Shown in pieces: positions 1-64,000 of a stretch of DNA of 64,000 nt. The translations under genes were made by a program, and so were the position numbers. The notes beneath the pieces are model-generated. The model saw nothing but the letters and a program-made list of their open reading frames with translations. It ran no database searches and was not told where the DNA came from. This stretch comes from Nocardioides sp. HDW12B (GTDB lineage Bacteria; Actinomycetota; Actinomycetes; Propionibacteriales; Nocardioidaceae), in contig NZ_CP049867.1 of the NCBI RefSeq assembly GCF_011299595.1, positions 3,658,001-3,722,000 of the forward strand, in the 5' to 3' direction. The first letter of the stretch is position 1. Every line of letters starts with the position of its first letter.

Positions 1-151
1 CCCGGTGACGGGTCGTTCGCGGGCCGGGTCGAGGTGGACGTCGTCATGGTGCCTCCGGTTCCGAGCGGCGGGCGCAGAAGGGGCAGACCGACGCAGAACG
101 TGACCTGCCCGCGCTCAGCACCCTACGACAGCGCGCCCCCGGCTCCGAGGC

Positions 152-1909
152 TCAGTCGGGATCGGGCTCCGGTCCGGGCACGTCGAGGCGGGAGGTGCCG
201 AGACGGTCGACGCGGTAGCACTGGCCGTGCGGGCTGACCCAGGTCAGACCGCCGTCGGGACCGCGCCGGTATCGCCACCCGCCGTGGGTCTTGACCCGGT
301 GGTGGTAGCGGCACAGCCGCGCGAGCCGGACCGCGCTGGTCTGGCCGGGGGGCCCGCCCTCGTCGGGCGGCACGTAGGGCTCGATGTGGTCGCGGTCGGC
401 GGTGCCGGGTCGGGCCCGGCGCCCGCACCACGGGAACTGGCAGGTCAGGTCACGCTCGTCGACCTGGTCGGCGACGGCCCGGGGGACCTCGTGCGCGTCG
501 ACCGCGGCGTCGTCGTCCAGGTCCAGCACCGGCCGCACCCGGACCAGCGCGCCCGGCGCCAGCTGGCTCAACCAGCGCTCCGTCGCTGCGCGCGAGACCG
601 GGCGCAGCTGGCCGTCGCGGACCACCGGCCCGACGGGACAGCTCGGCACCGCGTCGGACGGCGCGACGCCGCTGCCGCTGCCGGTGCCGGTGCCGGTGCC
701 GGTGCCGGTGCCGGTGCCGCCCTCTCCCTCCCCGGACCGCTCGGTGCACGGGGGCGACGTGAGGTGCAGGTGGAGGTCGATGACGAGCGAGCGACCCGCG
801 ACGGGACCCCGGCGCCGGGGTCGGCGGCGCGTCGTCCCGGTCAGGGGGTCCACCGCCGGATCGGTCCGGGCGGCGCCGGCGACCTCGAGGGCGTGCTGCG
901 GGTCGGCCAGGATGCCGACCGCCTTCGCACGACGGACGGCCAGCGGGTCGTCGTCGCCCAACGTGTGGAGTGCCGCGGCGATGTCGGCGACCGCCAGCTC
1001 GAACGCCTCGGCGTCCGGCGTGTCCACGAGGGCGTCGACCCGCGCGAGCCCGCTGCGGCCGTCCGCGTCCTCGATCGAGCCCCGGTCGGGACCGACCCAG
1101 ACGCCTCGCCGCTCGGCGGCCCGCTCGGCCTGCTCAGCCGCCAGGTCGGGGTCGTAGCGCAGGACCGCCGCCTCGACGGCCCGCGTGATCCGCACGATGC
1201 CGATCCGGCCGGCGACGTGGTGCAGCGAGAGGTCGACGAACCGCGCCGCGGCCGCGTTGAGCGGCAGGGTGAGCTGGGCGATCTGACGCGCCTTCCAGGC
1301 CGGCACCGCACCGGCGAGCACCTGGGTCCAGGTGCGGGGCAGCCGGTCGCGGCACTCCAGCGCCTGCCCGAGGTAGCGGCGGGCGCCGGCCTCGTTCATC
1401 GCCAGGGTGGTGGCCAGCTCGGTGACCGCGAACTCCCGGACCAGGTAGGCACCCTCGCCCAGGAAGCGCAGGACCCCCTCGATGCCCGGTTGCCCCGGCC
1501 CGGCGGACGTGGAGGCACCACGGTCGTCGCCGTCGGGCGCGGGCGTCGTCGCCCACGTCATGCCCTCCGTGCCGTTGACGCCGTCACCGAGCAGGCGCGC
1601 GGTCTCCCGCGAGAGCGACCCGAGGGTCGGATGGTCGTCGTCGTCGGCCGGCGTCGGCAGCCGGTGCAGGTCGGCCCAGTGGGTGGCGGCCACCATCTGC
1701 TCCGCCTCGACGCGCCACGCCGTGCGCCGCCCGGCCCGGATGTGCGCCAGGGTCCCGGCGCCGTCGAGGTCGAGGATCGAGCCGAGCGCCTCGGGTCCGA
1801 CGCGGTCGTCCGGCACCGACCTCGCCTCCGAACACGGCTGCGCGGTCGCCGCGCTCGCAGCGCGCGACACGTCCTCACGCTGCTCCGGTGACGGGTCCGT
1901 CCTCTTCAT
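152..1909 (-). CDS. DUF222 / HNH endonuclease domain protein (13E12 family)
   Basis: The 585-residue protein has a long N-terminal DUF222-type region and a C-terminal HNH nuclease domain. The HNH part shows CQFPWC, then DRDHIEPY, then LCRYHHRVKTHG, which are the expected zinc Cys pair, the catalytic His region and the second Cys/His pair. Before it lies a low-complexity Gly-Thr/Gly-Ser linker coded by a hexamer microsatellite. The family (13E12 repeat proteins of mycobacteria and Nocardioides) is abundant and has no settled function; DNA cleavage is inferred from the HNH motif. The ATG is preceded by TATGTT at 6 nt and no Shine-Dalgarno, so the mRNA is probably leaderless. An SOS-box palindrome covers that promoter, which suggests LexA control. 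A second, broken family member lies at 32.7 kb. Confidence 0.9.
   Translation of the reverse strand: MKRTDPSPEQREDVSRAASAATAQPCSEARSVPDDRVGPEALGSILDLDGAGTLAHIRAGRRTAWRVEAEQMVAATHWADLHRLPTPADDDDHPTLGSLSRETARLLGDGVNGTEGMTWATTPAPDGDDRGASTSAGPGQPGIEGVLRFLGEGAYLVREFAVTELATTLAMNEAGARRYLGQALECRDRLPRTWTQVLAGAVPAWKARQIAQLTLPLNAAAARFVDLSLHHVAGRIGIVRITRAVEAAVLRYDPDLAAEQAERAAERRGVWVGPDRGSIEDADGRSGLARVDALVDTPDAEAFELAVADIAAALHTLGDDDPLAVRRAKAVGILADPQHALEVAGAARTDPAVDPLTGTTRRRPRRRGPVAGRSLVIDLHLHLTSPPCTERSGEGEGGTGTGTGTGTGTGSGSGVAPSDAVPSCPVGPVVRDGQLRPVSRAATERWLSQLAPGALVRVRPVLDLDDDAAVDAHEVPRAVADQVDERDLTCQFPWCGRRARPGTADRDHIEPYVPPDEGGPPGQTSAVRLARLCRYHHRVKTHGGWRYRRGPDGGLTWVSPHGQCYRVDRLGTSRLDVPGPEPDPD
681..716. repeat. 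CCGGTG hexamer microsatellite, 6 copies, inside the HNH gene
   Basis: Six exact tandem copies of CCGGTG follow two degenerate GCTGCC units. On the coding strand they give an alternating Gly-Thr stretch followed by Gly-Ser, just upstream of the HNH domain. The unit is a multiple of three, so slippage would change linker length without breaking the frame. Confidence 0.9.
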
Positions 1910-1912
1910 GGA

Positions 1913-1928
1913 TCGAACATACGTTCGA
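1913..1928. promoter_or_regulatory. LexA/SOS-box-like palindrome overlapping the HNH gene promoter
   Basis: TCGAACATACGTTCGA matches the mycobacterial LexA consensus TCGAAC-N4-GTTCGA at all twelve arm positions. The site covers the putative -10 box (TATGTT on the minus strand, 1916-1921) and lies 4 nt from the start codon, an ideal repression position. LexA binding is inferred from the match. Confidence 0.75.
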
Positions 1929-1990
1929 CCTCCGACACAATGCCGTCAAGCCTCGCCTGGGCGCCCCCGGACGCCCCGGGCGCTACCGGG

Positions 1991-2476
1991 TCAGCGGGGC
2001 GCCACGGCGGCGTCGAGCGCCGCGAGCGACTCGTCCAGGAATCCCGGCGGGATGACCGGGAAGCCCCCGAAGCTCTCGCGGACCGGCTCGGGCACGTCCG
2101 CCCAGTCGTAGCTCAGCGACACCCGGGTGCCGTCCCCGACCGGCTCCAGGTCGTAGCGCCACCACCAGCCACCCGAGCCCCAGGCCCCCTGCTCGTCGTA
2201 CTGGCCCGGCTGCCAGGCGATCGCACGACCCGGCTCGAAGACGGTGACGGCGCTGTGGATGACGTAGTCGCCGACGCTCGGGTGGTGCATGTCCATCCCG
2301 AAGACCTGCCCGACGCCGGTGATCGGCTGCGGGTCGCGCGCGGCCCTCACCCAGTCCCCGGGCTCGGTGTCCGGGTGTCGGGCGGGATCGGCGAGGACCG
2401 CGAAGACCTCGTCGGCCCCGGCGGCCACGGTGCGGGTCGCGGTGATGCGGTCGCTGGTGGCGGGCTGGTCGGACAT
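1991..2476 (-). CDS. SRPBCC family protein
   Basis: This 161-residue protein has the START/SRPBCC (polyketide cyclase-like) pattern. An N-terminal strand (TATRTVAAGADEVFAVLADP) leads into a helix, then a ligand-pocket sheet with FEPGRAIAWQPGQ, and it ends in a long C-terminal helix (ESLAALDAAVA). Such proteins bind small hydrophobic ligands, but the ligand cannot be read from sequence. A clear ribosome site (GAGGAG) precedes the ATG. It lies 31 nt downstream of the RibD-type reductase gene on the same strand, so the two are probably cotranscribed and controlled by the divergent TetR regulator. Confidence 0.8.
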   Translation of the reverse strand: MSDQPATSDRITATRTVAAGADEVFAVLADPARHPDTEPGDWVRAARDPQPITGVGQVFGMDMHHPSVGDYVIHSAVTVFEPGRAIAWQPGQYDEQGAWGSGGWWWRYDLEPVGDGTRVSLSYDWADVPEPVRESFGGFPVIPPGFLDESLAALDAAVAPR

Positions 2477-2507
2477 GCGGGCTCCTCGGGTCAGGCGACG
2501 GGTCGGG

Positions 2508-3056
2508 TCAGGGGGCGGGCACGTAGGCGGCGTAGGAGATGCCGCTGGAGAACGCGGCCGCGCCGACCCGCTCCAGGCGGGGCACGACGTAGCCGTCGGG
2601 GAAGAACCGTCGACCGCGACCCTGCACGGCGGGGAAGACGATCTGGCGGAACTCGTCGGCCAGGCCGGCCGCGATGAGCGTGTGGGCGAGCGTGATGCTG
2701 CCGGTGAGGAGGAGCTCGCCGCCCGGCAGCTCCTTCAGCCGGCGCACCTCGTCGACGGGATCGCCGGCGAGCAGGGTGGTGTTCTGCCACTCCGGGTCGG
2801 TGAGCGTGGTGGTGACGACGTACTTCTCGACGGCGTCGAGGAAGGCCGCCGAGCCGCTCGCGTCGTCGGTCTGCTGCGGCCAGTAGCCGCGGAAGTCGAG
2901 GAACGTCTGCCGCCCGAGCAGGACGCCGTCGCAACGCCTGTCGTGCTCCTGCAGCAGCGCGACCATCTCCGGATCCTGGTCGCCGGGGTCGAACCAGTCG
3001 TCGAGCATCTCGACGGCGCCGTCCAGGGTCATGTTCTGGTTGATGACGAGCCGCAC
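2508..3056 (-). CDS. dihydrofolate reductase family protein (RibD C-terminal type)
   Basis: The 182-residue product matches the RibD C-terminal/YwjB-type reductase fold. It begins VRLVINQNMTLDGAV, continues with GVLLGRQTFLDFRGYWP (nucleotide and substrate region) and GGELLLTGSITLAHTLI, and ends in a C-terminal strand. NADPH-dependent reduction is expected for the fold; the substrate is unknown. GTG at 3056 is chosen because GGAGGAG lies 5 nt upstream and the protein then starts directly with the first beta strand. It is transcribed divergently from the TetR gene at 3138, with a palindrome between them, so TetR control is likely. Confidence 0.8.
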   Translation of the reverse strand: MRLVINQNMTLDGAVEMLDDWFDPGDQDPEMVALLQEHDRRCDGVLLGRQTFLDFRGYWPQQTDDASGSAAFLDAVEKYVVTTTLTDPEWQNTTLLAGDPVDEVRRLKELPGGELLLTGSITLAHTLIAAGLADEFRQIVFPAVQGRGRRFFPDGYVVPRLERVGAAAFSSGISYAAYVPAP

Positions 3057-3095
3057 GTCTGCTCCTCCGGTCGCGTCGGGAGGTCCACCTTGATA

Positions 3096-3114
3096 ATGTT
3101 CACACCGTACACAT
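3096..3114. promoter_or_regulatory. candidate TetR operator between reductase and TetR genes
   Basis: The 19-bp imperfect palindrome ATGTTCACACCGTACACAT pairs at six of nine positions (ATGT and ACAT outside, AC and GT inside). It lies midway in the 81-nt divergent region, where an autoregulating TetR protein normally binds. Binding is inferred. Confidence 0.5.
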
Positions 3115-3137
3115 GACGCGGGCCGGGAGGTCAAGGG

Positions 3138-3800
3138 GTGCAGGCGACGACGAGCGGCCGCCGCTACCACCACGGCGACCTCCGGCGGGCCCTCGTGGAC
3201 GCCGCGCTGGCGCGCACCCGCCACGCCGGCCCCGACGGGCTGGCGCTGCGGGTGGTCACGCGCGACGCGGGGGTCTCGCCGAACGCCGCCTACCGGCACT
3301 TCGCGGACCGCGACGCGCTCCTCGGCGCGGTGGCCGACGAGGTGATGCTCCGCATGGCGACGCAGATGCGCGCGCACGCCCGCAGCGAGATCGCCGACCC
3401 CGGCGAGCGGGCGCGCGACCTGCTGCGCGCCGTCGGCCTCGGGTACGTCGAGTTCGCCCGGTCCGAGCCGGGCTGGTTCGCCGTGGCGTTCTTCGCCGCC
3501 CGCGAGCACCAGCAGCCCGGACCGGAGGGCGTGGCCGCGCGCGAGCCGGCGCCGTACCTGCTGCTCGTCGAGGCGCTGGACGGCCTCGTCGCAGCGGGCC
3601 TGGTCGAGCCCGCCGCGCACACCGCGGCGCTGTGGGCGTGCTGGTCGACCGTGCACGGCTTCGCCGAGCTCGCCATCCACGGCCCGCTGCGCACCGTCCC
3701 CGACCCAGCGGTGCGGGCCCTGGCCGCGGCCGCGGTCGACGCCGTCATCGCCGGCGTCACGGGTGGCGCCGACGGCACGGCCGCCGCTCACGAGCGCTGA
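3138..3800 (+). CDS. TetR/AcrR family transcriptional regulator
   Basis: The protein has 220 residues. Its N-terminal helix-turn-helix is clear: YHHGDLRRALVDAALA, then VVTRDAGVSPNAAYRHFADR as recognition helix, then DALLGAVADEV. The C-terminal part is the usual all-helical ligand and dimer domain, of the TetR_C_33-like type (GYVEFARSEPGWFAVAFF). The GTG start has GGGAGG upstream. It is divergent from the reductase/SRPBCC pair and most likely represses that pair and itself through the palindrome at 3096-3114. The inducer is unknown. Confidence 0.88.
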   Translation: MQATTSGRRYHHGDLRRALVDAALARTRHAGPDGLALRVVTRDAGVSPNAAYRHFADRDALLGAVADEVMLRMATQMRAHARSEIADPGERARDLLRAVGLGYVEFARSEPGWFAVAFFAAREHQQPGPEGVAAREPAPYLLLVEALDGLVAAGLVEPAAHTAALWACWSTVHGFAELAIHGPLRTVPDPAVRALAAAAVDAVIAGVTGGADGTAAAHER

Positions 3801-3810
3801 TCAGGGCCCG

Positions 3811-4386
3811 TCAGGCGTCCGGGGCGACGTCGATCCCCGCGGCGTACCGGGCGGCCATCCAGCGCTGCGCCCTCCGGGCCACGGGTCCGCCGACCCGCGT
3901 CGCGAGCGACGCCGGGCGCGAGAAGGCAGTGACCGCGAGCTCCAACGCACCGTCGCCGCGCCGCTCCAGCACGAAGAGCTCCTCCCCCGACTCCGGATGG
4001 CCGGGCAGGGTGCCGTAGGCGAAGCCACGTCGGTCCGGCTCGTCCACCACCTGCACCACCTGGCAGGGCGCGGTCACGCCGAGCGGCCCGAGACCGATGC
4101 GCAGCAGCACGACGGTGCCGAGCTCGAGCGGCACCTCCGAGGCCCGCACCCGCAGGCCGGCGCCGGTCTGCGCACGCCAGGAGAACAGGTCGGCCGCTGC
4201 CCCGTCGAGGTCGCGGCGGCGCAGCAGGAAGCGCTCGTCCAGCCGGTCGAAGCCCGGGGGCGCCTGCCCGCCGAGCGTGCACCCAGGAGCGTCGTACGTC
4301 AGGGGCGCGTCGCGCCACCCGGCGAGCTCCGCCGCCGACATCCGCCCGGCACCGGCACTGGCGCCGGCGCCGCGGCACTCAGGCAT
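3811..4386 (-). CDS. DUF1990 family protein
   Basis: The 191-residue protein matches DUF1990, a family with a conserved body and a GTLPGHPESGEELFVLER motif near residue 140. The family is common in Nocardioides and Streptomyces and has no known function. The ATG used overlaps the stop of the upstream ATPase gene by 8 nt, which indicates translational coupling; a second Met at residue 16 (MSAAELAGWRD) is nearer where homologues usually begin. It is convergent with the TetR gene, ending 10 nt away. Confidence 0.8.
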   Translation of the reverse strand: MPECRGAGASAGAGRMSAAELAGWRDAPLTYDAPGCTLGGQAPPGFDRLDERFLLRRRDLDGAAADLFSWRAQTGAGLRVRASEVPLELGTVVLLRIGLGPLGVTAPCQVVQVVDEPDRRGFAYGTLPGHPESGEELFVLERRGDGALELAVTAFSRPASLATRVGGPVARRAQRWMAARYAAGIDVAPDA

Positions 4387-5572
4387 GCTGCGCCCGCAGG
4401 AAGGCCCCGAAGTGCGGCACGGTGAAGGCCACGGCGCCTCGCTCGGAGGAGAACACCAGCCCCTTCTTGATGAGACCGTCGCGCGCCGGGCTCAGCGACT
4501 GCGGCTTGCGGGCCAGCGCCTTCGCGACGTCGGCCGTGGTGACCTGCTCGGTCTCGCGGTCGGCGCCGAGCTCGGCCATGGTGCGCATGTAGTCGCGCTC
4601 GGCCGGGGTGGCGCGCTCGTAGCGGGCACCGAAGAAGCCGACCGCCAGCTCCGCCTCCGCCTCGGGCGCGGCCTCCTCGACGTCGGCCACGGTCACCGGG
4701 TTCTCGACGGCGGCGTCCCAGGTCGCTTTGCCGTAGGCCTGCACGAAGTAGGGGTAGCCGTCGGTCAGCTCGTAGAGGCGGTCCAGCGCCGCCGGCTCGA
4801 AGTCGACGCCCTCCGACGCCGCCGGTCGCAGCCACGCCCGGTCGGCCATGTCGCGCGGGAGCCTGTCGACGGCGACGTAGCGGAACAGGCGCTCGGCGTA
4901 TGACTTGGCCGCCGACAGCACCACCGGCAGGTGCGGCAGGCCTGCGCCGACGACGAGCACGGGCGCGTTCTGCTGGCTGACCTCGTGGACGGCGCCGCAG
5001 ATCGCGGCGAGCTCGGCCGAGGCGACGTCCTGCATCTCGTCGACGAACAGCCCGAGCCCGACGCCGAGGTCGCGGCCGAGCTCGCCGACGTCGGTGAACA
5101 GCTCGATGAGGTCGAGCTCGAGGTCGCCGGAGTCGGCGCGCCCCTTCGCCGCCGGTACGTCGCTGGGGGGCGCCCAGCGGAAGCCCTTGCGGTCCTTCAG
5201 CTCGGTGCGCAGCGCGAACGACTTGAGGACCCCGGCGACCGCGTCGACCCGGTCGGGGTCGCGGTGGCGGTGCGCGACCTCGCGGACCGCGGCGTGCACG
5301 GCCTGGGCGACCGGGATCCGCAGCGACTGGTCGGGGCGGGCCTCGATCTTGCCGGTCCCCCACGCGCGCGACACGGCCTGGCCGCGCAGGGCGTTGAGCA
5401 GCACCGTCTTGCCGACGCCGCGCAGCCCGCTGACGACCATGCTGCGCTCGGGACGGCCCGCGGCCACCCGCTCGAGGGTGACGTCGAAGGCGGCGAGCTC
5501 GCGGTCACGACCGGCCAGCTCGGGCGGTCGCTGACCGGCGCCGGGCGCGTAGGGATTCCGGATCGGGTCCAT
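4379..5572 (-). CDS. AAA+ family ATPase, Cdc6/Orc1-like
   Basis: This 397-residue protein opens with RNPYAPGAGQRPPELAGRD, the entry to an AAA_16-type domain. Walker A is GLRGVGKT at 49-56 and Walker B is GLFVDEMQD at about 174-182; a sensor-like VVGAGLP follows. The C-terminal third, after ELTDGYPYFVQAYGKATWD, looks like the lid and a winged helix (DVAKALARKPQSLSPARDGLIKK is split here by function: MarR-like DNA-contact helices). The family is widespread in bacteria and functionally undefined. The ATG sits 7 nt after TAGTTT with no Shine-Dalgarno, so it is probably leaderless. The DUF1990 gene overlaps its 3' end. A perfect inverted repeat lies upstream at 5592-5613. Confidence 0.75.
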   Translation of the reverse strand: MDPIRNPYAPGAGQRPPELAGRDRELAAFDVTLERVAAGRPERSMVVSGLRGVGKTVLLNALRGQAVSRAWGTGKIEARPDQSLRIPVAQAVHAAVREVAHRHRDPDRVDAVAGVLKSFALRTELKDRKGFRWAPPSDVPAAKGRADSGDLELDLIELFTDVGELGRDLGVGLGLFVDEMQDVASAELAAICGAVHEVSQQNAPVLVVGAGLPHLPVVLSAAKSYAERLFRYVAVDRLPRDMADRAWLRPAASEGVDFEPAALDRLYELTDGYPYFVQAYGKATWDAAVENPVTVADVEEAAPEAEAELAVGFFGARYERATPAERDYMRTMAELGADRETEQVTTADVAKALARKPQSLSPARDGLIKKGLVFSSERGAVAFTVPHFGAFLRAQHA

Positions 5573-5591
5573 GCACAGGAAACTATCCCCG

Positions 5592-5613
5592 AATCTAGTG
5601 CCAGCCCTAGATT
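5592..5613. promoter_or_regulatory. inverted repeat AATCTAG-N8-CTAGATT in divergent promoter
   Basis: Perfect 7-bp arms separated by 8 nt lie 7 nt upstream of the TAGTTT -10 box of the ATPase gene and 70 nt from the glycosylase start. The AT-rich arms stand out in this GC-rich sequence. It is likely an operator for the ATPase promoter; the regulator is unknown. Confidence 0.45.
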
Positions 5614-5682
5614 GACGTAGCGAGCGGCATCGTGTGTCGCGGAAGCCTCCCTGCCGTCGGGGGCCGCTCCTAGGATGGCGCC

Positions 5683-6555
5683 ATGCCCGAGCTGCCCGAG
5701 GTCGAGGCGCTGGTCCAGGACCTGCGACGCCGACTGGACGGTCGCGCCATCGCGCGCGTCGACCTGGCCGCCTTCGCCGCGCTCAAGACCTACGACCCGC
5801 CGCTGTCGGCGCTGCACGGCACGATGGTCGACGGCGTCGAGCGGCACGGGAAGTTCCTCGACATCGACGCCTCCGGCATCCACCTCGTGGTCCACCTGGC
5901 GCGCGCAGGCTGGATCCGCTGGCGCGACGAGGTGCCGAAGACCCCGCCGCGGCCGAGCAACAAGTCGCCTATCGCCGCGCGCATCGTGCTCGACGACGAC
6001 TCGGGCCTCGACCTCACCGAGGCGGGCACCAAGAAGAGCCTCGCGATGTACGTCGTCACCGACCCGGCCCAGGTGCCCGGCGTCGAGCGTCTCGGCCCCG
6101 ACCCGCTCGACGACGCCTTCACCATCGAGGTCCTCGAGCAGATCCTGCGCGACGCCGGCCGCGCCCAGGTCAAGGGTGTGCTGCGCCAGCAGTCGATCGT
6201 CGCCGGCATCGGCAACGCCTACTCCGACGAGCTGCTGCACGCCGCGAAGATGTCGCCGTTCAAGCCCGCGCTCTCGATCGCCGAGGAGCCGGAGGCGCTG
6301 CAGACCCTCTACACCGCCATTCGCGAGGTCCTGGGCGCGGCCGTCGAGCGCTCCTCGGGCCTCGCGGCGGCCGACCTCAAGGGCGAGAAGAAGTCGAACC
6401 TCGCCGTCCACGCGCAGACCGGCAAGCCCTGCCCGGTCTGCGGAGACACGGTCCGCGAGGTCTCCTTCGCCGACTCGTCCCTGCAGTACTGCCCCACCTG
6501 CCAGACGGGCGGCAAGCCGCTCGCCGACCGCCGGATGTCCCGCCTGCTCAAGTGA
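5683..6555 (+). CDS. Fpg/Nei family DNA glycosylase / AP lyase
   Basis: The 290-residue protein is a base-excision repair enzyme that removes oxidised bases and cuts the strand by beta-elimination. It has the catalytic N-terminus PELPE exposed after Met removal, conserved Lys57 (RHGKFL), the helix-two-turn-helix VAGIGNAYSDELL at 173-185, and a C-terminal zinc finger with Cys250, Cys253, Cys270 and Cys273. The length is normal. Whether it prefers 8-oxoguanine or oxidised pyrimidines cannot be decided from the sequence. ATG at 5683 follows TAGGAT by 6 nt without a ribosome site, so it is probably leaderless. It is convergent with the phosphotransferase gene, overlapping by 8 nt. Confidence 0.92.
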   Translation: MPELPEVEALVQDLRRRLDGRAIARVDLAAFAALKTYDPPLSALHGTMVDGVERHGKFLDIDASGIHLVVHLARAGWIRWRDEVPKTPPRPSNKSPIAARIVLDDDSGLDLTEAGTKKSLAMYVVTDPAQVPGVERLGPDPLDDAFTIEVLEQILRDAGRAQVKGVLRQQSIVAGIGNAYSDELLHAAKMSPFKPALSIAEEPEALQTLYTAIREVLGAAVERSSGLAAADLKGEKKSNLAVHAQTGKPCPVCGDTVREVSFADSSLQYCPTCQTGGKPLADRRMSRLLK

Positions 6556-7405
6556 CCCGGGCCAGCACGGCGCGGAGCCGTTCGTCGAGGCGGGCCAGCT
6601 GGGGCGGGTCGGTGACCAGGGACGCGCGCCCCGGCGGCGGCAGGAACCCCACGACGTCCATCACGTCGAGGTAGGGCTCCGGCACCCGCCCCGTCCGCTC
6701 GACGTACGCCGCCGCGAACGCGTCGGCCACCGCGTTGCCGTGGCGCAGCGCGAGGTTCGTCGCCGCGTGCGCGACGTCGAGCCAGGCCGGGCCGACCGAG
6801 GTCTCGACCCAGTCGACGAGACCGCTCACCCGCCCGTCCGCCCAGAGCACGTTGTGCGGCCCGAAGTCGCGGTGCAGGAAGGTCCGGTCGTACGTCGGCA
6901 CGGGAGTGCGCAGCAGCGCGAAGGCGTCCTCCCACGGGCCCGGGTCGCTCGCCCAGGCCGGGACGACGTACTTCGCCTCCCACGCCCACGACTGGAAGGT
7001 CCGGACGTCGACGCTCGGCTCGACCTCGTGCACGACGACGAGCAGGTCGGCCAGCAGCCCGAGCGAGGCGGCGTCGGACCGCTGGAGCTCGAGGCGGCCC
7101 GGCAGCCGGGTCATGAGGTGCGCCGGCTGACCGCACCGCACCCCCGTGGCATCGAGGGCGAGCGTGCGCGGCGCCGGGACGGGCGTGTCGTCGAGCAGCC
7201 GCTGCGTGTCGCGCTCGCGGGTCGTCAGCTCGACGCCGTGGGTGCGCCAGGGCTCCTCGGTCATCAGCCGCAGGACCGCTGACTCGCCGTCGCGCGGGGT
7301 CAGCGCGAGCATGGTCGAGGTCCGTCCGCCCTCCAGCGCCCGGACGTCCGTCACCGGACCCAGGTGCTCCTCGGCCCAGGCGAGGGCGTCCTCGTGGCTC
7401 GGCAT
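6548..7405 (-). CDS. aminoglycoside phosphotransferase-like (APH) family protein
   Basis: The 285-residue protein has the APH/choline kinase-type fold. The catalytic loop is HRDFGPHN (residues 178-185) and the metal-binding Asp is D198 in GLVDWVE. The N-terminal lobe has a Gly-rich segment EGGRTSTML. Members phosphorylate small hydroxylated compounds; the substrate here is unknown, and this does not imply antibiotic resistance. Only 14 nt separate its start from that of the divergent DUF1232 gene, so the two promoters overlap. Confidence 0.82.
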   Translation of the reverse strand: MPSHEDALAWAEEHLGPVTDVRALEGGRTSTMLALTPRDGESAVLRLMTEEPWRTHGVELTTRERDTQRLLDDTPVPAPRTLALDATGVRCGQPAHLMTRLPGRLELQRSDAASLGLLADLLVVVHEVEPSVDVRTFQSWAWEAKYVVPAWASDPGPWEDAFALLRTPVPTYDRTFLHRDFGPHNVLWADGRVSGLVDWVETSVGPAWLDVAHAATNLALRHGNAVADAFAAAYVERTGRVPEPYLDVMDVVGFLPPPGRASLVTDPPQLARLDERLRAVLARVT

Positions 7406-7419
7406 GCTGGGATGCTCGC

Positions 7420-7827
7420 ATGCGGGAGACGGTCGTCGGTGTGCTCGCGGGCCTCACCCTGCTCTGGGTGGCGCTCGTCGCCACCCTGTACGTCGTGGCC
7501 CGTCGCGAGGGCGACCCGACGACCTGGCGCGAGGTCCTGCGGCTCGTCCCGGACGTGGTGCGGCTGCTCCGGCGCCTGAGCACCGACCCGGACGTGCCCC
7601 GTGGCGTCCGGGTGCGGCTGGTCCTGCTGCTCGGCTACCTGCTCATGCCGCTCGACCTGGTGCCCGACGTGATCCCGGTGGTCGGCTACGCCGACGACGC
7701 CGTCGTCGTGGCCCTCGCGCTGCGGTCGGTCGTGAGGGCGGCCGGGCCGGAGGTCCTCGACCGGCACTGGCCCGGGACCCCGCAGGGCCTCACCGCGCTC
7801 AAGCGGCTCGCCCGCGTCCCCGGCTGA
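7420..7827 (+). CDS. DUF1232 (YkvA-like) membrane protein
   Basis: This 135-residue protein has an N-terminal transmembrane helix (VLAGLTLLWVALVATLYVVA) and the DUF1232 core YLLMPLDLVPDVIPVVGYAD followed by a second hydrophobic helix. The family's role is unknown. No Shine-Dalgarno is seen; TGGGAT lies 6 nt before the ATG, a weaker form of the leaderless arrangement common in this window. It is divergent from the phosphotransferase gene and convergent with the DUF4396 gene. Confidence 0.8.
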   Translation: MRETVVGVLAGLTLLWVALVATLYVVARREGDPTTWREVLRLVPDVVRLLRRLSTDPDVPRGVRVRLVLLLGYLLMPLDLVPDVIPVVGYADDAVVVALALRSVVRAAGPEVLDRHWPGTPQGLTALKRLARVPG

Positions 7828-7837
7828 CCGGGAAGAC

Positions 7838-8554
7838 TCAGGAGACCGCGGCCGGCACCGATCCGGGAGCCGGCGCTGCGTGGACGCCGCCGCCGACCCC
7901 GAGCTCCTCGGCGGCCGAGACCACCAGCCCGCCGATCATGAACGCGGTGATCGCCGCGACCAGCGTGGCGGTCGACAGGTCGGGGATGAAGCGGCGCGCG
8001 CCGGTCACCGGACCGGACGCGTGGTAGCCGTGGGTGAGGGCGTGGCCCTTGCCGCGCCGGAGCAGGTGCCGGTTGACCGGGTAGGCGGCGAAGAAGGCCG
8101 CGGTCAGCGCGATCATCATCGCCACCCAGAACACCGGGTTCACCAGACCGGCGTCCATCGCGCCGGGGATGAGAGCCATCACGAGGTTGTCCACCAGCTC
8201 CATCGTCGCGATCGACAGGGTGTCGGCGGCGAGCACCACGGCGAGGGCGCTGCCCAGGCCGAGTCCCGCCCGCAGCAGCGGCAGCGTCGAGAGCGCGTAG
8301 CCGAAGAGGAAGGCCAGGCCCACCGCCAGCACGATCGTCCAGCCGGTGCTCAGCCCGATCGCGGTGCCGATGACGAGACCGAGGATCTCGCCGATGGCAC
8401 ACCCGGTGAGGCAGTGCAGCGTGGCGCTCAGCGCCATGGTGTTCACCCCGTCGTCGGACCCGTGCCCGGCGTGGTCGGGGTGGTCGGGGTGGTCGGGGTG
8501 CTCGACAGCGTGGTCGGCGGGGTGCTGGTGCTCAGGGTGCGACGTCGCGTGCAT
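7838..8554 (-). CDS. DUF4396 membrane protein with His-rich N-terminus
   Basis: The 238-residue protein has about 35 N-terminal residues with ten His (for example HPDHPDHPDHAGH), suited to metal binding. Around six hydrophobic helices follow. The C-terminal part NPVFWVAMMIALTAAFFAAY leads to PVNRHLLRRGKGHALTHGYH, the DUF4396 signature. A GAAGGAG ribosome site precedes the ATG. Upstream is a textbook promoter (TTGACG, 17 nt, TACCTT on the minus strand) with a CsoR/CstR-type palindrome inside it, so it is probably induced with the neighbouring sulfide-detoxification genes. The biochemical role is unknown; membrane transport or metal/sulfur handling is only a guess. Confidence 0.8.
   Translation of the reverse strand: MHATSHPEHQHPADHAVEHPDHPDHPDHAGHGSDDGVNTMALSATLHCLTGCAIGEILGLVIGTAIGLSTGWTIVLAVGLAFLFGYALSTLPLLRAGLGLGSALAVVLAADTLSIATMELVDNLVMALIPGAMDAGLVNPVFWVAMMIALTAAFFAAYPVNRHLLRRGKGHALTHGYHASGPVTGARRFIPDLSTATLVAAITAFMIGGLVVSAAEELGVGGGVHAAPAPGSVPAAVS
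8471..8499. repeat. 9-bp tandem repeat coding for His-Pro-Asp units
   Basis: Three near-exact copies of GTGGTCGGG lie in tandem in the N-terminal part of the DUF4396 gene. On the coding strand they give repeated His-Pro-Asp, so repeat number sets the number of His residues without breaking the frame. Confidence 0.75.
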
Positions 8555-8583
8555 GGCCGTGCTCCTTCGGTGGATTCTCCACC

Positions 8584-8612
8584 AAGGTACCCCCAGGGGG
8601 TATATGCGTCAA
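8584..8612 (-). promoter_or_regulatory. promoter of DUF4396 gene with CstR/CsoR-type operator
   Basis: On the minus strand TTGACG (8607-8612) and TACCTT (8584-8589) are separated by exactly 17 nt. The perfect 15-bp palindrome TACCCCCAGGGGGTA (8588-8602) lies in the spacer and overlaps the -10 box. Its C-tract/G-tract form is that bound by CsoR-family repressors, and it resembles the two sites at 9650-9699 next to the CstR-like gene. Confidence 0.75.
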
Positions 8613-8628
8613 TCGCGGTCCAGACGCC

Positions 8629-9294
8629 TCAGGCCGGGACGCTCCGGCCCCGCTCGACCAGCCACCGCGCCGCCGGGTAGCCGGTGAGCAGCCCGAGCAG
8701 GATCCCGAGCTGCATGAGGAACCAGAAGCTGCCCTCGGTCGCCGGCGGCATCAGCTCGTTGTAGTGCAGCACCACCATCCAGCCGCCCATGCCGACGTCG
8801 AAGGCCAGCACCGTGAGGACCGCTGCACCCGCGGCGCGTGCGAGTGGCGGACGCCGCCCGGCACCGTGGGCGCGACCCGCGAGCAGCTCGTAGCCGAGCA
8901 GGAGGGCGACAGCGAGGACCCCGATGACGATGATCATCACCCACAGGTCGATGCCCGCGATGGTCAGGCCCGAGGCGATCACGAGCGGTACGCCGACCAG
9001 GTGGGCGACCGCCGAGGCGCCACCACCCGGCAGGCCGACCTCCGCCGGCGACGGTTCCGAGTCGCGCGTGGCGTCGGCCGTGCGGGCGACGTGGCGGCGG
9101 TGCAGGACCACCGCGGCCGGGCCCAGGTAGAGCGCCGCGGCGACCCACACCAGGTCGGCAGCCACCGAGCCGTGCCGCCGACCGCGGGCGACGTCCACAG
9201 TGATCACGACGGCGCTCACGACGGCCAGCACGAGGAAGATCCAGGCGATCGGCGTGACCCAGTCGGGGACCCGGTTCACCATCTGCATGTCCAT
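8629..9294 (-). CDS. second DUF4396-type membrane protein
   Basis: The 221-residue protein has about six hydrophobic helices. The end GMGGWMVVLHYNELMPPATE, followed by FWFLMQLGILLGLLTGYPAARWLVERG, is the DUF4396 pattern, so it is a diverged paralogue of the protein at 7838-8554. It lacks the His-rich extension. It lies 33 nt downstream of the CstR-like gene on the same strand and can be cotranscribed from the operator-controlled promoter at about 9641-9670; a TAGCAT box 8 nt before the ATG may add an internal promoter. The function is unknown. Confidence 0.7.
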   Translation of the reverse strand: MDMQMVNRVPDWVTPIAWIFLVLAVVSAVVITVDVARGRRHGSVAADLVWVAAALYLGPAAVVLHRRHVARTADATRDSEPSPAEVGLPGGGASAVAHLVGVPLVIASGLTIAGIDLWVMIIVIGVLAVALLLGYELLAGRAHGAGRRPPLARAAGAAVLTVLAFDVGMGGWMVVLHYNELMPPATEGSFWFLMQLGILLGLLTGYPAARWLVERGRSVPA

Positions 9295-9327
9295 GTCGGC
9301 AGATGCTACGAGCGCCCTCCCAGGTGC

Positions 9328-9594
9328 TCAGGCCAGCGACAGGAAGAGCTTCTCCATCTTCGCGGCGTCGACCGGGTCGAGGGAGCCGTCGTTCTCGGTC
9401 ATGCACTGCTGCAGCCCGGTCGCCACGATGGCGTAGCCGCTGCGGCTCAGCGCCTTGTTGACCGCGGCGAGCTGGGTCAGCACCTGCTCGCAGGAGGAGC
9501 CCTCCTCCATCATGCGGATGACGCTGCCGAGGTGACCGTGGGCGCGCTTCATGCGCGTGATGATCGCCTTGATCTCGGTGGGCTCGAGCTCCAT
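9328..9594 (-). CDS. cstR: CstR-like persulfide-sensing repressor (CsoR/RcnR family)
   Basis: The 88-residue four-helix protein belongs to the DUF156/CsoR family. Cys35 (SSCEQ) and Cys64 (LQQCM) are 29 residues apart, as in CsoR and CstR. The His that copper-sensing CsoR has four residues before the second Cys is Gly60 here, so the copper site is incomplete. The Cys-only pair is the hallmark of CstR, which forms di- to tetrasulfide cross-links with reactive sulfur species and then leaves DNA. Neighbouring persulfide dioxygenase and TauE genes support this assignment. An AGGACA ribosome site precedes the ATG. Two matching palindromes lie in the divergent promoter. Confidence 0.85.
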   Translation of the reverse strand: MELEPTEIKAIITRMKRAHGHLGSVIRMMEEGSSCEQVLTQLAAVNKALSRSGYAIVATGLQQCMTENDGSLDPVDAAKMEKLFLSLA

Positions 9595-9640
9595 GTCTGT
9601 CCTGCTCTCCTGCGGGTGGTGGGACGTCGGCAGGTCCTCA

Positions 9641-9667
9641 ACTGTACATCCCCCCGGGGGGTTGTGC
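9641..9667 (-). promoter_or_regulatory. cstR promoter with operator 1
   Basis: The 12-bp palindrome CCCCCCGGGGGG (9650-9661) lies in the spacer between TTAGCA (minus strand, about 9665-9670) and TACAGT (9641-9646), 18 nt apart. This matches the arrangement at the DUF4396 promoter and implies autorepression of the CstR-like gene. Confidence 0.65.
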
Positions 9668-9681
9668 TAACGTCTTCGTCA

Positions 9682-9699
9682 TAACCCCCCGGGGGGTTA
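9682..9699. promoter_or_regulatory. CstR operator 2, upstream of the persulfide dioxygenase gene
   Basis: TAACCCCCCGGGGGGTTA is a perfect 18-bp palindrome, centred 35 bp from operator 1 and 47 bp before the dioxygenase start. The likely -10 for the plus strand overlaps its right edge (TAATCC), so binding would block transcription of the detoxification operon. Confidence 0.75.
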
Positions 9700-9746
9700 A
9701 TCCGCACTGCCGCTGACACCGCCCGACCCCGAGAGGACCGACCCGC

Positions 9747-11168
9747 ATGAGCCTGACCATCGTCCCCGTCGAGACCCCGACCCTGGGCGACCGCAGCTAC
9801 CTCGTGCACGACGGCGAGGTCGCCGTCGTCGTCGACCCGCAGCGCGACATCGACCGCGTCACCGACCTGCTCGCCGAGCACGACGTCCGCCTCACCCACG
9901 TCTTCGAGACCCACCTCCACAACGACTACGTCACCGGTGGCTTCGCGCTCGCGGAGGCGACCGGAGCGGCGTACGTCGTCAACGGCGCCGACGAGGTCTC
10001 CTTCGACCGGACCCCCATCGCCGACGGGGAGACCGTCGCGGCCGGCCGCCTGCGGATCACCGCGCTGGCCACGCCGGGCCACACCTTCACCCACCTCTCC
10101 TACGCGCTGGGCGAGGTCGACGAGGTCGGCGAGGGGGCCGAGCAGGTCGGCGTCTTCACCGGCGGCTCGCTGCTCTTCGGCGCCACCGGCCGCCCCGACC
10201 TGCTCGGCGCCGAGCACACCGACGCGCTGGTCCGCCACCAGCACGCCTCGGCCCAGCGGCTCGCGGAGGTCCTGCCCGACGACGCCGGCGTCTTCCCGAC
10301 CCACGGCTTCGGCTCGTTCTGCTCCGCCACCCAGTCCGACGCGACCGCGTCCACGATCGGGCGCGAGAAGGAGGTCAACCCGGTCCTGACCCAGGACGAG
10401 GAGACCTACGTCCGCGAGCTGCTCGACGGCCTGGGCGCGTGGCCGGCCTACTACGCCCACATGGCCCCGGCCAACGCCGCCGGCCCCGCCGCCCCCGACC
10501 TCACCCCGCCGCACGTCGCCGACGCCGAGGAGCTGCGCCGCCGCATCGAGGCCGGCGAGTGGGTCGTCGACCTGCGGAACCGGACCGCCTTCGCCGCGGG
10601 CCACGCGCCCGGCACGCTGAACTTCGGCCTCGACGGCGGCTTCGTGACCTACCTCGGCTGGCTCATCCCGTGGGGCACCCCGCTCACGGTCCTGGGCGAG
10701 AGCGCCGACGACGTGGCCACCGCCCAGCGCGAGCTCGTCCGGATCGGCATCGACCGGCTCGAGGCCCAGGCCGTCGGCGGCCCCGAGGACTGGACCGTCG
10801 GCGGGCGCGACGAGGTCGTGTCCTTCCCGACCGCGACCTTCGCCGACCTGGCCCAGGTCCGTCACCACCGCGAGGTCGTCGTGCTCGACGTCCGCCGCGC
10901 CGACGAGCACGAGACTGCCCGCATCGCCGGGGCCGTCAACGTGCCGCTGCACGAGCTCGTCGCGCGGGTCGACGACGTACCCGCGGGCGAGGTCTGGGTG
11001 CACTGCGCCGGCGGCTACCGGGCCTCGGTCGCCGCCTCGGTCCTGCACGCCGCCGGGCGGACGCTCGTCGCGATCGACGACAGCTTCGCCCACGCCGAGG
11101 AGGTCGGGCTGCACCTGGTCGGCCCCGAGACCGACACCGACGACACCGCCGACGGCTCGGCGGCCTGA
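9747..11168 (+). CDS. persulfide dioxygenase with two rhodanese domains (CstB-like)
   Basis: The 473-residue protein begins with an ETHE1/CstB-type metallo-beta-lactamase domain: ETHLHND with His56, His58 and Asp60, the iron ligands expected at His112 (ATPGHTFTHLSY) and Asp151 (GRPDLLG), and PTHGFGSFC. Residue 61 is Tyr, not the usual His, a common variant in this subgroup. The first rhodanese domain (VVDLRNRTAFAAGHAPGTLN, about 270-345) has no active-site Cys. The second (about 360-460) has Cys420 in CAGGYRAS. The expected role is oxidation of low-molecular-weight persulfides to sulfite, with sulfur transfer by the rhodanese. A GAGAGGA ribosome site precedes the ATG. It is the first gene of an operon with the TauE exporter. 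Confidence 0.9.
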   Translation: MSLTIVPVETPTLGDRSYLVHDGEVAVVVDPQRDIDRVTDLLAEHDVRLTHVFETHLHNDYVTGGFALAEATGAAYVVNGADEVSFDRTPIADGETVAAGRLRITALATPGHTFTHLSYALGEVDEVGEGAEQVGVFTGGSLLFGATGRPDLLGAEHTDALVRHQHASAQRLAEVLPDDAGVFPTHGFGSFCSATQSDATASTIGREKEVNPVLTQDEETYVRELLDGLGAWPAYYAHMAPANAAGPAAPDLTPPHVADAEELRRRIEAGEWVVDLRNRTAFAAGHAPGTLNFGLDGGFVTYLGWLIPWGTPLTVLGESADDVATAQRELVRIGIDRLEAQAVGGPEDWTVGGRDEVVSFPTATFADLAQVRHHREVVVLDVRRADEHETARIAGAVNVPLHELVARVDDVPAGEVWVHCAGGYRASVAASVLHAAGRTLVAIDDSFAHAEEVGLHLVGPETDTDDTADGSAA

Positions 11169-11173
11169 GTCCC

Positions 11174-11992
11174 GTGACCTCCCTCGCGCTCGCCCTCGTC
11201 GCGGGCGCCCTCATCGGCCTGAGCCTGGGGGCGCTCGGCGGCGGCGGCTCCATCCTCGCCGTGCCGGTGCTCGTCTACCTGCTCGACCAGTCACCGGCCC
11301 AGGCCACCACCGGGTCGCTGGTGGTGGTCGGGCTGACCTCGCTGCTGGCCGCCGCCACGGCGCACCGCCAGGGCACGGTGCTGCTAGCCCGCGGCCTCAC
11401 CTTCGGGGTCGTCGCCATCGGCGGAGCAGCGCTGGGGGCCCTGGCCTCGGCGCACGTCCCGGAGCCTGTGCTCATGGCCGCCTTCGCGCTGCTGCTCCTG
11501 GTCGTCGGCGGGGTCATGGTCACCCGGCTGGTGCGCGGTCGGGGGTCCGACCGCGACACCCGCCCCATCCTCGACGACCCGATCATCACCGTCAGCCCCA
11601 CCTTCTTCTGCAACTGCCCGCAGGCGCTCAAGGTGCTCGTCACCGCCACCGTCGTCGGCCTGCTGACCGGTTTCCTCGGCGTCGGCGGTGGCTTCCTCGT
11701 CGTGCCCGCGCTCGTGCTGGCCCTCAAGGTGCCCATGACCCACGCCGCCGGCACGTCGCTGGTGGTCATCACGATCACCAGCGCGGCCGCGCTCGTCGTA
11801 CGCGCCGGGGCCGGGGTGCAGCCCGACTGGGGCGTCGTCGCGGCGCTCACCGTGGCCTCCGTGCTCGCCGCCGTGGTCGGGGCCCGCGTCGCCGCCCGCG
11901 CCTGTCCCACCCAGCTGTCCGCGGCCTTCACCGGCCTCGTGCTCGTCGTCGCTGCCGGCACCGCCGCGCAGGCCCTCCCCGCCGTCGTCTGA
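11174..11992 (+). CDS. TauE/SafE (TSUP) family sulfite/organosulfur exporter
   Basis: The 272-residue membrane protein has about eight helices and the two internal family repeats, each with a Gly-rich turn (GALGGGGSILAVPVLVYLL and GFLGVGGGFLVVPALVLAL). A central loop carries FFCNCPQALK, an unusual cytosolic Cys pair. In cst operons TauE exports sulfite or related species made by the dioxygenase. GTG at 11174 is 5 nt after the previous stop, so it is cotranscribed and probably coupled. Longer upstream reading would run inside the dioxygenase gene. Confidence 0.88.
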   Translation: MTSLALALVAGALIGLSLGALGGGGSILAVPVLVYLLDQSPAQATTGSLVVVGLTSLLAAATAHRQGTVLLARGLTFGVVAIGGAALGALASAHVPEPVLMAAFALLLLVVGGVMVTRLVRGRGSDRDTRPILDDPIITVSPTFFCNCPQALKVLVTATVVGLLTGFLGVGGGFLVVPALVLALKVPMTHAAGTSLVVITITSAAALVVRAGAGVQPDWGVVAALTVASVLAAVVGARVAARACPTQLSAAFTGLVLVVAAGTAAQALPAVV

Positions 11993-12048
11993 CCACCTCA
12001 CCTGCACACCACCACCCACCACCATCCCACCCGAGAGGAACCACCCCC

Positions 12049-12219
12049 ATGTGCCGTCCCACCCCCTGCCGGACCTGCGGCAACACCACCTGGGCCGGCT
12101 GCGGCCAGCACGTCGCCCAGGTCAGGGCCGCCGTCCCCGCCGACCAGTGGTGCCCCAGTCACGAGACGACCGAGAAGGCACCCGGCAGCGGCTTCTGGAG
12201 CCGCGTCACCGGGCGCTGA
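12049..12219 (+). CDS. small Cys-rich protein (56 residues)
   Basis: The ATG follows CCGAGAGGAACC, a good ribosome site, and the reading frame gives 56 residues with CRPTPCRTCGNTTWAGCGQH at the start and QWCPSH further on. Six Cys and two His suggest a zinc ribbon or a thiol-reactive site. Similar short proteins starting MCRP with TCG-TTWAGCGQH are common in actinobacteria and are unnamed. It lies 56 nt after the TauE gene in the same direction and no terminator is visible between them, so it may be the third gene of the sulfide operon. A role in persulfide or metal handling is only inferred. Confidence 0.75.
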   Translation: MCRPTPCRTCGNTTWAGCGQHVAQVRAAVPADQWCPSHETTEKAPGSGFWSRVTGR

Positions 12220-12225
12220 GCCGCC

Positions 12226-12924
12226 TCAGCGCCACGGCTCCGGCAGGGGTACGGCGAGCGCCCGCCCGAGCCGGGTGAGGTACTCCTCCCGGGAGACCCC
12301 GAGTACGCCGAGCGACGCGAGGTGCTCGGTCTGCCACTGCACGTCGAGCAGGCGGGCGTCCGCGTGCTCGTCGCGCAGCAGGTCGACCAGGCCCATGAGG
12401 GCGACCTTCGAGGCGTCGCGGGCGTGGTGGAACATCGACTCCCCCGCGAAGAGCCCCCCGATCGCGACGCCGTACAGGCCTCCGACGAGCTCGCCGTCCT
12501 GCCACGACTCGACCGAGTGCGCCCACCCCAGCGCGTGCAGGGCGCCGTACGACTGCCGGATGGCGGGGCTGATCCAGCCGCCCGAGCGACCAGGGTCCGC
12601 GCAGGCCTCCACGACGCGGTCGAACGCCGTGTCGACGCGGACCTCGAACCGCCGCGCCGACTGGCGCATCGACCGCGTCACCCGCAGCCGGTCGAGCGGC
12701 AGGATGCCGCGCTCGACCGGCGACCACCACCCGATCCGCCGCCCCCGGGGCCCGTCGGGCATGGGGAACAGGCCCGCCCGGTAGGCCGCGACCAGGGTCG
12801 CGGGCTCAAGGTCCGCACCGGTGGCCAGCAGGTCGTCGTCGGGCAGCCGGCCGGCCCGCTCGAGCTCGCCGAGGTCGGGGAAGGCCCACGGCGTCGGCGC
12901 GAGGTCGTGGGGCATGCACGCCAT
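12226..12924 (-). CDS. aat: leucyl/phenylalanyl-tRNA--protein transferase
   Basis: The 232-residue enzyme transfers Leu or Phe from tRNA to proteins with N-terminal Arg or Lys, making them N-degron substrates of Clp proteolysis. Family landmarks are all present: GLFPMPDG near residue 50, WWSPVERGILPLD, GGLYGVAIGGLFAGESMF, and LLDVQWQTEHLASLG. Two starts are possible, ATG at 12924 or ATG at 12915 (MPHDLAPTPW), the second closer to where homologues begin. It is convergent with the small Cys-rich gene, 6 nt apart. Confidence 0.93.
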   Translation of the reverse strand: MACMPHDLAPTPWAFPDLGELERAGRLPDDDLLATGADLEPATLVAAYRAGLFPMPDGPRGRRIGWWSPVERGILPLDRLRVTRSMRQSARRFEVRVDTAFDRVVEACADPGRSGGWISPAIRQSYGALHALGWAHSVESWQDGELVGGLYGVAIGGLFAGESMFHHARDASKVALMGLVDLLRDEHADARLLDVQWQTEHLASLGVLGVSREEYLTRLGRALAVPLPEPWR

Positions 12925-12971
12925 TGTGGTCGGTCGGGCGCGCGGATTGGCACGCCCTCGGGCGGGGCAGG

Positions 12972-12984
12972 CTTACGGCGTAAG
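12972..12984. promoter_or_regulatory. 13-bp palindrome upstream of the EcsC gene
   Basis: CTTACGGCGTAAG is palindromic at all six pairs around one central base. It lies 37 nt upstream of the EcsC-family start codon. The form resembles TetR-family operators in actinobacteria; no regulator gene is adjacent. Confidence 0.5.
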
Positions 12985-13020
12985 ACCCGTCCCGCACCCG
13001 ATCCCCAGGAGAGACCCCAC

Positions 13021-13698
13021 GTGAGCGTGCGCAGCGCGATCGCCGGCAAGCTGATCCCCGACGTCCACCGCGTCGCCCCCAACGCCAACCGGACCTTCAT
13101 CCACCAGACCCTGGCCCGCGCCATCAGCGGTGTCGGGCCCCTGCCCCCGGCCGCCCAGGCCGCGGAGAAGCAGCTGCGCGAGCAGGGCGGCGACGTGGAG
13201 AAAGGCATCCACGAGGTCATCGAGAACCACGTCCGCCTCTCGGCCGCCCAGGGCTTCGTCACCAACATCGGCGGCCTCGTCACGATGGCCGCCACCGTGC
13301 CGGCCAACATCTCCGGGCTCGCCGTGCTCCAGTGCCGGATGGTGGCGGGCATCGCGCACCTGCGCGGCTACGACCTCGACGACCCCCGGGTCCGCAACGC
13401 GGTCCTGCTGACGATGCTGGGCGAGGACACCGTCAAGGGCCTGGTCAAGAAGCGCCGCATCCCCGGCCCGCCGATGGTCATCGCCACGGCCCCGACCCAC
13501 GACGCCAGCCTCGACTCGATGATCGCGGGCGAGGTCACCAACGCGCTGGTGACCCGCGTGGTCGGCAAGCGCGCCGCGAAGACGGTGGCGCGCCGCGTCC
13601 CGATCGCCGGCGGCTTCTACGGCGCCGGCTCCGACGGCTACTCGACCTGGCAGATCGGCCGCTACGCCACCCGCGAGCTCGCCCCCCGCGCCCGCTGA
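13021..13698 (+). CDS. EcsC family protein
   Basis: The 225-residue protein matches EcsC, a family named after a Bacillus ABC transporter operon protein of unknown biochemical role. The central region is an amphipathic, weakly hydrophobic stretch (VTNIGGLVTMAATVPANISG) followed by a Gly-rich C-terminus (VPIAGGFYGAGSDGYSTWQI) that suggests membrane association. GTG at 13021 is chosen because CAGGAGAG lies 7 nt upstream. It appears monocistronic, with a palindromic operator candidate before it. Confidence 0.78.
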   Translation: MSVRSAIAGKLIPDVHRVAPNANRTFIHQTLARAISGVGPLPPAAQAAEKQLREQGGDVEKGIHEVIENHVRLSAAQGFVTNIGGLVTMAATVPANISGLAVLQCRMVAGIAHLRGYDLDDPRVRNAVLLTMLGEDTVKGLVKKRRIPGPPMVIATAPTHDASLDSMIAGEVTNALVTRVVGKRAAKTVARRVPIAGGFYGAGSDGYSTWQIGRYATRELAPRAR

Positions 13699-13728
13699 CC
13701 TGCCGGGCCGGTGCGGCACAATGCCGCC

Positions 13729-14820
13729 ATGGCCGACGTCGTCCACCTGCACGTGGGTGCACCCAAGACCGGGACCACCTATCTGCAGGGGCGTCTGCAC
13801 CAGAACCGCGAGGCGCTCGCGCGCCACGGGATCCACTACCCCTCGGGCCTGCGCCAGGACATGTTCGTCGGTGCGCTGGACCTCATCGACCGGCCCTGGG
13901 GCGGACAGCGCAGCCAGGTGCACGGCGAGTGGGACGCCCTCACCGCCCGCGCCCGGCGCGTGCGCGGCACGGCGGTCATCAGCCACGAGATCCTCGCCAG
14001 CGCCACGGCCGAGCAGGCGGCCCGCGCGCTCACGGCGTTCGGCGACGCGGAGGTCCACGTCGTCTACTCCGCCCGCGACCTGGGCCGCCAGATCCCGGCC
14101 GAGTGGCAGGAGAGCGTCAAGCACCGCAGCCGGCGCACCTTCCGCGCCTACACGCGCCTGGTCCGCACCCGCGACCAGGTGGACTCCGACCTGTGGTTCT
14201 GGCGGGTCCACAGCCTGCCCGACGTGCTGCGTCGATGGGGCCAGCACCTGCCCCCCGAGCGGGTCCACCTCATCACGCTGCCGCCGTCGGGCTCGGACCG
14301 CGAGGAGCTGTGGCGCCGCTTCTGCCACGCCTGCGGCATCGACCCGACGATCGGTGAGCCGGTCGGCGGGCGGGCCAACGTCTCTCTCGGCATCGAGGAG
14401 ATCGCCGTCCTGCGCGACCTCAACAAGCGGCTCAAGCGCTCCAACCTCGGCGGCGAGGCCTACGGACCGCTGGTGCGCGAGCACCTCGCCCAGCAGGTGC
14501 TGGCCCAGCGCTCCGACATGCGCCGGGCCGTGCTCGGTCCGCGCCACCGCGACTGGGCGCGCGAGACCGCCGACGGGTGGATCGCCCACGTGCGTGAGTC
14601 GGGCATCGACGTCATCGGCGACCTCGAGGACCTGCGCCCGGTCTTCCCACCCGCGACCGAGACGTGGCACGACCCCGACAAGCCCCGGCCCCGGGTCGTC
14701 CGCGAGGCGGCGATGACCGCGCTCACGGGTGCCGTGCTCGAGGCCGCGAGCCGGCCCGACCCCGCCTCCACGCCGCTCGCGCGGATGTCACGCGCCGTGC
14801 GGCGGATCCGCGTCCGCTAG
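13729..14820 (+). CDS. sulfotransferase-like protein
   Basis: The 363-residue protein begins with a strand and a P-loop-like turn, VVHLHVGAPKTGTTYLQ, the 5'-phosphosulfate-binding loop typical of PAPS-dependent sulfotransferases. AVISHEIL and VVYSARDLGRQIPAEWQES fit the 3'-phosphate site region. The acceptor is unknown, and no carbohydrate or lipid gene is nearby. ATG at 13729 is chosen over GTG at 13711 because it begins right at the first beta strand; CACAAT lies 6 nt upstream and no ribosome site is seen. It is convergent with the HMG-CoA lyase gene, 7 nt away. Confidence 0.72.
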   Translation: MADVVHLHVGAPKTGTTYLQGRLHQNREALARHGIHYPSGLRQDMFVGALDLIDRPWGGQRSQVHGEWDALTARARRVRGTAVISHEILASATAEQAARALTAFGDAEVHVVYSARDLGRQIPAEWQESVKHRSRRTFRAYTRLVRTRDQVDSDLWFWRVHSLPDVLRRWGQHLPPERVHLITLPPSGSDREELWRRFCHACGIDPTIGEPVGGRANVSLGIEEIAVLRDLNKRLKRSNLGGEAYGPLVREHLAQQVLAQRSDMRRAVLGPRHRDWARETADGWIAHVRESGIDVIGDLEDLRPVFPPATETWHDPDKPRPRVVREAAMTALTGAVLEAASRPDPASTPLARMSRAVRRIRVR

Positions 14821-14827
14821 GCCGACC

Positions 14828-15747
14828 TCAGGGGGCGAGCGCGCGGACGACCCGGCTCGGGCTCGGCCGCCCCAGGTGGCCCTCGAGCCACCGGCTGGTG
14901 GCCACCAGCGCCTCCAGGTCGACCCCGGTGGCGACGCCGAGACCGTGCAGCATCCAGACCAGGTCCTCGGTCGCCAGGTTGCCGGTGGCCGACTCGGCGT
15001 ACGGGCAGCCGCCCAGGCCGCCGGCGCTCGCGTCGTACGTCGTGACGCCGTGCGCGAGCGCGGCGTACGCGTTGGCCAGGGCCTGGCCGTAGGTGTCGTG
15101 GAAGTGCACCGCCAGCAGGTCGTCACCGGTGCCGGCGGCGTTGAAGGCGTCGAGGAGGGCGGTGACGTGGCCGGGGGTGCCGACGCCGATCGTGTCGCCC
15201 AGGGACAGCTGGTAGGCACCGAGGTCGAGAAGTCGCCGGCCGGTCTCGACGACCCGGTCGAGGGCCACCTCGCCCTCCCACGGGTCGCCTAAGCACATCG
15301 AGACGTAGGCGCGCACGTCGACGCCCTCGGCGAGAGCCCGCGCCACCACCGGCTCGAACATGGCGAACTGCTCGTCCCAGGACCGGTTGAGGTTGCGCCG
15401 GGCGAAGGTCTCGGTGGCGCTGCCGAAGACCGCGACGTGCCGCACGCCGGCGGCGAGCGCCCGGTCGAGGCCGCGCTCGTTGGGCACCAGCACGGGCAGG
15501 CGCTCGACGTGGTCGAGCCGTCCGAGCAGTTCCTCGGCGTCGGCCAGCTGCGGCACCCACCGCGGGTGCACCATGCTCGTGGCCTCGACGACCGGCAGCC
15601 CGGCCGCTTGGAGGCGGGTGATCAGCTCGGCCTTGACCTCGACCGGCACCACGGCGGACTCGTTCTGCAGCCCGTCGCGCGGCCCGACCTCGTAGATCGT
15701 CACCCGCTCGGGCAGCCCGTCCTGCCGGACCGTCGTCGGCTCGCGCA

Positions 15748-15748
<1 letters not shown>
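14828..15748 (-). CDS. hydroxymethylglutaryl-CoA lyase
   Basis: The 306-residue enzyme splits 3-hydroxy-3-methylglutaryl-CoA to acetoacetate and acetyl-CoA, the last step of leucine breakdown. It has the DRE-TIM signature GPRDGLQNE (22-30), the metal-binding HFHDTYG (215-221) and the active-site loop GGLGGCPYA with Cys248. Its ATG overlaps the stop of the carboxylase alpha gene by one base (TGATG), so translation is coupled. It is the last gene of a three-gene operon with the two carboxylase subunits; no 3-methylglutaconyl-CoA hydratase or isovaleryl-CoA dehydrogenase gene is in the window. Confidence 0.93.
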
Positions 15749-17757
<2,009 letters not shown>

Positions 17758-17763
17758 CGGCGC

Positions 17764-19362
17764 TCACATCCTGAAGATTCCGTAGGAGGGCTCCGGCACC
17801 GGCGCATGTGCAGCGGCGGCCAGGCCCATGCCGAGGACCCGGCGGGTGTCCACCGGGTCGATGATGCCGTCGTCCCAAAGCCGGGCGGTCGAGTAGTAGG
17901 GCGAGCCCTGCTCCTCGTACTGCTCGCGGATGGGCGCCCGGAACGCCTCCTCGGCCTCGTCCGACCACTCCTCGCCCCGGCTCTCGATGCCGTCGCGCCG
18001 CACCGTCGCCAGCACCGACGCCGCCTGCTCGCCGCCCATCACGGAGATGCGCGCGTTGGGCCACATCCACAGGAAGCGGGGGTCGTACGCACGTCCGCAC
18101 ATGCCGTAGTTGCCCGCCCCGAAGGAGCCGCCGACCACGACGGTGAACTTCGGCACCACCGAGCACGACACCGCGGTCACCAGCTTCGCCCCGTCGCGGG
18201 CGATGCCGCGGTTCTCGTAGTCGCGTCCCACCATGAAGCCGCTGATGTTCTGCAGGAACACCAGCGGGATCCGGCGCTGGTTGCACAGCTCCACGAAGTG
18301 CGCGCCCTTGAGCGCCGACTCGGAGAAGAGGATCCCGTTGTTGGCCACGATCCCGACGTCGTAGCCCCAGATGCGCGCGAACCCGGTCACCAACGTCTCG
18401 CCGTACAACCGCTTGAACTCGTGGAAGCGCGAGCCGTCGACGATGCGGGTGATCACCTCGCGCACGTCGTACGGCGTGCGGCTGTCGGTCGGCACGACGT
18501 CGTAGAGACCCTCCGGGTCGAGCGTCGGGGCTTCGGGGACCGAGGGAGGGCGGGCAGCAGTGGCGCCGCCCGCGCGTCCGTCGGGCGCGGGCAACGTCCC
18601 GACGATCGAGCGGACGATGGCCAGCGCGTGGGCGTCGTCGTTGGCGAGGTGGTCGACGACGCCGGAGGTGCGGGCGTGGACCTCGCCGCCGCCGAGCTCC
18701 TCGGCGGTGACGACCTCGCCGGTGGCGGCCTTCACCAGCGGCGGGCCGCCGAGGAAGATCGTGCCCTGGTCCTTGACGATGACGGTCTCGTCGGACATGG
18801 CCGGCACGTAGGCGCCGCCGGCGGTGCAGGAGCCCATGACCGAGGCGATCTGCGGGATCCCGGCGGCCGAGAGGTTGGCCTGGTTGAAGAAGATCCGGCC
18901 GAAGTGCTCGCGGTCGGGGAAGACCTCGTCCTGCATCGGCAGGAAGGCCCCGCCGGAGTCGACGAGGTAGACGCAGGGCAGCCGGTTGGCCCGGGCGACC
19001 TCCTGGGCCCGGAGGTGCTTCTTGACCGTCATCGGGTAGTAGGTGCCGCCCTTGACGGTGGCGTCGTTGGCCACGACCACGCAGAGCCGGCCCTCGACCG
19101 AGCCGATGCCGGTCACGATGCCGGCGCTGGCGATGTCGCCGCCGTAGAGGTCGTGGGCGGCGAGCGGCGCGATCTCGAGGAAGGGGCTGCCGGGGTCGAG
19201 GAGGCGGTCGACGCGCTCGCGGGCCAGCAGCTTGCCGCGGCCGGTGTGCTTGGCCCGGGCCTGCTCGGACCCGCCCAGGCGGGCGCGGGTCAGCCGCTCG
19301 CGGAGCTCGGCGACGAGGTCGCGCATCGAGGGAGGCGTGCTCGGCCCGGGCATCGTGGTCAT
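17764..19362 (-). CDS. acyl-CoA carboxylase beta subunit, carboxyltransferase (3-methylcrotonyl-CoA type)
   Basis: The 532-residue subunit moves carboxyl from carboxybiotin to 3-methylcrotonyl-CoA, giving 3-methylglutaconyl-CoA. It has the two crotonase-like halves: [19 protein letters not shown] and [17 protein letters not shown] in the first, and [20 protein letters not shown] and [19 protein letters not shown] in the second, all typical of MCC beta. ATG at 19362 is used; reading from 19383 would put the operator palindrome inside the gene. It is the first gene of the leucine operon, divergent from a TetR gene and 46 nt away from its start. Confidence 0.92.
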
Positions 19363-19371
19363 GACCCTGAT

Positions 19372-19387
19372 GTTAACGATCATTAAC
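19372..19387. promoter_or_regulatory. TetR operator candidate controlling the leucine operon
   Basis: GTTAACGATCATTAAC pairs at seven of eight positions. It lies 10 nt upstream of the carboxyltransferase ATG and 10 nt upstream of the TATCCT -10 box of the divergent TetR gene, so one bound repressor could shut both promoters. Confidence 0.7.
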
Positions 19388-19408
19388 CGCGGACGCTATC
19401 CTTCTGCC

Positions 19409-19960
19409 GTGACCACCCGGCGCGAGCAGATCCTCGCCACCGCGGCCGAGCTCTTCGCGGCGCGCGGCTTCCACGGCGTGTCCGTGGTCGAGCTCGGCGC
19501 GGCGTGCGGGGTGACCGGGCCGGCGCTCTACCGCCACTTCGCCTCCAAGGACGCGATGCTCGCCGAGATGCTCGTCGCCATCAGCCAGCGGCTGCTGAGC
19601 GTGGGGCGGCAGCGGGTCGCGGCCGCCGACGGCGCCTCCGGGGCGCTCGAGGCCCTGGTGGCGTGGCACACCGACTTCGCGCTGCACAACAAGGCGCTGA
19701 TCGTCGTCCAGGACCGCGACTGGTCCTCGCTGCCGCCCGAGGCGCAGGAGCAGGTCCGCCACCTGCAGCGGACGTACGTCGAGCTGTGGGTCACCACGCT
19801 GCGCGAGGTCCGGCCGGAGGTCGACTCCGACCGCGGCCACGCGATGGTGCACGCGACGTTCGGCCTGCTGAACTCCACCCCGCGCAGCAGCTACCTCGGA
19901 GAGCCCGCGATGGCCGACCTGCTCACCGCCATGGCCCACGAGGCCCTGCTCCGTCCCTGA
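19409..19960 (+). CDS. TetR/AcrR family regulator of the leucine-catabolic operon
   Basis: The 183-residue protein has a clear N-terminal helix-turn-helix (REQILATAAELFAARGFHGV, then LGAACGVTGPALYRHFASKD). The C-terminal domain resembles SACE_7040-type regulators with a hydrophobic ligand pocket. GTG at 19409 lies exactly 6 nt after TATCCT with no ribosome site, so it is probably leaderless. Divergent position and the shared palindrome indicate that it represses the carboxylase/lyase operon, with an acyl-CoA intermediate as the probable inducer (inferred from related regulators). Confidence 0.85.
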   Translation: MTTRREQILATAAELFAARGFHGVSVVELGAACGVTGPALYRHFASKDAMLAEMLVAISQRLLSVGRQRVAAADGASGALEALVAWHTDFALHNKALIVVQDRDWSSLPPEAQEQVRHLQRTYVELWVTTLREVRPEVDSDRGHAMVHATFGLLNSTPRSSYLGEPAMADLLTAMAHEALLRP

Positions 19961-19965
19961 GGTCG

Positions 19966-21015
19966 TCAGGACACGTGGCCGCGCAGGACCCGCGCCGCCT
20001 GGTCGACCTCGGCCACCGTGTTGTGCACGTGGAAGGCGAGCCGGAGCCGCCCGGCGCGCCCGGCGCCACGGATGCAGTGCTCGACGAGCAGCGCCGGCAC
20101 CGCGTCGGTCACGGCCAGCGAGACGATCGCGGAGCCGCGGGGGTCCAGCCCGACCCCGGCGCTGAAGCGGTCGGCGAGACCGACGGCGTGCTCGTGCAGG
20201 ACCGCCGCGTCGACGGAGGTCAGCAGCTCGAGCGAGGTCCGGGTGGCGACCCAGCCGTGCCAGGCCGGGGAGACGTCGAAGCGTCGGGCGTCCTCGGCCA
20301 GCCGAAGCGGTGAGCCGTAGATGCTCGACCACCGGTCGGCGCCGGCGTACCACCCGGCGCTGTGCGGGACGACCTCGTCCCAGCGCTCCGGGCGGGCGGT
20401 GAGGAAGGCCGTCCCTCGTGGCGCGAGCAGCCACTTGTACGCACTGGTCACGGTCCAGTCGAAACGGCTCGCGTCGACGGGCAGCCAGCCGGCGGCCTGC
20501 GTGAGGTCGACCAGCGTGCGGGTGCCCGTGCGGGCGGCCGCCTCGGCGATCGCGTCCAGGTCGGCCACACGCCCGTCGGCGGACTGCACCGCCGCCACCG
20601 CCACGAGGTACGTCGACTCCCGCACCTCGTCGGCCAGGGCCGTCAGCGGGACCTCGCGGACCGTGACCCCGCGACCCGCCTGGGCCAGGAACGGGAACGT
20701 GACGCTGGTGAACTCGCCCGCCGCCACGAGCACCTCGGCCCCGTCCGGCACCGCGGCCGCGACGAGACCGACGAACGGCGAGGCCTGGTGGCCGACCGCC
20801 ACCCAGCCGGACGGCACGCCCACGAGCCCGGCAAACAGGTCGCGAGCGGCCTGGACCGACTCGTCGAAGGCCCGCGCGTCGGCGGTCCCCCGCTGCCAGT
20901 CGTCGAGGGCGAGCGCCAGGGCGTCGACCGTCCGCCTCGACGGCAGCCCCAGGGTGGCCGAGTCGAGGTAGACCCCCGACGCCGCGAACTCGGCCTGCGC
21001 TTCGGTCAGCTCCAC
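19966..21015 (-). CDS. class V aminotransferase (cysteine-desulfurase-like fold)
   Basis: The 349-residue PLP enzyme shows a [13 protein letters not shown]-terminal turn, [14 protein letters not shown] for the PLP-binding Asp, and [15 protein letters not shown] with the Schiff-base Lys. There is no Cys in the region where cysteine desulfurases carry the mobile catalytic Cys loop, so a role as aminotransferase or selenocysteine-lyase-like lyase is more likely than IscS activity. GTG at 21015 is chosen because longer reading would run into the CPBP gene. It lies 4 nt after that gene's stop, so the two probably form an operon. It is convergent with the TetR gene. Confidence 0.8.
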
Positions 21016-21019
21016 GGCG

Positions 21020-21880
21020 TCAGCCTGGCAACCAGGAGACGTGGGGAGCGAGCACGGCGTACCCGACGAAGGCACCGACGTCGAGCAGGGTGTGGGCGAC
21101 CACGAAGGGTGCGACCCGCCGCCACCGCAGGAACAGCCAGCCGAAGAGCAGCCCCATCACCAGGTTGCCGACGAAGCCTCCGACGCCCTGGTAGAGGTGG
21201 TAGGCCCCGCGCAGCACGGCCACCACGACCACCGCGGTGCGCGAGCGCATGCCGAGCTGCTCGAGGCGCAGCAGCACGAAGCCGAGCAGGATGAGCTCCT
21301 CGACCGCGGCGTTCTCGAGCGCCGCCAGCACCAGGACCGGGTAGCGCCACCACACGTCGTCGAGGTCCTGCGCCACGACGGCCAGGTTGAGGCCCGCGGC
21401 GTACGTCGCGAGGTAGAAGACCAGCCCGACGCTGCCGACCGCCGCCGCGAGGACCGCGCCGCGGCCGGTGTCGAGGCCGAGGTGGCGCCGCGACCACCAG
21501 AGGTGGAGGCTGCCGCCGCGCAGCACCAGCAGGTACGCCGCCAGCGCGATCGGCACCACGGCGAAGACGACCGACAGCAGCTGGTAGACGAGGTCGAGCC
21601 ACGGCCGGTCCGGGGCGAGGCTGCGGTTCATGACCGCGCGCTGCTCCGAGAGCGGGCCCTGGGTGAGGGCGGCGACGAAGTTGACGACGGCGTAGACCGC
21701 TGAACGACCCAGCGAGAGCAGCAGCACCAGGGCGATCTCGACGACCAGGGCCGCGCGCAGCACGCGGTCCGACTCGTCGCGCAGCCGTGGGTCCGGCAGC
21801 AGGCCGTCGAGGGTGGGGGGCGAGCTCACGGGCACCAGCCTGCCACCGGGGTGATCGGGTGCGACCGGGTCGGCCCCCAC
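21020..21880 (-). CDS. CPBP family intramembrane metalloprotease
   Basis: The 286-residue protein has seven or so hydrophobic helices and the CPBP (CAAX protease/bacteriocin processing) motifs. EE is in [17 protein letters not shown], the second motif is RGAYHLYQG, and the third His is in [10 protein letters not shown]. These residues line the glutamic intramembrane active site of the Rce1-like family. The substrate is unknown. A start at the internal GTG ([11 protein letters not shown]) is also possible. It is divergent from the MarR gene with 65 nt between. Confidence 0.83.
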
Positions 21881-21924
21881 TCGACGGAGTGTCGCGGGCC
21901 GGTCGTCATTGGTGAACTATCTAC

Positions 21925-21945
21925 ATCGTGAAGTATCATCACGAT
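21925..21945. promoter_or_regulatory. MarR operator candidate, perfect inverted repeat
   Basis: ATCGTGA and TCACGAT are perfect 7-bp arms spaced by 7 nt, ending directly before the MarR ATG and covering its TATCAT -10 box (21934-21939). A direct repeat GTGAACTATC / GTGAAGTATC (21912 and 21928, 16 bp apart) suggests a second half-site. Autorepression is inferred. Confidence 0.7.
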
Positions 21946-22458
21946 ATGCCCAGCCGCCAGGAACGCGTCGCCGCCCTCGACCGCGTGCTCGAGCTCGCGC
22001 TCCTGCTGAACGTCGACATGACTCGCGGGCTGTCCGAGCAGGGCCTCACCGAGTCACGGACCCGGGTCGTGTGGCACCTCCTGCAGTCCGGACCCTCGAC
22101 CCAGCGCGCCATCGCCGACGCCCTCGAGGTCAGCCCGCGCAACGTCACCGGGCTGGTCGACGCCCTCGTCGACACCGGCTTCGTGCGACGCGAGCCGCAC
22201 CCGACCGACCGGCGGGCCACGCTCGTGCACCTCACCGACCGGGGTGAGCGCACGGCCGCCGACCTCGCGGCGGGGCAGGACGAGTTCGCCCGGCTGCTCT
22301 TCGCCCGGATGCCCACCGCCACCTTCTCCGGGCTCGTGACCGGCCTCGACGCCGTCCTCGAGCGCCTGCGACCGCTCGTCGCCGGGGCCGGGGGCGAGCC
22401 CGACGCTCACGACCTGGCCCCCAGACCCGCACCCACGAGAGGCGACCGCGATGCCTAG
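21946..22458 (+). CDS. MarR family transcriptional regulator
   Basis: The 170-residue protein has the winged helix-turn-helix of the family. The segment STQRAIADALEVSPRNVTGL is the recognition region, and VRREPHPTDRRATLVHLTDRG is the wing with its DRR motif. ATG at 21946 is chosen because TATCAT lies 6 nt upstream, the arrangement of a leaderless mRNA; GTG at 21928 would lie inside the operator. It overlaps the next gene by 8 nt, so the regulator probably controls that membrane protein as well as itself. Confidence 0.87.
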   Translation: MPSRQERVAALDRVLELALLLNVDMTRGLSEQGLTESRTRVVWHLLQSGPSTQRAIADALEVSPRNVTGLVDALVDTGFVRREPHPTDRRATLVHLTDRGERTAADLAAGQDEFARLLFARMPTATFSGLVTGLDAVLERLRPLVAGAGGEPDAHDLAPRPAPTRGDRDA

Positions 22459-23119
22459 CCTGCGACCCGTCCCCGGCACCGCCGGCCCACGCTGGCGCCC
22501 ACGCTGGTTCTGGTGGTGGGCCCGCCACGCCGTGGTGTTCGAGGTCCGGCTCTACCGCAGCCTGTTCCGCTGGGTCACGCGTCGCGCCGACCGCGGTGGC
22601 CCCGCGGACAGCGACTTCACCTACGCCCGCATGGTGACGCCCGTGATGTGGCTGTGGATCTTCGCCTCGGCGGCCGAGATCCCCCTGGTCCACGTGCTCG
22701 TGCCCTGGGAGGGCATTCGGCTGGCGCTGCTCGTCACCGGCGTCTGGGGCGTCGTGTGGATGATCGGCCTGCTGGCCAGCCTGTGGGTCTACCCGCACCT
22801 GCTCACCCCGGACCGGCTGGTCGTCCGCAGCGGCGCCGGCCACCGCATCGAGCTGCCCTGGGAGACGATCGCCTCCTTCCGCACCGGGCTCGAGGACCTC
22901 CCCTCCTCGGTGTGGACCCTGCAGCCGCTCGAGACCGAGGACGGCACCGACCTCAACGTCGGCAGCGGGGCGCAGGTCAACGTCCACGCCCGGCTGACCG
23001 CCCCGGTGGTCGTGCCGACCGCGAAGGGCCCGATGGAGATCGTCGAGCTGAGCTTCTACGCCGACGAGCCCCGCGACCTCGTCGCGCTGGCCAGGACGCA
23101 CCTCGCCGTACGCCGCTGA
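22451..23119 (+). CDS. membrane protein of unknown function
   Basis: I do not recognise this 222-residue protein. It has a Trp/Arg-rich N-terminus, two transmembrane helices (about 60-80 and 90-115: VTPVMWLWIFASAAEIPLVH and LALLVTGVWGVVWMIGLLAS), then a soluble C-terminal domain of beta strands that looks PH-like (LTPDRLVVRSGAGHRIELPW). Its start overlaps the MarR gene by 8 nt, so translation is coupled. Expression is expected to follow the MarR ligand. A GC hairpin without a T-run follows the stop. Confidence 0.65.
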   Translation: MPSLRPVPGTAGPRWRPRWFWWWARHAVVFEVRLYRSLFRWVTRRADRGGPADSDFTYARMVTPVMWLWIFASAAEIPLVHVLVPWEGIRLALLVTGVWGVVWMIGLLASLWVYPHLLTPDRLVVRSGAGHRIELPWETIASFRTGLEDLPSSVWTLQPLETEDGTDLNVGSGAQVNVHARLTAPVVVPTAKGPMEIVELSFYADEPRDLVALARTHLAVRR

Positions 23120-23136
23120 GGGTCGATTGTCCGAAG

Positions 23137-23154
23137 CCGGCCCGAGCGGGCCGG
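23137..23154 (+). terminator. GC-rich hairpin after the membrane-protein gene
   Basis: CCGGCCCG and CGGGCCGG form an 8-bp perfect stem 18 nt after the stop. No T-run follows, so it is a weak terminator candidate. Confidence 0.35.
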
Positions 23155-23207
23155 AGGGTCCCTACCATCGGAACCCAGACATCACGGACAACCGGGGGGC
23201 ACGAGCC

Positions 23208-23825
23208 ATGGCGACGAACACGTACGGACGAGTGACGGCAGGGCTCGCGGGCCTGGCGACGACGGCGGCCCTGGTGCTGACCGGGGCGGCCCCGGCCGGC
23301 GCCCAGACCGTCGGGCGCGACGACAGCGGCGCCGACGTGTTCACGTGGGACACCTCCGCCAGCCCCGCGACGGTGACCCCGTCCTCGCGCACCACCAACG
23401 TCGCGGTCGAGCGGGTCGTGGTCAAGCACACCCGATCCGCCTTCGTGGTGGCCACCCAGATGTCCTCCCTGGCCCGCAACGGCGACTACTTCTACCTCAA
23501 CGCCGTCCTCACGCTCCCCGACGAGACCACCTACTCGTCGTTCCTCGTCGTCGAGCCCGACGACCGCAACGGCCGCAGCGTGCTGCAGAGCCCCGCCGGC
23601 GGCAGCACCATCGCCTGCCGCACCATGACGCACACCGTCGACTACCGCGCCGACCGGCTGCGCCTCGTGGTGCCCCGCTCGTGCTTCGGTGCGCCCGCCA
23701 GCTTCCAGGTCTCCGGCGCCGTCATCGACTACCCCGCCGGCGCACCGGGCGGCCGGGTCCACGTCGACCAGCTCTTCTCCGAGACCCGCAGCAGCGTCAA
23801 GACGGAGCCTCTCGCCCGCGGCTGA
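23208..23825 (+). CDS. secreted protein of unknown function
   Basis: The 205-residue product has a classical signal peptide: basic start, the hydrophobic segment VTAGLAGLATTAALVLTGAA, and an APAGAQ cleavage site near residue 33. The mature part is Thr/Ser-rich and beta-predicted with one Cys pair (IACRTM and PRSCFG), which could form a disulfide outside the cell. I do not recognise a named domain. ATG at 23208 is chosen because it starts the signal peptide. TACCAT at 23162 may be its -10 box. Confidence 0.7.
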   Translation: MATNTYGRVTAGLAGLATTAALVLTGAAPAGAQTVGRDDSGADVFTWDTSASPATVTPSSRTTNVAVERVVVKHTRSAFVVATQMSSLARNGDYFYLNAVLTLPDETTYSSFLVVEPDDRNGRSVLQSPAGGSTIACRTMTHTVDYRADRLRLVVPRSCFGAPASFQVSGAVIDYPAGAPGGRVHVDQLFSETRSSVKTEPLARG

Positions 23826-23853
23826 GGCCCGACCCCGCTCCCACGCCGCCCGG

Positions 23854-23873
23854 ACCGCCTCCTTTCGGGCGGT
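23854..23873 (+). terminator. hairpin after the secreted-protein gene
   Basis: ACCGCC and GGCGGT close around an 8-nt loop containing TTT, 28 nt after the stop and followed by TCCCT. It is a plausible weak terminator. Confidence 0.4.
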
Positions 23874-23908
23874 TCCCTGATCCGACGGCGCTGGGTAGCG
23901 TGCTGCGC

Positions 23909-24292
23909 GTGAGACGCCCGCCCCACGAGAACGTGGCGACCGTGCTGGTCGACCCGGTGGTGCTGCGCGACCTCGAGCTGGCACTCATGGCGCTGGACCT
24001 GTGGGTCTGGCCCGTCGAGACCGCGCCGGTGGCGACCGACGGGCCGCGGATGGCGTTCCAGGTGCGCCGCCGCATGCTCCTGGCCAAGCGCGGGGACTGG
24101 GACGTCGCCGCCGACTGGACCCCGGTGTGGATCAGCTTCGGCGACAGCTGGCGCACCGGCGAGGAGCCGCTGCCGTGGAGCGCCCACGCGACGCTGTGGG
24201 ACACGCTCGCCGAGCACGCCGACCACGTCCGCTACCGGCTCGGCCTCGGCGGCATCCCCAAGCTCGCCGTCCCCCGCGACGTCAGCGCCTGA
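23909..24292 (+). CDS. hypothetical protein (127 residues)
   Basis: The family is not recognised. The product is soluble, Trp-rich and mixed in predicted structure (LDLWVWPVETAPVATDG, FQVRRRMLLAKRGDWDV, ADWTPVWISFGDSW). GTG at 23909 follows TAGCGT by 7 nt without a ribosome site, so it is probably leaderless; a GTG 9 nt earlier is in frame too. Coding bias matches its neighbours. Its last 11 nt overlap the convergent GNAT gene. Confidence 0.6.
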   Translation: MRRPPHENVATVLVDPVVLRDLELALMALDLWVWPVETAPVATDGPRMAFQVRRRMLLAKRGDWDVAADWTPVWISFGDSWRTGEEPLPWSAHATLWDTLAEHADHVRYRLGLGGIPKLAVPRDVSA

Positions 24293-24815
24293 CCGCCCCG
24301 CCCGACGGCAGGTCCATGATGTGCACCGGCCCCTCGCCCTCGGGGAGCCAGTGCGGCTTCACGTCGCCGAGGATCCGCCAGCCACGGGAGAGGTAGAGCG
24401 AGACCGCGCGGGCGTGCGCTCCCCCGACGACCTCGAGGACGGGATGCCGTCCGAGGTCGCGCACGTGGGCCTCACAGACGTCCATGAGCCGGCCACCGAT
24501 GCCGAGCCCGGTGTACTCGTGGTCGACCACCAGCACGGAGACGGCCGCCAGCTCCTCCACCGGACGCCCGGTGCCCGCGCTCCACTCCGGGCCGATGTCG
24601 TGGTCGGTCACGTCGAGGACGCTGACGTGCCCCACGACGGCGCCGTCGAGCTCGGCCACCCACGACGCCAGCTCACCCCGTCGTACGACGAACTCCTCGA
24701 CGGGGAACGGCAGCGGGTTGCGGAACGGGTAGTGGGTCAGGGGCTGCTGACGCATGATCAGCGCGCCGACCGCCGCGACGTCCTCGGGTCGGCGAGGACG
24801 GATGGTGAGCGGCAC
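24282..24815 (-). CDS. GNAT family N-acetyltransferase
   Basis: The 177-residue protein has the GNAT fold. The start LTIRPRRPEDVAAVGALI is the first strand and helix, AAVSVLVVDHEYTGLGIGGR is motif A with the acetyl-CoA pyrophosphate loop (G-L-G-I-G-G-R), and ARAVSLYLSRGWRILGDV is motif B. The substrate is unknown. GTG at 24815 lies 6 nt after TATCCT on the minus strand, the leaderless arrangement. Confidence 0.85.
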   Translation of the reverse strand: MPLTIRPRRPEDVAAVGALIMRQQPLTHYPFRNPLPFPVEEFVVRRGELASWVAELDGAVVGHVSVLDVTDHDIGPEWSAGTGRPVEELAAVSVLVVDHEYTGLGIGGRLMDVCEAHVRDLGRHPVLEVVGGAHARAVSLYLSRGWRILGDVKPHWLPEGEGPVHIMDLPSGGAVRR

Positions 24816-24828
24816 CCCGCGAGGATAG

Positions 24829-26355
24829 TCAGGACGTGGTCGCGACCGCGCCGGCGTCAGTGCCTGCGGTGCCGGACTGGGGAACCGCTCCGTTGACGGC
24901 TCGCTTGATGACGGCCTCGAGGTCGAGGCCGGTGGAGGTCTTGAGCATCGACAGGGTCTCGACGACGTTCTCCGTGACCTGCTTGGGCAGCGCGCCGGCA
25001 CCGTCGGTGGAGACGATCGTGAGGTCCTTGATGTTGCTGATCGGGGCGGCCACCTCGCGGGCGATCTGCGGCAGGATCTCGATGAGCATCTGCAGCACGG
25101 CCGCGTCGTTGTAGTTCGCGAACGCCTCCGCCCGCTTGTCCATCGCCTCCGCCTCGGCGTGACCGACCGCGAGCGTCGCCGCGGCGGTCGCCTCGCCCTC
25201 GGCACGGGTCGCCTGGGCCTCGGCCGTACGACGCGCCCGCTCGGCCTCACCGCGGCGCTCGCCCTCGATGGCCTCGGCCTCCGCCAGGGCGGCACGACGG
25301 GACTTCTCCGCCTCGCCGCTGAGCCGGGTCTCCTCCGCCTTGCCCTGGGCGTTCGCGATCGCGGCCGCCTTGCGCGCCTCGGCACCGGCGATCTCCGCGG
25401 TCCGGTTGGCCTCCGCCTCCTGCTCGACCTTGTAGCGGGCGGCGTCGGCGGGCTTGCGGACCTCGGTCTCCAGGTTGCGCTCGGTCAGCGCCGCCTGCCG
25501 GACGGCGACCTTCTCCTGCTCCATGAGGATCGACTGGTCCCGCTCGGCCTGGGCCAGCGGGCCGGCCGCAGCGGCGTTGGCGGCAGCCGCGTCGGTCTCG
25601 GCCTTGATCTCGGCCTGCTTGAGCGCCAGCGCCCGCTGGGAGATCGCGATCTCCTCCTCGGCCTTGATGCGGGCCTGCTCGGCGGCCTGGCGGGCGTTGG
25701 CCTCGGCGATGGCGGCGGCCTGGCCGATGCGGGCGGCCTCGGGCCGACCGAGGTCGGCGAGGTAGCTGCCGTCGTCGGTGACGTCCTGGATCTGGAAGGT
25801 GTCGAGGATGAGGCCCTGACCGGTCAGCGAGGTCTCGGACTCGTCGGCGACCCGCTGCGCGAAGGCGGCGCGGTCGCGGATGATCTGCTCGACGGTCAGG
25901 CCGCCGACGATCGAGCGGAGCGCGCCGGCCAGCACCTCCTGGGTGAAGGGCTCGATGTCGTTCTGCTGCGACAGGAAGCGCTGGGCCGCCAGCCGGATCT
26001 GGTCGGCGTTGCCGCCCACCTTGACGATCGCCACGCCCTCCACGTTGAGCTTCACGCCCTGGCCGGAGACGGCACCGCCGATGCGCACCGAGATGCGCCG
26101 GCTGGAGAGGTCCATGGTCGCCAGCTTCTGCACGAACGGGATGACGAACGTGCCCCCGCCGAGGATGACCTTCTGGCCCGACAGGTCGGTGGTCAGCGCA
26201 CCGGTCTCCGGGTTGAGCACCGCCTTGCCCTTGCGGCCGGTGACGATGAAGGCCTGGTTGGGCCCGGCCACCTTGTAGCGGCTGGTGACCAGCAGCACCA
26301 GCAGCACGAAGAGGACGACGAACCCGACGACCGGGATCAGGACAGCGGTGGTCAT
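24829..26355 (-). CDS. flotillin-like SPFH domain protein
   Basis: The 508-residue protein starts with one transmembrane helix (LIPVVGFVVLFVLLVLLVTS) and then the SPFH/PHB domain (about 30-200: GRKGKAVLNPETGAL, GGTFVIPFVQKLATMDLSSR). A long Ala/Glu/Arg-rich coiled coil follows (about 210-420), then a compact C-terminus. This is the flotillin layout; such proteins assemble into membrane scaffolds of functional microdomains. The gene 38 nt upstream encodes an NfeD-like protein, the usual partner. ATG at 26355 is taken because it opens the membrane helix. Confidence 0.9.
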   Translation of the reverse strand: MTTAVLIPVVGFVVLFVLLVLLVTSRYKVAGPNQAFIVTGRKGKAVLNPETGALTTDLSGQKVILGGGTFVIPFVQKLATMDLSSRRISVRIGGAVSGQGVKLNVEGVAIVKVGGNADQIRLAAQRFLSQQNDIEPFTQEVLAGALRSIVGGLTVEQIIRDRAAFAQRVADESETSLTGQGLILDTFQIQDVTDDGSYLADLGRPEAARIGQAAAIAEANARQAAEQARIKAEEEIAISQRALALKQAEIKAETDAAAANAAAAGPLAQAERDQSILMEQEKVAVRQAALTERNLETEVRKPADAARYKVEQEAEANRTAEIAGAEARKAAAIANAQGKAEETRLSGEAEKSRRAALAEAEAIEGERRGEAERARRTAEAQATRAEGEATAAATLAVGHAEAEAMDKRAEAFANYNDAAVLQMLIEILPQIAREVAAPISNIKDLTIVSTDGAGALPKQVTENVVETLSMLKTSTGLDLEAVIKRAVNGAVPQSGTAGTDAGAVATTS

Positions 26356-26393
26356 GTGGTGCCTTTCGGTGGTGTCAAGGGATGTCAGGAGAG

Positions 26394-26906
26394 TCAGGAG
26401 GTGAGGGGCCAGACGGGGGCGACGGTGACGGCGGTCGGGGAGAGCACGCCGGTGACGTGGGCCTCGGTGCCGACCGGGAGCGCGGTACCGTCGGGGTCGG
26501 CGCGTGCGTTGAGCTGCAGGGTGTGCCCGCCGACGCGGACCCGGACGACGCCCAGGCCCCCCTCGGGGATCTCGGTCAGGACGGTGGCGTCCAGGCCGAC
26601 GGTGTCGGAGGCGCCCACGGGGTCGTCGCTGCCGCCGCCGCGGACCAGGCGCGTCAGCCACGCGGCGAACCAGCCGGCCACGACACCGGCGACGGCTCCG
26701 ACGGCCACCGCCAGCAGGACGGGGAGCCCGAGACCGTCGGCGACGGCGGCGCCGAAGCCGAAGGCCGACACGAACCCGCCGAGGACGGCGCTGGAGAACC
26801 AGTCCGCGGCCAGGGCGTCGAAGGCTCCGTCGAGCAGGTCCCCGGCCAGCAGGGAGACGGTCAGCACGAGCAGGCCGACGACGCCGATGACGAGATACAC
26901 CGTCAC
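26394..26906 (-). CDS. NfeD-like membrane protein, flotillin partner
   Basis: The 170-residue protein has four hydrophobic helices (for example YLVIGVVGLLVLTVSLLAGD and VLLAVAVGAVAGVVAGWFAA) and a C-terminal OB-like domain of beta strands (ATVLTEIPEGGLGVVRVRVG, then AHVTGVLSPTAVTVAPV). This is the NfeD/YuaF layout that accompanies flotillins. GTG at 26906 is chosen because GGAGGGGGAG lies just upstream and it opens the first helix. It is the first gene of the NfeD-flotillin operon; a TATGCT box at about 26972 may be its -10. Confidence 0.75.
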   Translation of the reverse strand: MTVYLVIGVVGLLVLTVSLLAGDLLDGAFDALAADWFSSAVLGGFVSAFGFGAAVADGLGLPVLLAVAVGAVAGVVAGWFAAWLTRLVRGGGSDDPVGASDTVGLDATVLTEIPEGGLGVVRVRVGGHTLQLNARADPDGTALPVGTEAHVTGVLSPTAVTVAPVWPLTS

Positions 26907-27043
26907 GGTCTCCCCCTCCGTCCCCCGGACCGGACCCGGGCGGTGACCCGGACCCGGACTGCTGAATCGGCAGCATAGTGGGCGAACCGGGCTGACAACG
27001 GAGCCTTCCCGTCGGCAGGTGGCCGGCACTAGGGTCGGGCGGC

Positions 27044-29080
27044 GTGAGCCGGACCGCTTCCCTGCGCCGCGTCGCGACGGCGTACGTCGTGGCGCTCCTG
27101 GTCGCGACTGCCTGGGTCCTGGTCGGCCCCGACACCGGCCGGCTCTGGCTGGACGCCCTGCTCGCCGACGTGGTGGCGACCCTCGCCGTCTTCGGTTTCA
27201 GCCGGGCGCACAAGAACTCGAGCTTCTACGACGCCTACTGGAGCGTCGCTCCGCCGGTCCTCCTCGCCTTCTGGTGGATCGTCGCCGAACCGGCCGGAGA
27301 CGCCGCCCGCTCCGCCCTGGTCGCCCTGGTCGTCGTCGTGTGGTCGGTGCGGCTGACGGCGAACTGGCTGGTCGGCTTCCCCGGGCTGCACCACGAGGAC
27401 TGGCGCTACCCGCTGCTGCGCGAGCGCGCCGGCCGCGCCGAGCTCGCGGTCGACCTGGTCGCGATCCACCTGGTGCCGACGCTGCAGGTCTTCGCCGGGA
27501 TGCTCCCCGTGTACGTCGTGCTGACGCGGCCCGGGCGCGGGCTCGGCTGGCTGGACGTCGTCGCGGCCGTCGTCGGGCTGGGAGCGATCGCCCTCGAGAC
27601 CGTCGCCGACCTGCAGATGCGGCGCTTCGTGCGGGACCGCTCTCCCGGGGAGGTGATGGACCGCGGGCTGTGGGGCTGGTCGCGGCACCCGAACTACCTG
27701 GGCGAGCTGGGCTTCTGGGTCTCGCTGGCGCTCTTCGGCCTGGCCGCGTCACCTGGTGACGGCTGGTGGCTGTTCGCCGGGGCCCTGGCGATGCTCGCGA
27801 TGTTCCTCGGCGCCAGCATCCCGATGATGGAGCAGCGCAACCTCGAGCGGCGGGCGGGCTACGCCGACGTCGTCGCGGGTGCCGCGCTTCCTGCCCCGGC
27901 CGTGGCGCGGCACGAGTCGTCCGACGGCGGAGCGCTCGTGACCCGACCGCGCGTCGTGGTCGCCGGCCTCGGCGACACGGGCGTGCTGACCGCGGTCCGC
28001 CTCACCCGTCACGTCGACGTCGTGGGGATCTCCTCGAAGCCGGGACTGGTGAGCGGCCAGGAGCTCGGTCGCCGGCTGGCCCGCCCGGAGGAGTGGCAGC
28101 GCGACTACCGGATCGGCTTCGACCGCTTCCGCGGCCTGCGCCGCGCGCGGACGGTGCACGCGACGCTGACCGGCCTCGACCTCGACGGGCGCCGGGTGCT
28201 GCTCGAGACGAGCGACGGGGTCACGACGATCGAGGAGTACGACGTGCTCGTGGTCGCCAGCGGGGTGACCAACGGCTTCTGGCGACGGCCCGACCTGCAG
28301 TCCCCAGCGGAGGTCGACGCGGACCTGCGCAGCGCCCACGAGCAGCTGGCGGCCGCCGGGAGCGTGGTCGTCGTGGGAGGCGGCGCGGCCGCGGTCGGCA
28401 CGGCGGCGAACCTCGCCGGTCGCTGGCCGGACACCGAGGTGCACCTGCACTTCCCCGGCGAGCGGGCCCTGCCGCAGCACCACCCGCGGGTCTGGCGCAC
28501 GGTCCGTCGTCGACTCGAGCGGCTCGGGGTCGCGCTCCACCCGGGTCACCGCGCCGTCGTGCCGGAGGGGTTCGCCTGCGACCGGATCACCCAGGGACCG
28601 GTGGCCTGGTCGACCGGGCAGGAGTCGTCGTACTCCGACGCCGTGGTCTGGGCGATCGGGCGGGTGCGTCCCAACACCGCGTGGCTGCCGGCGAGCCTGC
28701 TCGACGACGACGGGTTCGTCCGGGTGACGCCGCAGCTGCAGGTGCCCGGCCACCCGGAGGTGTTCGCGGTCGGCGACGTGGCCGCCACCGACCCGCTGCG
28801 CTCCTCGGCGCGCAACCGGGCCGACCGGCTCCTCGCCCGCAACGTCCGGGCCCACCTCGCGGGCCGTGCGCTGCGCGCCTACCGGCCCCCGGGTCGTCGG
28901 TGGGGGTCGGTGCTCGGCGCGCAGCACGACGGGCTCCAGGTCTTCGCGCCCGACGGTCGGGGCTACCGCATCCCCCGGTGGTCGGTCGACACCGTGCTCC
29001 AGCCGTGGGTCGTCCGGTGGGGGATCTACCGCGGAGTCAGCGCAGGGCGAGGCAGCCGGAGGTGTCGGTCTCCCAGGTGA
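27044..29080 (+). CDS. fusion of DUF1295 membrane domain and FAD-dependent oxidoreductase
   Basis: One uninterrupted frame of 678 residues joins two families. Residues 1 to about 290 are a DUF1295/steroid-5-alpha-reductase-like membrane protein with some seven helices and the signature MDRGLWGWSRHPNYLGELGF. From about residue 300 a pyridine-nucleotide-disulfide-oxidoreductase-like flavoprotein of the FSP1/AIF type begins: VVVAGLGDTGVLTAVRL for FAD, VVVVGGGAAAVGTAANLAG for NAD(P), and EVFAVGDVAA for the FAD ribityl. A GTG at the junction (about 27939, VTRPRVVVAG) could start the second part separately. The start follows TAGGGT by 8 nt, so it is probably leaderless. The substrate is unknown; quinone or lipid reduction is a guess. 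The 3' end overlaps the convergent thioesterase gene by 44 nt. Confidence 0.78.
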   Translation: MSRTASLRRVATAYVVALLVATAWVLVGPDTGRLWLDALLADVVATLAVFGFSRAHKNSSFYDAYWSVAPPVLLAFWWIVAEPAGDAARSALVALVVVVWSVRLTANWLVGFPGLHHEDWRYPLLRERAGRAELAVDLVAIHLVPTLQVFAGMLPVYVVLTRPGRGLGWLDVVAAVVGLGAIALETVADLQMRRFVRDRSPGEVMDRGLWGWSRHPNYLGELGFWVSLALFGLAASPGDGWWLFAGALAMLAMFLGASIPMMEQRNLERRAGYADVVAGAALPAPAVARHESSDGGALVTRPRVVVAGLGDTGVLTAVRLTRHVDVVGISSKPGLVSGQELGRRLARPEEWQRDYRIGFDRFRGLRRARTVHATLTGLDLDGRRVLLETSDGVTTIEEYDVLVVASGVTNGFWRRPDLQSPAEVDADLRSAHEQLAAAGSVVVVGGGAAAVGTAANLAGRWPDTEVHLHFPGERALPQHHPRVWRTVRRRLERLGVALHPGHRAVVPEGFACDRITQGPVAWSTGQESSYSDAVVWAIGRVRPNTAWLPASLLDDDGFVRVTPQLQVPGHPEVFAVGDVAATDPLRSSARNRADRLLARNVRAHLAGRALRAYRPPGRRWGSVLGAQHDGLQVFAPDGRGYRIPRWSVDTVLQPWVVRWGIYRGVSAGRGSRRCRSPR

Positions 29081-29534
29081 GCTCGGCGTCGCGGGCGATG
29101 CGGGTGTCGAGCTTGGCCGCGATGTCGTCGGGCCAGGGCGCCGTGTGCCGCGTCTCCATGTCGATGTGGAGGAAGATCTCCTCCATCACAAAGCTGAGCC
29201 GCTGGTGGGACTCGTCGAGCAGGTAGACCAGCGCGTGCGCTGCCCGCTCGGAGCGGCCCAGGAGGCGGACGCGGGCCGACATGCGGTCACCGGTGCGCAG
29301 CTCGGCCAGGTAGGTCAGGTGGTGCTCGGCGGAGAAGCACGCGTGCCCCTGCGCCGGCCACTGCGGCGGGATGCCCAGCTCCACGAGCGACTCGTCGAGG
29401 CCCTCGCTGGCGATGCCCGTGTAGTGACGGACGTTGAGGTGGCCGTTGACGTCCTCGAACGCGATCGGCACCGGCTGCTCGCTGTACGCCGACAGGCCGA
29501 CGAGCTGGTCGTAGGTGGGGTGCTGTGACTTCAC
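29037..29534 (-). CDS. thioesterase family protein (hot-dog fold)
   Basis: The 165-residue protein has the 4HBT-type pattern. The segment IAFEDVNGHLNVRHYTGIAS carries the Asp/Asn/Tyr region of acyl-CoA thioesterases, followed by FSAEHHLTYLAELRTGDRMS for the central strands and VMEEIFLHIDMETRHTAPW near the end. Hydrolysis of an acyl-CoA is the expected role; the chain length is unknown. GTG at 29534 follows TAGCCT by 7 nt with no ribosome site, so it is probably leaderless. Confidence 0.8.
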   Translation of the reverse strand: MKSQHPTYDQLVGLSAYSEQPVPIAFEDVNGHLNVRHYTGIASEGLDESLVELGIPPQWPAQGHACFSAEHHLTYLAELRTGDRMSARVRLLGRSERAAHALVYLLDESHQRLSFVMEEIFLHIDMETRHTAPWPDDIAAKLDTRIARDAELTWETDTSGCLALR

Positions 29535-29609
29535 CGGGCTGAGGCTACCGCTCGCACGCGCTCCGGGGGGCGGTGAACGGGTGCACTCCGATGCACACGG
29601 GCGTCGTCC

Positions 29610-30395
29610 TCAGCCCCCGTCGAAGGCGTCGCGGAAGCGCGCGAGCGCCACCAGGCTGTCCTCGGACGCCCACGCCTCCAGGCCGACCACGCCGTCGTAG
29701 CCGAGGTCACGCAGGGCCGCGGCCACGGCGGCGTACCGGATCTCGCCCGTGCCCGGCTCGCAGCGCCCCGGTACGTCGGCGACCTGGATCTCGCCGATCA
29801 GCGGCAGGCAGTCGCGCACCAGCTCGATGAGGTTCCCCTCGCCGATCTGGGCGTGGTAGAGGTCGAGGTTCATCCGCAGGTGCGGGCTGTCGACGGCGGC
29901 GACGAGCGCGCGCGTGTCGGCAGCACGGGCGAAAGGGACGCCCGGGTGGTCGACGGCCGTGTTCAGGTTCTCCAGACAAAAAGTGACACCCTCGCGCTCC
30001 CCCAGGGCCGCGACGCGGCCGAGCGTGTCGACGGCGCGCTCGTGCATCTCCGGCGTCACCGTCCCGACCGGGCGGACCGGTAGGCCGCCCGGACCGAGCC
30101 CGGTGCCGTGGAGGTTGAGGTTCGGCTCGCCCATCGTGGCGGCGGCGCGGACCGACTGCTCCGCCGTGCGCAGCAGCGCCTCGATGCCGTCGGGCTCCGT
30201 CAGGTCACCCTCGACGTAGCCGGTCACTGACGTGAAGCGCGCGCCCGTGGCGGCGAGGGCGTCGAGGTCCTTCGTCGTCCAGTCCCAGATCTCGACGGCG
30301 AAGCCGAGGTCGTGCAGCGCACGGGCCCGCTCCTCGACGGGCCGGTCGAGGAGCACCATCTCGGCGCAGACCGCCAGCGTGTACGGCGTGCTCAT
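29610..30395 (-). CDS. TIM-barrel sugar isomerase/epimerase (hydroxypyruvate isomerase-like)
   Basis: The 261-residue protein has the AP-endonuclease-2/xylose-isomerase-like TIM barrel. Metal and substrate residues appear in FCLENLNTAVDHPG (Glu), MNLDLYHAQIGEGN (Asp and His), IQVADVPGRCEPGTGEI (Asp, Arg) and GLEAWAS (Glu). It resembles Hyi/IolI-type isomerases; the exact sugar is unknown. The ATG overlaps the stop of the Gfo/Idh/MocA gene (ATGA), so the two are translationally coupled and probably act in one catabolic route. Confidence 0.85.
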   Translation of the reverse strand: MSTPYTLAVCAEMVLLDRPVEERARALHDLGFAVEIWDWTTKDLDALAATGARFTSVTGYVEGDLTEPDGIEALLRTAEQSVRAAATMGEPNLNLHGTGLGPGGLPVRPVGTVTPEMHERAVDTLGRVAALGEREGVTFCLENLNTAVDHPGVPFARAADTRALVAAVDSPHLRMNLDLYHAQIGEGNLIELVRDCLPLIGEIQVADVPGRCEPGTGEIRYAAVAAALRDLGYDGVVGLEAWASEDSLVALARFRDAFDGG

Positions 30396-31420
30396 CGCGC
30401 CACCCGCGCGGGGGCGCCGGACTCGACCGATGCGATCGCGGCCAGCGCGACCGCGAAGGCGCGGTGGGCGTCGTGCCCGCCGACCGAGGGCGCACGGCCC
30501 TCCCGGACGGCGGTGACGAACTCCTCGAGCTCGGCCGCGTAGGCGCCGCCGAAGAGCTCGACGTCGCTGCGCGCGGTCTCGACGTGACGGCCGCCGACGT
30601 TGCTGAGGCGCAGGGACGACCGGGCGCCGTCCCCCATCGTCACCATGCCGGCCGAGCCGAACACCTCGCCCCGGACGTCGTAGCCGTAGGCGGCGGAGAA
30701 GCTGGCCTCGGCCACCGCGATGGCGCCGTTGTCGAAGGTGACGACGACGACGGCGGTGTCGAGCAGGCCGGCGTCCTTGAAGTCCGGGGCGACGAGGGCG
30801 TCGGCGGTGGCGTGGACGCTGACGGCCTCGACGCCGGGGTTGAGCCACAGCAGCGTGTCGAAGTCGTGGATGAGGGTCTGGGTGAAGATCGTCCACGGCG
30901 GGACGCCGCCAGGATCGGCGAGCCCGGGGTCCCGGGTGACCGAGCGGAGGATCTGCGGGGTGCCGACCGCACCGTCGGTGACGAGCCGGTGCGCCGCGGC
31001 CCAGTCGGGGACGAAGCGGCGGTTGAAGCCGACCTGGAGCGCGACACCCGCGTCGGCGGCGGCCTGCGTGGCGGTGGCGATCTCCTCGAGGCTCATGCCC
31101 ATCGGCTTCTCGCAGAAGACGTGCTTGCCGGCGGCAGCCGCCGCGACGACCAGCCCGGCGTGGGCGGTGGAGGACGCGGTGATGACGACCGCGTCGACCG
31201 CGGGGTCGGCGACAAGTTCGTCGGCGTCGGTGGTGGCGCGTGCGCCCAGGGGCCCGGCGAGGTCCTCGGCGACACCGGGACGGGGGTCGGCGACCGCCAC
31301 GAGGTGAGCGCCGTGGACGCGGCGGGCGAGCAGCCCGGCGTGCGAGGTGCCGATACGGCCGGCTCCGATCAGGCCGACGCGGACGGGCGCGGTGCCGGCG
31401 GGGTCGAGGTGGTGGGACAC
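30392..31420 (-). CDS. Gfo/Idh/MocA family NAD-dependent dehydrogenase (inositol dehydrogenase-like)
   Basis: The 342-residue enzyme has an N-terminal Rossmann domain with VRVGLIGAGRIGTSHAGLLA, the motif AAGKHVFCEKPMGMSLEE carrying the conserved Lys, and the catalytic His region TQTLIHDFDTLLWL. IolG-type polyol or inositol oxidation fits best, and the isomerase gene just downstream supports sugar catabolism. GTG at 31420 is chosen because AGAGGAAG lies 4 nt upstream; ATG at 31447 is an alternative that would add nine residues. The LacI-type operator lies just upstream, so expression is probably induced by the substrate. Confidence 0.85.
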   Translation of the reverse strand: MSHHLDPAGTAPVRVGLIGAGRIGTSHAGLLARRVHGAHLVAVADPRPGVAEDLAGPLGARATTDADELVADPAVDAVVITASSTAHAGLVVAAAAAGKHVFCEKPMGMSLEEIATATQAAADAGVALQVGFNRRFVPDWAAAHRLVTDGAVGTPQILRSVTRDPGLADPGGVPPWTIFTQTLIHDFDTLLWLNPGVEAVSVHATADALVAPDFKDAGLLDTAVVVVTFDNGAIAVAEASFSAAYGYDVRGEVFGSAGMVTMGDGARSSLRLSNVGGRHVETARSDVELFGGAYAAELEEFVTAVREGRAPSVGGHDAHRAFAVALAAIASVESGAPARVAR

Positions 31421-31449
31421 GGGCTTCCTCTGGCGTGGTCGAGTCATGA

Positions 31450-31462
31450 CTAGCGCGCTCTA
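31450..31462. promoter_or_regulatory. LacI-type operator A
   Basis: CTAGCGCGCTCTA is identical to the sequence at 31509-31521, 59 bp away, and contains the 8-bp palindrome AGCGCGCT typical of LacI-family sites with a central CG. Here it is also flanked by GACTAG and CTAGTC as outer arms. It lies before the dehydrogenase gene. Confidence 0.75.
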
Positions 31463-31508
31463 GTCTGGAGGGGCGTCGAGCCCGGGTCAAGGGCGATGGC
31501 ACCGCGGG

Positions 31509-31521
31509 CTAGCGCGCTCTA
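31509..31521. promoter_or_regulatory. LacI-type operator B
   Basis: CTAGCGCGCTCTA is the second exact copy. It runs into the likely -10 box of the LacI gene (TACTGT, 31520-31525), so binding would give autorepression. Spacing to operator A allows looping. Confidence 0.75.
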
Positions 31522-31585
31522 CTGTGGTCCCGGGTCGCGCTGCGCCTGTCGCGGTCCCCACCAGGAGTCGACGACGGGAGCCGCC

Positions 31586-32647
31586 GTGGCACAGGACGCG
31601 CGAGCGCGCACGGTCACCATGCTCGACGTCGCCCGGCGAGCGGGGGTCTCGCGTGCCCTGGTGTCGATCGTCTTCCGGGACGCGCCCGGCGCGAGTGACG
31701 CGACGCGCGAGCGCGTGCGCGCCGCCGCGGCAGAGCTCGGCTACCGGCCCGACCAGCGCGCGCGGCTGCTCGGGCGGCACCGCACGCGCACCGTCGGGGT
31801 CGTCTTCGGGCTGCACCGCGAGTTCCACGGCCAGGTGGTCGAGGACCTCTACCGCGCCGCTGAGGGGAGTGGCTACGAGCTGGCCCTCGGGGCGTCGGCA
31901 CCCAGCCGGGGCGAGGCGCAGGCGGCACGAGCCCTGCTGGACTACCGGTGCGAGGCGCTGGTGCTGCTGGGCCCCACGCTCTCCGTGGCCGCGCTCGAGG
32001 ACCTCGCGGCGGCGGTCCCGGTCGTGGTGGTCGCGCGGGCGGTGAGGTCGAGCGCCGTCGACGTCGTCCGCACCGACGACGTCGCCGGGGCGAGGATGGC
32101 CACCGACCACCTGCTCGACCTCGGGCACACCGCGGTCGCGCACGTGGACGGAGGCCGGGCGCCCGGGGCGGCCGAGCGACGCCGCGGCTACCGGGCGGCG
32201 CTGGCGGCGCGAGGGCTGTCCGCGGGGGCGCGGGTCGTGCCCGGCGGCCTCGACGAGGCCTCCGGTGAGGTGGCAGCCGCGGCCCTGCTGGACGGCCGTC
32301 CGACCGTCACGGCGGTGACGGCGTTCAACGACCACTGCGCCACCGGCCTGCTCTTCGCCGCGCGGGCGCGCGGTTCGTCGGTGCCCGGGCACCTGTCACT
32401 GGTCGGGTACGACGACAGCGCGGTGGCGCGGCTGGGCAGCGTGCAGCTCACCACCGTGGCCCAGGACTCGCCGGCCCTGGCCACGGCTGCCCTCGGGCTC
32501 GCCCTCCGTCGGCTGGAGGACGGACCGTCGACCCCCAACGGCGACGGGGTCCGAGACCGAGGTCGGGGTGGAGACAGCGGCGGCCGGCGCGAGGTCGTCG
32601 TACCGCCGCGCCTCGTGGTCCGCGGCACCACCGCGCCACCCCGGTGA
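31586..32647 (+). CDS. LacI family transcriptional regulator
   Basis: The 353-residue protein has the LacI headpiece TMLDVARRAGVSRALVSIVF and hinge helix region RARLLGRHRTRTVGVVF, followed by the periplasmic-binding-protein-like ligand domain (SLVGYDDSAVARLGSVQLTT is a family landmark). The C-terminus has an unusual Asp/Gly/Arg-rich stretch (GVRDRGRGGDSGGRR) before the last strand. The GTG start has GGGAG upstream. It is divergent from the dehydrogenase/isomerase operon and should repress it and itself through operators A and B; the inducer is probably the pathway sugar or polyol. Confidence 0.9.
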   Translation: MAQDARARTVTMLDVARRAGVSRALVSIVFRDAPGASDATRERVRAAAAELGYRPDQRARLLGRHRTRTVGVVFGLHREFHGQVVEDLYRAAEGSGYELALGASAPSRGEAQAARALLDYRCEALVLLGPTLSVAALEDLAAAVPVVVVARAVRSSAVDVVRTDDVAGARMATDHLLDLGHTAVAHVDGGRAPGAAERRRGYRAALAARGLSAGARVVPGGLDEASGEVAAAALLDGRPTVTAVTAFNDHCATGLLFAARARGSSVPGHLSLVGYDDSAVARLGSVQLTTVAQDSPALATAALGLALRRLEDGPSTPNGDGVRDRGRGGDSGGRREVVVPPRLVVRGTTAPPR

Positions 32648-32664
32648 GCCCAGGCCGAGCGGTA

Positions 32665-32680
32665 TCGAACGTGTCTTCGG
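32665..32680. promoter_or_regulatory. degenerate SOS box upstream of the second HNH gene
   Basis: TCGAACGTGTCTTCGG matches TCGAAC-N4-GTTCGA at ten of twelve arm positions. It lies 33 nt before the ATG of the second DUF222/HNH gene, whose -10 box TAGCCT (32701-32706) is downstream of it. The position is less ideal than at 1913-1928. Confidence 0.4.
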
Positions 32681-32712
32681 ATTGTGTCGGAGGTGTCTCC
32701 TAGCCTGGTCGC

Positions 32713-34358
32713 ATGAGCAGTCAGCGGTGGGACCCGGACCCGGAGACGGGGCTGCACCGCGACGCTGCCCGGGTGCTGGCCGACTCGACCGCCGCCGTCC
32801 GGTCGCGGCGGCTCGCCGAGGTGCACGACCTCGACGTCCTGCTCGAGTGGGCCGACCTGCACGCAGCCGACCCGACGCACGGACCGCTGGGGCGCGCGGC
32901 GCGGAAGGTCGGCAACGTCCTGGTGCGCGTCGGCGGCGAGGGCACCCCGGGCGTCCAGGACTTCTGCCTCGGGGAGATCGCGATGGCGCGCGGCACCGGC
33001 GTCACCGCCACCCGCAACGCCCTGGCCGACGCGCTCGACCTGACCCACCGGCTCCCCCGGACCTGGGCGGTCTGCCGCGCGGGTGAGGCGGAGGTCGGCA
33101 TCGCCCGCCAGGTCGCGAAGATCTCCGGCACCTGCCCGCCGACCGCACCTGGGTCGTCGACGTCGCCGTTGCCCGGATGATCGCCCACCACTCCGGCGGG
33201 CGTGTCCTCGACGTCGCCGAGGCCAAGGTCATCGAGGCCGACCAGGCCCTGCACCAGGAGCGGGTCGAGGCCGAGCGGCGACGGCGCTTCGTCGGCTTCA
33301 CCCGCACCGACGAGACCGGTCTCCGCACCATCATCGCCCGCGTGAAGGCCGGCGACGCGGTCTGGGTGCAGGCGACCGTGGAGCGCGTCCGCGAGATCAT
33401 CGCGCCGTCCCACCCCGACCTCGACGCCGACGAGCTGCGGTCGGAGGCCTTCGGCTGGCTCGCCCGTCCTGCCGAGCTGCTCGCGCTGCTCCTCGAGCAC
33501 ACCACCGACGAGCCCGTCGGGACTGACAGCAGGAACGACGGCGGCGCCAACGCCGACGTCCGCCAACAGAACACCACCGACGAGCACGGGGAGCCCGACG
33601 ACCGCACTGCCGCTGTGGAGCCGCCGGGGGCGGCCGAGCCCGCTGAGCCCACCGCGCTGAACCGCGCGATCGCCTTCCCCCGCGACCTGCTCGGCGCCCT
33701 GCTCGAGCACGACCTAGCGGCACTGAGGCCGACGGCCACCCTCTACCTCCACCTCGCCAGCTCCGCGCTGCGTCCCGCACGGACGACGGGCGGCACGTGC
33801 GCGGGGTCCGAACGCTCCGGGGGCGTGGCGCGCGTGGAGGACCTCGGCCCCTTCGGCCTCGAGCAGCTGCCGGACCTGCTCGGCCACACCCGGCTGCGGA
33901 TCACGCCGGTCCTCGACCTGTCCGACCGGGTCCGCAGCAGGGCGTACGAGCACCCGGAGGCGTCGAGGGACCGGGTGCACCTCCTCACCGGCGGCGACTA
34001 CTGGCCGTTCGCGACCTCGACCTCCCGCCGGGTGGATCTCGACCACCCGACGCCGTACGACCACGACGCGGCGGAACCTCCGGATCGACCCGGCCAGACC
34101 GGCACCCACAACTCCGGCCCGCTCGGTCGACAGCACCACCGGTGGAAGACGCACGCAGGCTTCCGCTCCCGCCAGTGCGGCGAGAACCGCTACGTCTGGC
34201 TGACTCCCCACGGCCTGGCCCTCGTCACCGACCACCGCGGCACGCGCCCGCTCAACCCTGACGTCGCTCGCACCATCCACGACGCCCCCTCCGGGGTCGA
34301 CGTCTACCCGAGCGACCTTCAGGTCCGGCTCGACCTCGCGTCCGACGACACCTCCTGA
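32713..34358 (+). pseudogene. DUF222 / HNH endonuclease gene, frameshifted
   Basis: The gene is split by one frameshift. The first part (32713-33180) reads MSSQRWDPDPETGLHRD through TWAVCRAGEAEVGIARQVAK and then loses sense. In another frame, RHLPADRTWVVDVAVARMIA continues the family pattern from about 33128 to the end at 34358, including the HNH-like part (VDLDHPTPYDHD, QHHRWKTHAG, RYVWLTPHG). The change equals loss of one base between about 33118 and 33130. The HNH of this copy lacks the Cys pairs seen in the copy at 152-1909, as in other divergent members. The ATG follows TAGCCT by 6 nt, so it was leaderless. A sequencing error cannot be excluded. The end overlaps the DinB gene by 40 nt. 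Confidence 0.75.
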
Positions 34359-35101
34359 GCGCGGCGCGCGAGCACGTCCAGGTCGCGCACGGCGTACCGG
34401 TGGTGCTCCCACTCCTCGTTGAGGATCACGTGCAGGCAGGACAGCACCGTCTCCGGGTGCTGGGGCGACCACGGGTTGGCGCGCGTCTCGGCCAACACGT
34501 CGGTGGTGGCGCCGGCGATGAACTCCCGCACCATGCCCCTCCGCTCGGCACGGACCGCCAGCACCTCGTCGTACGACGGGAGCCCCGACGTGAAGACCGA
34601 CGTGTCGTAGCCGTCGGTGGCGTACTCCGCGTTCGGCTGGCCCAGCGGGTGGAACGGCTGCTCCTGGCCGAGGATCGCCCGGCCCAGCCAGACGTCGGTG
34701 GCCATGACCAGGTGCCGCAGCGTCTGGGCGAAGGAGAACTCGCCGTCCACCGACGCGTCCACCGTGCCGGCGGGCAGCGTGTCGACGCGTGCCAGCGTCG
34801 CCGCCCAGGTCCGCTCGACCGCCTCCCAGGCCGCACGGAGCGCGGCGGGGTCGGAGGCCAGGCGCAGCTCGCGCCCGGGGAAGCGGCGGTCGAGCTCGGC
34901 GTCGACCAGCGGGACGACGTCCACCCCGTTGACGAGCAGGCTGCCCCCGGGCTCGAGCAGCCACGGGCTGTCGACCTCCAGTCCCTGCACGTCCACGGAC
35001 CGCATCACCGCACCCGAGAGGTCCGACCGCACGAAGCGGGCTCCCCTCAGGTCGCTGTCGACGAACTCGCGCCGGTCGTCTGCGCCACTGGGCGTCGTCA
35101 T
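34319..35101 (-). CDS. DinB family protein with pentapeptide-like N-terminus
   Basis: The 260-residue protein starts with a short pentapeptide-repeat-like segment (DSDLRGARFVRSDLSGAVMR). It continues with a four-helix DinB/DUF664 domain in which likely metal ligands are in FAQTLRHLVMATDVWLGRA and HVILNEEWEHHRYAVRDLD. DinB-like proteins are often thiol-dependent metalloenzymes, but the reaction is unknown here. ATG at 35101 is chosen as the first Met of the conserved part. It is convergent with the broken HNH gene. Confidence 0.78.
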   Translation of the reverse strand: MTTPSGADDRREFVDSDLRGARFVRSDLSGAVMRSVDVQGLEVDSPWLLEPGGSLLVNGVDVVPLVDAELDRRFPGRELRLASDPAALRAAWEAVERTWAATLARVDTLPAGTVDASVDGEFSFAQTLRHLVMATDVWLGRAILGQEQPFHPLGQPNAEYATDGYDTSVFTSGLPSYDEVLAVRAERRGMVREFIAGATTDVLAETRANPWSPQHPETVLSCLHVILNEEWEHHRYAVRDLDVLARRAQEVSSDARSSRT

Positions 35102-35146
35102 GCCCCGATCCTCACCGGCGGCAGCGCGCCGGTCCACCCCTCCGGC

Positions 35147-35906
35147 TCAGCCGAGCAGCCAGCGTGCCTCGTCGACGAGACGGGCGAGGGCGACCACGAA
35201 GACCACCCCGAGCGCTCCGCGACCCACCCACGCCGCGACCGAGGCGCCCGGGACCGCCCCGCCGTGCCGGCGACGCAGCGCCTCCACCGCGACCCAGACG
35301 AGCGCGAGGCCGACGACGAGAGGGACCAGCGGCACCAGCGCCGCGAGCGGGAGCAGCGCGACGCCCAGCGGCCTGCGGGCGAAGAAGCCGTCATCCGTCA
35401 GCCACCGCTCGGCCAGGAGGGTCAGCAACGCGGCGTACACCCCGGGGATCAGCATGAACAGCGCGACGCCCAGCCCGGGGTTGCCGAGCAGGCGGTAGTC
35501 GACACCGTCGGTGTGCACCAGCTGCTCGCCGACGACGACGGCCGGCCCGACGCCGACCGAGAGCACGCGGAACCAGGTCGGTCCCACGACCAGACCGCGC
35601 AGCGCGGCGTACACGACGGCTCCCAGGGCTCCGAGCAGCCCACCGACCAGCAGCAGGTTCAGGCTGCCCAGGAGCGTGAACCGCCCGATCATGAAGCCGT
35701 CGTCGCTGGTCAGCCCGCCCATGCCGGGGTTGGTGGCCGCGAGCAGCATCATCGCCAGACGACCGCCCACGCCACCGACCAGGACACCGAGCAGGACCCC
35801 CGGCCGCGGTGATGGCGGCCAGGCGGCGCGCCGCCACGAGGCCGGCGACGCGCCATCGAAGCCGCGAGCGGTCGTCCGCGGCGGGCGCGTCGAGCAGGCT
35901 GGTCAC
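35147..35906 (-). pseudogene. membrane protein of unknown function, probable frameshift near its start
   Basis: The downstream part (GTG at 35770 to 35147, 207 residues) has about six hydrophobic helices and family-like text [20 protein letters not shown]. The conserved start seems to lie upstream in another frame: GTG at 35906 gives [20 protein letters not shown] and then [10 protein letters not shown]. Removing one G from the run of five on the coding strand (35797-35801) joins the two into [20 protein letters not shown], a credible first helix. So either one base was gained in the run or the assembly has an error. The shorter product could still be made. The family is unnamed. Confidence 0.6.
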
Positions 35907-35979
35907 CTCGGGATCGTGGCAGAGCGGTCCGGACCGCACATCGGACCTTCGGCCCGCCCCTGGGTCTAGGGTCGCCCCC

Positions 35980-36321
35980 ATGCACCGGATCTTCACCACC
36001 AGCGTGGCGTCCGTCTACCCGCACTACGTCGCCAAGGTCGAGCGCAAGGGCCGCACGCAGGCCGAGCTGGACCACGTCATCGCCTGGCTCACCGGGTACG
36101 ACGAGGCTGCCCTGCGTCAGCACCTGGAGGCCGGGACCACCTTCGAGGAGTTCTTCGCGCAGGCCGACATGAACCCGCGCACCGACCTCATCACCGGGGT
36201 GGTGTGCGGGGTGCGGGTGGAGCAGGTCGAGGACCCGCTGATGCAGAAGATCCGCTGGCTCGACAAGCTCGTCGACGAGCTGGCCAAGGGCAAGGCGATG
36301 GAGAAGGTCATCCGGGCCTGA
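35980..36321 (+). CDS. DUF2200 family protein
   Basis: The 113-residue protein matches DUF2200: [20 protein letters not shown] at the start, [17 protein letters not shown] in the middle and [20 protein letters not shown] at the end. The fold is helical and the role unknown. ATG at 35980 follows TAGGGT by 7 nt with no ribosome site, so it is probably leaderless. It is convergent with recD, overlapping by 14 nt. Confidence 0.85.
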
Positions 36322-38137
36322 GGTGGCGGGCGAGGCCGGTCGCGCGCTGTGCGCGTCGTGTGACCGCCGCCCGGACGGCGTCCTCGGACCCCACGACGCG
36401 CACCCGCGACTTCGCCCGCGTCACCGCCGTGTAGAGCAGCTCGCGGGTGAGGATGCGCGAGTCCTCCTCGGGCAGCACCACCGTCACCTCGTCGAACTGG
36501 CTGCCCTGGCTGCGGTGGACCGTCATCGCGTGTGCCGTCGACACCTCCGCCAGTCGTGACGTCGGCAGCGCCCGCCCGTCGGTCCGGTCCCCGTCGCCGA
36601 TGACTGCCACCAGGTCGGGGCCGGTGCGGCACACGACCCCGGTGTCGCCGTTCCACAGCCGCAGGCCGTAGTCGTTGGCGTTCACCACGAAGGGTCGCCC
36701 GAGGTACCACTCCGGCAGCCAGTCACGTCCCGTCGCCTCCAGGAGCAGCCGCTCGACGGTCCGGTTCCACCGGGCCACGCCGAACGGGCCCTCTCGGTGC
36801 GCGCACAGCAGGCGGTGACGCTCCAGCTCGACCAGGGCGCGCTCCGCGTCCCCCGACCCGGCGGCCTCGTGGAGCGCCACGGCCCGGTCGGCGAGAAGCC
36901 GCAGCAGCTCGTCGCCGCCGGAGTCACCCGCCCCGAGCCAGGCCACCTCGGCCGACCCCGCGCGGAGCTCGGCCAGCACGGTGTCGACGTCGCCGTCACG
37001 GATCGCGAGCGCGAGCGCGCCGATCCGCTCGCCGAAGCGACGGGTGTGGCTGAGCTGGGCGACCGGCCCCGGGGCCTCGACCGCCTCGAGGGCCTCGGTC
37101 GACCCCACCGGGGTCGCACCCCCGTAGCCGTCGACCAGGTCCTTGAGCACCGCACCGGCGTCGACCGAGGCCAGCTGGTCGGCGTCACCGACCAGCACCA
37201 GCCGCGCCGACGGCCGGACCGCCTCGACCAGCCGCGCCATCATCGTCAGCGAGAGCATCGAGGTCTCGTCGACCACGACCACGTCGTAGGGCAGCCGGTT
37301 GCCGCGGTGGTGCCGGAAGCGCGTGCTGTTCGGCGTCCACCCGAGCAGCCGGTGCAGCGTCGAGGCCTGGAGCGCAGCGATCGTCGCGACCGCCGCCCGG
37401 TCGGCGTCGTCCTCACGCGGGAAGCCCCGCTGCCCGGTCGACTCCCGCACCGCCTGGACCATCCGGGCCGCGGCCTTGCCGGTCGGCGCCGCCAGCGCGA
37501 TGCGCAGGGGACGGCCCGAGTCGTCGGAGGCCGCGTGCGCGCGCAGCAGCACCCCGAGCAGGCGGGCGACGGTCGACGTCTTGCCGGTGCCCGGCCCGCC
37601 GGTGATGACGCTGGTGCCGTGGGTCGCCGCCTTCGCCGCGGCAGCACGCTGGTCGGCGTACGCGTCGTCGGGGAAGTACGCCGCCAGCGCGTCCGCGAGC
37701 ACAGCGTCCGCCGGCGGCGGTGGAGGGGCCGCAGAGCGGGCCGCGAGGTCGGCGACCACCTGCTGCTCCTCGCCCCAGTAGCGGTCGAGGTAGACCAGGC
37801 CGTCGTCGACCCGCACCACGTCCGAGGCCACCAGGGGGCTCCGGGCGACGGCCTCCGCCCACGAGGTGGCCTCCGGCCAAGCAGCTCCGGGGGCGATGTC
37901 CGGGGCGGTGCCCAGGTCGAGGCAGACCGATCCGGAGCGGACCGCCCGCACCGTCAGCGCCACCGCCAGCAGCACGCTCTCGTCGGCCTCCTGGCCGAGC
38001 CGGCCCAGCCGCTGGGCCACGTGGACGTCCGCAGCCTCCAGCACGCCGGACGCGTTGAAGTCGTGCAGCACCCCCGCGGCCCCGCGCGCGACGCGAGGGT
38101 CGCGGGGGTCCTCGAAGGGCTCGACCTCCCAGCTCAC
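36308..38137 (-). CDS. recD: exodeoxyribonuclease V subunit alpha (RecD)
   Basis: The 609-residue protein is the 5'-3' helicase of RecBCD, which processes DNA double-strand ends for recombination. Superfamily 1 motifs are all visible: [16 protein letters not shown] (Walker A), [17 protein letters not shown] (Walker B), [12 protein letters not shown] (motif III) and [14 protein letters not shown] (motif V), then [13 protein letters not shown] (motif VI). GTG at 38137 overlaps the recB stop as GTGA, so translation is coupled. The order recC-recB-recD in one operon supports the assignment. Confidence 0.93.
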
Positions 38138-41100
38138 GAGCGCTCCTTCCCGTCGAGGAGGTCCGAGACGGCCTCCACCAGCGCGACCGGCGGGCGCCAC
38201 GAGAAGACCCCGCACCGCTCCCCCGCGACGACCGGGGTGTCGAGCCCGCAGAGGCCGCGGAGGTAGAGGTACATCACCCCGCCGAGGTGGGTCTCCGGGT
38301 CGTAGCCGGCCAGCCGCCACCGCAAGAAACGGTGCAGCACCACGGCGTACAGCAGCGCCTGCAGCGGATAGCTCGAGTGCGTCATGGCCTCGGCCAGAGC
38401 AGCCGGCCGGTAGTGCTCGGCGGTGAGCTCCTCGTCAGGAGCACCGAGCCAGTTGGACTTGTAGTCGACGATGACGAACCGCTCGGCGCCGTCGACCGGC
38501 ACCCGCAGCACCACGTCGACCGAGCCGGTGAGGTAGCCGGCCAGCACCTGCGCGGCGTGGCCCTCGTCGTCGAGGGTGTCGGCGTAGGGCAGCAGCGGGT
38601 CGCCGGCGGCCAGGTGCGCCCGCAGCAGCGGTCCGAGGTCGGACAGCCGGGCACGCTCGCGCCGGCCCGCCACGTCGCCACCGGCCAGGGGCAGCTCGAA
38701 GTCGAGCTCGCTCATGCGGTTGCGCACGCCGATGCCGCGCAGGGTCGCGTCCCCGACGAGCGGCCCCAGCGGGGTGTCGTGGACGGCCACCAGGGCGTCG
38801 GCCAGCACCTCGGCGTCGAGGGCGACCGGCCAGCGCACCAGCTGAGTGCGCACCTGCTCCAGCAGGGCGGCGCGCAGGTCGCCGCCGTGCTCGAGAGCGG
38901 CGGGATCGGTGTGCTCGAGGACCGCGTGCACCAGCGAGCCGAACGTCGCGCCGACCGGCAGGTCGGCCATCGGTGAGCGGACGCCTGCCGCCGTCCCCGT
39001 GACCTCGGCGTCGGTGGCGGTGGCGGTGGCGATATCGGCGGCTGCTGGCACCGGGGCGTCCGGCTCGTCGTCGCGCAGCGGGTGCTCCGGCTCGCTGCCC
39101 AGCGCCACCACGACCTGGTCGGCGCGGGCCGCGTCCGGGCCGGCCGACGAGCGGGCAGCGGCACTGCTCAGCGCGGTGTACGACGTCCGCCGCCAGTCGG
39201 GGTCGACCCGACGGGTCCACGACCGCGCGCGCAGGTCACCGAGGTCGTCGCCCGGCACCGGCCCGGTGTCGGCGGCGACCTCCACGGGCTCGACGTGCGC
39301 CCCACCGGCGTCCTGCCAGTGCCGGGCGATCTCGCGCGCCCGGTCGTCGGGGTGGACCGGCGCCTCGCGGGGCACGTCGACCCCGCCGGGCAGCCGGCCG
39401 AACAGCATCCGGTGCAGCGGGGCGTTCCGGGTGTTCTTCGCGCTCGGCAGCCACCACGTGACGACCTGCGACTGGGCCCGGGTCAGCGCGACGTACAGCA
39501 GCCGCAGGTCCTCGCCCGCCTCCTCGCCGACGGCCGCCGCGGCGTACGGCGACCCCGGCCCGCTCACGTCGAGGCACCGGCGGCCGGCCTCGTCGTGGAA
39601 GAGCGGGTGGTCGGGGACGCGCGGGAAGAGGTCGGAGGCGAAGGGCAGGTAGACGACGGGGAACTGCAGCCCCTTGCTGCCGTGGATGGTGAGGATCTGC
39701 ACCGCAGCCGCGTCGCTGTCCAGCCGGCGGGTGCGCTCGCCCGTCACGTCGCTGCGCGCCTCGGTCATGCGTCCGCGCATCCACGCCAGCAGCGCGGTGA
39801 GCCCGAGCCGCTCACGGGTGGACTCGTCGTGCAGCGACTCCGCCACGTGGCGCAGGTCGGTCAGCAGCCGCTCGCCTCCCTCGCGGGCCAGCACCCGGGC
39901 CGGCACGTCGTGGGCGGCGACCGCGGTCTCGAAGACCGCCGCCACCCCGCGCAGGCGCAGCAGGTCGCCCCAGGAGCGCAGCACGTCGGAGACCCGCTCG
40001 GTGAGCGCGTCCCCCTCCGCGTCGAGCTCGGCGGCGGTGTGGCCGAAGAAGGAGGTCAGCGCGGCGGCGCGCACCCGCTCGCTGCGGTGGGGGGCGTCGA
40101 GCGCCTCGAGCAGGCACACCCACTCGTCGGCGCCCTCGGTGGCGTAGACGCTGCCGCTGCCGGCGATCACCGCCTGCACCCCGGCCGCGACCAGGGCGCT
40201 CCGCGCGATCTCGCACTGCCTCCGGGTCTCGCAGAGCACCGCGACGTCTCCGGCCACGAGCGAGCGATCGTCGTACGTCGCCCCGGCCGTCAGCAGCGCG
40301 CGCACGTCGGCCGCGAGGTCCTCGGCGACGAGGGTGCGCAGCTCGCCGATCGGCACGCCCTTGGTGCCCTTGACGCCGAAGCGCTCCCGGTCGACCACCC
40401 GCAGCCGGAAGGGCTCCGGGCGGGGCGCGCCCGCCAGTCGCCGTCCGGTGTGCGCCGCGTCGACGTCGCGCACCACGATGCGCCCGTCGCCCAGCGCCGC
40501 CCCGCGCAGCAGGGTCTGGACGGCGTCGAGCAGGGGCTGGTCGCTGCGGTGGTTCGTCCCGAGGGTGGCCTTCACGCCGGCGGTCTCCTCGGCGGCGAGG
40601 TAGGTGACCACGTCGCCGCCGCGGAAGGCGTAGATCGCCTGCTTCGGGTCGCCGATGAGCACCATCGTGGCCACGCCGCTGAAGGCGCGGTCGAGCACCT
40701 GCCACTGCACCGGGTCGGTGTCCTGGAACTCGTCGACGAGCACGAAGCGCCACCGGTCGCGCATCCGCTGCCGGGCAGGCGCCTGCTCGTCCTCGAGGGC
40801 AGCGGCCAGGCGGCTGAGCAGGTCGTCGTAGCTGAGCACGCCGAGCCGGCGCTTGCGCAGGTCCATCTCCTCACGGACGGCGCGGGCGAAGCGCCACCGG
40901 CGGTAGGCCGGCGTGGCGGCCGCACCGTCCTCCGGCGGCGGCGGCTCGACGAGGTGGGCCTGGGGGTCACCGTTCGCGACCCGGGCGATGGCCAGGGCGT
41001 CGGCGCGGCTGAACACCGGGGCGTCGTCGGAGCGGGCGAAGCCCCGGACGTAGAGGTCGTCGACGACCTCGACCAGCAGGTCGTCGAGGTTCTCCACCAG

Positions 41101-41622
41101 CCGGGATCCGGCGTCGGTGTCGCCGGCCACCCCGAGGCTGCGCAGCACCAGCTGGCAGAACTGGTGGGTGGTCGCGATGGTGGCGGCGTCGAAGTCCGTC
41201 AGCGCGAGCCGCAGCCGCTCCAGCCGGCGGCCGAGCTCGGCCGGGTCGGCGGGGTCGGGCGTGCAGAGCAGCGCGACCAGGGCGTCGGGGTCGTCGGGGG
41301 GCGTCCCGCGCACGCAGGCGTCGAGGCTGCGCTCGGCGTCGACGAGCTGGGCCCGCACCCGCTCGCGCAGCTCCTGGCTGGCGGCGCGACCGAAGGTGAC
41401 GACGAGCATCTCCTCCAGCCGGCCGTGCCCCTCGGCGACCAGCCGGGTGACGAGGGCGGCGATGGTCCAGGTCTTGCCGGTGCCGGCGGACGCCTCGAGC
41501 AGGGTCGTCCTGCCGGGCGTCGGGAGGTCGCCGGTGATGTCGAAGACCTCGGGCTCGCCGGATCGGCCCGGGCCGGCGCCATGGGCGTCGCGCCCGCCCG
41601 TCGGGAAGGGCAGCACCGTCAT
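38134..41622 (-). CDS. recB: exodeoxyribonuclease V subunit beta (RecB)
   Basis: The 1162-residue subunit is the 3'-5' helicase and nuclease of RecBCD. The helicase has LLEASAGTGKTWTIAALVTR (Walker A), FVLVDEFQDTD (Walker B), IGDPKQAIYAFRGGD and LTIHGSKGLQFPVVYLPF, and LLYVALTRAQSQVV. The C-terminal nuclease has VIVDYKSNWLG with the catalytic Asp and Lys and LQALLYAVVLHRFL after it. ATG at 41622 overlaps the recC stop as ATGA. The intact nuclease motif suggests a fully active enzyme. Confidence 0.95.
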   Translation of the reverse strand: MTVLPFPTGGRDAHGAGPGRSGEPEVFDITGDLPTPGRTTLLEASAGTGKTWTIAALVTRLVAEGHGRLEEMLVVTFGRAASQELRERVRAQLVDAERSLDACVRGTPPDDPDALVALLCTPDPADPAELGRRLERLRLALTDFDAATIATTHQFCQLVLRSLGVAGDTDAGSRLVENLDDLLVEVVDDLYVRGFARSDDAPVFSRADALAIARVANGDPQAHLVEPPPPEDGAAATPAYRRWRFARAVREEMDLRKRRLGVLSYDDLLSRLAAALEDEQAPARQRMRDRWRFVLVDEFQDTDPVQWQVLDRAFSGVATMVLIGDPKQAIYAFRGGDVVTYLAAEETAGVKATLGTNHRSDQPLLDAVQTLLRGAALGDGRIVVRDVDAAHTGRRLAGAPRPEPFRLRVVDRERFGVKGTKGVPIGELRTLVAEDLAADVRALLTAGATYDDRSLVAGDVAVLCETRRQCEIARSALVAAGVQAVIAGSGSVYATEGADEWVCLLEALDAPHRSERVRAAALTSFFGHTAAELDAEGDALTERVSDVLRSWGDLLRLRGVAAVFETAVAAHDVPARVLAREGGERLLTDLRHVAESLHDESTRERLGLTALLAWMRGRMTEARSDVTGERTRRLDSDAAAVQILTIHGSKGLQFPVVYLPFASDLFPRVPDHPLFHDEAGRRCLDVSGPGSPYAAAAVGEEAGEDLRLLYVALTRAQSQVVTWWLPSAKNTRNAPLHRMLFGRLPGGVDVPREAPVHPDDRAREIARHWQDAGGAHVEPVEVAADTGPVPGDDLGDLRARSWTRRVDPDWRRTSYTALSSAAARSSAGPDAARADQVVVALGSEPEHPLRDDEPDAPVPAAADIATATATDAEVTGTAAGVRSPMADLPVGATFGSLVHAVLEHTDPAALEHGGDLRAALLEQVRTQLVRWPVALDAEVLADALVAVHDTPLGPLVGDATLRGIGVRNRMSELDFELPLAGGDVAGRRERARLSDLGPLLRAHLAAGDPLLPYADTLDDEGHAAQVLAGYLTGSVDVVLRVPVDGAERFVIVDYKSNWLGAPDEELTAEHYRPAALAEAMTHSSYPLQALLYAVVLHRFLRWRLAGYDPETHLGGVMYLYLRGLCGLDTPVVAGERCGVFSWRPPVALVEAVSDLLDGKERS

Positions 41623-44600
41623 GCCGGGCTCACCCGCTCGCGCGCCAGCAGCGGCTCCCACAACCGGAGCGCGAGCTGTCCCAGCCGGGTCCGCTCCGCG
41701 CTCGTGGCCAGGCTGCTCCAGGTCTCGTCCGGACGGGCCGGCTCCAGCAGGCACGCGACCGGGGCGCGGCGGCCGTAGACCCGCACGTGCGCCGGGTCGT
41801 CCTGCTCGCCCGGGACCGGGCTGGAGTCCGAGCTCTCCCACGCCGAGACCAGGGCCCGCTCGGGCTCGCGGTGGCTGTGGGTGGCCTCGGCCCAGGCGTG
41901 GCCGCCGCGCAGCGGGAGGGGCAGCGGCTCGCGCATGCCGCGGTCGTAGAGGTCCACCAGCCGGCCCAGCAGCTCGGTCGCGGTGTGGTCCGGCGGGGGC
42001 ACCAGCGCGTGCTGCGGCCGCTTGGTGCGGCTGTGCCAGCCGTAGACGTCGGAGCGCCACGACTGGTCGGGCAGCCCGGCGGCCAGGGCGAGCAGGTCGA
42101 CCCAGGCCTCGAGCCGGTGGCGCGGCGACAGCGACGAGTAGTGGACGCGCACGATGCGGTGGCCCCGGACGTCGGGCACCACGCCGGTCAGGCGGCGGTG
42201 GCCGCCCGCGGCGCCGGCCCCTCCGCCCGCGCCCCCGCCCGCGACCGCGCCCAGGGCGACGGTGACGTCGTACGAGCGCGCCTCGGCCTGGCGGGCCTCG
42301 TGGCTGGCGGTGATGAGCTGCCCGGCCCGCCCGGTGATCTCGGTGAGCTGACGGCGCCCGAGCGCCTGGGGCGGCAGGTCGCCGCGCAGCTGCTCGGCGA
42401 GCAGCACCCCCTGCGGGTCGGCGCCGGCGAGCACGTCGGCCAGCACGCGGTTGCCGACCGTCCACTTCTGGAGGTTGTCGATCTCGACCGGCAGGGCGTC
42501 GTCCAGCTCCTCGTGGTCGCGGGCGACCCCGACGTCGAGCCGCTGACGCAGGAAGGCGCGCACCGGGTGGACCAGGAACGCCTTGAGGTCGGCGAGGGCG
42601 ACGTCGCGCGAGCCGTCGTCGGCCGCCGGTGGCGCCGGGAGCGGGGTCGGCAGCAGCGACGGCCGCGGCACGCGCGGCCGGGTCGTCGCGACCGCCCCGG
42701 CCAGCGCGGCTCGGTCGAAGGAGCCGACCGCGGCCGCCGCGCTGAAGTTGCGGGCGTCGAAGGGCTGCAACGGGTGCGCGGTGACCACGTGCTCACGCGC
42801 GCCGGGAACCGTGCGCTCGACGGCGTCGAGCAGCTCGCCGAGAGGGACGGCGGGCGGGCGCGGCTGGCCGCTGTGCTCGTTGGCGCCGGTGTAGGTCACG
42901 ACGAGGGTCTCGCGCGCGGACACCACCGCGTCGAGCAGCAGCTGACGGTCCTCGCTGCGGGGGTCCCGCTCCCCGGTGAGCGGGTCGCGGGCCAGCACGT
43001 CGTCGCCGTCGGTCACCGTGCTGCGGGGGAACACGCCGTCGTCGAGCCCGACCAGGCAGACCACCCGGTGCGGCACCGACCGCATCGGCACCAGCGTCGA
43101 CACCGTCAGGTGGCCGGTGCGGAAGTTGGCCCGGGTGGGCCGGGGCTCGGTGCGCTGCTCCAGCAGCGTGCGCACGTCGGCGAGGCGCAGGTGGGGGTCG
43201 CGGCCGGTCGCGGCGTCGCGCAGGCCGTCGACCTCCCGCTCGAACTGCGCCACCTGCCACTGGTCGGTGGCGGGCACGGACGCGAGGTCGAGCACACCGT
43301 CGTGCAGCTCGGTCAGCCAGGCCTCGAGGGTCTCGGCGCGGCGCAGCGCCTCGACCCGGCGCTCCAGGCGGGCGACGAGCTCGGCGAGCCGCCCGGCGAG
43401 CCCGACCTGGGCGCTGCCGACGTCGTCGAGCGGCAGCACGGCCGCCAGGTTGCGACCGCCGTCCTCGGCCATCGCGACGCCGAGCAGGATCCGGTCGAGA
43501 CCGGCGCGCCAGGTGTTCTGGTCGAAGCCGTCCAACCGGTACGCCGCCCGCTGCTCGTCGGTCAGGCCCCAGCGGACGCCGGACTGCTCCACCCACGAGG
43601 TCAGCGTGGCCAGGTCGTCGTCGGAGATCCGGAACCGGTGGCGCACCGGGTCCGCCGCCGCGAGGTCGAGCACCTCGCTGGCCTTGCCCCGTCCCCCGGC
43701 CACCGTGACCAGCGACGCCGCCAGCGCCAGCAGCGGGTTGGTGCTCATCAGGCCGCGGTCGGCCAGGCGCACGCGCAGCCCGTGGGCCGGGTGGGCCTCG
43801 GGCCCGGCCAGCTCACCCAGCCCGAAGGCGGCCGAGAACAACGGGGCGTAGGCCTCGACGTCGGGACACATCACCAGGATGTCGCGGGGCTCCAGCGGGT
43901 CGTCGGAGCCCGCCGAGTCCTCCATCAGCCCGACCAGGACCTCGCGCAGCACCTCGACCTGGCGGGTGGCGCCGTGGCAGGCGTGCACCTGCACCGAGCG
44001 GTCGGCGGGATCGACCGCGCGGGGAGAGGTGTCGACGCCCCCCGGGTCGCGGTCGCCGCGGAGGTCGGCCTGGAGCAGGTGGAGCAGGGAGCGGGGCTCG
44101 TCGGGACCGCTCTCGGGTGTCCCGAGGGGTGGCGGCTCCGACGGGCCGAGCAACGACAGCGAGCGCTGCAGCTCGCGGGAGTCGCGTCCCAGCGACGACA
44201 GCAGCGGGTGCGCGACGGCCCGCCCCGAGCGGTCGCCGGCCCGGCGCACCGGCCCGGCCGCCACGTCGGCCTCCGGGTCGCCCGCGAGGCGCTCCCACGC
44301 CGCCGGCGAGGCCTGCGGGAGCCACAGGTGGACCTCCCGCACCTCGCCCACCGCGCGCAGCAGCTCCAGCTCGGTCACGGGCAGGCGGGTGTGGCCGAAC
44401 ATCGAGAGGCGGTCGGGCAGCGGGAGCAGGACACCCGCGCGGATCGCGGCCAGCGTGTCGGTGTGCCGCACGACCGGTGACGGGGCGTCGACCTCGGCGA
44501 CCAGGCGGCGCCACAGCTCGGCCTGCCACCCCAGGTCACCGGGGAGCTCCCCGCCGGCGCCGTCGGTGTCACGCCCGGCCTCCCAGTCCGCCAGCAGGGT

Positions 44601-45059
44601 GGGTCGCTGCACGGCGTACGACGTGAGGAGGCCGGCGAGGCGTCGCACCGCGGACCAGCGGCGGTCGCGCCGCAGTTGCGCCAGCTCGCCCTCGGCACCA
44701 TGGCCGAGGTGGGCCGCGAGCGTGCGGCACCACGGCTCGTCCATCGAGGCGTCGACGACGTCGAGCAGGGGCCACACCAGGCGGTCGGGGTCCCACGGGT
44801 CGTCGCGCTCGGTGCCGGTCAGCAGCGCCACCAGCGAGCGCGGGTTGAGGAAGCGCACCCCGGCGCAGATGCCGTCGCTGCCGCGCGACCCGGCGCCGAG
44901 CCGGTGCGACAGCCGCTGCGTCAGCCAGCGCTCGACGCCCTTGGCCGGCACCACCACGACCTCCTCGGCGAAGGGGTCGGCCAGCGGGGTGGCGAGCAGG
45001 TCGGCGAGGGCGTCGGCCAGCACGCCGGTGTCGGTGCCGCGGTGCAGGTGCAGCGTCAC
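41619..45059 (-). CDS. recC: exodeoxyribonuclease V subunit gamma (RecC)
   Basis: The 1146-residue subunit is the Chi-recognition and strand-separation part of RecBCD. It begins LHLHRGTDTGVLADALADLL and EVVVVPAKGVERWLTQRLSH, the inactivated helicase start seen in RecC, and continues with GRDSRELQRSL, ILVMCPDVEAYAPLF and RVVCLVGLDDGVFPR, all family landmarks. GTG at 45059 is chosen because it opens the first strand and GAGGGGGTG lies upstream. TAGGGT at 45100-45105 is a likely -10 box, and a TCGACCGGTCGA palindrome lies between it and the start codon. It is first in the recCBD operon. Confidence 0.93.
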   Translation of the reverse strand: MTLHLHRGTDTGVLADALADLLATPLADPFAEEVVVVPAKGVERWLTQRLSHRLGAGSRGSDGICAGVRFLNPRSLVALLTGTERDDPWDPDRLVWPLLDVVDASMDEPWCRTLAAHLGHGAEGELAQLRRDRRWSAVRRLAGLLTSYAVQRPTLLADWEAGRDTDGAGGELPGDLGWQAELWRRLVAEVDAPSPVVRHTDTLAAIRAGVLLPLPDRLSMFGHTRLPVTELELLRAVGEVREVHLWLPQASPAAWERLAGDPEADVAAGPVRRAGDRSGRAVAHPLLSSLGRDSRELQRSLSLLGPSEPPPLGTPESGPDEPRSLLHLLQADLRGDRDPGGVDTSPRAVDPADRSVQVHACHGATRQVEVLREVLVGLMEDSAGSDDPLEPRDILVMCPDVEAYAPLFSAAFGLGELAGPEAHPAHGLRVRLADRGLMSTNPLLALAASLVTVAGGRGKASEVLDLAAADPVRHRFRISDDDLATLTSWVEQSGVRWGLTDEQRAAYRLDGFDQNTWRAGLDRILLGVAMAEDGGRNLAAVLPLDDVGSAQVGLAGRLAELVARLERRVEALRRAETLEAWLTELHDGVLDLASVPATDQWQVAQFEREVDGLRDAATGRDPHLRLADVRTLLEQRTEPRPTRANFRTGHLTVSTLVPMRSVPHRVVCLVGLDDGVFPRSTVTDGDDVLARDPLTGERDPRSEDRQLLLDAVVSARETLVVTYTGANEHSGQPRPPAVPLGELLDAVERTVPGAREHVVTAHPLQPFDARNFSAAAAVGSFDRAALAGAVATTRPRVPRPSLLPTPLPAPPAADDGSRDVALADLKAFLVHPVRAFLRQRLDVGVARDHEELDDALPVEIDNLQKWTVGNRVLADVLAGADPQGVLLAEQLRGDLPPQALGRRQLTEITGRAGQLITASHEARQAEARSYDVTVALGAVAGGGAGGGAGAAGGHRRLTGVVPDVRGHRIVRVHYSSLSPRHRLEAWVDLLALAAGLPDQSWRSDVYGWHSRTKRPQHALVPPPDHTATELLGRLVDLYDRGMREPLPLPLRGGHAWAEATHSHREPERALVSAWESSDSSPVPGEQDDPAHVRVYGRRAPVACLLEPARPDETWSSLATSAERTRLGQLALRLWEPLLARERVSPA

Positions 45060-45077
45060 GGTGCCACCCCCTCGCGC

Positions 45078-45089
45078 TCGACCGGTCGA
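45078..45089. promoter_or_regulatory. 12-bp palindrome in the recC leader
   Basis: TCGACCGGTCGA is a perfect palindrome between the TAGGGT box and the recC GTG. It is not a LexA site (arms lack GAAC/GTTC). It could be an operator or chance in this GC-rich sequence. Confidence 0.3.
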
Positions 45090-45102
45090 CTCGCGTCGGA
45101 CC

Positions 45103-45822
45103 CTAGTCGAGGGCCCCGACAAAGGCGCAGAACTCGTTGCCCTCCGGGTCGGCGAGCACGCTCCACGCGAGCCCGCCCTCGGCCTCGTCGCCCTCGGGCA
45201 GCAGCAGCGCGGCGCCCTTGACGAGCAGCGCGGAGAGGTCGGGCACGACGAGGTCCCAGTGCACGCGGTTCTTGACGACCTTCGGCTCCGGGACGGGCAC
45301 GAAGACGAGGTACTCGAACGGACAGCCCGGCACGCCCTCGAGGAAGGACCAGCCGTTGTCCGCGTCGTGCTGGGCATCGACGCCGAGGACGCCGGCCCAC
45401 CACACCGCCTGCGCCTGCGGGTCGGCGCAGTCCACGACCAGCTCCATGGGTCCGACCGGACGGTCCGCGCGCGGCGGGAAGACGCACAGCTCGCCGCCCT
45501 CGGGGTCGCGCACGACCACCCAGGAGTACGTCGCGTCGTCGACGACCGTGCCGCCCAGCGCCACGACGTCGGCCACCGGGGCCCGGACGTCGAGGTGCAC
45601 CCGGTGCTTGACCGCCTGCGGCTCGGGCACGGCGTTGACCCAGACCGTGTCCTGCGGGGTCGCGCCGCGCAGCACCACGTCGCCGTTGTCGAGGACCTCG
45701 GCGGCCAGCCCGAGCAGCGCACCCCAGAAGGAGCCGAGGCGCACCGGGTCGACGGCGTCGAGGCAGAGGTCCTTCCAGGCCGCGTCGGGACGGGTCGTCA
45801 GCGACGGCAGGCTCGGGATCAC
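45103..45822 (-). CDS. protein with two VOC (glyoxalase-like) domains
   Basis: The 239-residue protein has two similar halves of the vicinal-oxygen-chelate fold: DLCLDAVDPVRLGSFWGALL with HRVHLDVRAP and RDPEGGELCVF in the first, and ELVVDCADPQAQAVWWAGVL with NRVHWDLVVPD and ADPEGNEFCAFVG in the second. The paired His/Glu positions are those of metal-binding VOC proteins. The substrate is unknown. GTG at 45822 follows TACGAT by 6 nt, the leaderless arrangement. Confidence 0.82.
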   Translation of the reverse strand: MIPSLPSLTTRPDAAWKDLCLDAVDPVRLGSFWGALLGLAAEVLDNGDVVLRGATPQDTVWVNAVPEPQAVKHRVHLDVRAPVADVVALGGTVVDDATYSWVVVRDPEGGELCVFPPRADRPVGPMELVVDCADPQAQAVWWAGVLGVDAQHDADNGWSFLEGVPGCPFEYLVFVPVPEPKVVKNRVHWDLVVPDLSALLVKGAALLLPEGDEAEGGLAWSVLADPEGNEFCAFVGALD

Positions 45823-45866
45823 GCCGCGATCGTACGGGTCCGGTCGGACGTCACGGACCCTGCTGC

Positions 45867-47285
45867 TCAGTCCTCGACCGCGAGCACCAGCAGCGCGGGA
45901 CCGGAGCGCACGACCAGGTGCTCGCCGACGAGGACGAGCTCGTCGATCGGCTCGCGGACGTTGAGCGGGCGCGGACGGGCGCGCTCCGGGTCGAGGGCGA
46001 CCAGGCCGTTGGGCGACGGCACCAGCCGCTGGTCGCCGACGGCCGTGGAGGGACCGAAGTTGTCGCGCTGCTCCCCGAAGGGCAGGTCGGGCGTCGACAC
46101 GCTCCACGACGCCCGCCCGTCGAGGTCGAAGGCCCGCAGCCGGGCGCCGCCTCCGGGCTCCGGCCCCTGGAGCACGATGCGCTCGCCCCACACCGACCCG
46201 CTGACCAGACCCGCACCGAGCGGCCGCCGCCACCGCTCCTCGCCGGCGGCGTCGAGGGCGACGAGGGCCCACTCGCTGCGCGTCACGCGGTCGTCGCGGC
46301 CGGGGGCGGCCTCGAGCACGAACCAGCTGCCGGTCCCGGCGTCCTCGCCCAGCAGCATCGCCGCACGGTCGTCGGGCGGCCGGTCGGGATAGGTCCACGA
46401 CGGGTCCCCGGTCGCGGCGTCGTACGTCGTCACCAGCGGCGCCTCGATCCCGCCGGCGACGGCCAGCTCGGCCAGCCGGACCGGGTCCACGACCCGGCTC
46501 ACGACGAGCCGGTCGCCGGCCACCGTGACGCCGGCGGCCTCGGTCACGCCGTCGAGGGCGCGGCGCCACGACACCGACCCCTCCGGCGTACCGGGCAGGA
46601 CGGGCAGCCGGGCGGCCGTCACGGGTGAGGCCACCCGCCCGGCGACCACGACGACGTCCGGCCCGGCCTGGTCGGTCTGCAGGGTGGTGGCCGGCTGGCC
46701 GGTCGCGGCACCGGCCAGCGGCACCTCGGCGCAGGCGAGCAGCTCGCCGGTGGCGCCGTCCAGGGTCAGCACCGCGGGCGAGGCACCGGAGGTCAGGAGC
46801 GTGACGGCGTCCCCGACCGGCCCGCCGCGCACGATCGACGCGTCGAGCTCCACCGACCAGGCGACCTCGCCGCTCGGCAGGTCGACGACGCGCAGCGACG
46901 TGCGCCCGACCAGGCCGAGCCGGTCGTCCTGCTGCTCGCCCAGCGGCAGCAGCGCGGGGGCGGGGTCGCGCGGCTTGAAGAAGCGGCCGGCCAGCAGCGG
47001 CCCGAAGGGACGGGCGAGGTCCTCGAAGGCGGCCACGACCGGCCCGCGCTGCCGACCCACGGTGCCGCTCGGCACCAGCTCGGCGCGCGCCACCAGCTCG
47101 GGCACGTCGGCGGCGAGGCGACCCACCGTGACCGGGCAGTCGACCGGGTCGGGCTCCTCGTCACGCAGCAGCAGCGCGGCGCCGCCGCCGGCGACCAGGC
47201 ACAGGGCCAGGCCGCCGGCGAGGGCGCCGGAGCGTCGCGACGTCAGGGCGTCACGGGTGGTGCGTCGGGCGGACCGGGCGCTCAG
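45867..47285 (-). CDS. membrane-anchored PQQ-like beta-propeller protein
   Basis: The 472-residue protein has a basic N-terminus, one transmembrane helix (LAGGLALCLVAGGGAALLL, about residues 24-42) and an extracytoplasmic beta-propeller with repeats such as TYDAATGDPSWTYPD and VALDAAGEERWRRPLG. It resembles outer-side PQQ_2-type scaffold domains and lacks recognisable catalytic residues. No ATG, GTG or TTG lies in frame between the DUF6458 gene and the helix. The best start is CTG at 47285, which overlaps the DUF6458 stop as CTGA, like the ATGA and GTGA junctions elsewhere in this window. Confidence 0.68.
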   Translation of the reverse strand: MSARSARRTTRDALTSRRSGALAGGLALCLVAGGGAALLLRDEEPDPVDCPVTVGRLAADVPELVARAELVPSGTVGRQRGPVVAAFEDLARPFGPLLAGRFFKPRDPAPALLPLGEQQDDRLGLVGRTSLRVVDLPSGEVAWSVELDASIVRGGPVGDAVTLLTSGASPAVLTLDGATGELLACAEVPLAGAATGQPATTLQTDQAGPDVVVVAGRVASPVTAARLPVLPGTPEGSVSWRRALDGVTEAAGVTVAGDRLVVSRVVDPVRLAELAVAGGIEAPLVTTYDAATGDPSWTYPDRPPDDRAAMLLGEDAGTGSWFVLEAAPGRDDRVTRSEWALVALDAAGEERWRRPLGAGLVSGSVWGERIVLQGPEPGGGARLRAFDLDGRASWSVSTPDLPFGEQRDNFGPSTAVGDQRLVPSPNGLVALDPERARPRPLNVREPIDELVLVGEHLVVRSGPALLVLAVED

Positions 47286-47536
47286 ACGACGCCGCGACCG
47301 CCGTCGGTGCGGCGCTCGCTCTCGGTGACGGTGCCGTCGGCGTGCTCGGTCACCACGACCGAGCGGCGCTTGCGGCCGGTGTTGGCCACCACCAGCGACA
47401 GGATCACGGTGAGCACGCCGGCGAGGATCAGGATCCAGCCGAGCGTGTTGTCCTCGATGCCGGGGATGTCGACCTCGAGGATGAAGACGAAGATCGCGCC
47501 GATGACGATGAGGACGATGCCGAGTCCGATGCTCAT
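47282..47536 (-). CDS. DUF6458 family membrane protein
   Basis: The 84-residue protein has two transmembrane helices (LGIVLIVIGAIFVFILEV and LGWILILAGVLTVILSLVVA) and a charged tail, the DUF6458 pattern common in actinobacteria. The role is unknown. A GGGAGGC ribosome site precedes the ATG. Its stop overlaps the start proposed for the beta-propeller gene, so the two form an operon. Confidence 0.83.
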   Translation of the reverse strand: MSIGLGIVLIVIGAIFVFILEVDIPGIEDNTLGWILILAGVLTVILSLVVANTGRKRRSVVVTEHADGTVTESERRTDGGRGVV

Positions 47537-47657
47537 GTGAGCCTCCCAGGGGGATCAGGAGGGCGTCCCTGCCCTCCCCACCAGTCTCCCGCGTCACACC
47601 TGTCCCCGGAGGCGGAATGGGTCAACCCGGGAGGCGGCGCTGGCTAGGCTCGGGCGC

Positions 47658-48194
47658 ATGACCGCTGCCTCCTCGCTCCTCGACCACCCGATCGCCCGGC
47701 TCGACGGGACCCCCGGCACGCTCGGCGACCTCACCGGCGGGCGGGCCGCGCTCGTGGTGAACGTGGCGTCGAAGTGCGGCCTCACCCCGCAGTACGCCGC
47801 CCTGGAGGAGCTGCACGCGACGTACGCCGACGCGGGCTTCACCGTGGTCGGCGTGCCGTGCAACCAGTTCCACGGCCAGGAGCCCGGATCGGCCGAGGAG
47901 ATCGCGGAGTTCTGCTCGGCGACCTACGGCGTCACCTTCCCGATGAGCGAGAAGGTCGACGTCAACGGCGAGACCCGCCACCCGCTCTACGCCGACCTGG
48001 TCGCCACCGACTACTCCGACGACGGCGGCAAGGGCTTCACCGGCAAGGACCCCGACCCGTCGGTGATCATCTGGAACTTCGAGAAGTTCCTGCTGGACGC
48101 CGCCGGCCGCCCGGTCGCCCGCTTCGCGCCCGGCACCACGCCCGACGACCCCCAGGTGGTCGCCGCCGTCGAGCGGGTCACCGGCGGCGCGTGA
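47658..48194 (+). CDS. glutathione peroxidase family thiol peroxidase
   Basis: The 178-residue enzyme reduces peroxides, in actinobacteria usually with thioredoxin or mycothiol-linked systems. It has peroxidatic Cys40 (NVASKCGLTPQY), Gln70 in PCNQF, Trp139/Asn140 in IIWNFEKF and the likely resolving Cys86 in EFCSATYG, i.e. the Cys-GPx/thioredoxin-dependent type. ATG at 47658 follows TAGGCT by 7 nt, so it is probably leaderless. The stop overlaps the next gene as GTGA, so the two are coupled. Confidence 0.92.
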   Translation: MTAASSLLDHPIARLDGTPGTLGDLTGGRAALVVNVASKCGLTPQYAALEELHATYADAGFTVVGVPCNQFHGQEPGSAEEIAEFCSATYGVTFPMSEKVDVNGETRHPLYADLVATDYSDDGGKGFTGKDPDPSVIIWNFEKFLLDAAGRPVARFAPGTTPDDPQVVAAVERVTGGA

Positions 48195-48928
48195 GCACGC
48201 GCCACCTCGCCTACGTCGGCGAGCCGATCACGCTGCAGCGGCTGCTGCTCGACCCGCCGCGTTCCCTGGCTGCGCAGGCGTGGTCGCCCAGCACCCAGCT
48301 GGGCGGGGTGGTCAGCGCCGACGGCTTCGGGGCGGGGTGGTACGCCTTCGGTCGTGACGAGCCGGTCCGCTACCGCCGGGCCCAGCCGATCTGGACCGAC
48401 GCGTCCTTCGCGTCGCTGGCCCCCACGATCGCGTCCTCCTGCATCCTCGGAGCGGTCCGCTCCGGGACGACGACGTTCGCCCACGACGAGTCGATCGTGG
48501 CGCCGTACACCCAGGGGCGCTGGCTGTTCAGCCACGACGGCGGCGTCGCCGACTGGCACAACGCGCGGCGCTCGCTCTACGACCGCACGATCGACATCCC
48601 CGAGGCGGCCGCTCCGGTCGACTCCGCGCTGATGTTCGGCCTCGCCGCCTCGCGCTGGTCGGCCGGCACCCCGCTCGGCGCCGCGCTGGTCGAGGTGATC
48701 CGCGAGGTCCGCAAGGTCGGCGGCGGACGCCTCAACATGCTGGCCGTCGACGGGCGCAGCTTCGCCGGCACGACGTACGGCGAGCAGCTGCACGTGCTGG
48801 AGAAGGACACCGGCATCGTGCTGGCCGGGGAGCCCTACGACGACGACCCGGACTGGATCGAGGTGCCCGAGGGCGTCCTCGTCGAGGGCAACGAGCACGG
48901 CCTCACGCTCACCCCGCTCGAGCTCTGA
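48191..48928 (+). CDS. EgtC-like class II glutamine amidotransferase lacking the nucleophile Cys
   Basis: The 245-residue protein matches EgtC-type amidohydrolases: RHLAYVGEPITLQRLLLDPP at the start, DGFGAGWYAFG, LGAVRSGTT and GRWLFSHDGGV. EgtC removes glutamate from a gamma-glutamyl intermediate of ergothioneine synthesis with Cys2 as N-terminal nucleophile. Here the start reads V-S-T-R-H-L, with Ser or Thr in place of Met-Cys-Arg, and no Cys codon is near the start. The GTG overlaps the peroxidase stop (GTGA). No egtA, egtB or egtD gene is in the window. It may be inactive, use Ser/Thr, or bind rather than cleave. Confidence 0.8.
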   Translation: MSTRHLAYVGEPITLQRLLLDPPRSLAAQAWSPSTQLGGVVSADGFGAGWYAFGRDEPVRYRRAQPIWTDASFASLAPTIASSCILGAVRSGTTTFAHDESIVAPYTQGRWLFSHDGGVADWHNARRSLYDRTIDIPEAAAPVDSALMFGLAASRWSAGTPLGAALVEVIREVRKVGGGRLNMLAVDGRSFAGTTYGEQLHVLEKDTGIVLAGEPYDDDPDWIEVPEGVLVEGNEHGLTLTPLEL

Positions 48929-48929
48929 G

Positions 48930-48946
48930 CGCTCCCCCTCGGAGCG
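48930..48946 (+). terminator. hairpin after the peroxidase/amidotransferase operon
   Basis: CGCTCC and GGAGCG pair around a 5-nt loop starting 2 nt after the stop codon. There is no T-run, so confidence is limited. Confidence 0.4.
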
Positions 48947-48991
48947 GACGTTCCCTGGCCACTCGTCCGCTTCCCGGCTATCGTGTCTCGC

Positions 48992-49327
48992 ATGGTACTG
49001 GGCGACGACGCCATCCTGAGCAACCTCCGGCGGGGAGCGCTGGAGTACTGCGTGCTGTCGCTGCTCGCGGACCGTGAGCGCTACGGCCTCGAGCTGGCGC
49101 GCGAGCTCACCGTCGACGGCGTCCTCATGGCCAGCGAGGGCACGCTCTACCCGCTGCTGGCGCGGCTGCGGAAGAGCGGGCTCGTCACGACCCAGTGGTA
49201 CGAGTCCACCGAGGGACCGCCACGCCGCTACTACGCGCTCACCGAGTCCGGGCGCGCCGTCCTCGAGACCTTCAAGCCGGCGTGGAAGACCTTCCGCGAC
49301 GCCGTCGACGCGACCCTGCACACGTGA
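48992..49327 (+). CDS. PadR family transcriptional regulator
   Basis: The 111-residue protein has the PadR winged helix. Landmarks are NLRRGALEYCVLSLLADRER, then YGLELARELTVD, then ASEGTLYPLLARLRKSGLVT and PRRYYALTESGRAVLE. ATG at 48992 follows TATCGT by 7 nt without a ribosome site. The next gene starts 13 nt downstream and encodes a HAAS-domain protein, a very common PadR partner, so the regulator and two membrane proteins form one operon. Confidence 0.9.
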   Translation: MVLGDDAILSNLRRGALEYCVLSLLADRERYGLELARELTVDGVLMASEGTLYPLLARLRKSGLVTTQWYESTEGPPRRYYALTESGRAVLETFKPAWKTFRDAVDATLHT

Positions 49328-49340
49328 GCCGAGGAGCCCT

Positions 49341-50633
49341 GTGACCACGCCGCCCCCGCCACCCTTCACGCGCCACCCTGCGGTCGCGCGCTACCTCGAC
49401 GAGCTCGAGCGGCTGCTCCGCGGCGTCGACCCCGTCGAGCGCACCGAGGTCCTCGACGGCGTCCGCGAGCACCTCGAGGCGTCGCTGCACGGCACCGCCG
49501 GCGGGGACGCCGTGGTCCGCGCCGCGCTCGACGAGATCGGCCCTCCCCAGGTCGTCGCGGACGAGGCGTACGCCGGCCGCCCGGGCGTGACGCTCGCGTC
49601 CTGGGCGGCGAGCTCGTCCGCGCACGACGGTCGCGTGCCGATCACCTCACGCCGCTGGGTGCCCATGGTCGTCCTCATCCTCGGTGCGATGTCACTGCTG
49701 AACTTCATGCTCCTCGACTGGGTCTCCGCCAGCTCCGGCGACGGCGAGCTCGGCCCGCTGCCACCGACCACCTCCGAGATCGTCCTGGGCTCGATCGGCC
49801 TGGCTCTGTGGTTCTGGCTGCCGATGGCCCTGCTGGTGGCGTGGAGCACCCTGTGGCCCGTTCGCGAGCGGGTGCTGCTCCTGGCCCTTTGGCCGCTGGC
49901 CCTGCTGCTGCACCTGACGCTCCCGGCCCAGCTCACGCAGCGCATCGTCCTCCTCGGCGGTCTCGCCGCCCTCTCGGTGCTCGCCGCGAGAGGCTCGCGG
50001 CGTGTGCCGCGGCCTCCTGGGGACTCGGACCGGCACCTCGACGGTCCGCGCGAGGTTGCGCGCGTCCGCGCACTCGCGCCGGTGAGCAGCCGTGGCTGGC
50101 TGCCGGCGAGCGTGGCTCTGCTGCAGGCCCTCGCGTTGCTGCTGGTCGTCATGGTCACGAGCTCGGCGAACACGGTGAGCAGCACCGAGAACACCTCGTT
50201 CGGCCCGGACGGCCAGGTCGTGCGGACCGTCGGTGAGACCACCTTCGACGGCCAGGCAGGCGCAGGGCTGGTCGGCATGCTGGCCGCCTTTCCCTGCTGG
50301 CTGCCGCTCCTCCTGCTGGTCACCAGCACGGTCCTGTGGACCCGCCGCGAGAGGCTCGTCCTCATCGCGGTGGCGCCCCTCGCGTCCTTCCTGCTCGGCA
50401 CGCTCCCGACAATTGGCTGGACACTCCTGGGCGAGGACGGGTTCGACCTCGCCGGACTCCTCGGTGAGGGGCTCGGGCTGTTCGGCGGCGTCACCGTCAC
50501 CGCCGTGCTCGTCCGCCGCGCGCTCGTCCGCGCGGCGGCCCTGCAGGCGTCGGAGGCCCGAGGTGCACCGACCCGCGGCCCCCGCACGACCTCTGCCGAC
50601 CACCACGACCTGACGCACCAGGAGCCCCGATGA
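49341..50633 (+). CDS. HAAS-domain membrane protein (430 residues)
   Basis: Residues 10-85 are a HAAS/DUF1700-like helical domain (HPAVARYLDELERLLRGVDP, ERTEVLDGVREHLEASLHGT, VVRAALDEIGPPQVVADEAY). Around eight transmembrane helices follow in two groups, and the tail is Ser/Arg-rich. HAAS domains couple PadR-type control to membrane proteins; the activity is unknown. GTG at 49341 has GAGGAG upstream. Its stop overlaps the next start as ATGA. The next gene encodes a shorter paralogue. Confidence 0.78.
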   Translation: MTTPPPPPFTRHPAVARYLDELERLLRGVDPVERTEVLDGVREHLEASLHGTAGGDAVVRAALDEIGPPQVVADEAYAGRPGVTLASWAASSSAHDGRVPITSRRWVPMVVLILGAMSLLNFMLLDWVSASSGDGELGPLPPTTSEIVLGSIGLALWFWLPMALLVAWSTLWPVRERVLLLALWPLALLLHLTLPAQLTQRIVLLGGLAALSVLAARGSRRVPRPPGDSDRHLDGPREVARVRALAPVSSRGWLPASVALLQALALLLVVMVTSSANTVSSTENTSFGPDGQVVRTVGETTFDGQAGAGLVGMLAAFPCWLPLLLLVTSTVLWTRRERLVLIAVAPLASFLLGTLPTIGWTLLGEDGFDLAGLLGEGLGLFGGVTVTAVLVRRALVRAAALQASEARGAPTRGPRTTSADHHDLTHQEPR

Positions 50634-51388
50634 CCCAGTCCCCCGTCACCTCCCATCCCCTGGTCGCGCGCTACCTCGACGACCTGGCCCGCCTGCTGCA
50701 GGGCGTCGACCCGGTCGAGCGGACGGAGGTCCTCGACGGCGTCCGCGAGCACCTCGAGACCTCGCTGCACGGCACCGACCGCAGCGACCACGACGTACGC
50801 ACTGCGCTGGACGAGGTCGGCCCGCCGCAGTCGGTGGCCGACGAGGTCTACGCCGGACGCCCGGACCGGACCGCCCCGCGCGAGCTCGGCGTGACGATGC
50901 CCGTGCGACCCCCGGCCACCTCGCGCAGCTGGGTGCCCCCGGTCGTCGCCGTGCTCGAGGGGCTGTGCCTGCTCCTCGTCCTGGGCGTGGTCGGGATGGC
51001 CGGGACCGTGACGCAGTCCCAGGTCGCGACGTCGGCGCGGGTGGGCGAAGTCGTGGAGAGCCCGGTCGTGACGTCGTACGACGGCTCGCCCCTCGCCGGC
51101 GTCGCGGCGATCTTCGGCAGCCTCCCGTTCTGGCTGCCGCTGGTGCTCCTCGTGGCGATGAGCGCGCTGTGGACCGGGCGGGAGAAGACGTTCCTCCTCG
51201 CGCTCGCCCCCCTGGGCGCGCTGCTGTTCGGCGTGCTGCCGAGCGTGGGCTGGGCGCTGTTCGGGGAGAACGGCGTCTACGGCGCCGCCTGGCTCACCAT
51301 CGGGCTGCTGCTGATCGGCGGCGGCACGCTCGTGGGCGTCCTCGTCCGTCGTGGGCTCATCCGGGCCCAGGCCCTGCGGGCTGCCTGA
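50630..51388 (+). CDS. HAAS-domain membrane protein (252 residues), paralogue
   Basis: The N-terminal HAAS domain is nearly the same as in the preceding gene (ERTEVLDGVREHLETSLHGT, TALDEVGPPQSVADEVYAGR), followed by four transmembrane helices (FWLPLVLLVAMSALWTGREK and others). It corresponds to the first domain plus the last membrane block of its neighbour, so it arose by tandem duplication with loss, or the neighbour by gain. The ATG overlaps the previous stop by 4 nt. Confidence 0.78.
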   Translation: MTQSPVTSHPLVARYLDDLARLLQGVDPVERTEVLDGVREHLETSLHGTDRSDHDVRTALDEVGPPQSVADEVYAGRPDRTAPRELGVTMPVRPPATSRSWVPPVVAVLEGLCLLLVLGVVGMAGTVTQSQVATSARVGEVVESPVVTSYDGSPLAGVAAIFGSLPFWLPLVLLVAMSALWTGREKTFLLALAPLGALLFGVLPSVGWALFGENGVYGAAWLTIGLLLIGGGTLVGVLVRRGLIRAQALRAA

Positions 51389-51400
51389 CCCCCTCCGAGG

Positions 51401-53362
51401 TCACCAGATCCGGACGCGCTCCTCGGGGTCGAGCCAGAGGCCGTCGCCGGGGGCGGTGCCGAACGCGGTGTGGAACTCGTCGAGGTTGCGCACGATGTTC
51501 GCGCGGAACTCGCACGGGCTGTGCGGGTCGACGGTGAGCAGCTGCTGCGACAGCTCCTTGCGGCGCTTGGTGCGCCACGCGTAGGCCCAGCTCATGAACA
51601 GCCGCTGCGAGCCGGTGACGCCGTCGCGCTCGGGCACCTCGGCTCCTTCAAGGCTGATGAGGTAGGCCTTGTGGCCGATGGTCAGGCCGCCCAGGTCGCC
51701 GATGTTCTCGCCCACGGTGAGGGAGCCGTTGACCGTCTCGCCGGGCAGGTCGCGCGGCTCGAAGGCGTCGTACTGCGCGATCAGCTTGTCGGCGCGGGTC
51801 TTGAACGCAGCCTTGTCGGCCTCGGTCCACCACTCGTTGAGGTTGCCGCGCTCGTCGAACTCCGAGCCCTGGTCGTCGAAGCCGTGGCCGATCTCGTGGC
51901 CGATGACCGAGCCGATGCCGCCGTAGTTCTCGGCCGGGTCGGCCTCAGGGTCGAAGAAGGGCGGCTGCAGGATGCCGGCCGGGAAGCAGATCTCGTTGGT
52001 GCCGGGGTTGTAGTAGGCGTTGACCGTCTGCGGCAGCATGAACCACTCCGAGCGGTCGACCGGCTGCCCGATCTTGCCCAGCTGGCGGTCGTGCTCGAAG
52101 GCCGAGGCGGCGCGCACGTTGTGCAGCACGTCGTCGGGGCGCACGTCGATCGAGGAGTAGTCGCGGAACGTGTCCGGGTAGCCGATCTTCGGCAGGAACG
52201 TCTCCAGCTTGCGGAAGGCCCGCTGCTTGGTCTCGTCGGTCATCCAGTCGAGGTCGGTGATGCTGCGCCGGTAGGCCTCGATGAGGTTGGCCACCAGGTC
52301 GTCCATGAGCGCCTTGCTCGACGGGGGGAAGTGACGCTCGGCGTACAGCTGGCCGACGGCCTCGCCCACGCAGCCCTCGACGAAGGAGACGCCGCGCTTC
52401 CAGCGCTCGCGCAGCTGCGGCGTGCCCGAGAGCGTCTTGCCGTAGAAGTCGAAGTTGGCCTGGACGAACCCGCTGGCGAGGTACGGCGCCGAGGCCTTGA
52501 TGACGCGCAGCCGGGCCCAGTCCTGCCAGTCGGCGTGGTCGACCTCGCCGATGAGGGTGGACAGGTGCTCGAAGTAGCTGGGCTGGCGGACGTTGACCTC
52601 GGCGAGGGTGCGGTCGTCGGCGCCGAGCGCGTCGGCGTACTCCGCCCAGGCGAAGGCCGGAGCCAGCTCGCGCAGCTCGGCGAAGGTCTTCAGGTTGTAG
52701 GCCTTGAGCACGTCGCGGGTCTCCGCGCGCTCCCAGTGGCCCTGCGCGATGCGGGTCTCGAGCGCCACGGTGCGGGCGGCGCGGGCCTCGGTGTCGTCGA
52801 GTCCGGCGAGGGCGAACATGCGCGCGACGTAGGCCTCGTACGCCGTACGGATCTCGGCGAACTTGTCCTCGCGGTAGTAGGACTCGTCGGGCAGCCCGAG
52901 ACCGCCCTGGAGCAGGTTGACCAGGTAGCGGTCGGAGTTGCGGTCGTCGTTGTCGACGTAGGCGCCGAAGAACCCGCCGCAGCCGGACCGCTCGAGCTCG
53001 CCGATGAGGACGGCCAGCGCGGTGTGGTCGGTGGCGGCGTCGATGCGGCGCAGGTCGGCCTGCAGCGGCTCGGCGCCGGCGGCCTCGATGGTGTCCTCGT
53101 CCATGAAGGAGCGCCAGAGGTGCCCGATCTGCTGCGTCGGCGAGCCCTTCTCGGCGTCGTCGGCCCCGGCCGCGGCCTCCTCGACGATGGCCCGGACGCG
53201 CTGCTCCGAGAGCACGTTGAGCTCCGAGGACGCGCCCCAGCTGGAGCGGTCGTCGGGGATCTCCTCGGTGTCGAGCCAGCGGCCGTTCACGTGGCCGAAC
53301 AGGTCGTCCTGCGGCCGGACGGCGGGGTCCATGCCCGGGCGGGCTTCGTCGAGCATCGTCAT
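51401..53362 (-). CDS. M13 family zinc metallopeptidase (PepO/neprilysin-like)
   Basis: The 653-residue peptidase has the M13 catalytic residues HEIGH (489-493) in VIGHEIGHGFDDQGSEFD, the third ligand Glu552 in GENIGDLGG and the NAYYNPGTNEICFPAGIL substrate strand. No signal peptide is seen, so it is probably cytoplasmic, as other actinobacterial members. It should cut short oligopeptides. ATG at 53362 follows TAGGGT by 7 nt (leaderless). The 61-bp inverted-repeat element starts 4 nt beyond that -10 box and so supplies the upstream part of the promoter. Confidence 0.93.
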   Translation of the reverse strand: MTMLDEARPGMDPAVRPQDDLFGHVNGRWLDTEEIPDDRSSWGASSELNVLSEQRVRAIVEEAAAGADDAEKGSPTQQIGHLWRSFMDEDTIEAAGAEPLQADLRRIDAATDHTALAVLIGELERSGCGGFFGAYVDNDDRNSDRYLVNLLQGGLGLPDESYYREDKFAEIRTAYEAYVARMFALAGLDDTEARAARTVALETRIAQGHWERAETRDVLKAYNLKTFAELRELAPAFAWAEYADALGADDRTLAEVNVRQPSYFEHLSTLIGEVDHADWQDWARLRVIKASAPYLASGFVQANFDFYGKTLSGTPQLRERWKRGVSFVEGCVGEAVGQLYAERHFPPSSKALMDDLVANLIEAYRRSITDLDWMTDETKQRAFRKLETFLPKIGYPDTFRDYSSIDVRPDDVLHNVRAASAFEHDRQLGKIGQPVDRSEWFMLPQTVNAYYNPGTNEICFPAGILQPPFFDPEADPAENYGGIGSVIGHEIGHGFDDQGSEFDERGNLNEWWTEADKAAFKTRADKLIAQYDAFEPRDLPGETVNGSLTVGENIGDLGGLTIGHKAYLISLEGAEVPERDGVTGSQRLFMSWAYAWRTKRRKELSQQLLTVDPHSPCEFRANIVRNLDEFHTAFGTAPGDGLWLDPEERVRIW

Positions 53363-53379
53363 GCCGCCGACCCTACTTC

Positions 53380-53440
53380 CCCCATGTAACGCGGGGTTAT
53401 GGACGCCGACCTTGGTGCACAACCCGTGGGAGGCGTCCAC
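53380..53440 (+). repeat. 61-bp repeat element, left copy
   Basis: The first 28 bp (53380-53407, starting CCCCATGTAACGCGGGG) and last 24 bp (53417-53440) are exactly repeated in inverted orientation at 54455-54515; the middle 9 bp differ. It lies directly upstream of the M13 gene promoter. Internal 7-bp arms GGACGCC/GGCGTCC can form a hairpin. Confidence 0.9.
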
Positions 53441-53516
53441 GAGCCGTGGTCGGATGAGTCGGCCCGGCTGCGAAATGGGGTGGCCGGACCGCCCCAGCGG
53501 TCGGTTCACTGGTGCC

Positions 53517-54413
53517 ATGGAACTGCCCGCCGGCCTCACCACCCGTCCGCTCACCCTCGCCGACGCCCGCGCGGTCTACGAGGTGATGGCGGCCCAGGAG
53601 CTCGAGGACGTCGGCGAGGTCGTCATCGAGGAGGCCGACATCGTCGCCGACTGGCAGCGGCCCAGCACCGACCTGGCCTCCTCCAGCCTCGGCGTCCTCG
53701 ACGGCGAGACGCTGGTCGCCTACGCCGAGATCACGCACGCCGACCGCGCGGACGCGGCGGTGCACCCGGCGTACCGCCGCCGTGGGATCGGTACGGCGCT
53801 CTCCGGCTGGGTCCGCGACACCGCGCGCGACCGGGGCGCGACCATCGTCGGCAGCCCGGTCCCGCAGGGGTCACCGGGCGACCGGCTGCTCGCGAGCCTC
53901 GGGTACGGCGAGCGCTGGCGGTCGTGGGTGCTGCGCCTGCCCGAGGGCCGCGACATCGAGCCGCAGCCGTTGGCCGACGGCTACGCCGTCCGGACCGCGG
54001 AGTCCGACGCCGACCGTCGCGCGGCGTTCGAGGTCAAGGAGGACGCGTTCCTCGAGTGGTCCGAGCGCGAGCGAGAGCCCTACGACGACTGGACCGCCAC
54101 GAGCCTCCGACGACCCGGCTTCGAGCCGTGGAACCTCCGGGTCGCGGTCGGCCCGGACGGGGAGGTGGCCGGGATGTGCTTCGTCGTGCTGGCCGAGGGC
54201 ACCGGGTACGTCGACCAGCTCGCCGTACGCCGTGACCGGCGGGGGCTGGGCCTGGCGCGAGCGCTGCTGGTCGACGCCTTCGCGCTGGCGCGCGAGCACG
54301 GGGCGACCGCGTCCGAGCTCAGCACGGACACCCGGACCGGTGCGCTGGGGCTCTACGAGCGGGTCGGCATGGAGGTCTCCAGCGTGTGGATCCACCGGGC
54401 GATCGCGCTCTGA
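53517..54413 (+). CDS. two-domain GNAT N-acetyltransferase
   Basis: The 298-residue protein has two GNAT domains. The first (about 1-145) has motif A in AAVHPAYRRRGIGTALSGW. The second (about 155-298) has VDQLAVRRDRRGLGLARALL and GALGLYERVGMEVSSVWI. The layout resembles MshD-type mycothiol synthases, though overall similarity cannot be judged here and many unrelated double-GNATs exist. It is the only gene between the two inverted 61-bp repeats. No clear ribosome site is seen before the ATG. Confidence 0.82.
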   Translation: MELPAGLTTRPLTLADARAVYEVMAAQELEDVGEVVIEEADIVADWQRPSTDLASSSLGVLDGETLVAYAEITHADRADAAVHPAYRRRGIGTALSGWVRDTARDRGATIVGSPVPQGSPGDRLLASLGYGERWRSWVLRLPEGRDIEPQPLADGYAVRTAESDADRRAAFEVKEDAFLEWSEREREPYDDWTATSLRRPGFEPWNLRVAVGPDGEVAGMCFVVLAEGTGYVDQLAVRRDRRGLGLARALLVDAFALAREHGATASELSTDTRTGALGLYERVGMEVSSVWIHRAIAL

Positions 54414-54454
54414 CGGCCGGACCCACGGGGCTGTCCCCCATCCGGGCACGGGTT

Positions 54455-54515
54455 GTGGACGCCTCCCACGGGTTGTGCTCCTTGGGAGGCGTCCATAACC
54501 CCGCGTTACATGGGG
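54455..54515 (-). repeat. 61-bp repeat element, right copy (inverted)
   Basis: It is the inverted partner of 53380-53440, identical over 28 + 24 bp. It contains perfect 12-bp hairpin arms GGACGCCTCCCA (54457-54468) and TGGGAGGCGTCC (54483-54494), and the 11-mer CACGGGTTGTG twice with a 20-bp period (54447 and 54467). It lies between the 3' ends of the GNAT and permease genes. Confidence 0.9.
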
Positions 54516-54544
54516 TTGGTTGTAAGTGTTGGTGGGGTGGGGGG

Positions 54545-55996
54545 TCAGCGGAGGTGGGACTCGGACTCCTCCAGCGCGGCGAACTCCTCCTCGGGCGCCG
54601 AGGCGACCAGGTGGTGGCGGCTGTAGAACCAGAAGTAGGCCAGCGCGGCCGCGAAGACCAGCGCGGTGATGAACGCCGCCTTCTCGTCGACGAAGAACGT
54701 CGCGATCACCGCGATCACGCTGAGCACCAGGGCGACCCCGGTCGTGGCGGTGCCGCCGGGGGTCCGGTAGGGACGCTCGAGGTCGGGCTCCTTGCGGCGC
54801 AGCACGATGTGGCTGAGGTTGAGCAGGACGTAGGAGACCGTCGCGCCGAACACCGCGATGTTGATGAGCAGCGCGCCGTCCTCGGTGATCGCGGCCAGCA
54901 GGAAGCCGATGGTGCCGGGCACGATGAGCGCTACCCACGGGGTGTTGCGCCCGCTGGTCAGCGACAGGGCCTTCGGCAGGTAGCCGGCCCGCGAGAGCGC
55001 GAACAGCTGGCGGGAGTAGGCGTAGATGATGGAGAAGAAGCTGGCGACCAGACCGGCGAGCCCGGCGTAGTTCACGAAGTCGGCCAGCAGGGAGTCGCCG
55101 CCCAGCGCCTCGCGGATCGCGGCCGGCAGCGGGTTGTCCGAGTCGGCGATGGTCGAGGATCCCGCCGCGCCCGGGACGATGAAGAGGATGAGGAACGCCG
55201 TCACCAGCAGCACGAGCATCCCGCCGATGATGCCGCGCGGCATGTCGCGCGCCGGGTCGTCGGTCTCCTCGGCGGCCAGCGGCACACCCTCGACGGCGAG
55301 GAAGAACCAGATGCCGTAGACCAGCGCCGCCACGACGCCGGAGATGCCGTAGGGCAGGAAGCTGCTCGACATCGTCGAGCCGTCCGGGTCGATGTCGAGC
55401 AGACGGTCGACCGAGAACTTCGGCGCCAGTCCCACGACGGTCGCGATGAGGGCGACCATCGCGACGGCGGTGATGCCGAACATCAGCTTGAGAGCCTCGC
55501 CGACGCCGTACAGGTGGACGCCGATGAAGATGAGGTAGGCACCGAGGTAGATCACCCAGAGACTGACCCCGCCGAGCAGCCCGAGCGCCTGGACGTAGCC
55601 GCCGATGAACACCGCGATGGCCGCCGGCGCGACGGCGTACTCGATGAGCACCGCCATGCCGGTCGCGAACCCACCCAGTGGGCCCAGGGCCCGTCGCGCG
55701 AAGCCGTAGCCCGCACCCGCCACCGGCAGCGCCGAGGACATCTCGGCCAGGCCGAAGACCATGCAGGTGTACATCAGGCCCATGAGGACGGTGGCGATCA
55801 GCAGGCCGCCCCAGCCGCCCTCGGCGAGGCCGAAGTTCCAGCCGGCGAAGTCGCCGGAGATGACGTAGCTGACCCCCAGGCCGGCCAGCAGGACCCAGCC
55901 TGCCGCACCTCGCTTGAGCTTGCGGTGCTCGAGGTAGCCCTCGTCCACCGCCTGGTAGTCGACGCGCTTCCCGGTCTTCTTGCCTGAGCTGGCCAT
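54545..55996 (-). CDS. APC family permease, ethanolamine-transporter type
   Basis: The 483-residue protein has twelve hydrophobic helices of the amino acid-polyamine-organocation superfamily. The N-terminal GVSYVISGDFAGWNFGLAEG is typical for the ethanolamine permease (EAT) subgroup; AEMSSALPVAGAGYGFARRA follows, and the tail is soluble and acidic. Ethanolamine or amino-acid uptake is inferred from the subgroup; no ethanolamine ammonia-lyase gene is in the window. ATG at 55996 is chosen as the first Met before the basic N-terminus. Confidence 0.87.
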   Translation of the reverse strand: MASSGKKTGKRVDYQAVDEGYLEHRKLKRGAAGWVLLAGLGVSYVISGDFAGWNFGLAEGGWGGLLIATVLMGLMYTCMVFGLAEMSSALPVAGAGYGFARRALGPLGGFATGMAVLIEYAVAPAAIAVFIGGYVQALGLLGGVSLWVIYLGAYLIFIGVHLYGVGEALKLMFGITAVAMVALIATVVGLAPKFSVDRLLDIDPDGSTMSSSFLPYGISGVVAALVYGIWFFLAVEGVPLAAEETDDPARDMPRGIIGGMLVLLVTAFLILFIVPGAAGSSTIADSDNPLPAAIREALGGDSLLADFVNYAGLAGLVASFFSIIYAYSRQLFALSRAGYLPKALSLTSGRNTPWVALIVPGTIGFLLAAITEDGALLINIAVFGATVSYVLLNLSHIVLRRKEPDLERPYRTPGGTATTGVALVLSVIAVIATFFVDEKAAFITALVFAAALAYFWFYSRHHLVASAPEEEFAALEESESHLR

Positions 55997-56126
55997 GCCT
56001 GCCGCCTCTCCCCGCCGCGGCGGGAGTCCCGCAGTCGGCCCGCCCGGTCGCGAGTCGATCAGGAAGAAAGTACCGAGAAGGGAGGTCGTGATGTGGCTTT
56101 CGGGGCCCGATTGTTTGGGGTTTCTG

Positions 56127-56142
56127 GGTTCCACGTGGAACC
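56127..56142. promoter_or_regulatory. parS: parS-like ParB-binding palindrome
   Basis: GGTTCCACGTGGAACC is a perfect 16-bp palindrome. Its 14-bp core GTTCCACGTGGAAC equals the parS core known from Pseudomonas and differs from the usual actinobacterial GTTTCACGTGAAAC by one symmetric change. It lies in the 196-nt gap between divergent permease and GNAT genes. I see no second copy in the window. Confidence 0.6.
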
Positions 56143-56192
56143 GATCCGGTCCACCCCTCGCCCGACGCCCGGTCAGATGGCACGATCGCGAC

Positions 56193-56507
56193 ATGTCCGA
56201 CCTCACCGTGAACGTCCGCGAGTCCCTGGCGACCAACCGCTTCGAGGCCGTCCTCGACGACGGCACGGTCGCCGGCTTCGCGCAGTACCGCCTCGAGTCC
56301 GACGGCTCCTACCGCGTCGTGCACACCGAGGTCTCCGACGCCTACGAGGGCGAGGGCATCGGCAGCACGTTGGCGCGCGGCATGCTCGACGCGCTGCAGG
56401 AGCGTGACCTCGCGGTGCGTCCGGACTGTCCGTTCATCGCCTCCTGGATGCAGAAGCACCCCGACTACCTCGACCTCCTCGCCGAGGACGTCGAGATCCA
56501 GGCCTGA
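56193..56507 (+). CDS. small GNAT-like N-acetyltransferase (YjdJ-type)
   Basis: The 104-residue protein matches the short acetyltransferase-like family (GCN5-type NATSE_hum-like). Landmarks are FEAVLDDGTVAGFAQYRLES, then HTEVSDAYEGEGIGSTLARG (acetyl-CoA loop) and RPDCPFIASWMQKHPDYLDL. The conserved Cys in CPFI and Trp in the last motif are typical. The substrate is unknown. The next gene starts 7 nt after its stop, so the two are an operon. Confidence 0.85.
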   Translation: MSDLTVNVRESLATNRFEAVLDDGTVAGFAQYRLESDGSYRVVHTEVSDAYEGEGIGSTLARGMLDALQERDLAVRPDCPFIASWMQKHPDYLDLLAEDVEIQA

Positions 56508-56514
56508 GCCCCGC

Positions 56515-58284
56515 ATGAGCTTCGACACCGTGGTCCGGGGCGGCCGCTGGTTCGACGGGACCGGCGCCGCCTCCGCCGTGCGCCACCTCGGGATCAGCGA
56601 CGGTCACGTCGTCGCGGTGTCCCCCGAGCCCCTCGACGAGACCGGCGCCGAGGTCGTCGACGCGACCGGACGCTGGGTGCTGCCGGGGATGGTCGACATC
56701 CACACCCACTACGACGTGGAGGTGCTGCAGGGTCCGGCGCTGGCCGAGTCGCTGCGCCACGGCGTCACCACCGTGCTGCTCGGGTCCTGCTCGCTGTCGA
56801 CCCTGCACGTCGACCCCACCACGGCCGGCGACCTCTTCGGTCGCGTCGAGGCCATCCCCCGCGCGCACGTCATCGCCGCGCTCGAGGAGACGCGCTCCCG
56901 GCTGCCCGGGGGCGGCTGGCGCACCGCCGAGGAGTACGTCGCTGCGCTCGAGTCCCTGCCGCTCGGCCCCAACCTCGGTGCCTTCGTGGGTCACTCCGAC
57001 CTGCGGGCCGCCGCGATGGGTCTCGACCGGGCCACCCGCGAGGACGTCCGCGCCAGCGAGGCCGAGATCGCCTCCATGCGGCACCGGCTGGTCGAGGCGC
57101 TCGACGCCGGCTTCGTCGGGATGTCGGCCCAGCAGCTGATGTTCGACAAGCTCGACGGCGAGGTCGCGCGCTCACGCACGCTGCCGTCGACGTACGCCTC
57201 GGCCCGGGAGCGGCGGCGGCTCAACGCGCTGCTGCGCGAGCGCGGCCGCGTGCTCCAGGGCGGGCCGGACATCACCTCGGTGCGCAGCATCGCGGCGATG
57301 ACGCTGTCGACGCTGCCGACCCGCGGCGTCCGCGAGCGGCTGAAGACCAGCCTGCTCTCGGCCGCCGACATCAAGGCCAACCCGGCGCTGGTGCACATCA
57401 TGGGGCCGATCGCGGCGACGGTGAACGCGCTGGGCGGCGACTTCCGCTGGCAGCACCTGCCGGTGCCGTTCGAGGTCTACGCCGACGGCATCGACCTGGT
57501 GATCTTCGAGGAGCTCGGCTCCGGCGCGGCCGCGCTGCACCTGGCCGACCAGGTCGAGCGCAACGCGCTGCTGGCCGACGAGGACTACCGCCGCTGGTTC
57601 CGCCGCGACTACGACGCGCGGTTCGGGATGCGGGTGTGGCACCGCGACTTCTTCGACGCCGAGATCGTCGACTGCCCCGACGACTCCGTGATCGGGAAGA
57701 CGTTCGGCCAGGTCGGCGTCGACCGTGGCGGCGCGACGCCGCTGCACCCGGTCGACGCGTTCCTCGACCTGGTCGTCGATCACGGCACCAAGCTGCGGTG
57801 GCGCACCACGATCTCCAACCACCGCCCCGAGTTCCTCGAGAAGCTGGGCCGCAGTCCCGGCGTGCAGATCGGCTTCTCCGACGCCGGGGCGCACCTGCGC
57901 AACATGGCGTTCTACAACTACGGTCTGAGGTTCCTGCGGCGCGTGCGCGACGCCGAGAGGGGCGGGCGGCCGTTCCTCAGCGTGGAGCAGGCGGTGCACC
58001 GGCTGACCGGCGAGCTGGCCGACTGGTACTCCCTCGACGCCGGGCACCTCCGCGTCGGGGACCGGGCCGACCTCCTCGTCGTGGACCCCGAGCGGCTCGA
58101 CGCGTCCCTGGACGACTACGCCGAGGCGCCGGTTCCGGCGTACGGGAACCTCTCGCGGATGGTCAACCGCAACGACGCCGCGGTGCCACTCGTCATGGTC
58201 GCCGGGACGACGGTGTGGGCCGACGGGCAGCCGGGCCCGGGTCTGGGCCGCGAGCGCACCGGCCGCTTCCTGCGCGCCACCTGA
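56515..58284 (+). CDS. amidohydrolase family protein (N-acyl-D-amino acid deacylase-like)
   Basis: The 589-residue enzyme has the amidohydrolase barrel of the D-aminoacylase group. LPGMVDIHTHYDVEV has metal ligands His63 and His65, GSCSLSTLHVD (Cys92) corresponds to the metal-bridging Cys region, and FSDAGAHLRNM carries the catalytic Asp. The C-terminus YSLDAGHLRVGDRADLLVVD closes the small beta-domain. Hydrolysis of an N-acylated amino acid or cyclic amide is expected; the substrate is unknown. It is coupled to the preceding GNAT gene. Confidence 0.85.
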   Translation: MSFDTVVRGGRWFDGTGAASAVRHLGISDGHVVAVSPEPLDETGAEVVDATGRWVLPGMVDIHTHYDVEVLQGPALAESLRHGVTTVLLGSCSLSTLHVDPTTAGDLFGRVEAIPRAHVIAALEETRSRLPGGGWRTAEEYVAALESLPLGPNLGAFVGHSDLRAAAMGLDRATREDVRASEAEIASMRHRLVEALDAGFVGMSAQQLMFDKLDGEVARSRTLPSTYASARERRRLNALLRERGRVLQGGPDITSVRSIAAMTLSTLPTRGVRERLKTSLLSAADIKANPALVHIMGPIAATVNALGGDFRWQHLPVPFEVYADGIDLVIFEELGSGAAALHLADQVERNALLADEDYRRWFRRDYDARFGMRVWHRDFFDAEIVDCPDDSVIGKTFGQVGVDRGGATPLHPVDAFLDLVVDHGTKLRWRTTISNHRPEFLEKLGRSPGVQIGFSDAGAHLRNMAFYNYGLRFLRRVRDAERGGRPFLSVEQAVHRLTGELADWYSLDAGHLRVGDRADLLVVDPERLDASLDDYAEAPVPAYGNLSRMVNRNDAAVPLVMVAGTTVWADGQPGPGLGRERTGRFLRAT

Positions 58285-58332
58285 CCTCCCGGTCCCGCCA
58301 CATTTCCTGCGGGCATCGACCAGAATCCCGCC

Positions 58333-59346
58333 ATGACCACCCTGCTGACCGGCGCGTCCGGCTTCCTCGGCGCGCACACCGTCGCCGCCCTCCTCGAGCG
58401 CGGGGAGCGCGTCCGCGCCTTCGTGCGTACGCCGAGCAAGCTCGCGTCCGCGCTCGCACCCCTGGGGCTCGACGTCGAGGACGACCGCATCGAGGTCACC
58501 GACAGCGGCGACATGACCGACGTCGCGGCCGTGCGGGCAGCGGTCGAGGGGTGCGACGCGGTGGTGCACGCGGCGGCGACGTACTCGTTCCGGCGCAGCG
58601 ACCGCACCGCGATGATGCGCGACAACACCGCCGGCACCGAGGCGGTGCTCGGCGCCGCCCGTGACGCCGGCTGCCGGGTGACGGTGCATGTGTCCTCGAC
58701 GGTGGCGCTGGCGCGGCCCGGCGGGGTCACCCTCGACCACCGCAGCCCGCTCGGTCCGGGGCACGGGCCCTACAGCGACAGCAAGGTCGCCTCGGAGCGG
58801 GTCGCGCGGCGGATGCAGGAGGCCGGCGACCCGGTCACCATCGTCAACCCGGGCGGGGTGATCGGGCCGCACGACCCCTACCTCGGCGAGACCAACGAGG
58901 TCCTCGTGCAGGTGCTCAACGGCAAGCAGCCCGTGTTCCCGCGCGGGCGCCAGCAGTTCGTCGACGTGCGCGACGTGGCGGCCGTGATCGTGGCGGCGCT
59001 GGACCAGGAGCCCGGCGGTCGCTACCTGATCCCGGGGCACGACGTCGAGCTGCCGCACGAGGCGCTGCGGCGGGTGACGGGGCGGCGGCTGCCGGTGCGC
59101 CCGCTGCCCGCGGGGCTGGTGGCCGGCCTCGCGATGCCCGGCTACCTCACCGGGTGGTCGTTCCTGCCGGGCTCGGTCGAGGGTGTGCGCATCAGCGCGT
59201 GCGGCAACTCGGTCGACGCCTCACGGACGACCGCCGACCTCGGCGTCGAGGCGCGGGGACAGGACGAGGCGCTGACCGACACGGTGCGCTGGCTCGTCGA
59301 GGCCGGGCACCTGCCGGCGAAGCTGGCCGGCACGGCCCTGTCCTGA
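58333..59346 (+). CDS. NAD-dependent epimerase/dehydratase family (extended SDR) protein
   Basis: The 337-residue protein has the extended short-chain dehydrogenase pattern. TLLTGASGFLGAHTVAALLE is the NAD(P) site, VVHAAATYSF follows, and YSDSK is the catalytic Tyr-Lys pair with Ser in VHVSSTVAL. It is similar in layout to dihydroflavonol reductase-like and 3-beta-HSD-like proteins. The substrate is unknown. CAGAAT lies 6 nt before the ATG with no ribosome site. Confidence 0.85.
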   Translation: MTTLLTGASGFLGAHTVAALLERGERVRAFVRTPSKLASALAPLGLDVEDDRIEVTDSGDMTDVAAVRAAVEGCDAVVHAAATYSFRRSDRTAMMRDNTAGTEAVLGAARDAGCRVTVHVSSTVALARPGGVTLDHRSPLGPGHGPYSDSKVASERVARRMQEAGDPVTIVNPGGVIGPHDPYLGETNEVLVQVLNGKQPVFPRGRQQFVDVRDVAAVIVAALDQEPGGRYLIPGHDVELPHEALRRVTGRRLPVRPLPAGLVAGLAMPGYLTGWSFLPGSVEGVRISACGNSVDASRTTADLGVEARGQDEALTDTVRWLVEAGHLPAKLAGTALS

Positions 59347-59355
59347 CCCGGCGGC

Positions 59356-60321
59356 TCAGAGCAGCAGCACGGACTTGCCGAGCGTGCGCCGCTCGGCCAT
59401 CTCGACCAGCGCGTCCTGGACGTCGTCGAGGCCGTAGGTGCGCCCGATCGGCGGGTCGACGACGCCGGACTCCAGCATCGGGACCAGCCGCTGCCACTGC
59501 TCGCGCATGTAGCCCTGGCGCGTCATCGCATAGGCGCCCCAGCCGACGCCGCGGACGTCGACGTTGTTGAGCAGCAGCCGGTTGACCTTCACCTGCGGGA
59601 TCTCGCCGCCGGTGAATCCGAGCACGAGCAGCCGACCCAGCGGCGCCAGGCTGCGCAACGAGTCGGTCATCAGGTCGCCCCCGACGACGTCGACCAGCAC
59701 GTCGACGCCGCGACCGTCGGTCAGCTCCTTGACCGCGTCGCGGAAGCCGTCGACCAGGACCGCCTCGTCGGCGCCGGCGGACCGGGCGAACTCCGCCTTC
59801 TCCTCGGTCGAGGTCAGGGCGATCACGCGGGCACCGAGGCCCTTGGCGACCTGGATGGCCGCGGTGCCCACCCCGCCGGCCGCGCCGTTGACCAGCACGG
59901 TCTCGCCCTCACGGAGCCCGGCGCGGGTGACGAGGGCGAACTCGGCGGTCAGGTAGTTCATGGGAAGGGCGGCGCCGGCCTCGAACGAGACGTTGTCGGG
60001 CAGCGCGAAGACCGACTCCGGGTGGAGAGCCACGACGTCGGCCCCACCGCCGTACGGCAGGACGCAGGCGACCCGGTCGCCGGCCGCGTGCCCGGAGCCC
60101 TCGGGCGCGCTGCGGACCACCCCGGCGAAGTCGACACCGAGCTGGAACGGCAGGTCGGGCTTGATCTGGTACTCGCCACGGGTCTGCAGCAGGTCGGGCC
60201 AGCTGATGCCGACGGCCTTCACCTCGACGACGACCTGGTCGGGGCCCGCGGACGGCTCCTCGACCTCGGTGACCTGGACGGACGACGGACCCTCGAGCGA
60301 GGTCACCTGGAGCGAGCGCAT
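59356..60321 (-). CDS. NADPH:quinone oxidoreductase-like zinc-independent alcohol dehydrogenase family protein
   Basis: The 321-residue protein belongs to the MDR superfamily. The N-terminal domain has VGISWPDLLQTRGEYQIKPD and LPFQLGVDFAGVV, and the cofactor domain has LVNGAAGGVGTAAIQVAKGL. The zinc-binding Cys residues of alcohol dehydrogenases are absent, as in quinone reductases (QOR). NADPH-dependent reduction of quinones or enones is expected. It is convergent with the epimerase gene, 9 nt apart. Confidence 0.88.
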   Translation of the reverse strand: MRSLQVTSLEGPSSVQVTEVEEPSAGPDQVVVEVKAVGISWPDLLQTRGEYQIKPDLPFQLGVDFAGVVRSAPEGSGHAAGDRVACVLPYGGGADVVALHPESVFALPDNVSFEAGAALPMNYLTAEFALVTRAGLREGETVLVNGAAGGVGTAAIQVAKGLGARVIALTSTEEKAEFARSAGADEAVLVDGFRDAVKELTDGRGVDVLVDVVGGDLMTDSLRSLAPLGRLLVLGFTGGEIPQVKVNRLLLNNVDVRGVGWGAYAMTRQGYMREQWQRLVPMLESGVVDPPIGRTYGLDDVQDALVEMAERRTLGKSVLLL

Positions 60322-60379
60322 GCGGGCGAGTATGCCCGTCCCCGCCGGCCGGAGGAGTCCAGGGGCGGGTGGGGTGGGG

Positions 60380-61651
60380 CTAGCGGACGACCTTGGCCAT
60401 CTCGAAGTGCATCGGGTCGGTGTAGCTCCAGTCGCCGCCCCAGGCGAAGCCCCACTCCTTGAAGATCGCGACCACGCCGCGGTCCATCTCCCCGACCGTG
60501 CCGCGCTGGTTGCCCGGCACGTTGAGGTCGACCGCGATGCCCCACGAGTGCAGCGAGAGGCCGTACTCCGGCGAGCGGTTGATGTAGCGCGGGTAGTAGC
60601 AGCCGGCGTACTCGTCGGGGTTGATCTCGTCGGCCAGCCCCATCTGCACGATCTCGTTCAGCGCGCCCCGCAGCTGCGGCAGCATCCCCTTGTTGCAGGT
60701 GACCGTGCCGAGGATCGGGACCTCCTCGGTGCGGATGTACTCGTTGACCCAGCTCTGCTCCGGGATGACGGTGCCGTCGGGGCCGTCGGTGTAGGAGAAG
60801 GTGCCGATCGCCTCGTTGACCGACTCACCGGTCAGCACGGCGGTCTGCTCGACGTCGAACTCGATCGCGAGCGTCCGCAGCACGGTGTCGTCGTCGAGGA
60901 CCTTGTCGAAGTCCTTCTTCAGCTCCGAGGGCGTCAGCGAGCCCGTCGAGAGCAGCAGCGCGTTGCCGGCCGGCAGCCCGACCTGATCGCCACGCTTGGC
61001 GTTCATGATGACGTCGAACGGCGTGACCTTGTCGAGCTCGTCGTGCAGCGGCGCGTAGGCGCCGACGTGCACCGACGGGCTGTCGTCGTCGGAGCCGAGC
61101 TGGAACATGTCGCCCTTGTCGACCAGCTTCTTGTCGACCTCGTCGTCGACGACCACCTCGCCGCCCGCCAGCCGCTCCCAGACGAAGTCGGCCTGCGCGG
61201 TCGCCACCGGCATGAAGCCGCGGAAGGCGGTGGCGTCGACGGCGGCGATGTCGAGCGTGCGGCCGTTGATCGAGGCCGAGGCCCACGACATCGGGACGGC
61301 GGCGTCGACGCCCTTGATGGCGGTGACCCGCTTCACCATCTCGTCCGAGAGCGGCTCGGTGCTCGTGATCAGCGCGTCGGAGGTGTACAGCTTCTCGAAG
61401 TCCCCCGGCGCGTCCACGGCGTACGACGAGTCGCCCTCGGCCGCCTCGGTGGCCTCCGGTGCCGGCTGGTCGCCACCGGCCGACTCGTCCTTCCCGGACC
61501 CGGGCTCGGCGACCTCACCGGTCGACGGCGAGGCCTCGTCGGAGACGTTGTCCACCAGGCTGTCCTGGTTGCAGGCGGCCACGAGCAACCCGAGGGCCAG
61601 GACCTGGGAGGCGACGAGCGCCCGGCGCCAACGAGCGGGGCGGGGGGACAT
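60380..61651 (-). CDS. M15-type peptidase domain lipoprotein with N-terminal MacB-core-like region
   Basis: The 423-residue protein has a lipoprotein signal peptide: basic start (SPRPARWRRA), VASQVLALGLLVAAC with the lipobox LVAAC, and a Ser/Glu-rich linker. Residues of about 85-260 (TSDALITSTEPLSDEMVKRV, VDATAFRGFMPVATAQADFV, GGEVVVDDEVDKKLVDKGD) look like the extracytoplasmic core of FtsX/MacB permeases. The C-terminus is an M15/VanY-like zinc peptidase with SLHSWGIAVDLNVPGN and SYTDPMHFEM. Cell-wall peptide cleavage outside the membrane is expected. CAGGAGAG lies before the ATG. It is divergent from lepB. Confidence 0.82.
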   Translation of the reverse strand: MSPRPARWRRALVASQVLALGLLVAACNQDSLVDNVSDEASPSTGEVAEPGSGKDESAGGDQPAPEATEAAEGDSSYAVDAPGDFEKLYTSDALITSTEPLSDEMVKRVTAIKGVDAAVPMSWASASINGRTLDIAAVDATAFRGFMPVATAQADFVWERLAGGEVVVDDEVDKKLVDKGDMFQLGSDDDSPSVHVGAYAPLHDELDKVTPFDVIMNAKRGDQVGLPAGNALLLSTGSLTPSELKKDFDKVLDDDTVLRTLAIEFDVEQTAVLTGESVNEAIGTFSYTDGPDGTVIPEQSWVNEYIRTEEVPILGTVTCNKGMLPQLRGALNEIVQMGLADEINPDEYAGCYYPRYINRSPEYGLSLHSWGIAVDLNVPGNQRGTVGEMDRGVVAIFKEWGFAWGGDWSYTDPMHFEMAKVVR

Positions 61652-61776
61652 GGACTCTCCTGGTGGGGCACGACGGTCGGGTTGCGGGTGAGGTGAGGGC
61701 GGGGTGCTGTCATTGTCCGTCGTCGCGTCAACTCCAGGGTCACAATCCACCATCTGGCGCCCGCTAGGGTCGGGCC

Positions 61777-62457
61777 ATGGCCGCCCCCGCTCCCGAGAAG
61801 CGCGCGCGCCGGCGTCGCGTCCCTGCCTGGCTCGAGACGATCCTGCTGCTCGGGCTGGCCCTGGTGCTGTCGGTGCTGCTCAAGGCCTTCGTCGTCCAGA
61901 TGTTCTTCGTGCCGTCGCAGTCGATGGAGCCGCTGTTCCGCACCGACGACCGGATCCTGGTCCAGAAGATCTCCTACTGGTCCGGCGACGTGGAGCGGGG
62001 CGACGTCGTCGTCTTCGAGGACCCGGGCGGCTGGCTCGGCGGGGAGCCGGTGCTGAACCCGCTCCAGCGCGCGATGGCCGTGGTGGGCCTCTACCCGCCC
62101 GGCGGGCACCTGGTGAAGCGGGTGATCGCGGTCGGTGGCGACCAGGTCGTCTGCTGCGACGACGACGGCCGGGTCACCGTCAACGGGGTCGCGCTCGACG
62201 AGGACGACTACCTCAAGCAGCCCGGTCGGCCCTCCGACCGCGACTTCGACGTCACCGTCCCCGAGGACCGGCTGTGGGTGATGGGCGACAACCGCGGCAA
62301 CAGCGAGGACTCCCGCTTCCACCAGCAGCAGGACCTCGGCACGATCCCCGTCGACGCGGTGGTGGGCAAGGTGTGGGCGATCGTGTGGCCAGGCGACCGG
62401 TTCTCCCTGGTCAAGCGCCCGGCGACCTTCGACGACCCCGCGCTCGACGGGTCCTGA
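61777..62457 (+). CDS. lepB: signal peptidase I
   Basis: The 226-residue membrane peptidase removes signal peptides from secreted proteins. After a basic N-terminus and one transmembrane helix (LETILLLGLALVLSVLLKAF), it has catalytic Ser49 in VPSQSMEP and Lys114 in HLVKRVIAVGG, plus the box GDNRGNSEDSR at 170-180. The length is normal. ATG at 61777 follows TAGGGT by 6 nt without a ribosome site, so it is probably leaderless. In many actinobacteria a second lepB lies near rnhB; this copy stands alone next to a molybdo-protein gene. Confidence 0.93.
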   Translation: MAAPAPEKRARRRRVPAWLETILLLGLALVLSVLLKAFVVQMFFVPSQSMEPLFRTDDRILVQKISYWSGDVERGDVVVFEDPGGWLGGEPVLNPLQRAMAVVGLYPPGGHLVKRVIAVGGDQVVCCDDDGRVTVNGVALDEDDYLKQPGRPSDRDFDVTVPEDRLWVMGDNRGNSEDSRFHQQQDLGTIPVDAVVGKVWAIVWPGDRFSLVKRPATFDDPALDGS

Positions 62458-62458
62458 C

Positions 62459-62480
62459 GCCCCCCGACCCATCCGGGGGC
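62459..62480 (+). terminator. hairpin after lepB
   Basis: GCCCCC and GGGGGC pair around a 10-nt loop starting right after the stop codon. No T-run follows, so it may be a weak terminator or an mRNA-stabilising structure. Confidence 0.45.
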
Positions 62481-62502
62481 GGCTCCGGGCCGAACACCCA
62501 CC

Positions 62503-64000
62503 ATGAGCAACGACCCTCGTGGACCTGCCTCGAGCCGGCGTGACCGGCTGCGTGGCCATGCCCCCGCCCTCCTGCTGGGGGGGCTGGTCGGGCTGCTGTC
62601 GGGCGCCGCCGCCGTCGCGGTGAGCGAGGCCGTGACGGCCCTGGTCGACGGGGTCACGAGCCCGCTGCTGTCGGTGGGCAACCGTGCCGTCGACTGGGCA
62701 CCGCGTCCGCTCAAGGAGTTCGCCATCGAGACCTTCGGCACGGCCGACAAGCCGGTGCTGATCGGCAGCGTCATCGCCACCGTGGCCCTGCTGGCCGTGG
62801 CCGCGGGCGCCGTGGGCGCCTTCCGTCCCCGCTTGGCCCTCGCAGGCTTCCTCGTGCTCTCCGCCGTGGCTGGTGCCGCGGCCCTCACCGACCGCTCGGC
62901 GACCGCCGGGACCCTCCTCCGGCTGGTGCCGGTGCTGGCGCTCGTGGTCGTCGGCCTGCTGGCGCTGGTCGTGCTGCTGGGCCGCCTCGGCGCCCCTCTG
63001 GCCACCGGGTCCGGCGCGCTGGCCACCGTCGCCGGCCGCAGCGGCGACGGCACCACCACCGGTGCCGGTCCCGTGCCCGCCGACCGGCGCCAGTTCCTGC
63101 TCGCCTCCGTCGGCGTCGTGGCCTTCGCCGCGGCCGGCGGCATCGTCTCGCGGGTCTTCGGCGGTCTGACCGCCGCGGCCGACCGCGCCGGCATCACCCT
63201 GCCCACGGCGGCCAGCAAGGCCGCCCCGGTGCCCAGCGGCACCGTCGTCGGCGTCAAGGGCGTCACCCCCTACCTGACCGAGAACAGCGACTTCTACCGC
63301 GTCGACACCGCGCTGAAGGTGCCGGACGTCCCGATCGACGGCTGGACGCTGCGGATCCACGGGATGGTCGACAACGAGATCGAGCTGACCTACGCCGACA
63401 TCCTCGAGCGCCCCCTGACCGAGAACCGCATCACCATGACCTGCGTGTCGAACCCGGTGGGCGGGGAGTACCTCGGCAACGCCCTCTGGCTGGGCATCCC
63501 GCTGCACGAGCTGCTCGCCGAGGCCGGCGTGCAGGACGGCGCCGACGCGGTGAAGTCCACCTCCGCCGACGACTTCACCGCCGGCACGCCGCTCGAGGTG
63601 CTGACCGACAAGGACCGCGGGGCCATGGTCGCGATCGGCATGAACGGCGAGCCTCTCCCCCTCGAGCACGGCTTCCCGGCCCGGATGGTCACCCCCGGTC
63701 TCTACGGGTACGTGTCGGCCACCAAGTGGCTGGTCGACCTCGAGGTCACCCGCTTCTCCGACTTCAAGGCCTACTGGACCACCCGCGGCTACTCCGCCGA
63801 GGCGCCCATCAAGACCTCCAGCCGCATCGACGTGCCGCGATCCTTCGCCCAGCTCGAGGCGGGGCCGAACAAGGTGGCCGGCGTCGCGTGGGCCCAGGCC
63901 TCCGGCATCGAGAAGGTCGAGGTCCGCGTGGACGGCGGCGACTGGGAGGAGGCCCGCCTCGGCGAGGAGGACGGCCTCGACACCTGGCGCCAGTGGGTCT
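62503..64000 (+). CDS. molybdopterin-dependent oxidoreductase, sulfite oxidase-like (partial, runs off the window)
   Basis: An open frame from ATG at 62503 runs to the window end (at least 499 residues). The N-terminal 200 residues have about four hydrophobic helices (LLLGGLVGLLSGAAAVAVSE and others). Then RRQFLLASVGVVAFAAAGG, a twin-arginine-like segment and helix, opens the export-side domain. The molybdenum centre motif is RITMTCVSNPVGGEYLGNA with the ligand Cys314, and HGFPARMVTPGLYGYVSATK is a family landmark. It is a YedY/sulfite-oxidase-type enzyme of the extracytoplasmic side with an unusual membrane domain. The C-terminus (dimer domain) is cut after about KVEVRVDGGDWEEARLGEED. Confidence 0.85.
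   Translation, partial: MSNDPRGPASSRRDRLRGHAPALLLGGLVGLLSGAAAVAVSEAVTALVDGVTSPLLSVGNRAVDWAPRPLKEFAIETFGTADKPVLIGSVIATVALLAVAAGAVGAFRPRLALAGFLVLSAVAGAAALTDRSATAGTLLRLVPVLALVVVGLLALVVLLGRLGAPLATGSGALATVAGRSGDGTTTGAGPVPADRRQFLLASVGVVAFAAAGGIVSRVFGGLTAAADRAGITLPTAASKAAPVPSGTVVGVKGVTPYLTENSDFYRVDTALKVPDVPIDGWTLRIHGMVDNEIELTYADILERPLTENRITMTCVSNPVGGEYLGNALWLGIPLHELLAEAGVQDGADAVKSTSADDFTAGTPLEVLTDKDRGAMVAIGMNGEPLPLEHGFPARMVTPGLYGYVSATKWLVDLEVTRFSDFKAYWTTRGYSAEAPIKTSSRIDVPRSFAQLEAGPNKVAGVAWAQASGIEKVEVRVDGGDWEEARLGEEDGLDTWRQWV

Follow-up and report, generated by a model that had tools for sequence, protein, structure and literature searches.

A predicted copper-CsoR operator upstream of a DUF4396 membrane protein gene in Nocardioides sp. 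HDW12B

Two genes for DUF4396 membrane proteins lie next to a persulfide-detoxification gene set in Nocardioides sp. HDW12B, and this locus raises the question of whether they belong to that sulfur unit or respond to another signal. We analysed a 64,000-nucleotide window (the whole stretch, positions 3,658,001 to 3,722,000 of NZ_CP049867.1). A Pfam search of the window returned the genes and families named in a preliminary description of this DNA, both DUF4396 genes clearing the gathering cut-off of 27 bits, and the three palindromes listed there are present at 8588–8602, 9650–9661 and 9682–9699. The locus has the following layout:

7838–8554, minus strand: DUF4396 class A (DUF4396-A; short form, His-rich N-terminus, HCLTGC), putative copper-handling membrane protein; Pfam PF14342, 144.7 bits, E 3.1e-42
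8584–8612, minus strand: putative DUF4396-A promoter, TTGACG (8612–8607), N17, TACCTT (8589–8584)
8588–8602: predicted copper-CsoR operator TACCCCCAGGGGGTA (TAC-X9-GTA), one of exactly three in the genome; fits the operator rule in the available text of PMC3902906
8629–9294, minus strand: DUF4396 class B (lacking HCxxxC), behind cstR; PF14342, 69.4 bits, E 5.6e-19
9328–9594, minus strand: CstR-like CsoR-family regulator; PF02583, E 6e-20
9649–9662: predicted CstR-type operator copy 1, imperfect at the cstR-proximal end, within the cstR promoter
9682–9699: predicted CstR-type operator copy 2, perfect 18-bp palindrome TAACCCCCCGGGGGGTTA
9747–11168, plus strand: persulfide dioxygenase (PDO)–rhodanese fusion (MBL-rhodanese); PF00753 and PF00581; phmmer matches 3tp9, 3r2u, 4ysb and ETHE1 4chl
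11174–11992, plus strand: TauE/SafE sulfite exporter-like protein; PF01925, E 1.5e-40

Two operator geometries and the persulfide unit

The three palindromes had been taken as a single class, but they represent two kinds of operator that differ in their centres and ends. The palindrome at 8588–8602 spans 15 bp around a central base and ends in TAC/GTA, whereas those at 9649–9662 and 9682–9699, which are 35 bp apart, are even-centred with AACCC/GGGTT-type ends. TACCC-N5-GGGTA and AACCC-N6-GGGTT were each seen once in the window, whereas 300 first-order Markov resamplings gave an expectation of 0.007 for each per 64 kb; looser patterns were not above chance in the same 64 kb (ACCCCCNGGGGGT with two mismatches, 15 seen vs. 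9.35 expected). Exact AACCC-N6-GGGTT occurs three times in the genome, with full C/G-tracts only at 9682–9699. A single regulon behind all three palindromes was rejected on the operator geometry and the genome-wide counts. The first two palindromes do sit in putative minus-strand promoters, as had been proposed, although calling these recognisable was generous: the DUF4396-A promoter has a poor –10 element, with the predicted operator overlapping both spacer and –10, and the cstR promoter reads TTAGCA-N18-TACAGT (9670–9641), its –10 recurring among CstR relatives. In a promoter consensus scan neither of the two, nor any other, exceeded the threshold.

The regulator at 9328–9594 retains two sensor Cys residues and has Gly at the position of the His ligand of copper CsoR (C-x24-G-x3-C vs. 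C-x24-H-x3-C). Operators were counted in a CstR-centred search of 30 loci, which replaced a PDO-centred one (30 loci, nine dropped by the motif filter) where PDO apparently lay behind another gene in many cases. AACCC-N6-GGGTT was found upstream of 10 of the 30 CstR genes and TACCC-N5-GGGTA upstream of none. Judged from these sequence features, cstR, PDO and TauE constitute a distinct persulfide unit, which has a predicted operator of its own. Its gene content resembles the persulfide circuit of S. coelicolor (ScCsoR, PDO, rhodanese and TauE), whose site is given as ATACC-N6-GGTAT in the available text of PMC7533328, compared with AACCC-N6-GGGTT at the window's cstR; the S. coelicolor-type sequence was seen by eye upstream of PDO in three relatives (L230, L231 and L237). 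The window further differs from that circuit in having PDO and rhodanese fused and a class-B DUF4396 gene behind cstR.

This second DUF4396 gene does follow the CstR-like gene, as earlier described, on the same strand and after a 33-bp gap in which no terminator-like site was found. It is probably carried on the cstR transcript here and may be CstR-controlled. Membership of the CstR regulon therefore survives as a proposal for class B alone and at this locus, but the arrangement does not recur: DUF4396 lies within 1.5 kb of CstR at one of the 30 CstR loci, the window's own.

The copper box in the genome and among DUF4396 relatives

The TACCC-N5-GGGTA box occurs at exactly three sites in the 4.19-Mb genome, and its reversed control at none. 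One site (C1:3936920) is upstream of csoR-copZ-copA, another is upstream of a gene for a YHS/HMBD P-ATPase, and the third is that of DUF4396-A. The csoR gene beside copZ/copA (C1:3936630–3936872) encodes a regulator of the C-H-C sensor type whose best NCBIfam match is RicR (E 3.6e-41; its 139.7 bits fall short of the curated cut-off of 175). The CsoR regulon of S. lividans (csoR, copZA1 and copZA2) is alike in its copper-sensor family, copZ-copA targets, C/G-tracts and TAC-X9-GTA rule; according to the available text of the paper, CsoR requires TAC-X9-GTA and binding is lost on base swaps (PMC3902906). The term DUF4396 does not occur in that paper.

The exact copper box was found no more than 450 bp upstream of the core in 70 of the 103 class-A genes surveyed (own included), and the reversed control in none. 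Its N4 and N6 spacer forms were absent from the same 103 upstream regions, and the exact box from all 19 class-B ones. TAC-X9-GTA was present in 73 of 100 distinct class-A upstream regions, as opposed to TAC-X8-GTA in none and the CstR-type AACCC-N6-GGGTT in one; in named genomes the respective TAC/GTA counts were 51/78 and 1/78, the exact box being absent in 38/78. Eight of the 33 class-A genes lacking the exact box lie behind copA; another ten have no box by eye and no adjoining CsoR/CopA, one of these being preceded by a DUF326 gene. All 25 CsoR genes examined near DUF4396 (own included) are of the C-x24-H-x3-C type, and 16 of their 22 distinct upstream regions carry the same box. A lower-ranked CstR-like gene outside the 30 (G073) is convergent with, and adjoins, a class-A gene that has the copper box.

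Since a copper-sensor operator is predicted upstream both here and in most surveyed relatives, the DUF4396-A gene (7838–8554) is assigned by its operator to the copper CsoR regulon, and its product probably takes part in copper detoxification, a role so far unrecognised. Its earlier placement in the CstR persulfide regulon through a common operator finds no support: the site has copper-CsoR spacing and TAC/GTA ends, a box found before none of the 30 CstR relatives.

Gene context and protein features

DUF4396 is present in 113 of 196 genomes searched in the bacterial family (own included), and its occurrence extends to Saccharibacteria, proteobacteria, cyanobacteria and haloarchaea. Relatives adjoin CsoR, CopA, DUF305/CopM, copper-storage proteins or copper oxidases, in orders such as DUF305-CsoR-HMA-ATPase-DUF4396 (Kineococcus) and DUF4396-copper oxidase-P-ATPase (Chroococcidiopsis). 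In Streptomyces, DUF4396 occurs together with a four-helix copper protein; DUF4396 is paired with CsoR at four of seven Saccharibacteria-group loci, three of which continue with a DUF305-like gene as DUF4396-CsoR-DUF305 operons; and an HMBD fusion was seen among the relatives. DUF305 was the most frequent family among 98 neighbour ORFs (10/98), a tally restricted to ORFs of 80–520 aa chosen by GC3, which leaves out large ATPases. No copper gene is listed for five of 12 plasmid neighbourhoods, and persulfide genes appear in none of the 12 among the matches listed. Full-text literature searches found nothing on the expression, binding or transport activity of any member; PF14342 gave no paper, and the published mention found for DUF4396 describes, in its available text, a protein adjoining a metal-resistance cluster and nothing further, and the available text of a Kineococcus copper proteome paper does not mention its DUF4396 gene.

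The P1B-type ATPase CopA, which has conserved Cys in its membrane part, would share the proposed regulon with DUF4396-A. DUF4396, however, lacks ATPase domains, and Pfam, sequence and fold searches found no sequence or fold kinship between the two. CopM (DUF305) and Csp/DUF326, the recurrent copper-linked accessory neighbours, are copper-binding proteins that, unlike DUF4396, are not integral four-helix membrane proteins. CopM is periplasmic, binds Cu(I) and confers resistance, as described in a paper that uses the term DUF305 (PMC4335983).

All 103 class-A sequences share, without exception, the HCxxxC motif and the residues D, M, E, D, N and H. Only some of them have the His-rich tail: four or more His were counted in 52/103 class-A N-termini (with guessed start sites). 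In class B, the alignment has a conserved Met/His stretch near GMxGWMxxLHxNxxMPP. A confident four-helix model was obtained for a compact homolog (pLDDT 91.8; full-length model, 78). Foldseek searches against PDB gave no match at E 0.001 or better for either model, nor did a search against BFVD at E 0.001 with the homolog model. By the positive-inside rule, applied to charge counts only, the N-terminus of DUF4396-A would lie inside.

Proposed function and alternatives

We consider it likely that DUF4396-A is a copper-stress membrane protein, repressed by CsoR and induced by Cu(I), that lowers free copper. This reading rests on operator identity, the three-site count, conservation, copper context, invariant residues and a confident model; CsoR binding in Nocardioides sp. 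HDW12B, copper binding and the direction of export are inferred. At low copper, the Cys-His-Cys CsoR, encoded elsewhere with copZ-copA, would occupy TACCCCCAGGGGGTA over the –35/–10 spacer and block DUF4396-A; on binding Cu(I) it would be released, inducing DUF4396-A along with csoR-copZ-copA and the second copper-type ATPase. Cu(I) would probably be taken at the cytoplasmic entrance by the invariant HCxxxC of helix 1, assisted here by the His-rich tail and His171, His175 and His178, and then be passed along helix 3 (Asp111, Met118, Glu119, Asp122 and Asn123), either outwards or on to another protein, for example DUF305/CopM, thereby lowering free copper through export or membrane sequestration. 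The earlier hunch of an unrecognised transporter or metal-handling partner gains support, with copper as the metal.

A very unlikely reading places the two DUF4396 genes in the CstR persulfide regulon, with a role in handling sulfur. Class B does lie just behind cstR and class A adjoins class B, a C/G-tract palindrome precedes class A, CstR-type and DUF4396 genes are no more than 20 kb apart in 7 of 75 genomes that have both (a count made by hand from the matches listed, own genome included), and DUF4396, CstR and PDO occur together at two named loci. Yet the operator counts (AACCC-N6-GGGTT at 10/30 CstR vs. 1/100 DUF4396-A genes; TACCC-N5-GGGTA at 0/30 CstR), the confinement of close linkage to the window's own locus among 30, and the plasmid neighbourhoods, with no persulfide genes among the matches listed, all argue otherwise, as do the copper and sulfur CsoR paralogs of Thermus, for which the available text of PMC10318464 reports little or no cross-site binding. 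It also appears quite unlikely that class A answers both signals, with CsoR and CstR cross-binding its operator in a joint copper–sulfur defence cluster. The proximity of CstR and DUF4396 exceeds a rough chance estimate, so some sulfur link is possible, and in Saccharopolyspora (L209) matches to csoR-copZ-copA, DUF4396, CstR, PDO and TauE fall within 12 kb; but the two operators differ in geometry and the Thermus paralogs are described as insulated (PMC10318464, available text).

Co-regulation with copper genes could also fit a chaperone, redox or repair protein. A copper-induced non-transporter that would buffer Cu(I) at the membrane, chaperone it or help assemble copper enzymes, passing copper to DUF305, Csp or multicopper oxidase, is a serious possibility, if a rather doubtful one: the protein is a small helical bundle with no energy-coupling domain, many members have His-rich tails, and copper-binding proteins and copper oxidases are among the neighbours, but the invariant polar and acidic residues of helix 3 would be more typical of a permeation path. 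Returning to copper transport, we tentatively suggest, as possible though short of probable, that the DUF4396 proteins make up a new family of small Cu(I) exporters or permeases extending across phyla, with a PDB-unmatched four-helix fold and HCxxxC entry, and that in some minimal-genome Saccharibacteria they would form with CsoR and DUF305 a complete three-gene copper defence.

The operator comparison provides a simple spacing rule for copper vs. persulfide CsoR-family sites within one bacterial family, useful when annotating these easily confused regulators. The widespread orphan membrane family DUF4396 gains a testable function, and DUF4396-A is probably a new element beside the csoR-copZ-copA paradigm.

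Operators in the Nocardioides genome

The genome carrying the window (one contig, C1, of 4.19 Mb; window at C1:3658001-3722000) has two matches to the membrane protein family DUF4396 (PF14342), both inside the window, one with an HCxxxC motif (class A) and one lacking it (class B). The relevant features, with copies of the copper box (TACCC-N5-GGGTA) located by a genome-wide motif search, are as follows.

7838-8554, minus strand: DUF4396 class A, last in the run of cstR-like, class B and class A genes
8588-8602: copper box, first copy, before DUF4396 class A
8629-9294, minus strand: DUF4396 class B, in the same run
9328-9594, minus strand: cstR-like gene
9747-11168, plus strand: persulfide dioxygenase (PDO)-rhodanese fusion, divergent from cstR
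11174-11992, plus strand: TauE, after the fusion gene
Outside the window: copper box, second copy, upstream of csoR (with copZ and copA)
Outside the window: copper box, third copy, before the gene of a P-type ATPase carrying YHS and HMBD domains

As the preliminary description stated, the second DUF4396 gene (class B) directly follows the CstR-like gene on the minus strand. Downstream of TauE, a Cys-rich ORF of 56 aa (12049-12219) had no match when compared with Pfam and NCBIfam; it may be a member of the persulfide operon. There are two CsoR-family matches in the genome. The one at C1:3936630-3936872 shows the C-x24-H-x3-C pattern, is followed by copZ and then copA, and has RicR as its nearest family (139.7 bits versus a curated cut-off of 175). 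The CstR-like protein of the window has Gly at the His position, which, from the general knowledge of ligand roles in the CsoR family, is the state in persulfide sensors.

The copper box occurs three times genome-wide and its reversed control not at all. In Streptomyces lividans, the copper sensor CsoR uses operators that are inverted repeats of the form TAC-X9-GTA and contain C/G-tracts; binding became undetectable when each TAC/GTA base was swapped at both ends (PMC3902906). The three palindromes of the window, previously taken as one regulon, fall into two classes: that at 8588-8602 is of the copper type, whereas the other two are even-centred, lack TAC-X9-GTA and read AACCCCCCGGGGGG(A/T)T twice, spaced 35 bp. 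Exact AACCC-N6-GGGTT (the CstR type) is found three times genome-wide, once in the window; the other two copies lack continuous C/G-tracts.

Operators across relatives

DUF4396 (E 0.001) was present in 113 of the 196 surveyed genomes of the same bacterial family, own included. We compared 120 stretches, 104 at high-scoring and 16 at low-scoring matches, leaving out nine high-scoring ones (the second copy in genome G108, the third in G087, G114:C7, and those in G137, G177, G055, G191, G058 and G002), a partial match (G042:C215) and five below the cut-off. A gene that fell in two stretches entered the count only once, and two high-scoring loci (L067, L093) that BLAST sorting placed nearer class B were grouped there, resulting in 103 class-A genes (own included), all with HCxxxC, and 19 others.

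The exact copper box stands in the 450 bp before the core in 70 of the 103 class-A genes and none of the 19 others, with a chance expectation of ~0.03 class-A boxes (own-genome rate of 3 per 4.19 Mb, genome kinship ignored). Reversed, N4 and N6 (TA ends) controls each gave 0/103; ACCC-N6-GGGT preceded no class-A gene and one of the 19 class-B genes, by position most likely the window's own. Among the 33 class-A genes without an exact box, eight are directly behind copA (L024, L028, L029, L031, L035, L042, L049, L116) and one (L136) behind csoR, several have near boxes (e.g. L071, L054, L058, L092, L107), three are truncated at a contig end (L023, L032, L113) and ten have no box by eye (L022, L034, L051, L069, L079, L091, L094, L100, L105, L111), L022 having a DUF326 gene just before DUF4396.

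With a GC-rich spacer additionally demanded, the CstR-type site and the copper box were found, respectively, in 0 and 16 of 22 distinct sequences preceding C-H-C CsoR genes and in 1 and 68 of 100 distinct class-A upstreams. TAC-X9-GTA occurs in 73 of these 100 and TAC-X8-GTA in none. In 30 loci taken from a search with the window's regulator, the copper box precedes no CstR gene, and AACCC-N6-GGGTT (at most one mismatch) precedes ten, own included, each with a second, at times weaker, copy 32-37 bp off. The second copy in L268 is odd-centred and is the sole ACCC-N5-GGGT among the 30. The remaining 20 have no CstR-type site within ~200 bp, a region that looks coding by eye. Thus, the survey of DUF4396 neighbourhoods proposed in the preliminary description yielded the copper type and hardly ever the CstR type, and its assignment of the class-A gene to a CstR persulfide regulon is not upheld.

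The paired sites (L258, L260-L262, L268, L269, L271, L272, L274 and 9640-9700 in the window) are a candidate CstR operator for the window's subgroup, and a TTGTACAGTT stretch that follows them in most of these promoters may hold the -10 element. In L230, L231 and L237, whose CstR genes are outside the 30, ATACC-N6-GGTAT precedes PDO by eye; this is the site form given for the Streptomyces coelicolor persulfide sensor (PMC7533328). It differs from the window's sites in its ends, so that AACCC/GGGTT ends are a trait of the CstR subgroup found in the window; neither form shares the spacing of the copper box. Copper and sulfur paralogs of Thermus show little or no binding at each other's sites (PMC10318464). 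Together with this insulation, the operator differences place the first DUF4396 gene on the copper side, and we consider it highly probable, from sequence, that its operator is of the copper type.

Copper context and the DUF4396 protein

In a named set (the best 80 of at least 503 relatives, some Nocardioides entries duplicating survey genomes), a hand count found the exact box in 40 of 78 loci with a readable core, including Mycobacterium, Terrabacter, Intrasporangium, Zhihengliuella, Saccharopolyspora, Lentzea and Streptomyces. A C-x24-H-x3-C CsoR comes right after DUF4396 in four of seven Saccharibacteria-group loci (L198, L200, L202, L207), followed by a DUF305-like gene in L198 and L200 (Pfam) and L207 (by eye); the other three (L191, L192, L194) lack a CsoR match, and the DUF4396 protein of L192 has an N-terminal HMBD. 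The four are compact operons, DUF4396-CsoR(-DUF305), of bacteria with minimal genomes, and no CopA match was found within these stretches of metagenome-assembled genomes. DUF305 is the top Pfam family among 98 ORFs adjoining class-A genes (10/98), FPG accounting for 6/98 and DUF326 for 2/98. An FPG-like ORF (5683-6555, by eye) lies near the window's class-A gene, and FPG near class-A genes in the window and relatives perhaps marks a conserved chromosomal spot.

Twelve of 44 plasmid records with a DUF4396 match were inspected; as far as their incomplete gene tables go, genes linked to copper lie no further than 5 kb away in seven (Kineococcus, S. clavifer, Haloarcula, Salinigranum, Chroococcidiopsis, Bradyrhizobium and, as a weaker case, Methylobacterium) but not in the other five, and none of the 12 neighbourhoods has persulfide genes. 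On a 2.5-kb Staphylococcus casei plasmid (L293), the DUF4396 protein is the sole gene listed.

Invariant residues in all 103 class-A proteins include H47, C48, C52, D111, M118, E119, D122, N123 and H171; H175 is found in 102 and H178 in 97. The nine from H47 to H171 are kept in 32 sequences including other phyla, and H175 and H178 are not. A compact homolog gave a confident four-helix model (pLDDT 91.8, pTM 0.82) with no PDB fold match at E 0.001, the top match in a PDB sequence search had E 0.19, and one more helix (195-220) is predicted in the window's protein. Mean Lys/Arg counts (1.07 at 92-101, 3.04 at 160-180, ~0.01 in the other two loops) suggest that the N-terminus, the HCxxxC end and the H171 region face inside. 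Class B lacks HCxxxC and has conserved Met and His; of 14 proteins scanned next to it in ten loci, three have a link to copper, namely a multicopper oxidase, a YHS/HMBD ATPase with a copper box close to its gene start, and a DUF305 protein. A literature search, with most subscription papers outside its reach, found no function assigned to DUF4396; a copper-handling role is probable.

Association with persulfide genes

Seven of the 75 genomes with both gene types have a CstR-type gene no more than 20 kb from a DUF4396 gene (G000, G073, G150, G057, G065, G138, G121; hand tally among the matches listed). By a rough estimate about one such genome of 75 is expected by chance; six are observed without the window's own. 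In Saccharopolyspora endophytica (L209), csoR-copZ-copA, DUF4396, CstR, PDO and TauE matches fall within 12 kb, and a Mycobacterium sp. (L175) has DUF4396, CstR and two PDO-like genes in one stretch. Defence genes against copper and against persulfide may be prone to lie in common islands, and the impression of a single persulfide regulon in the window could stem from this.
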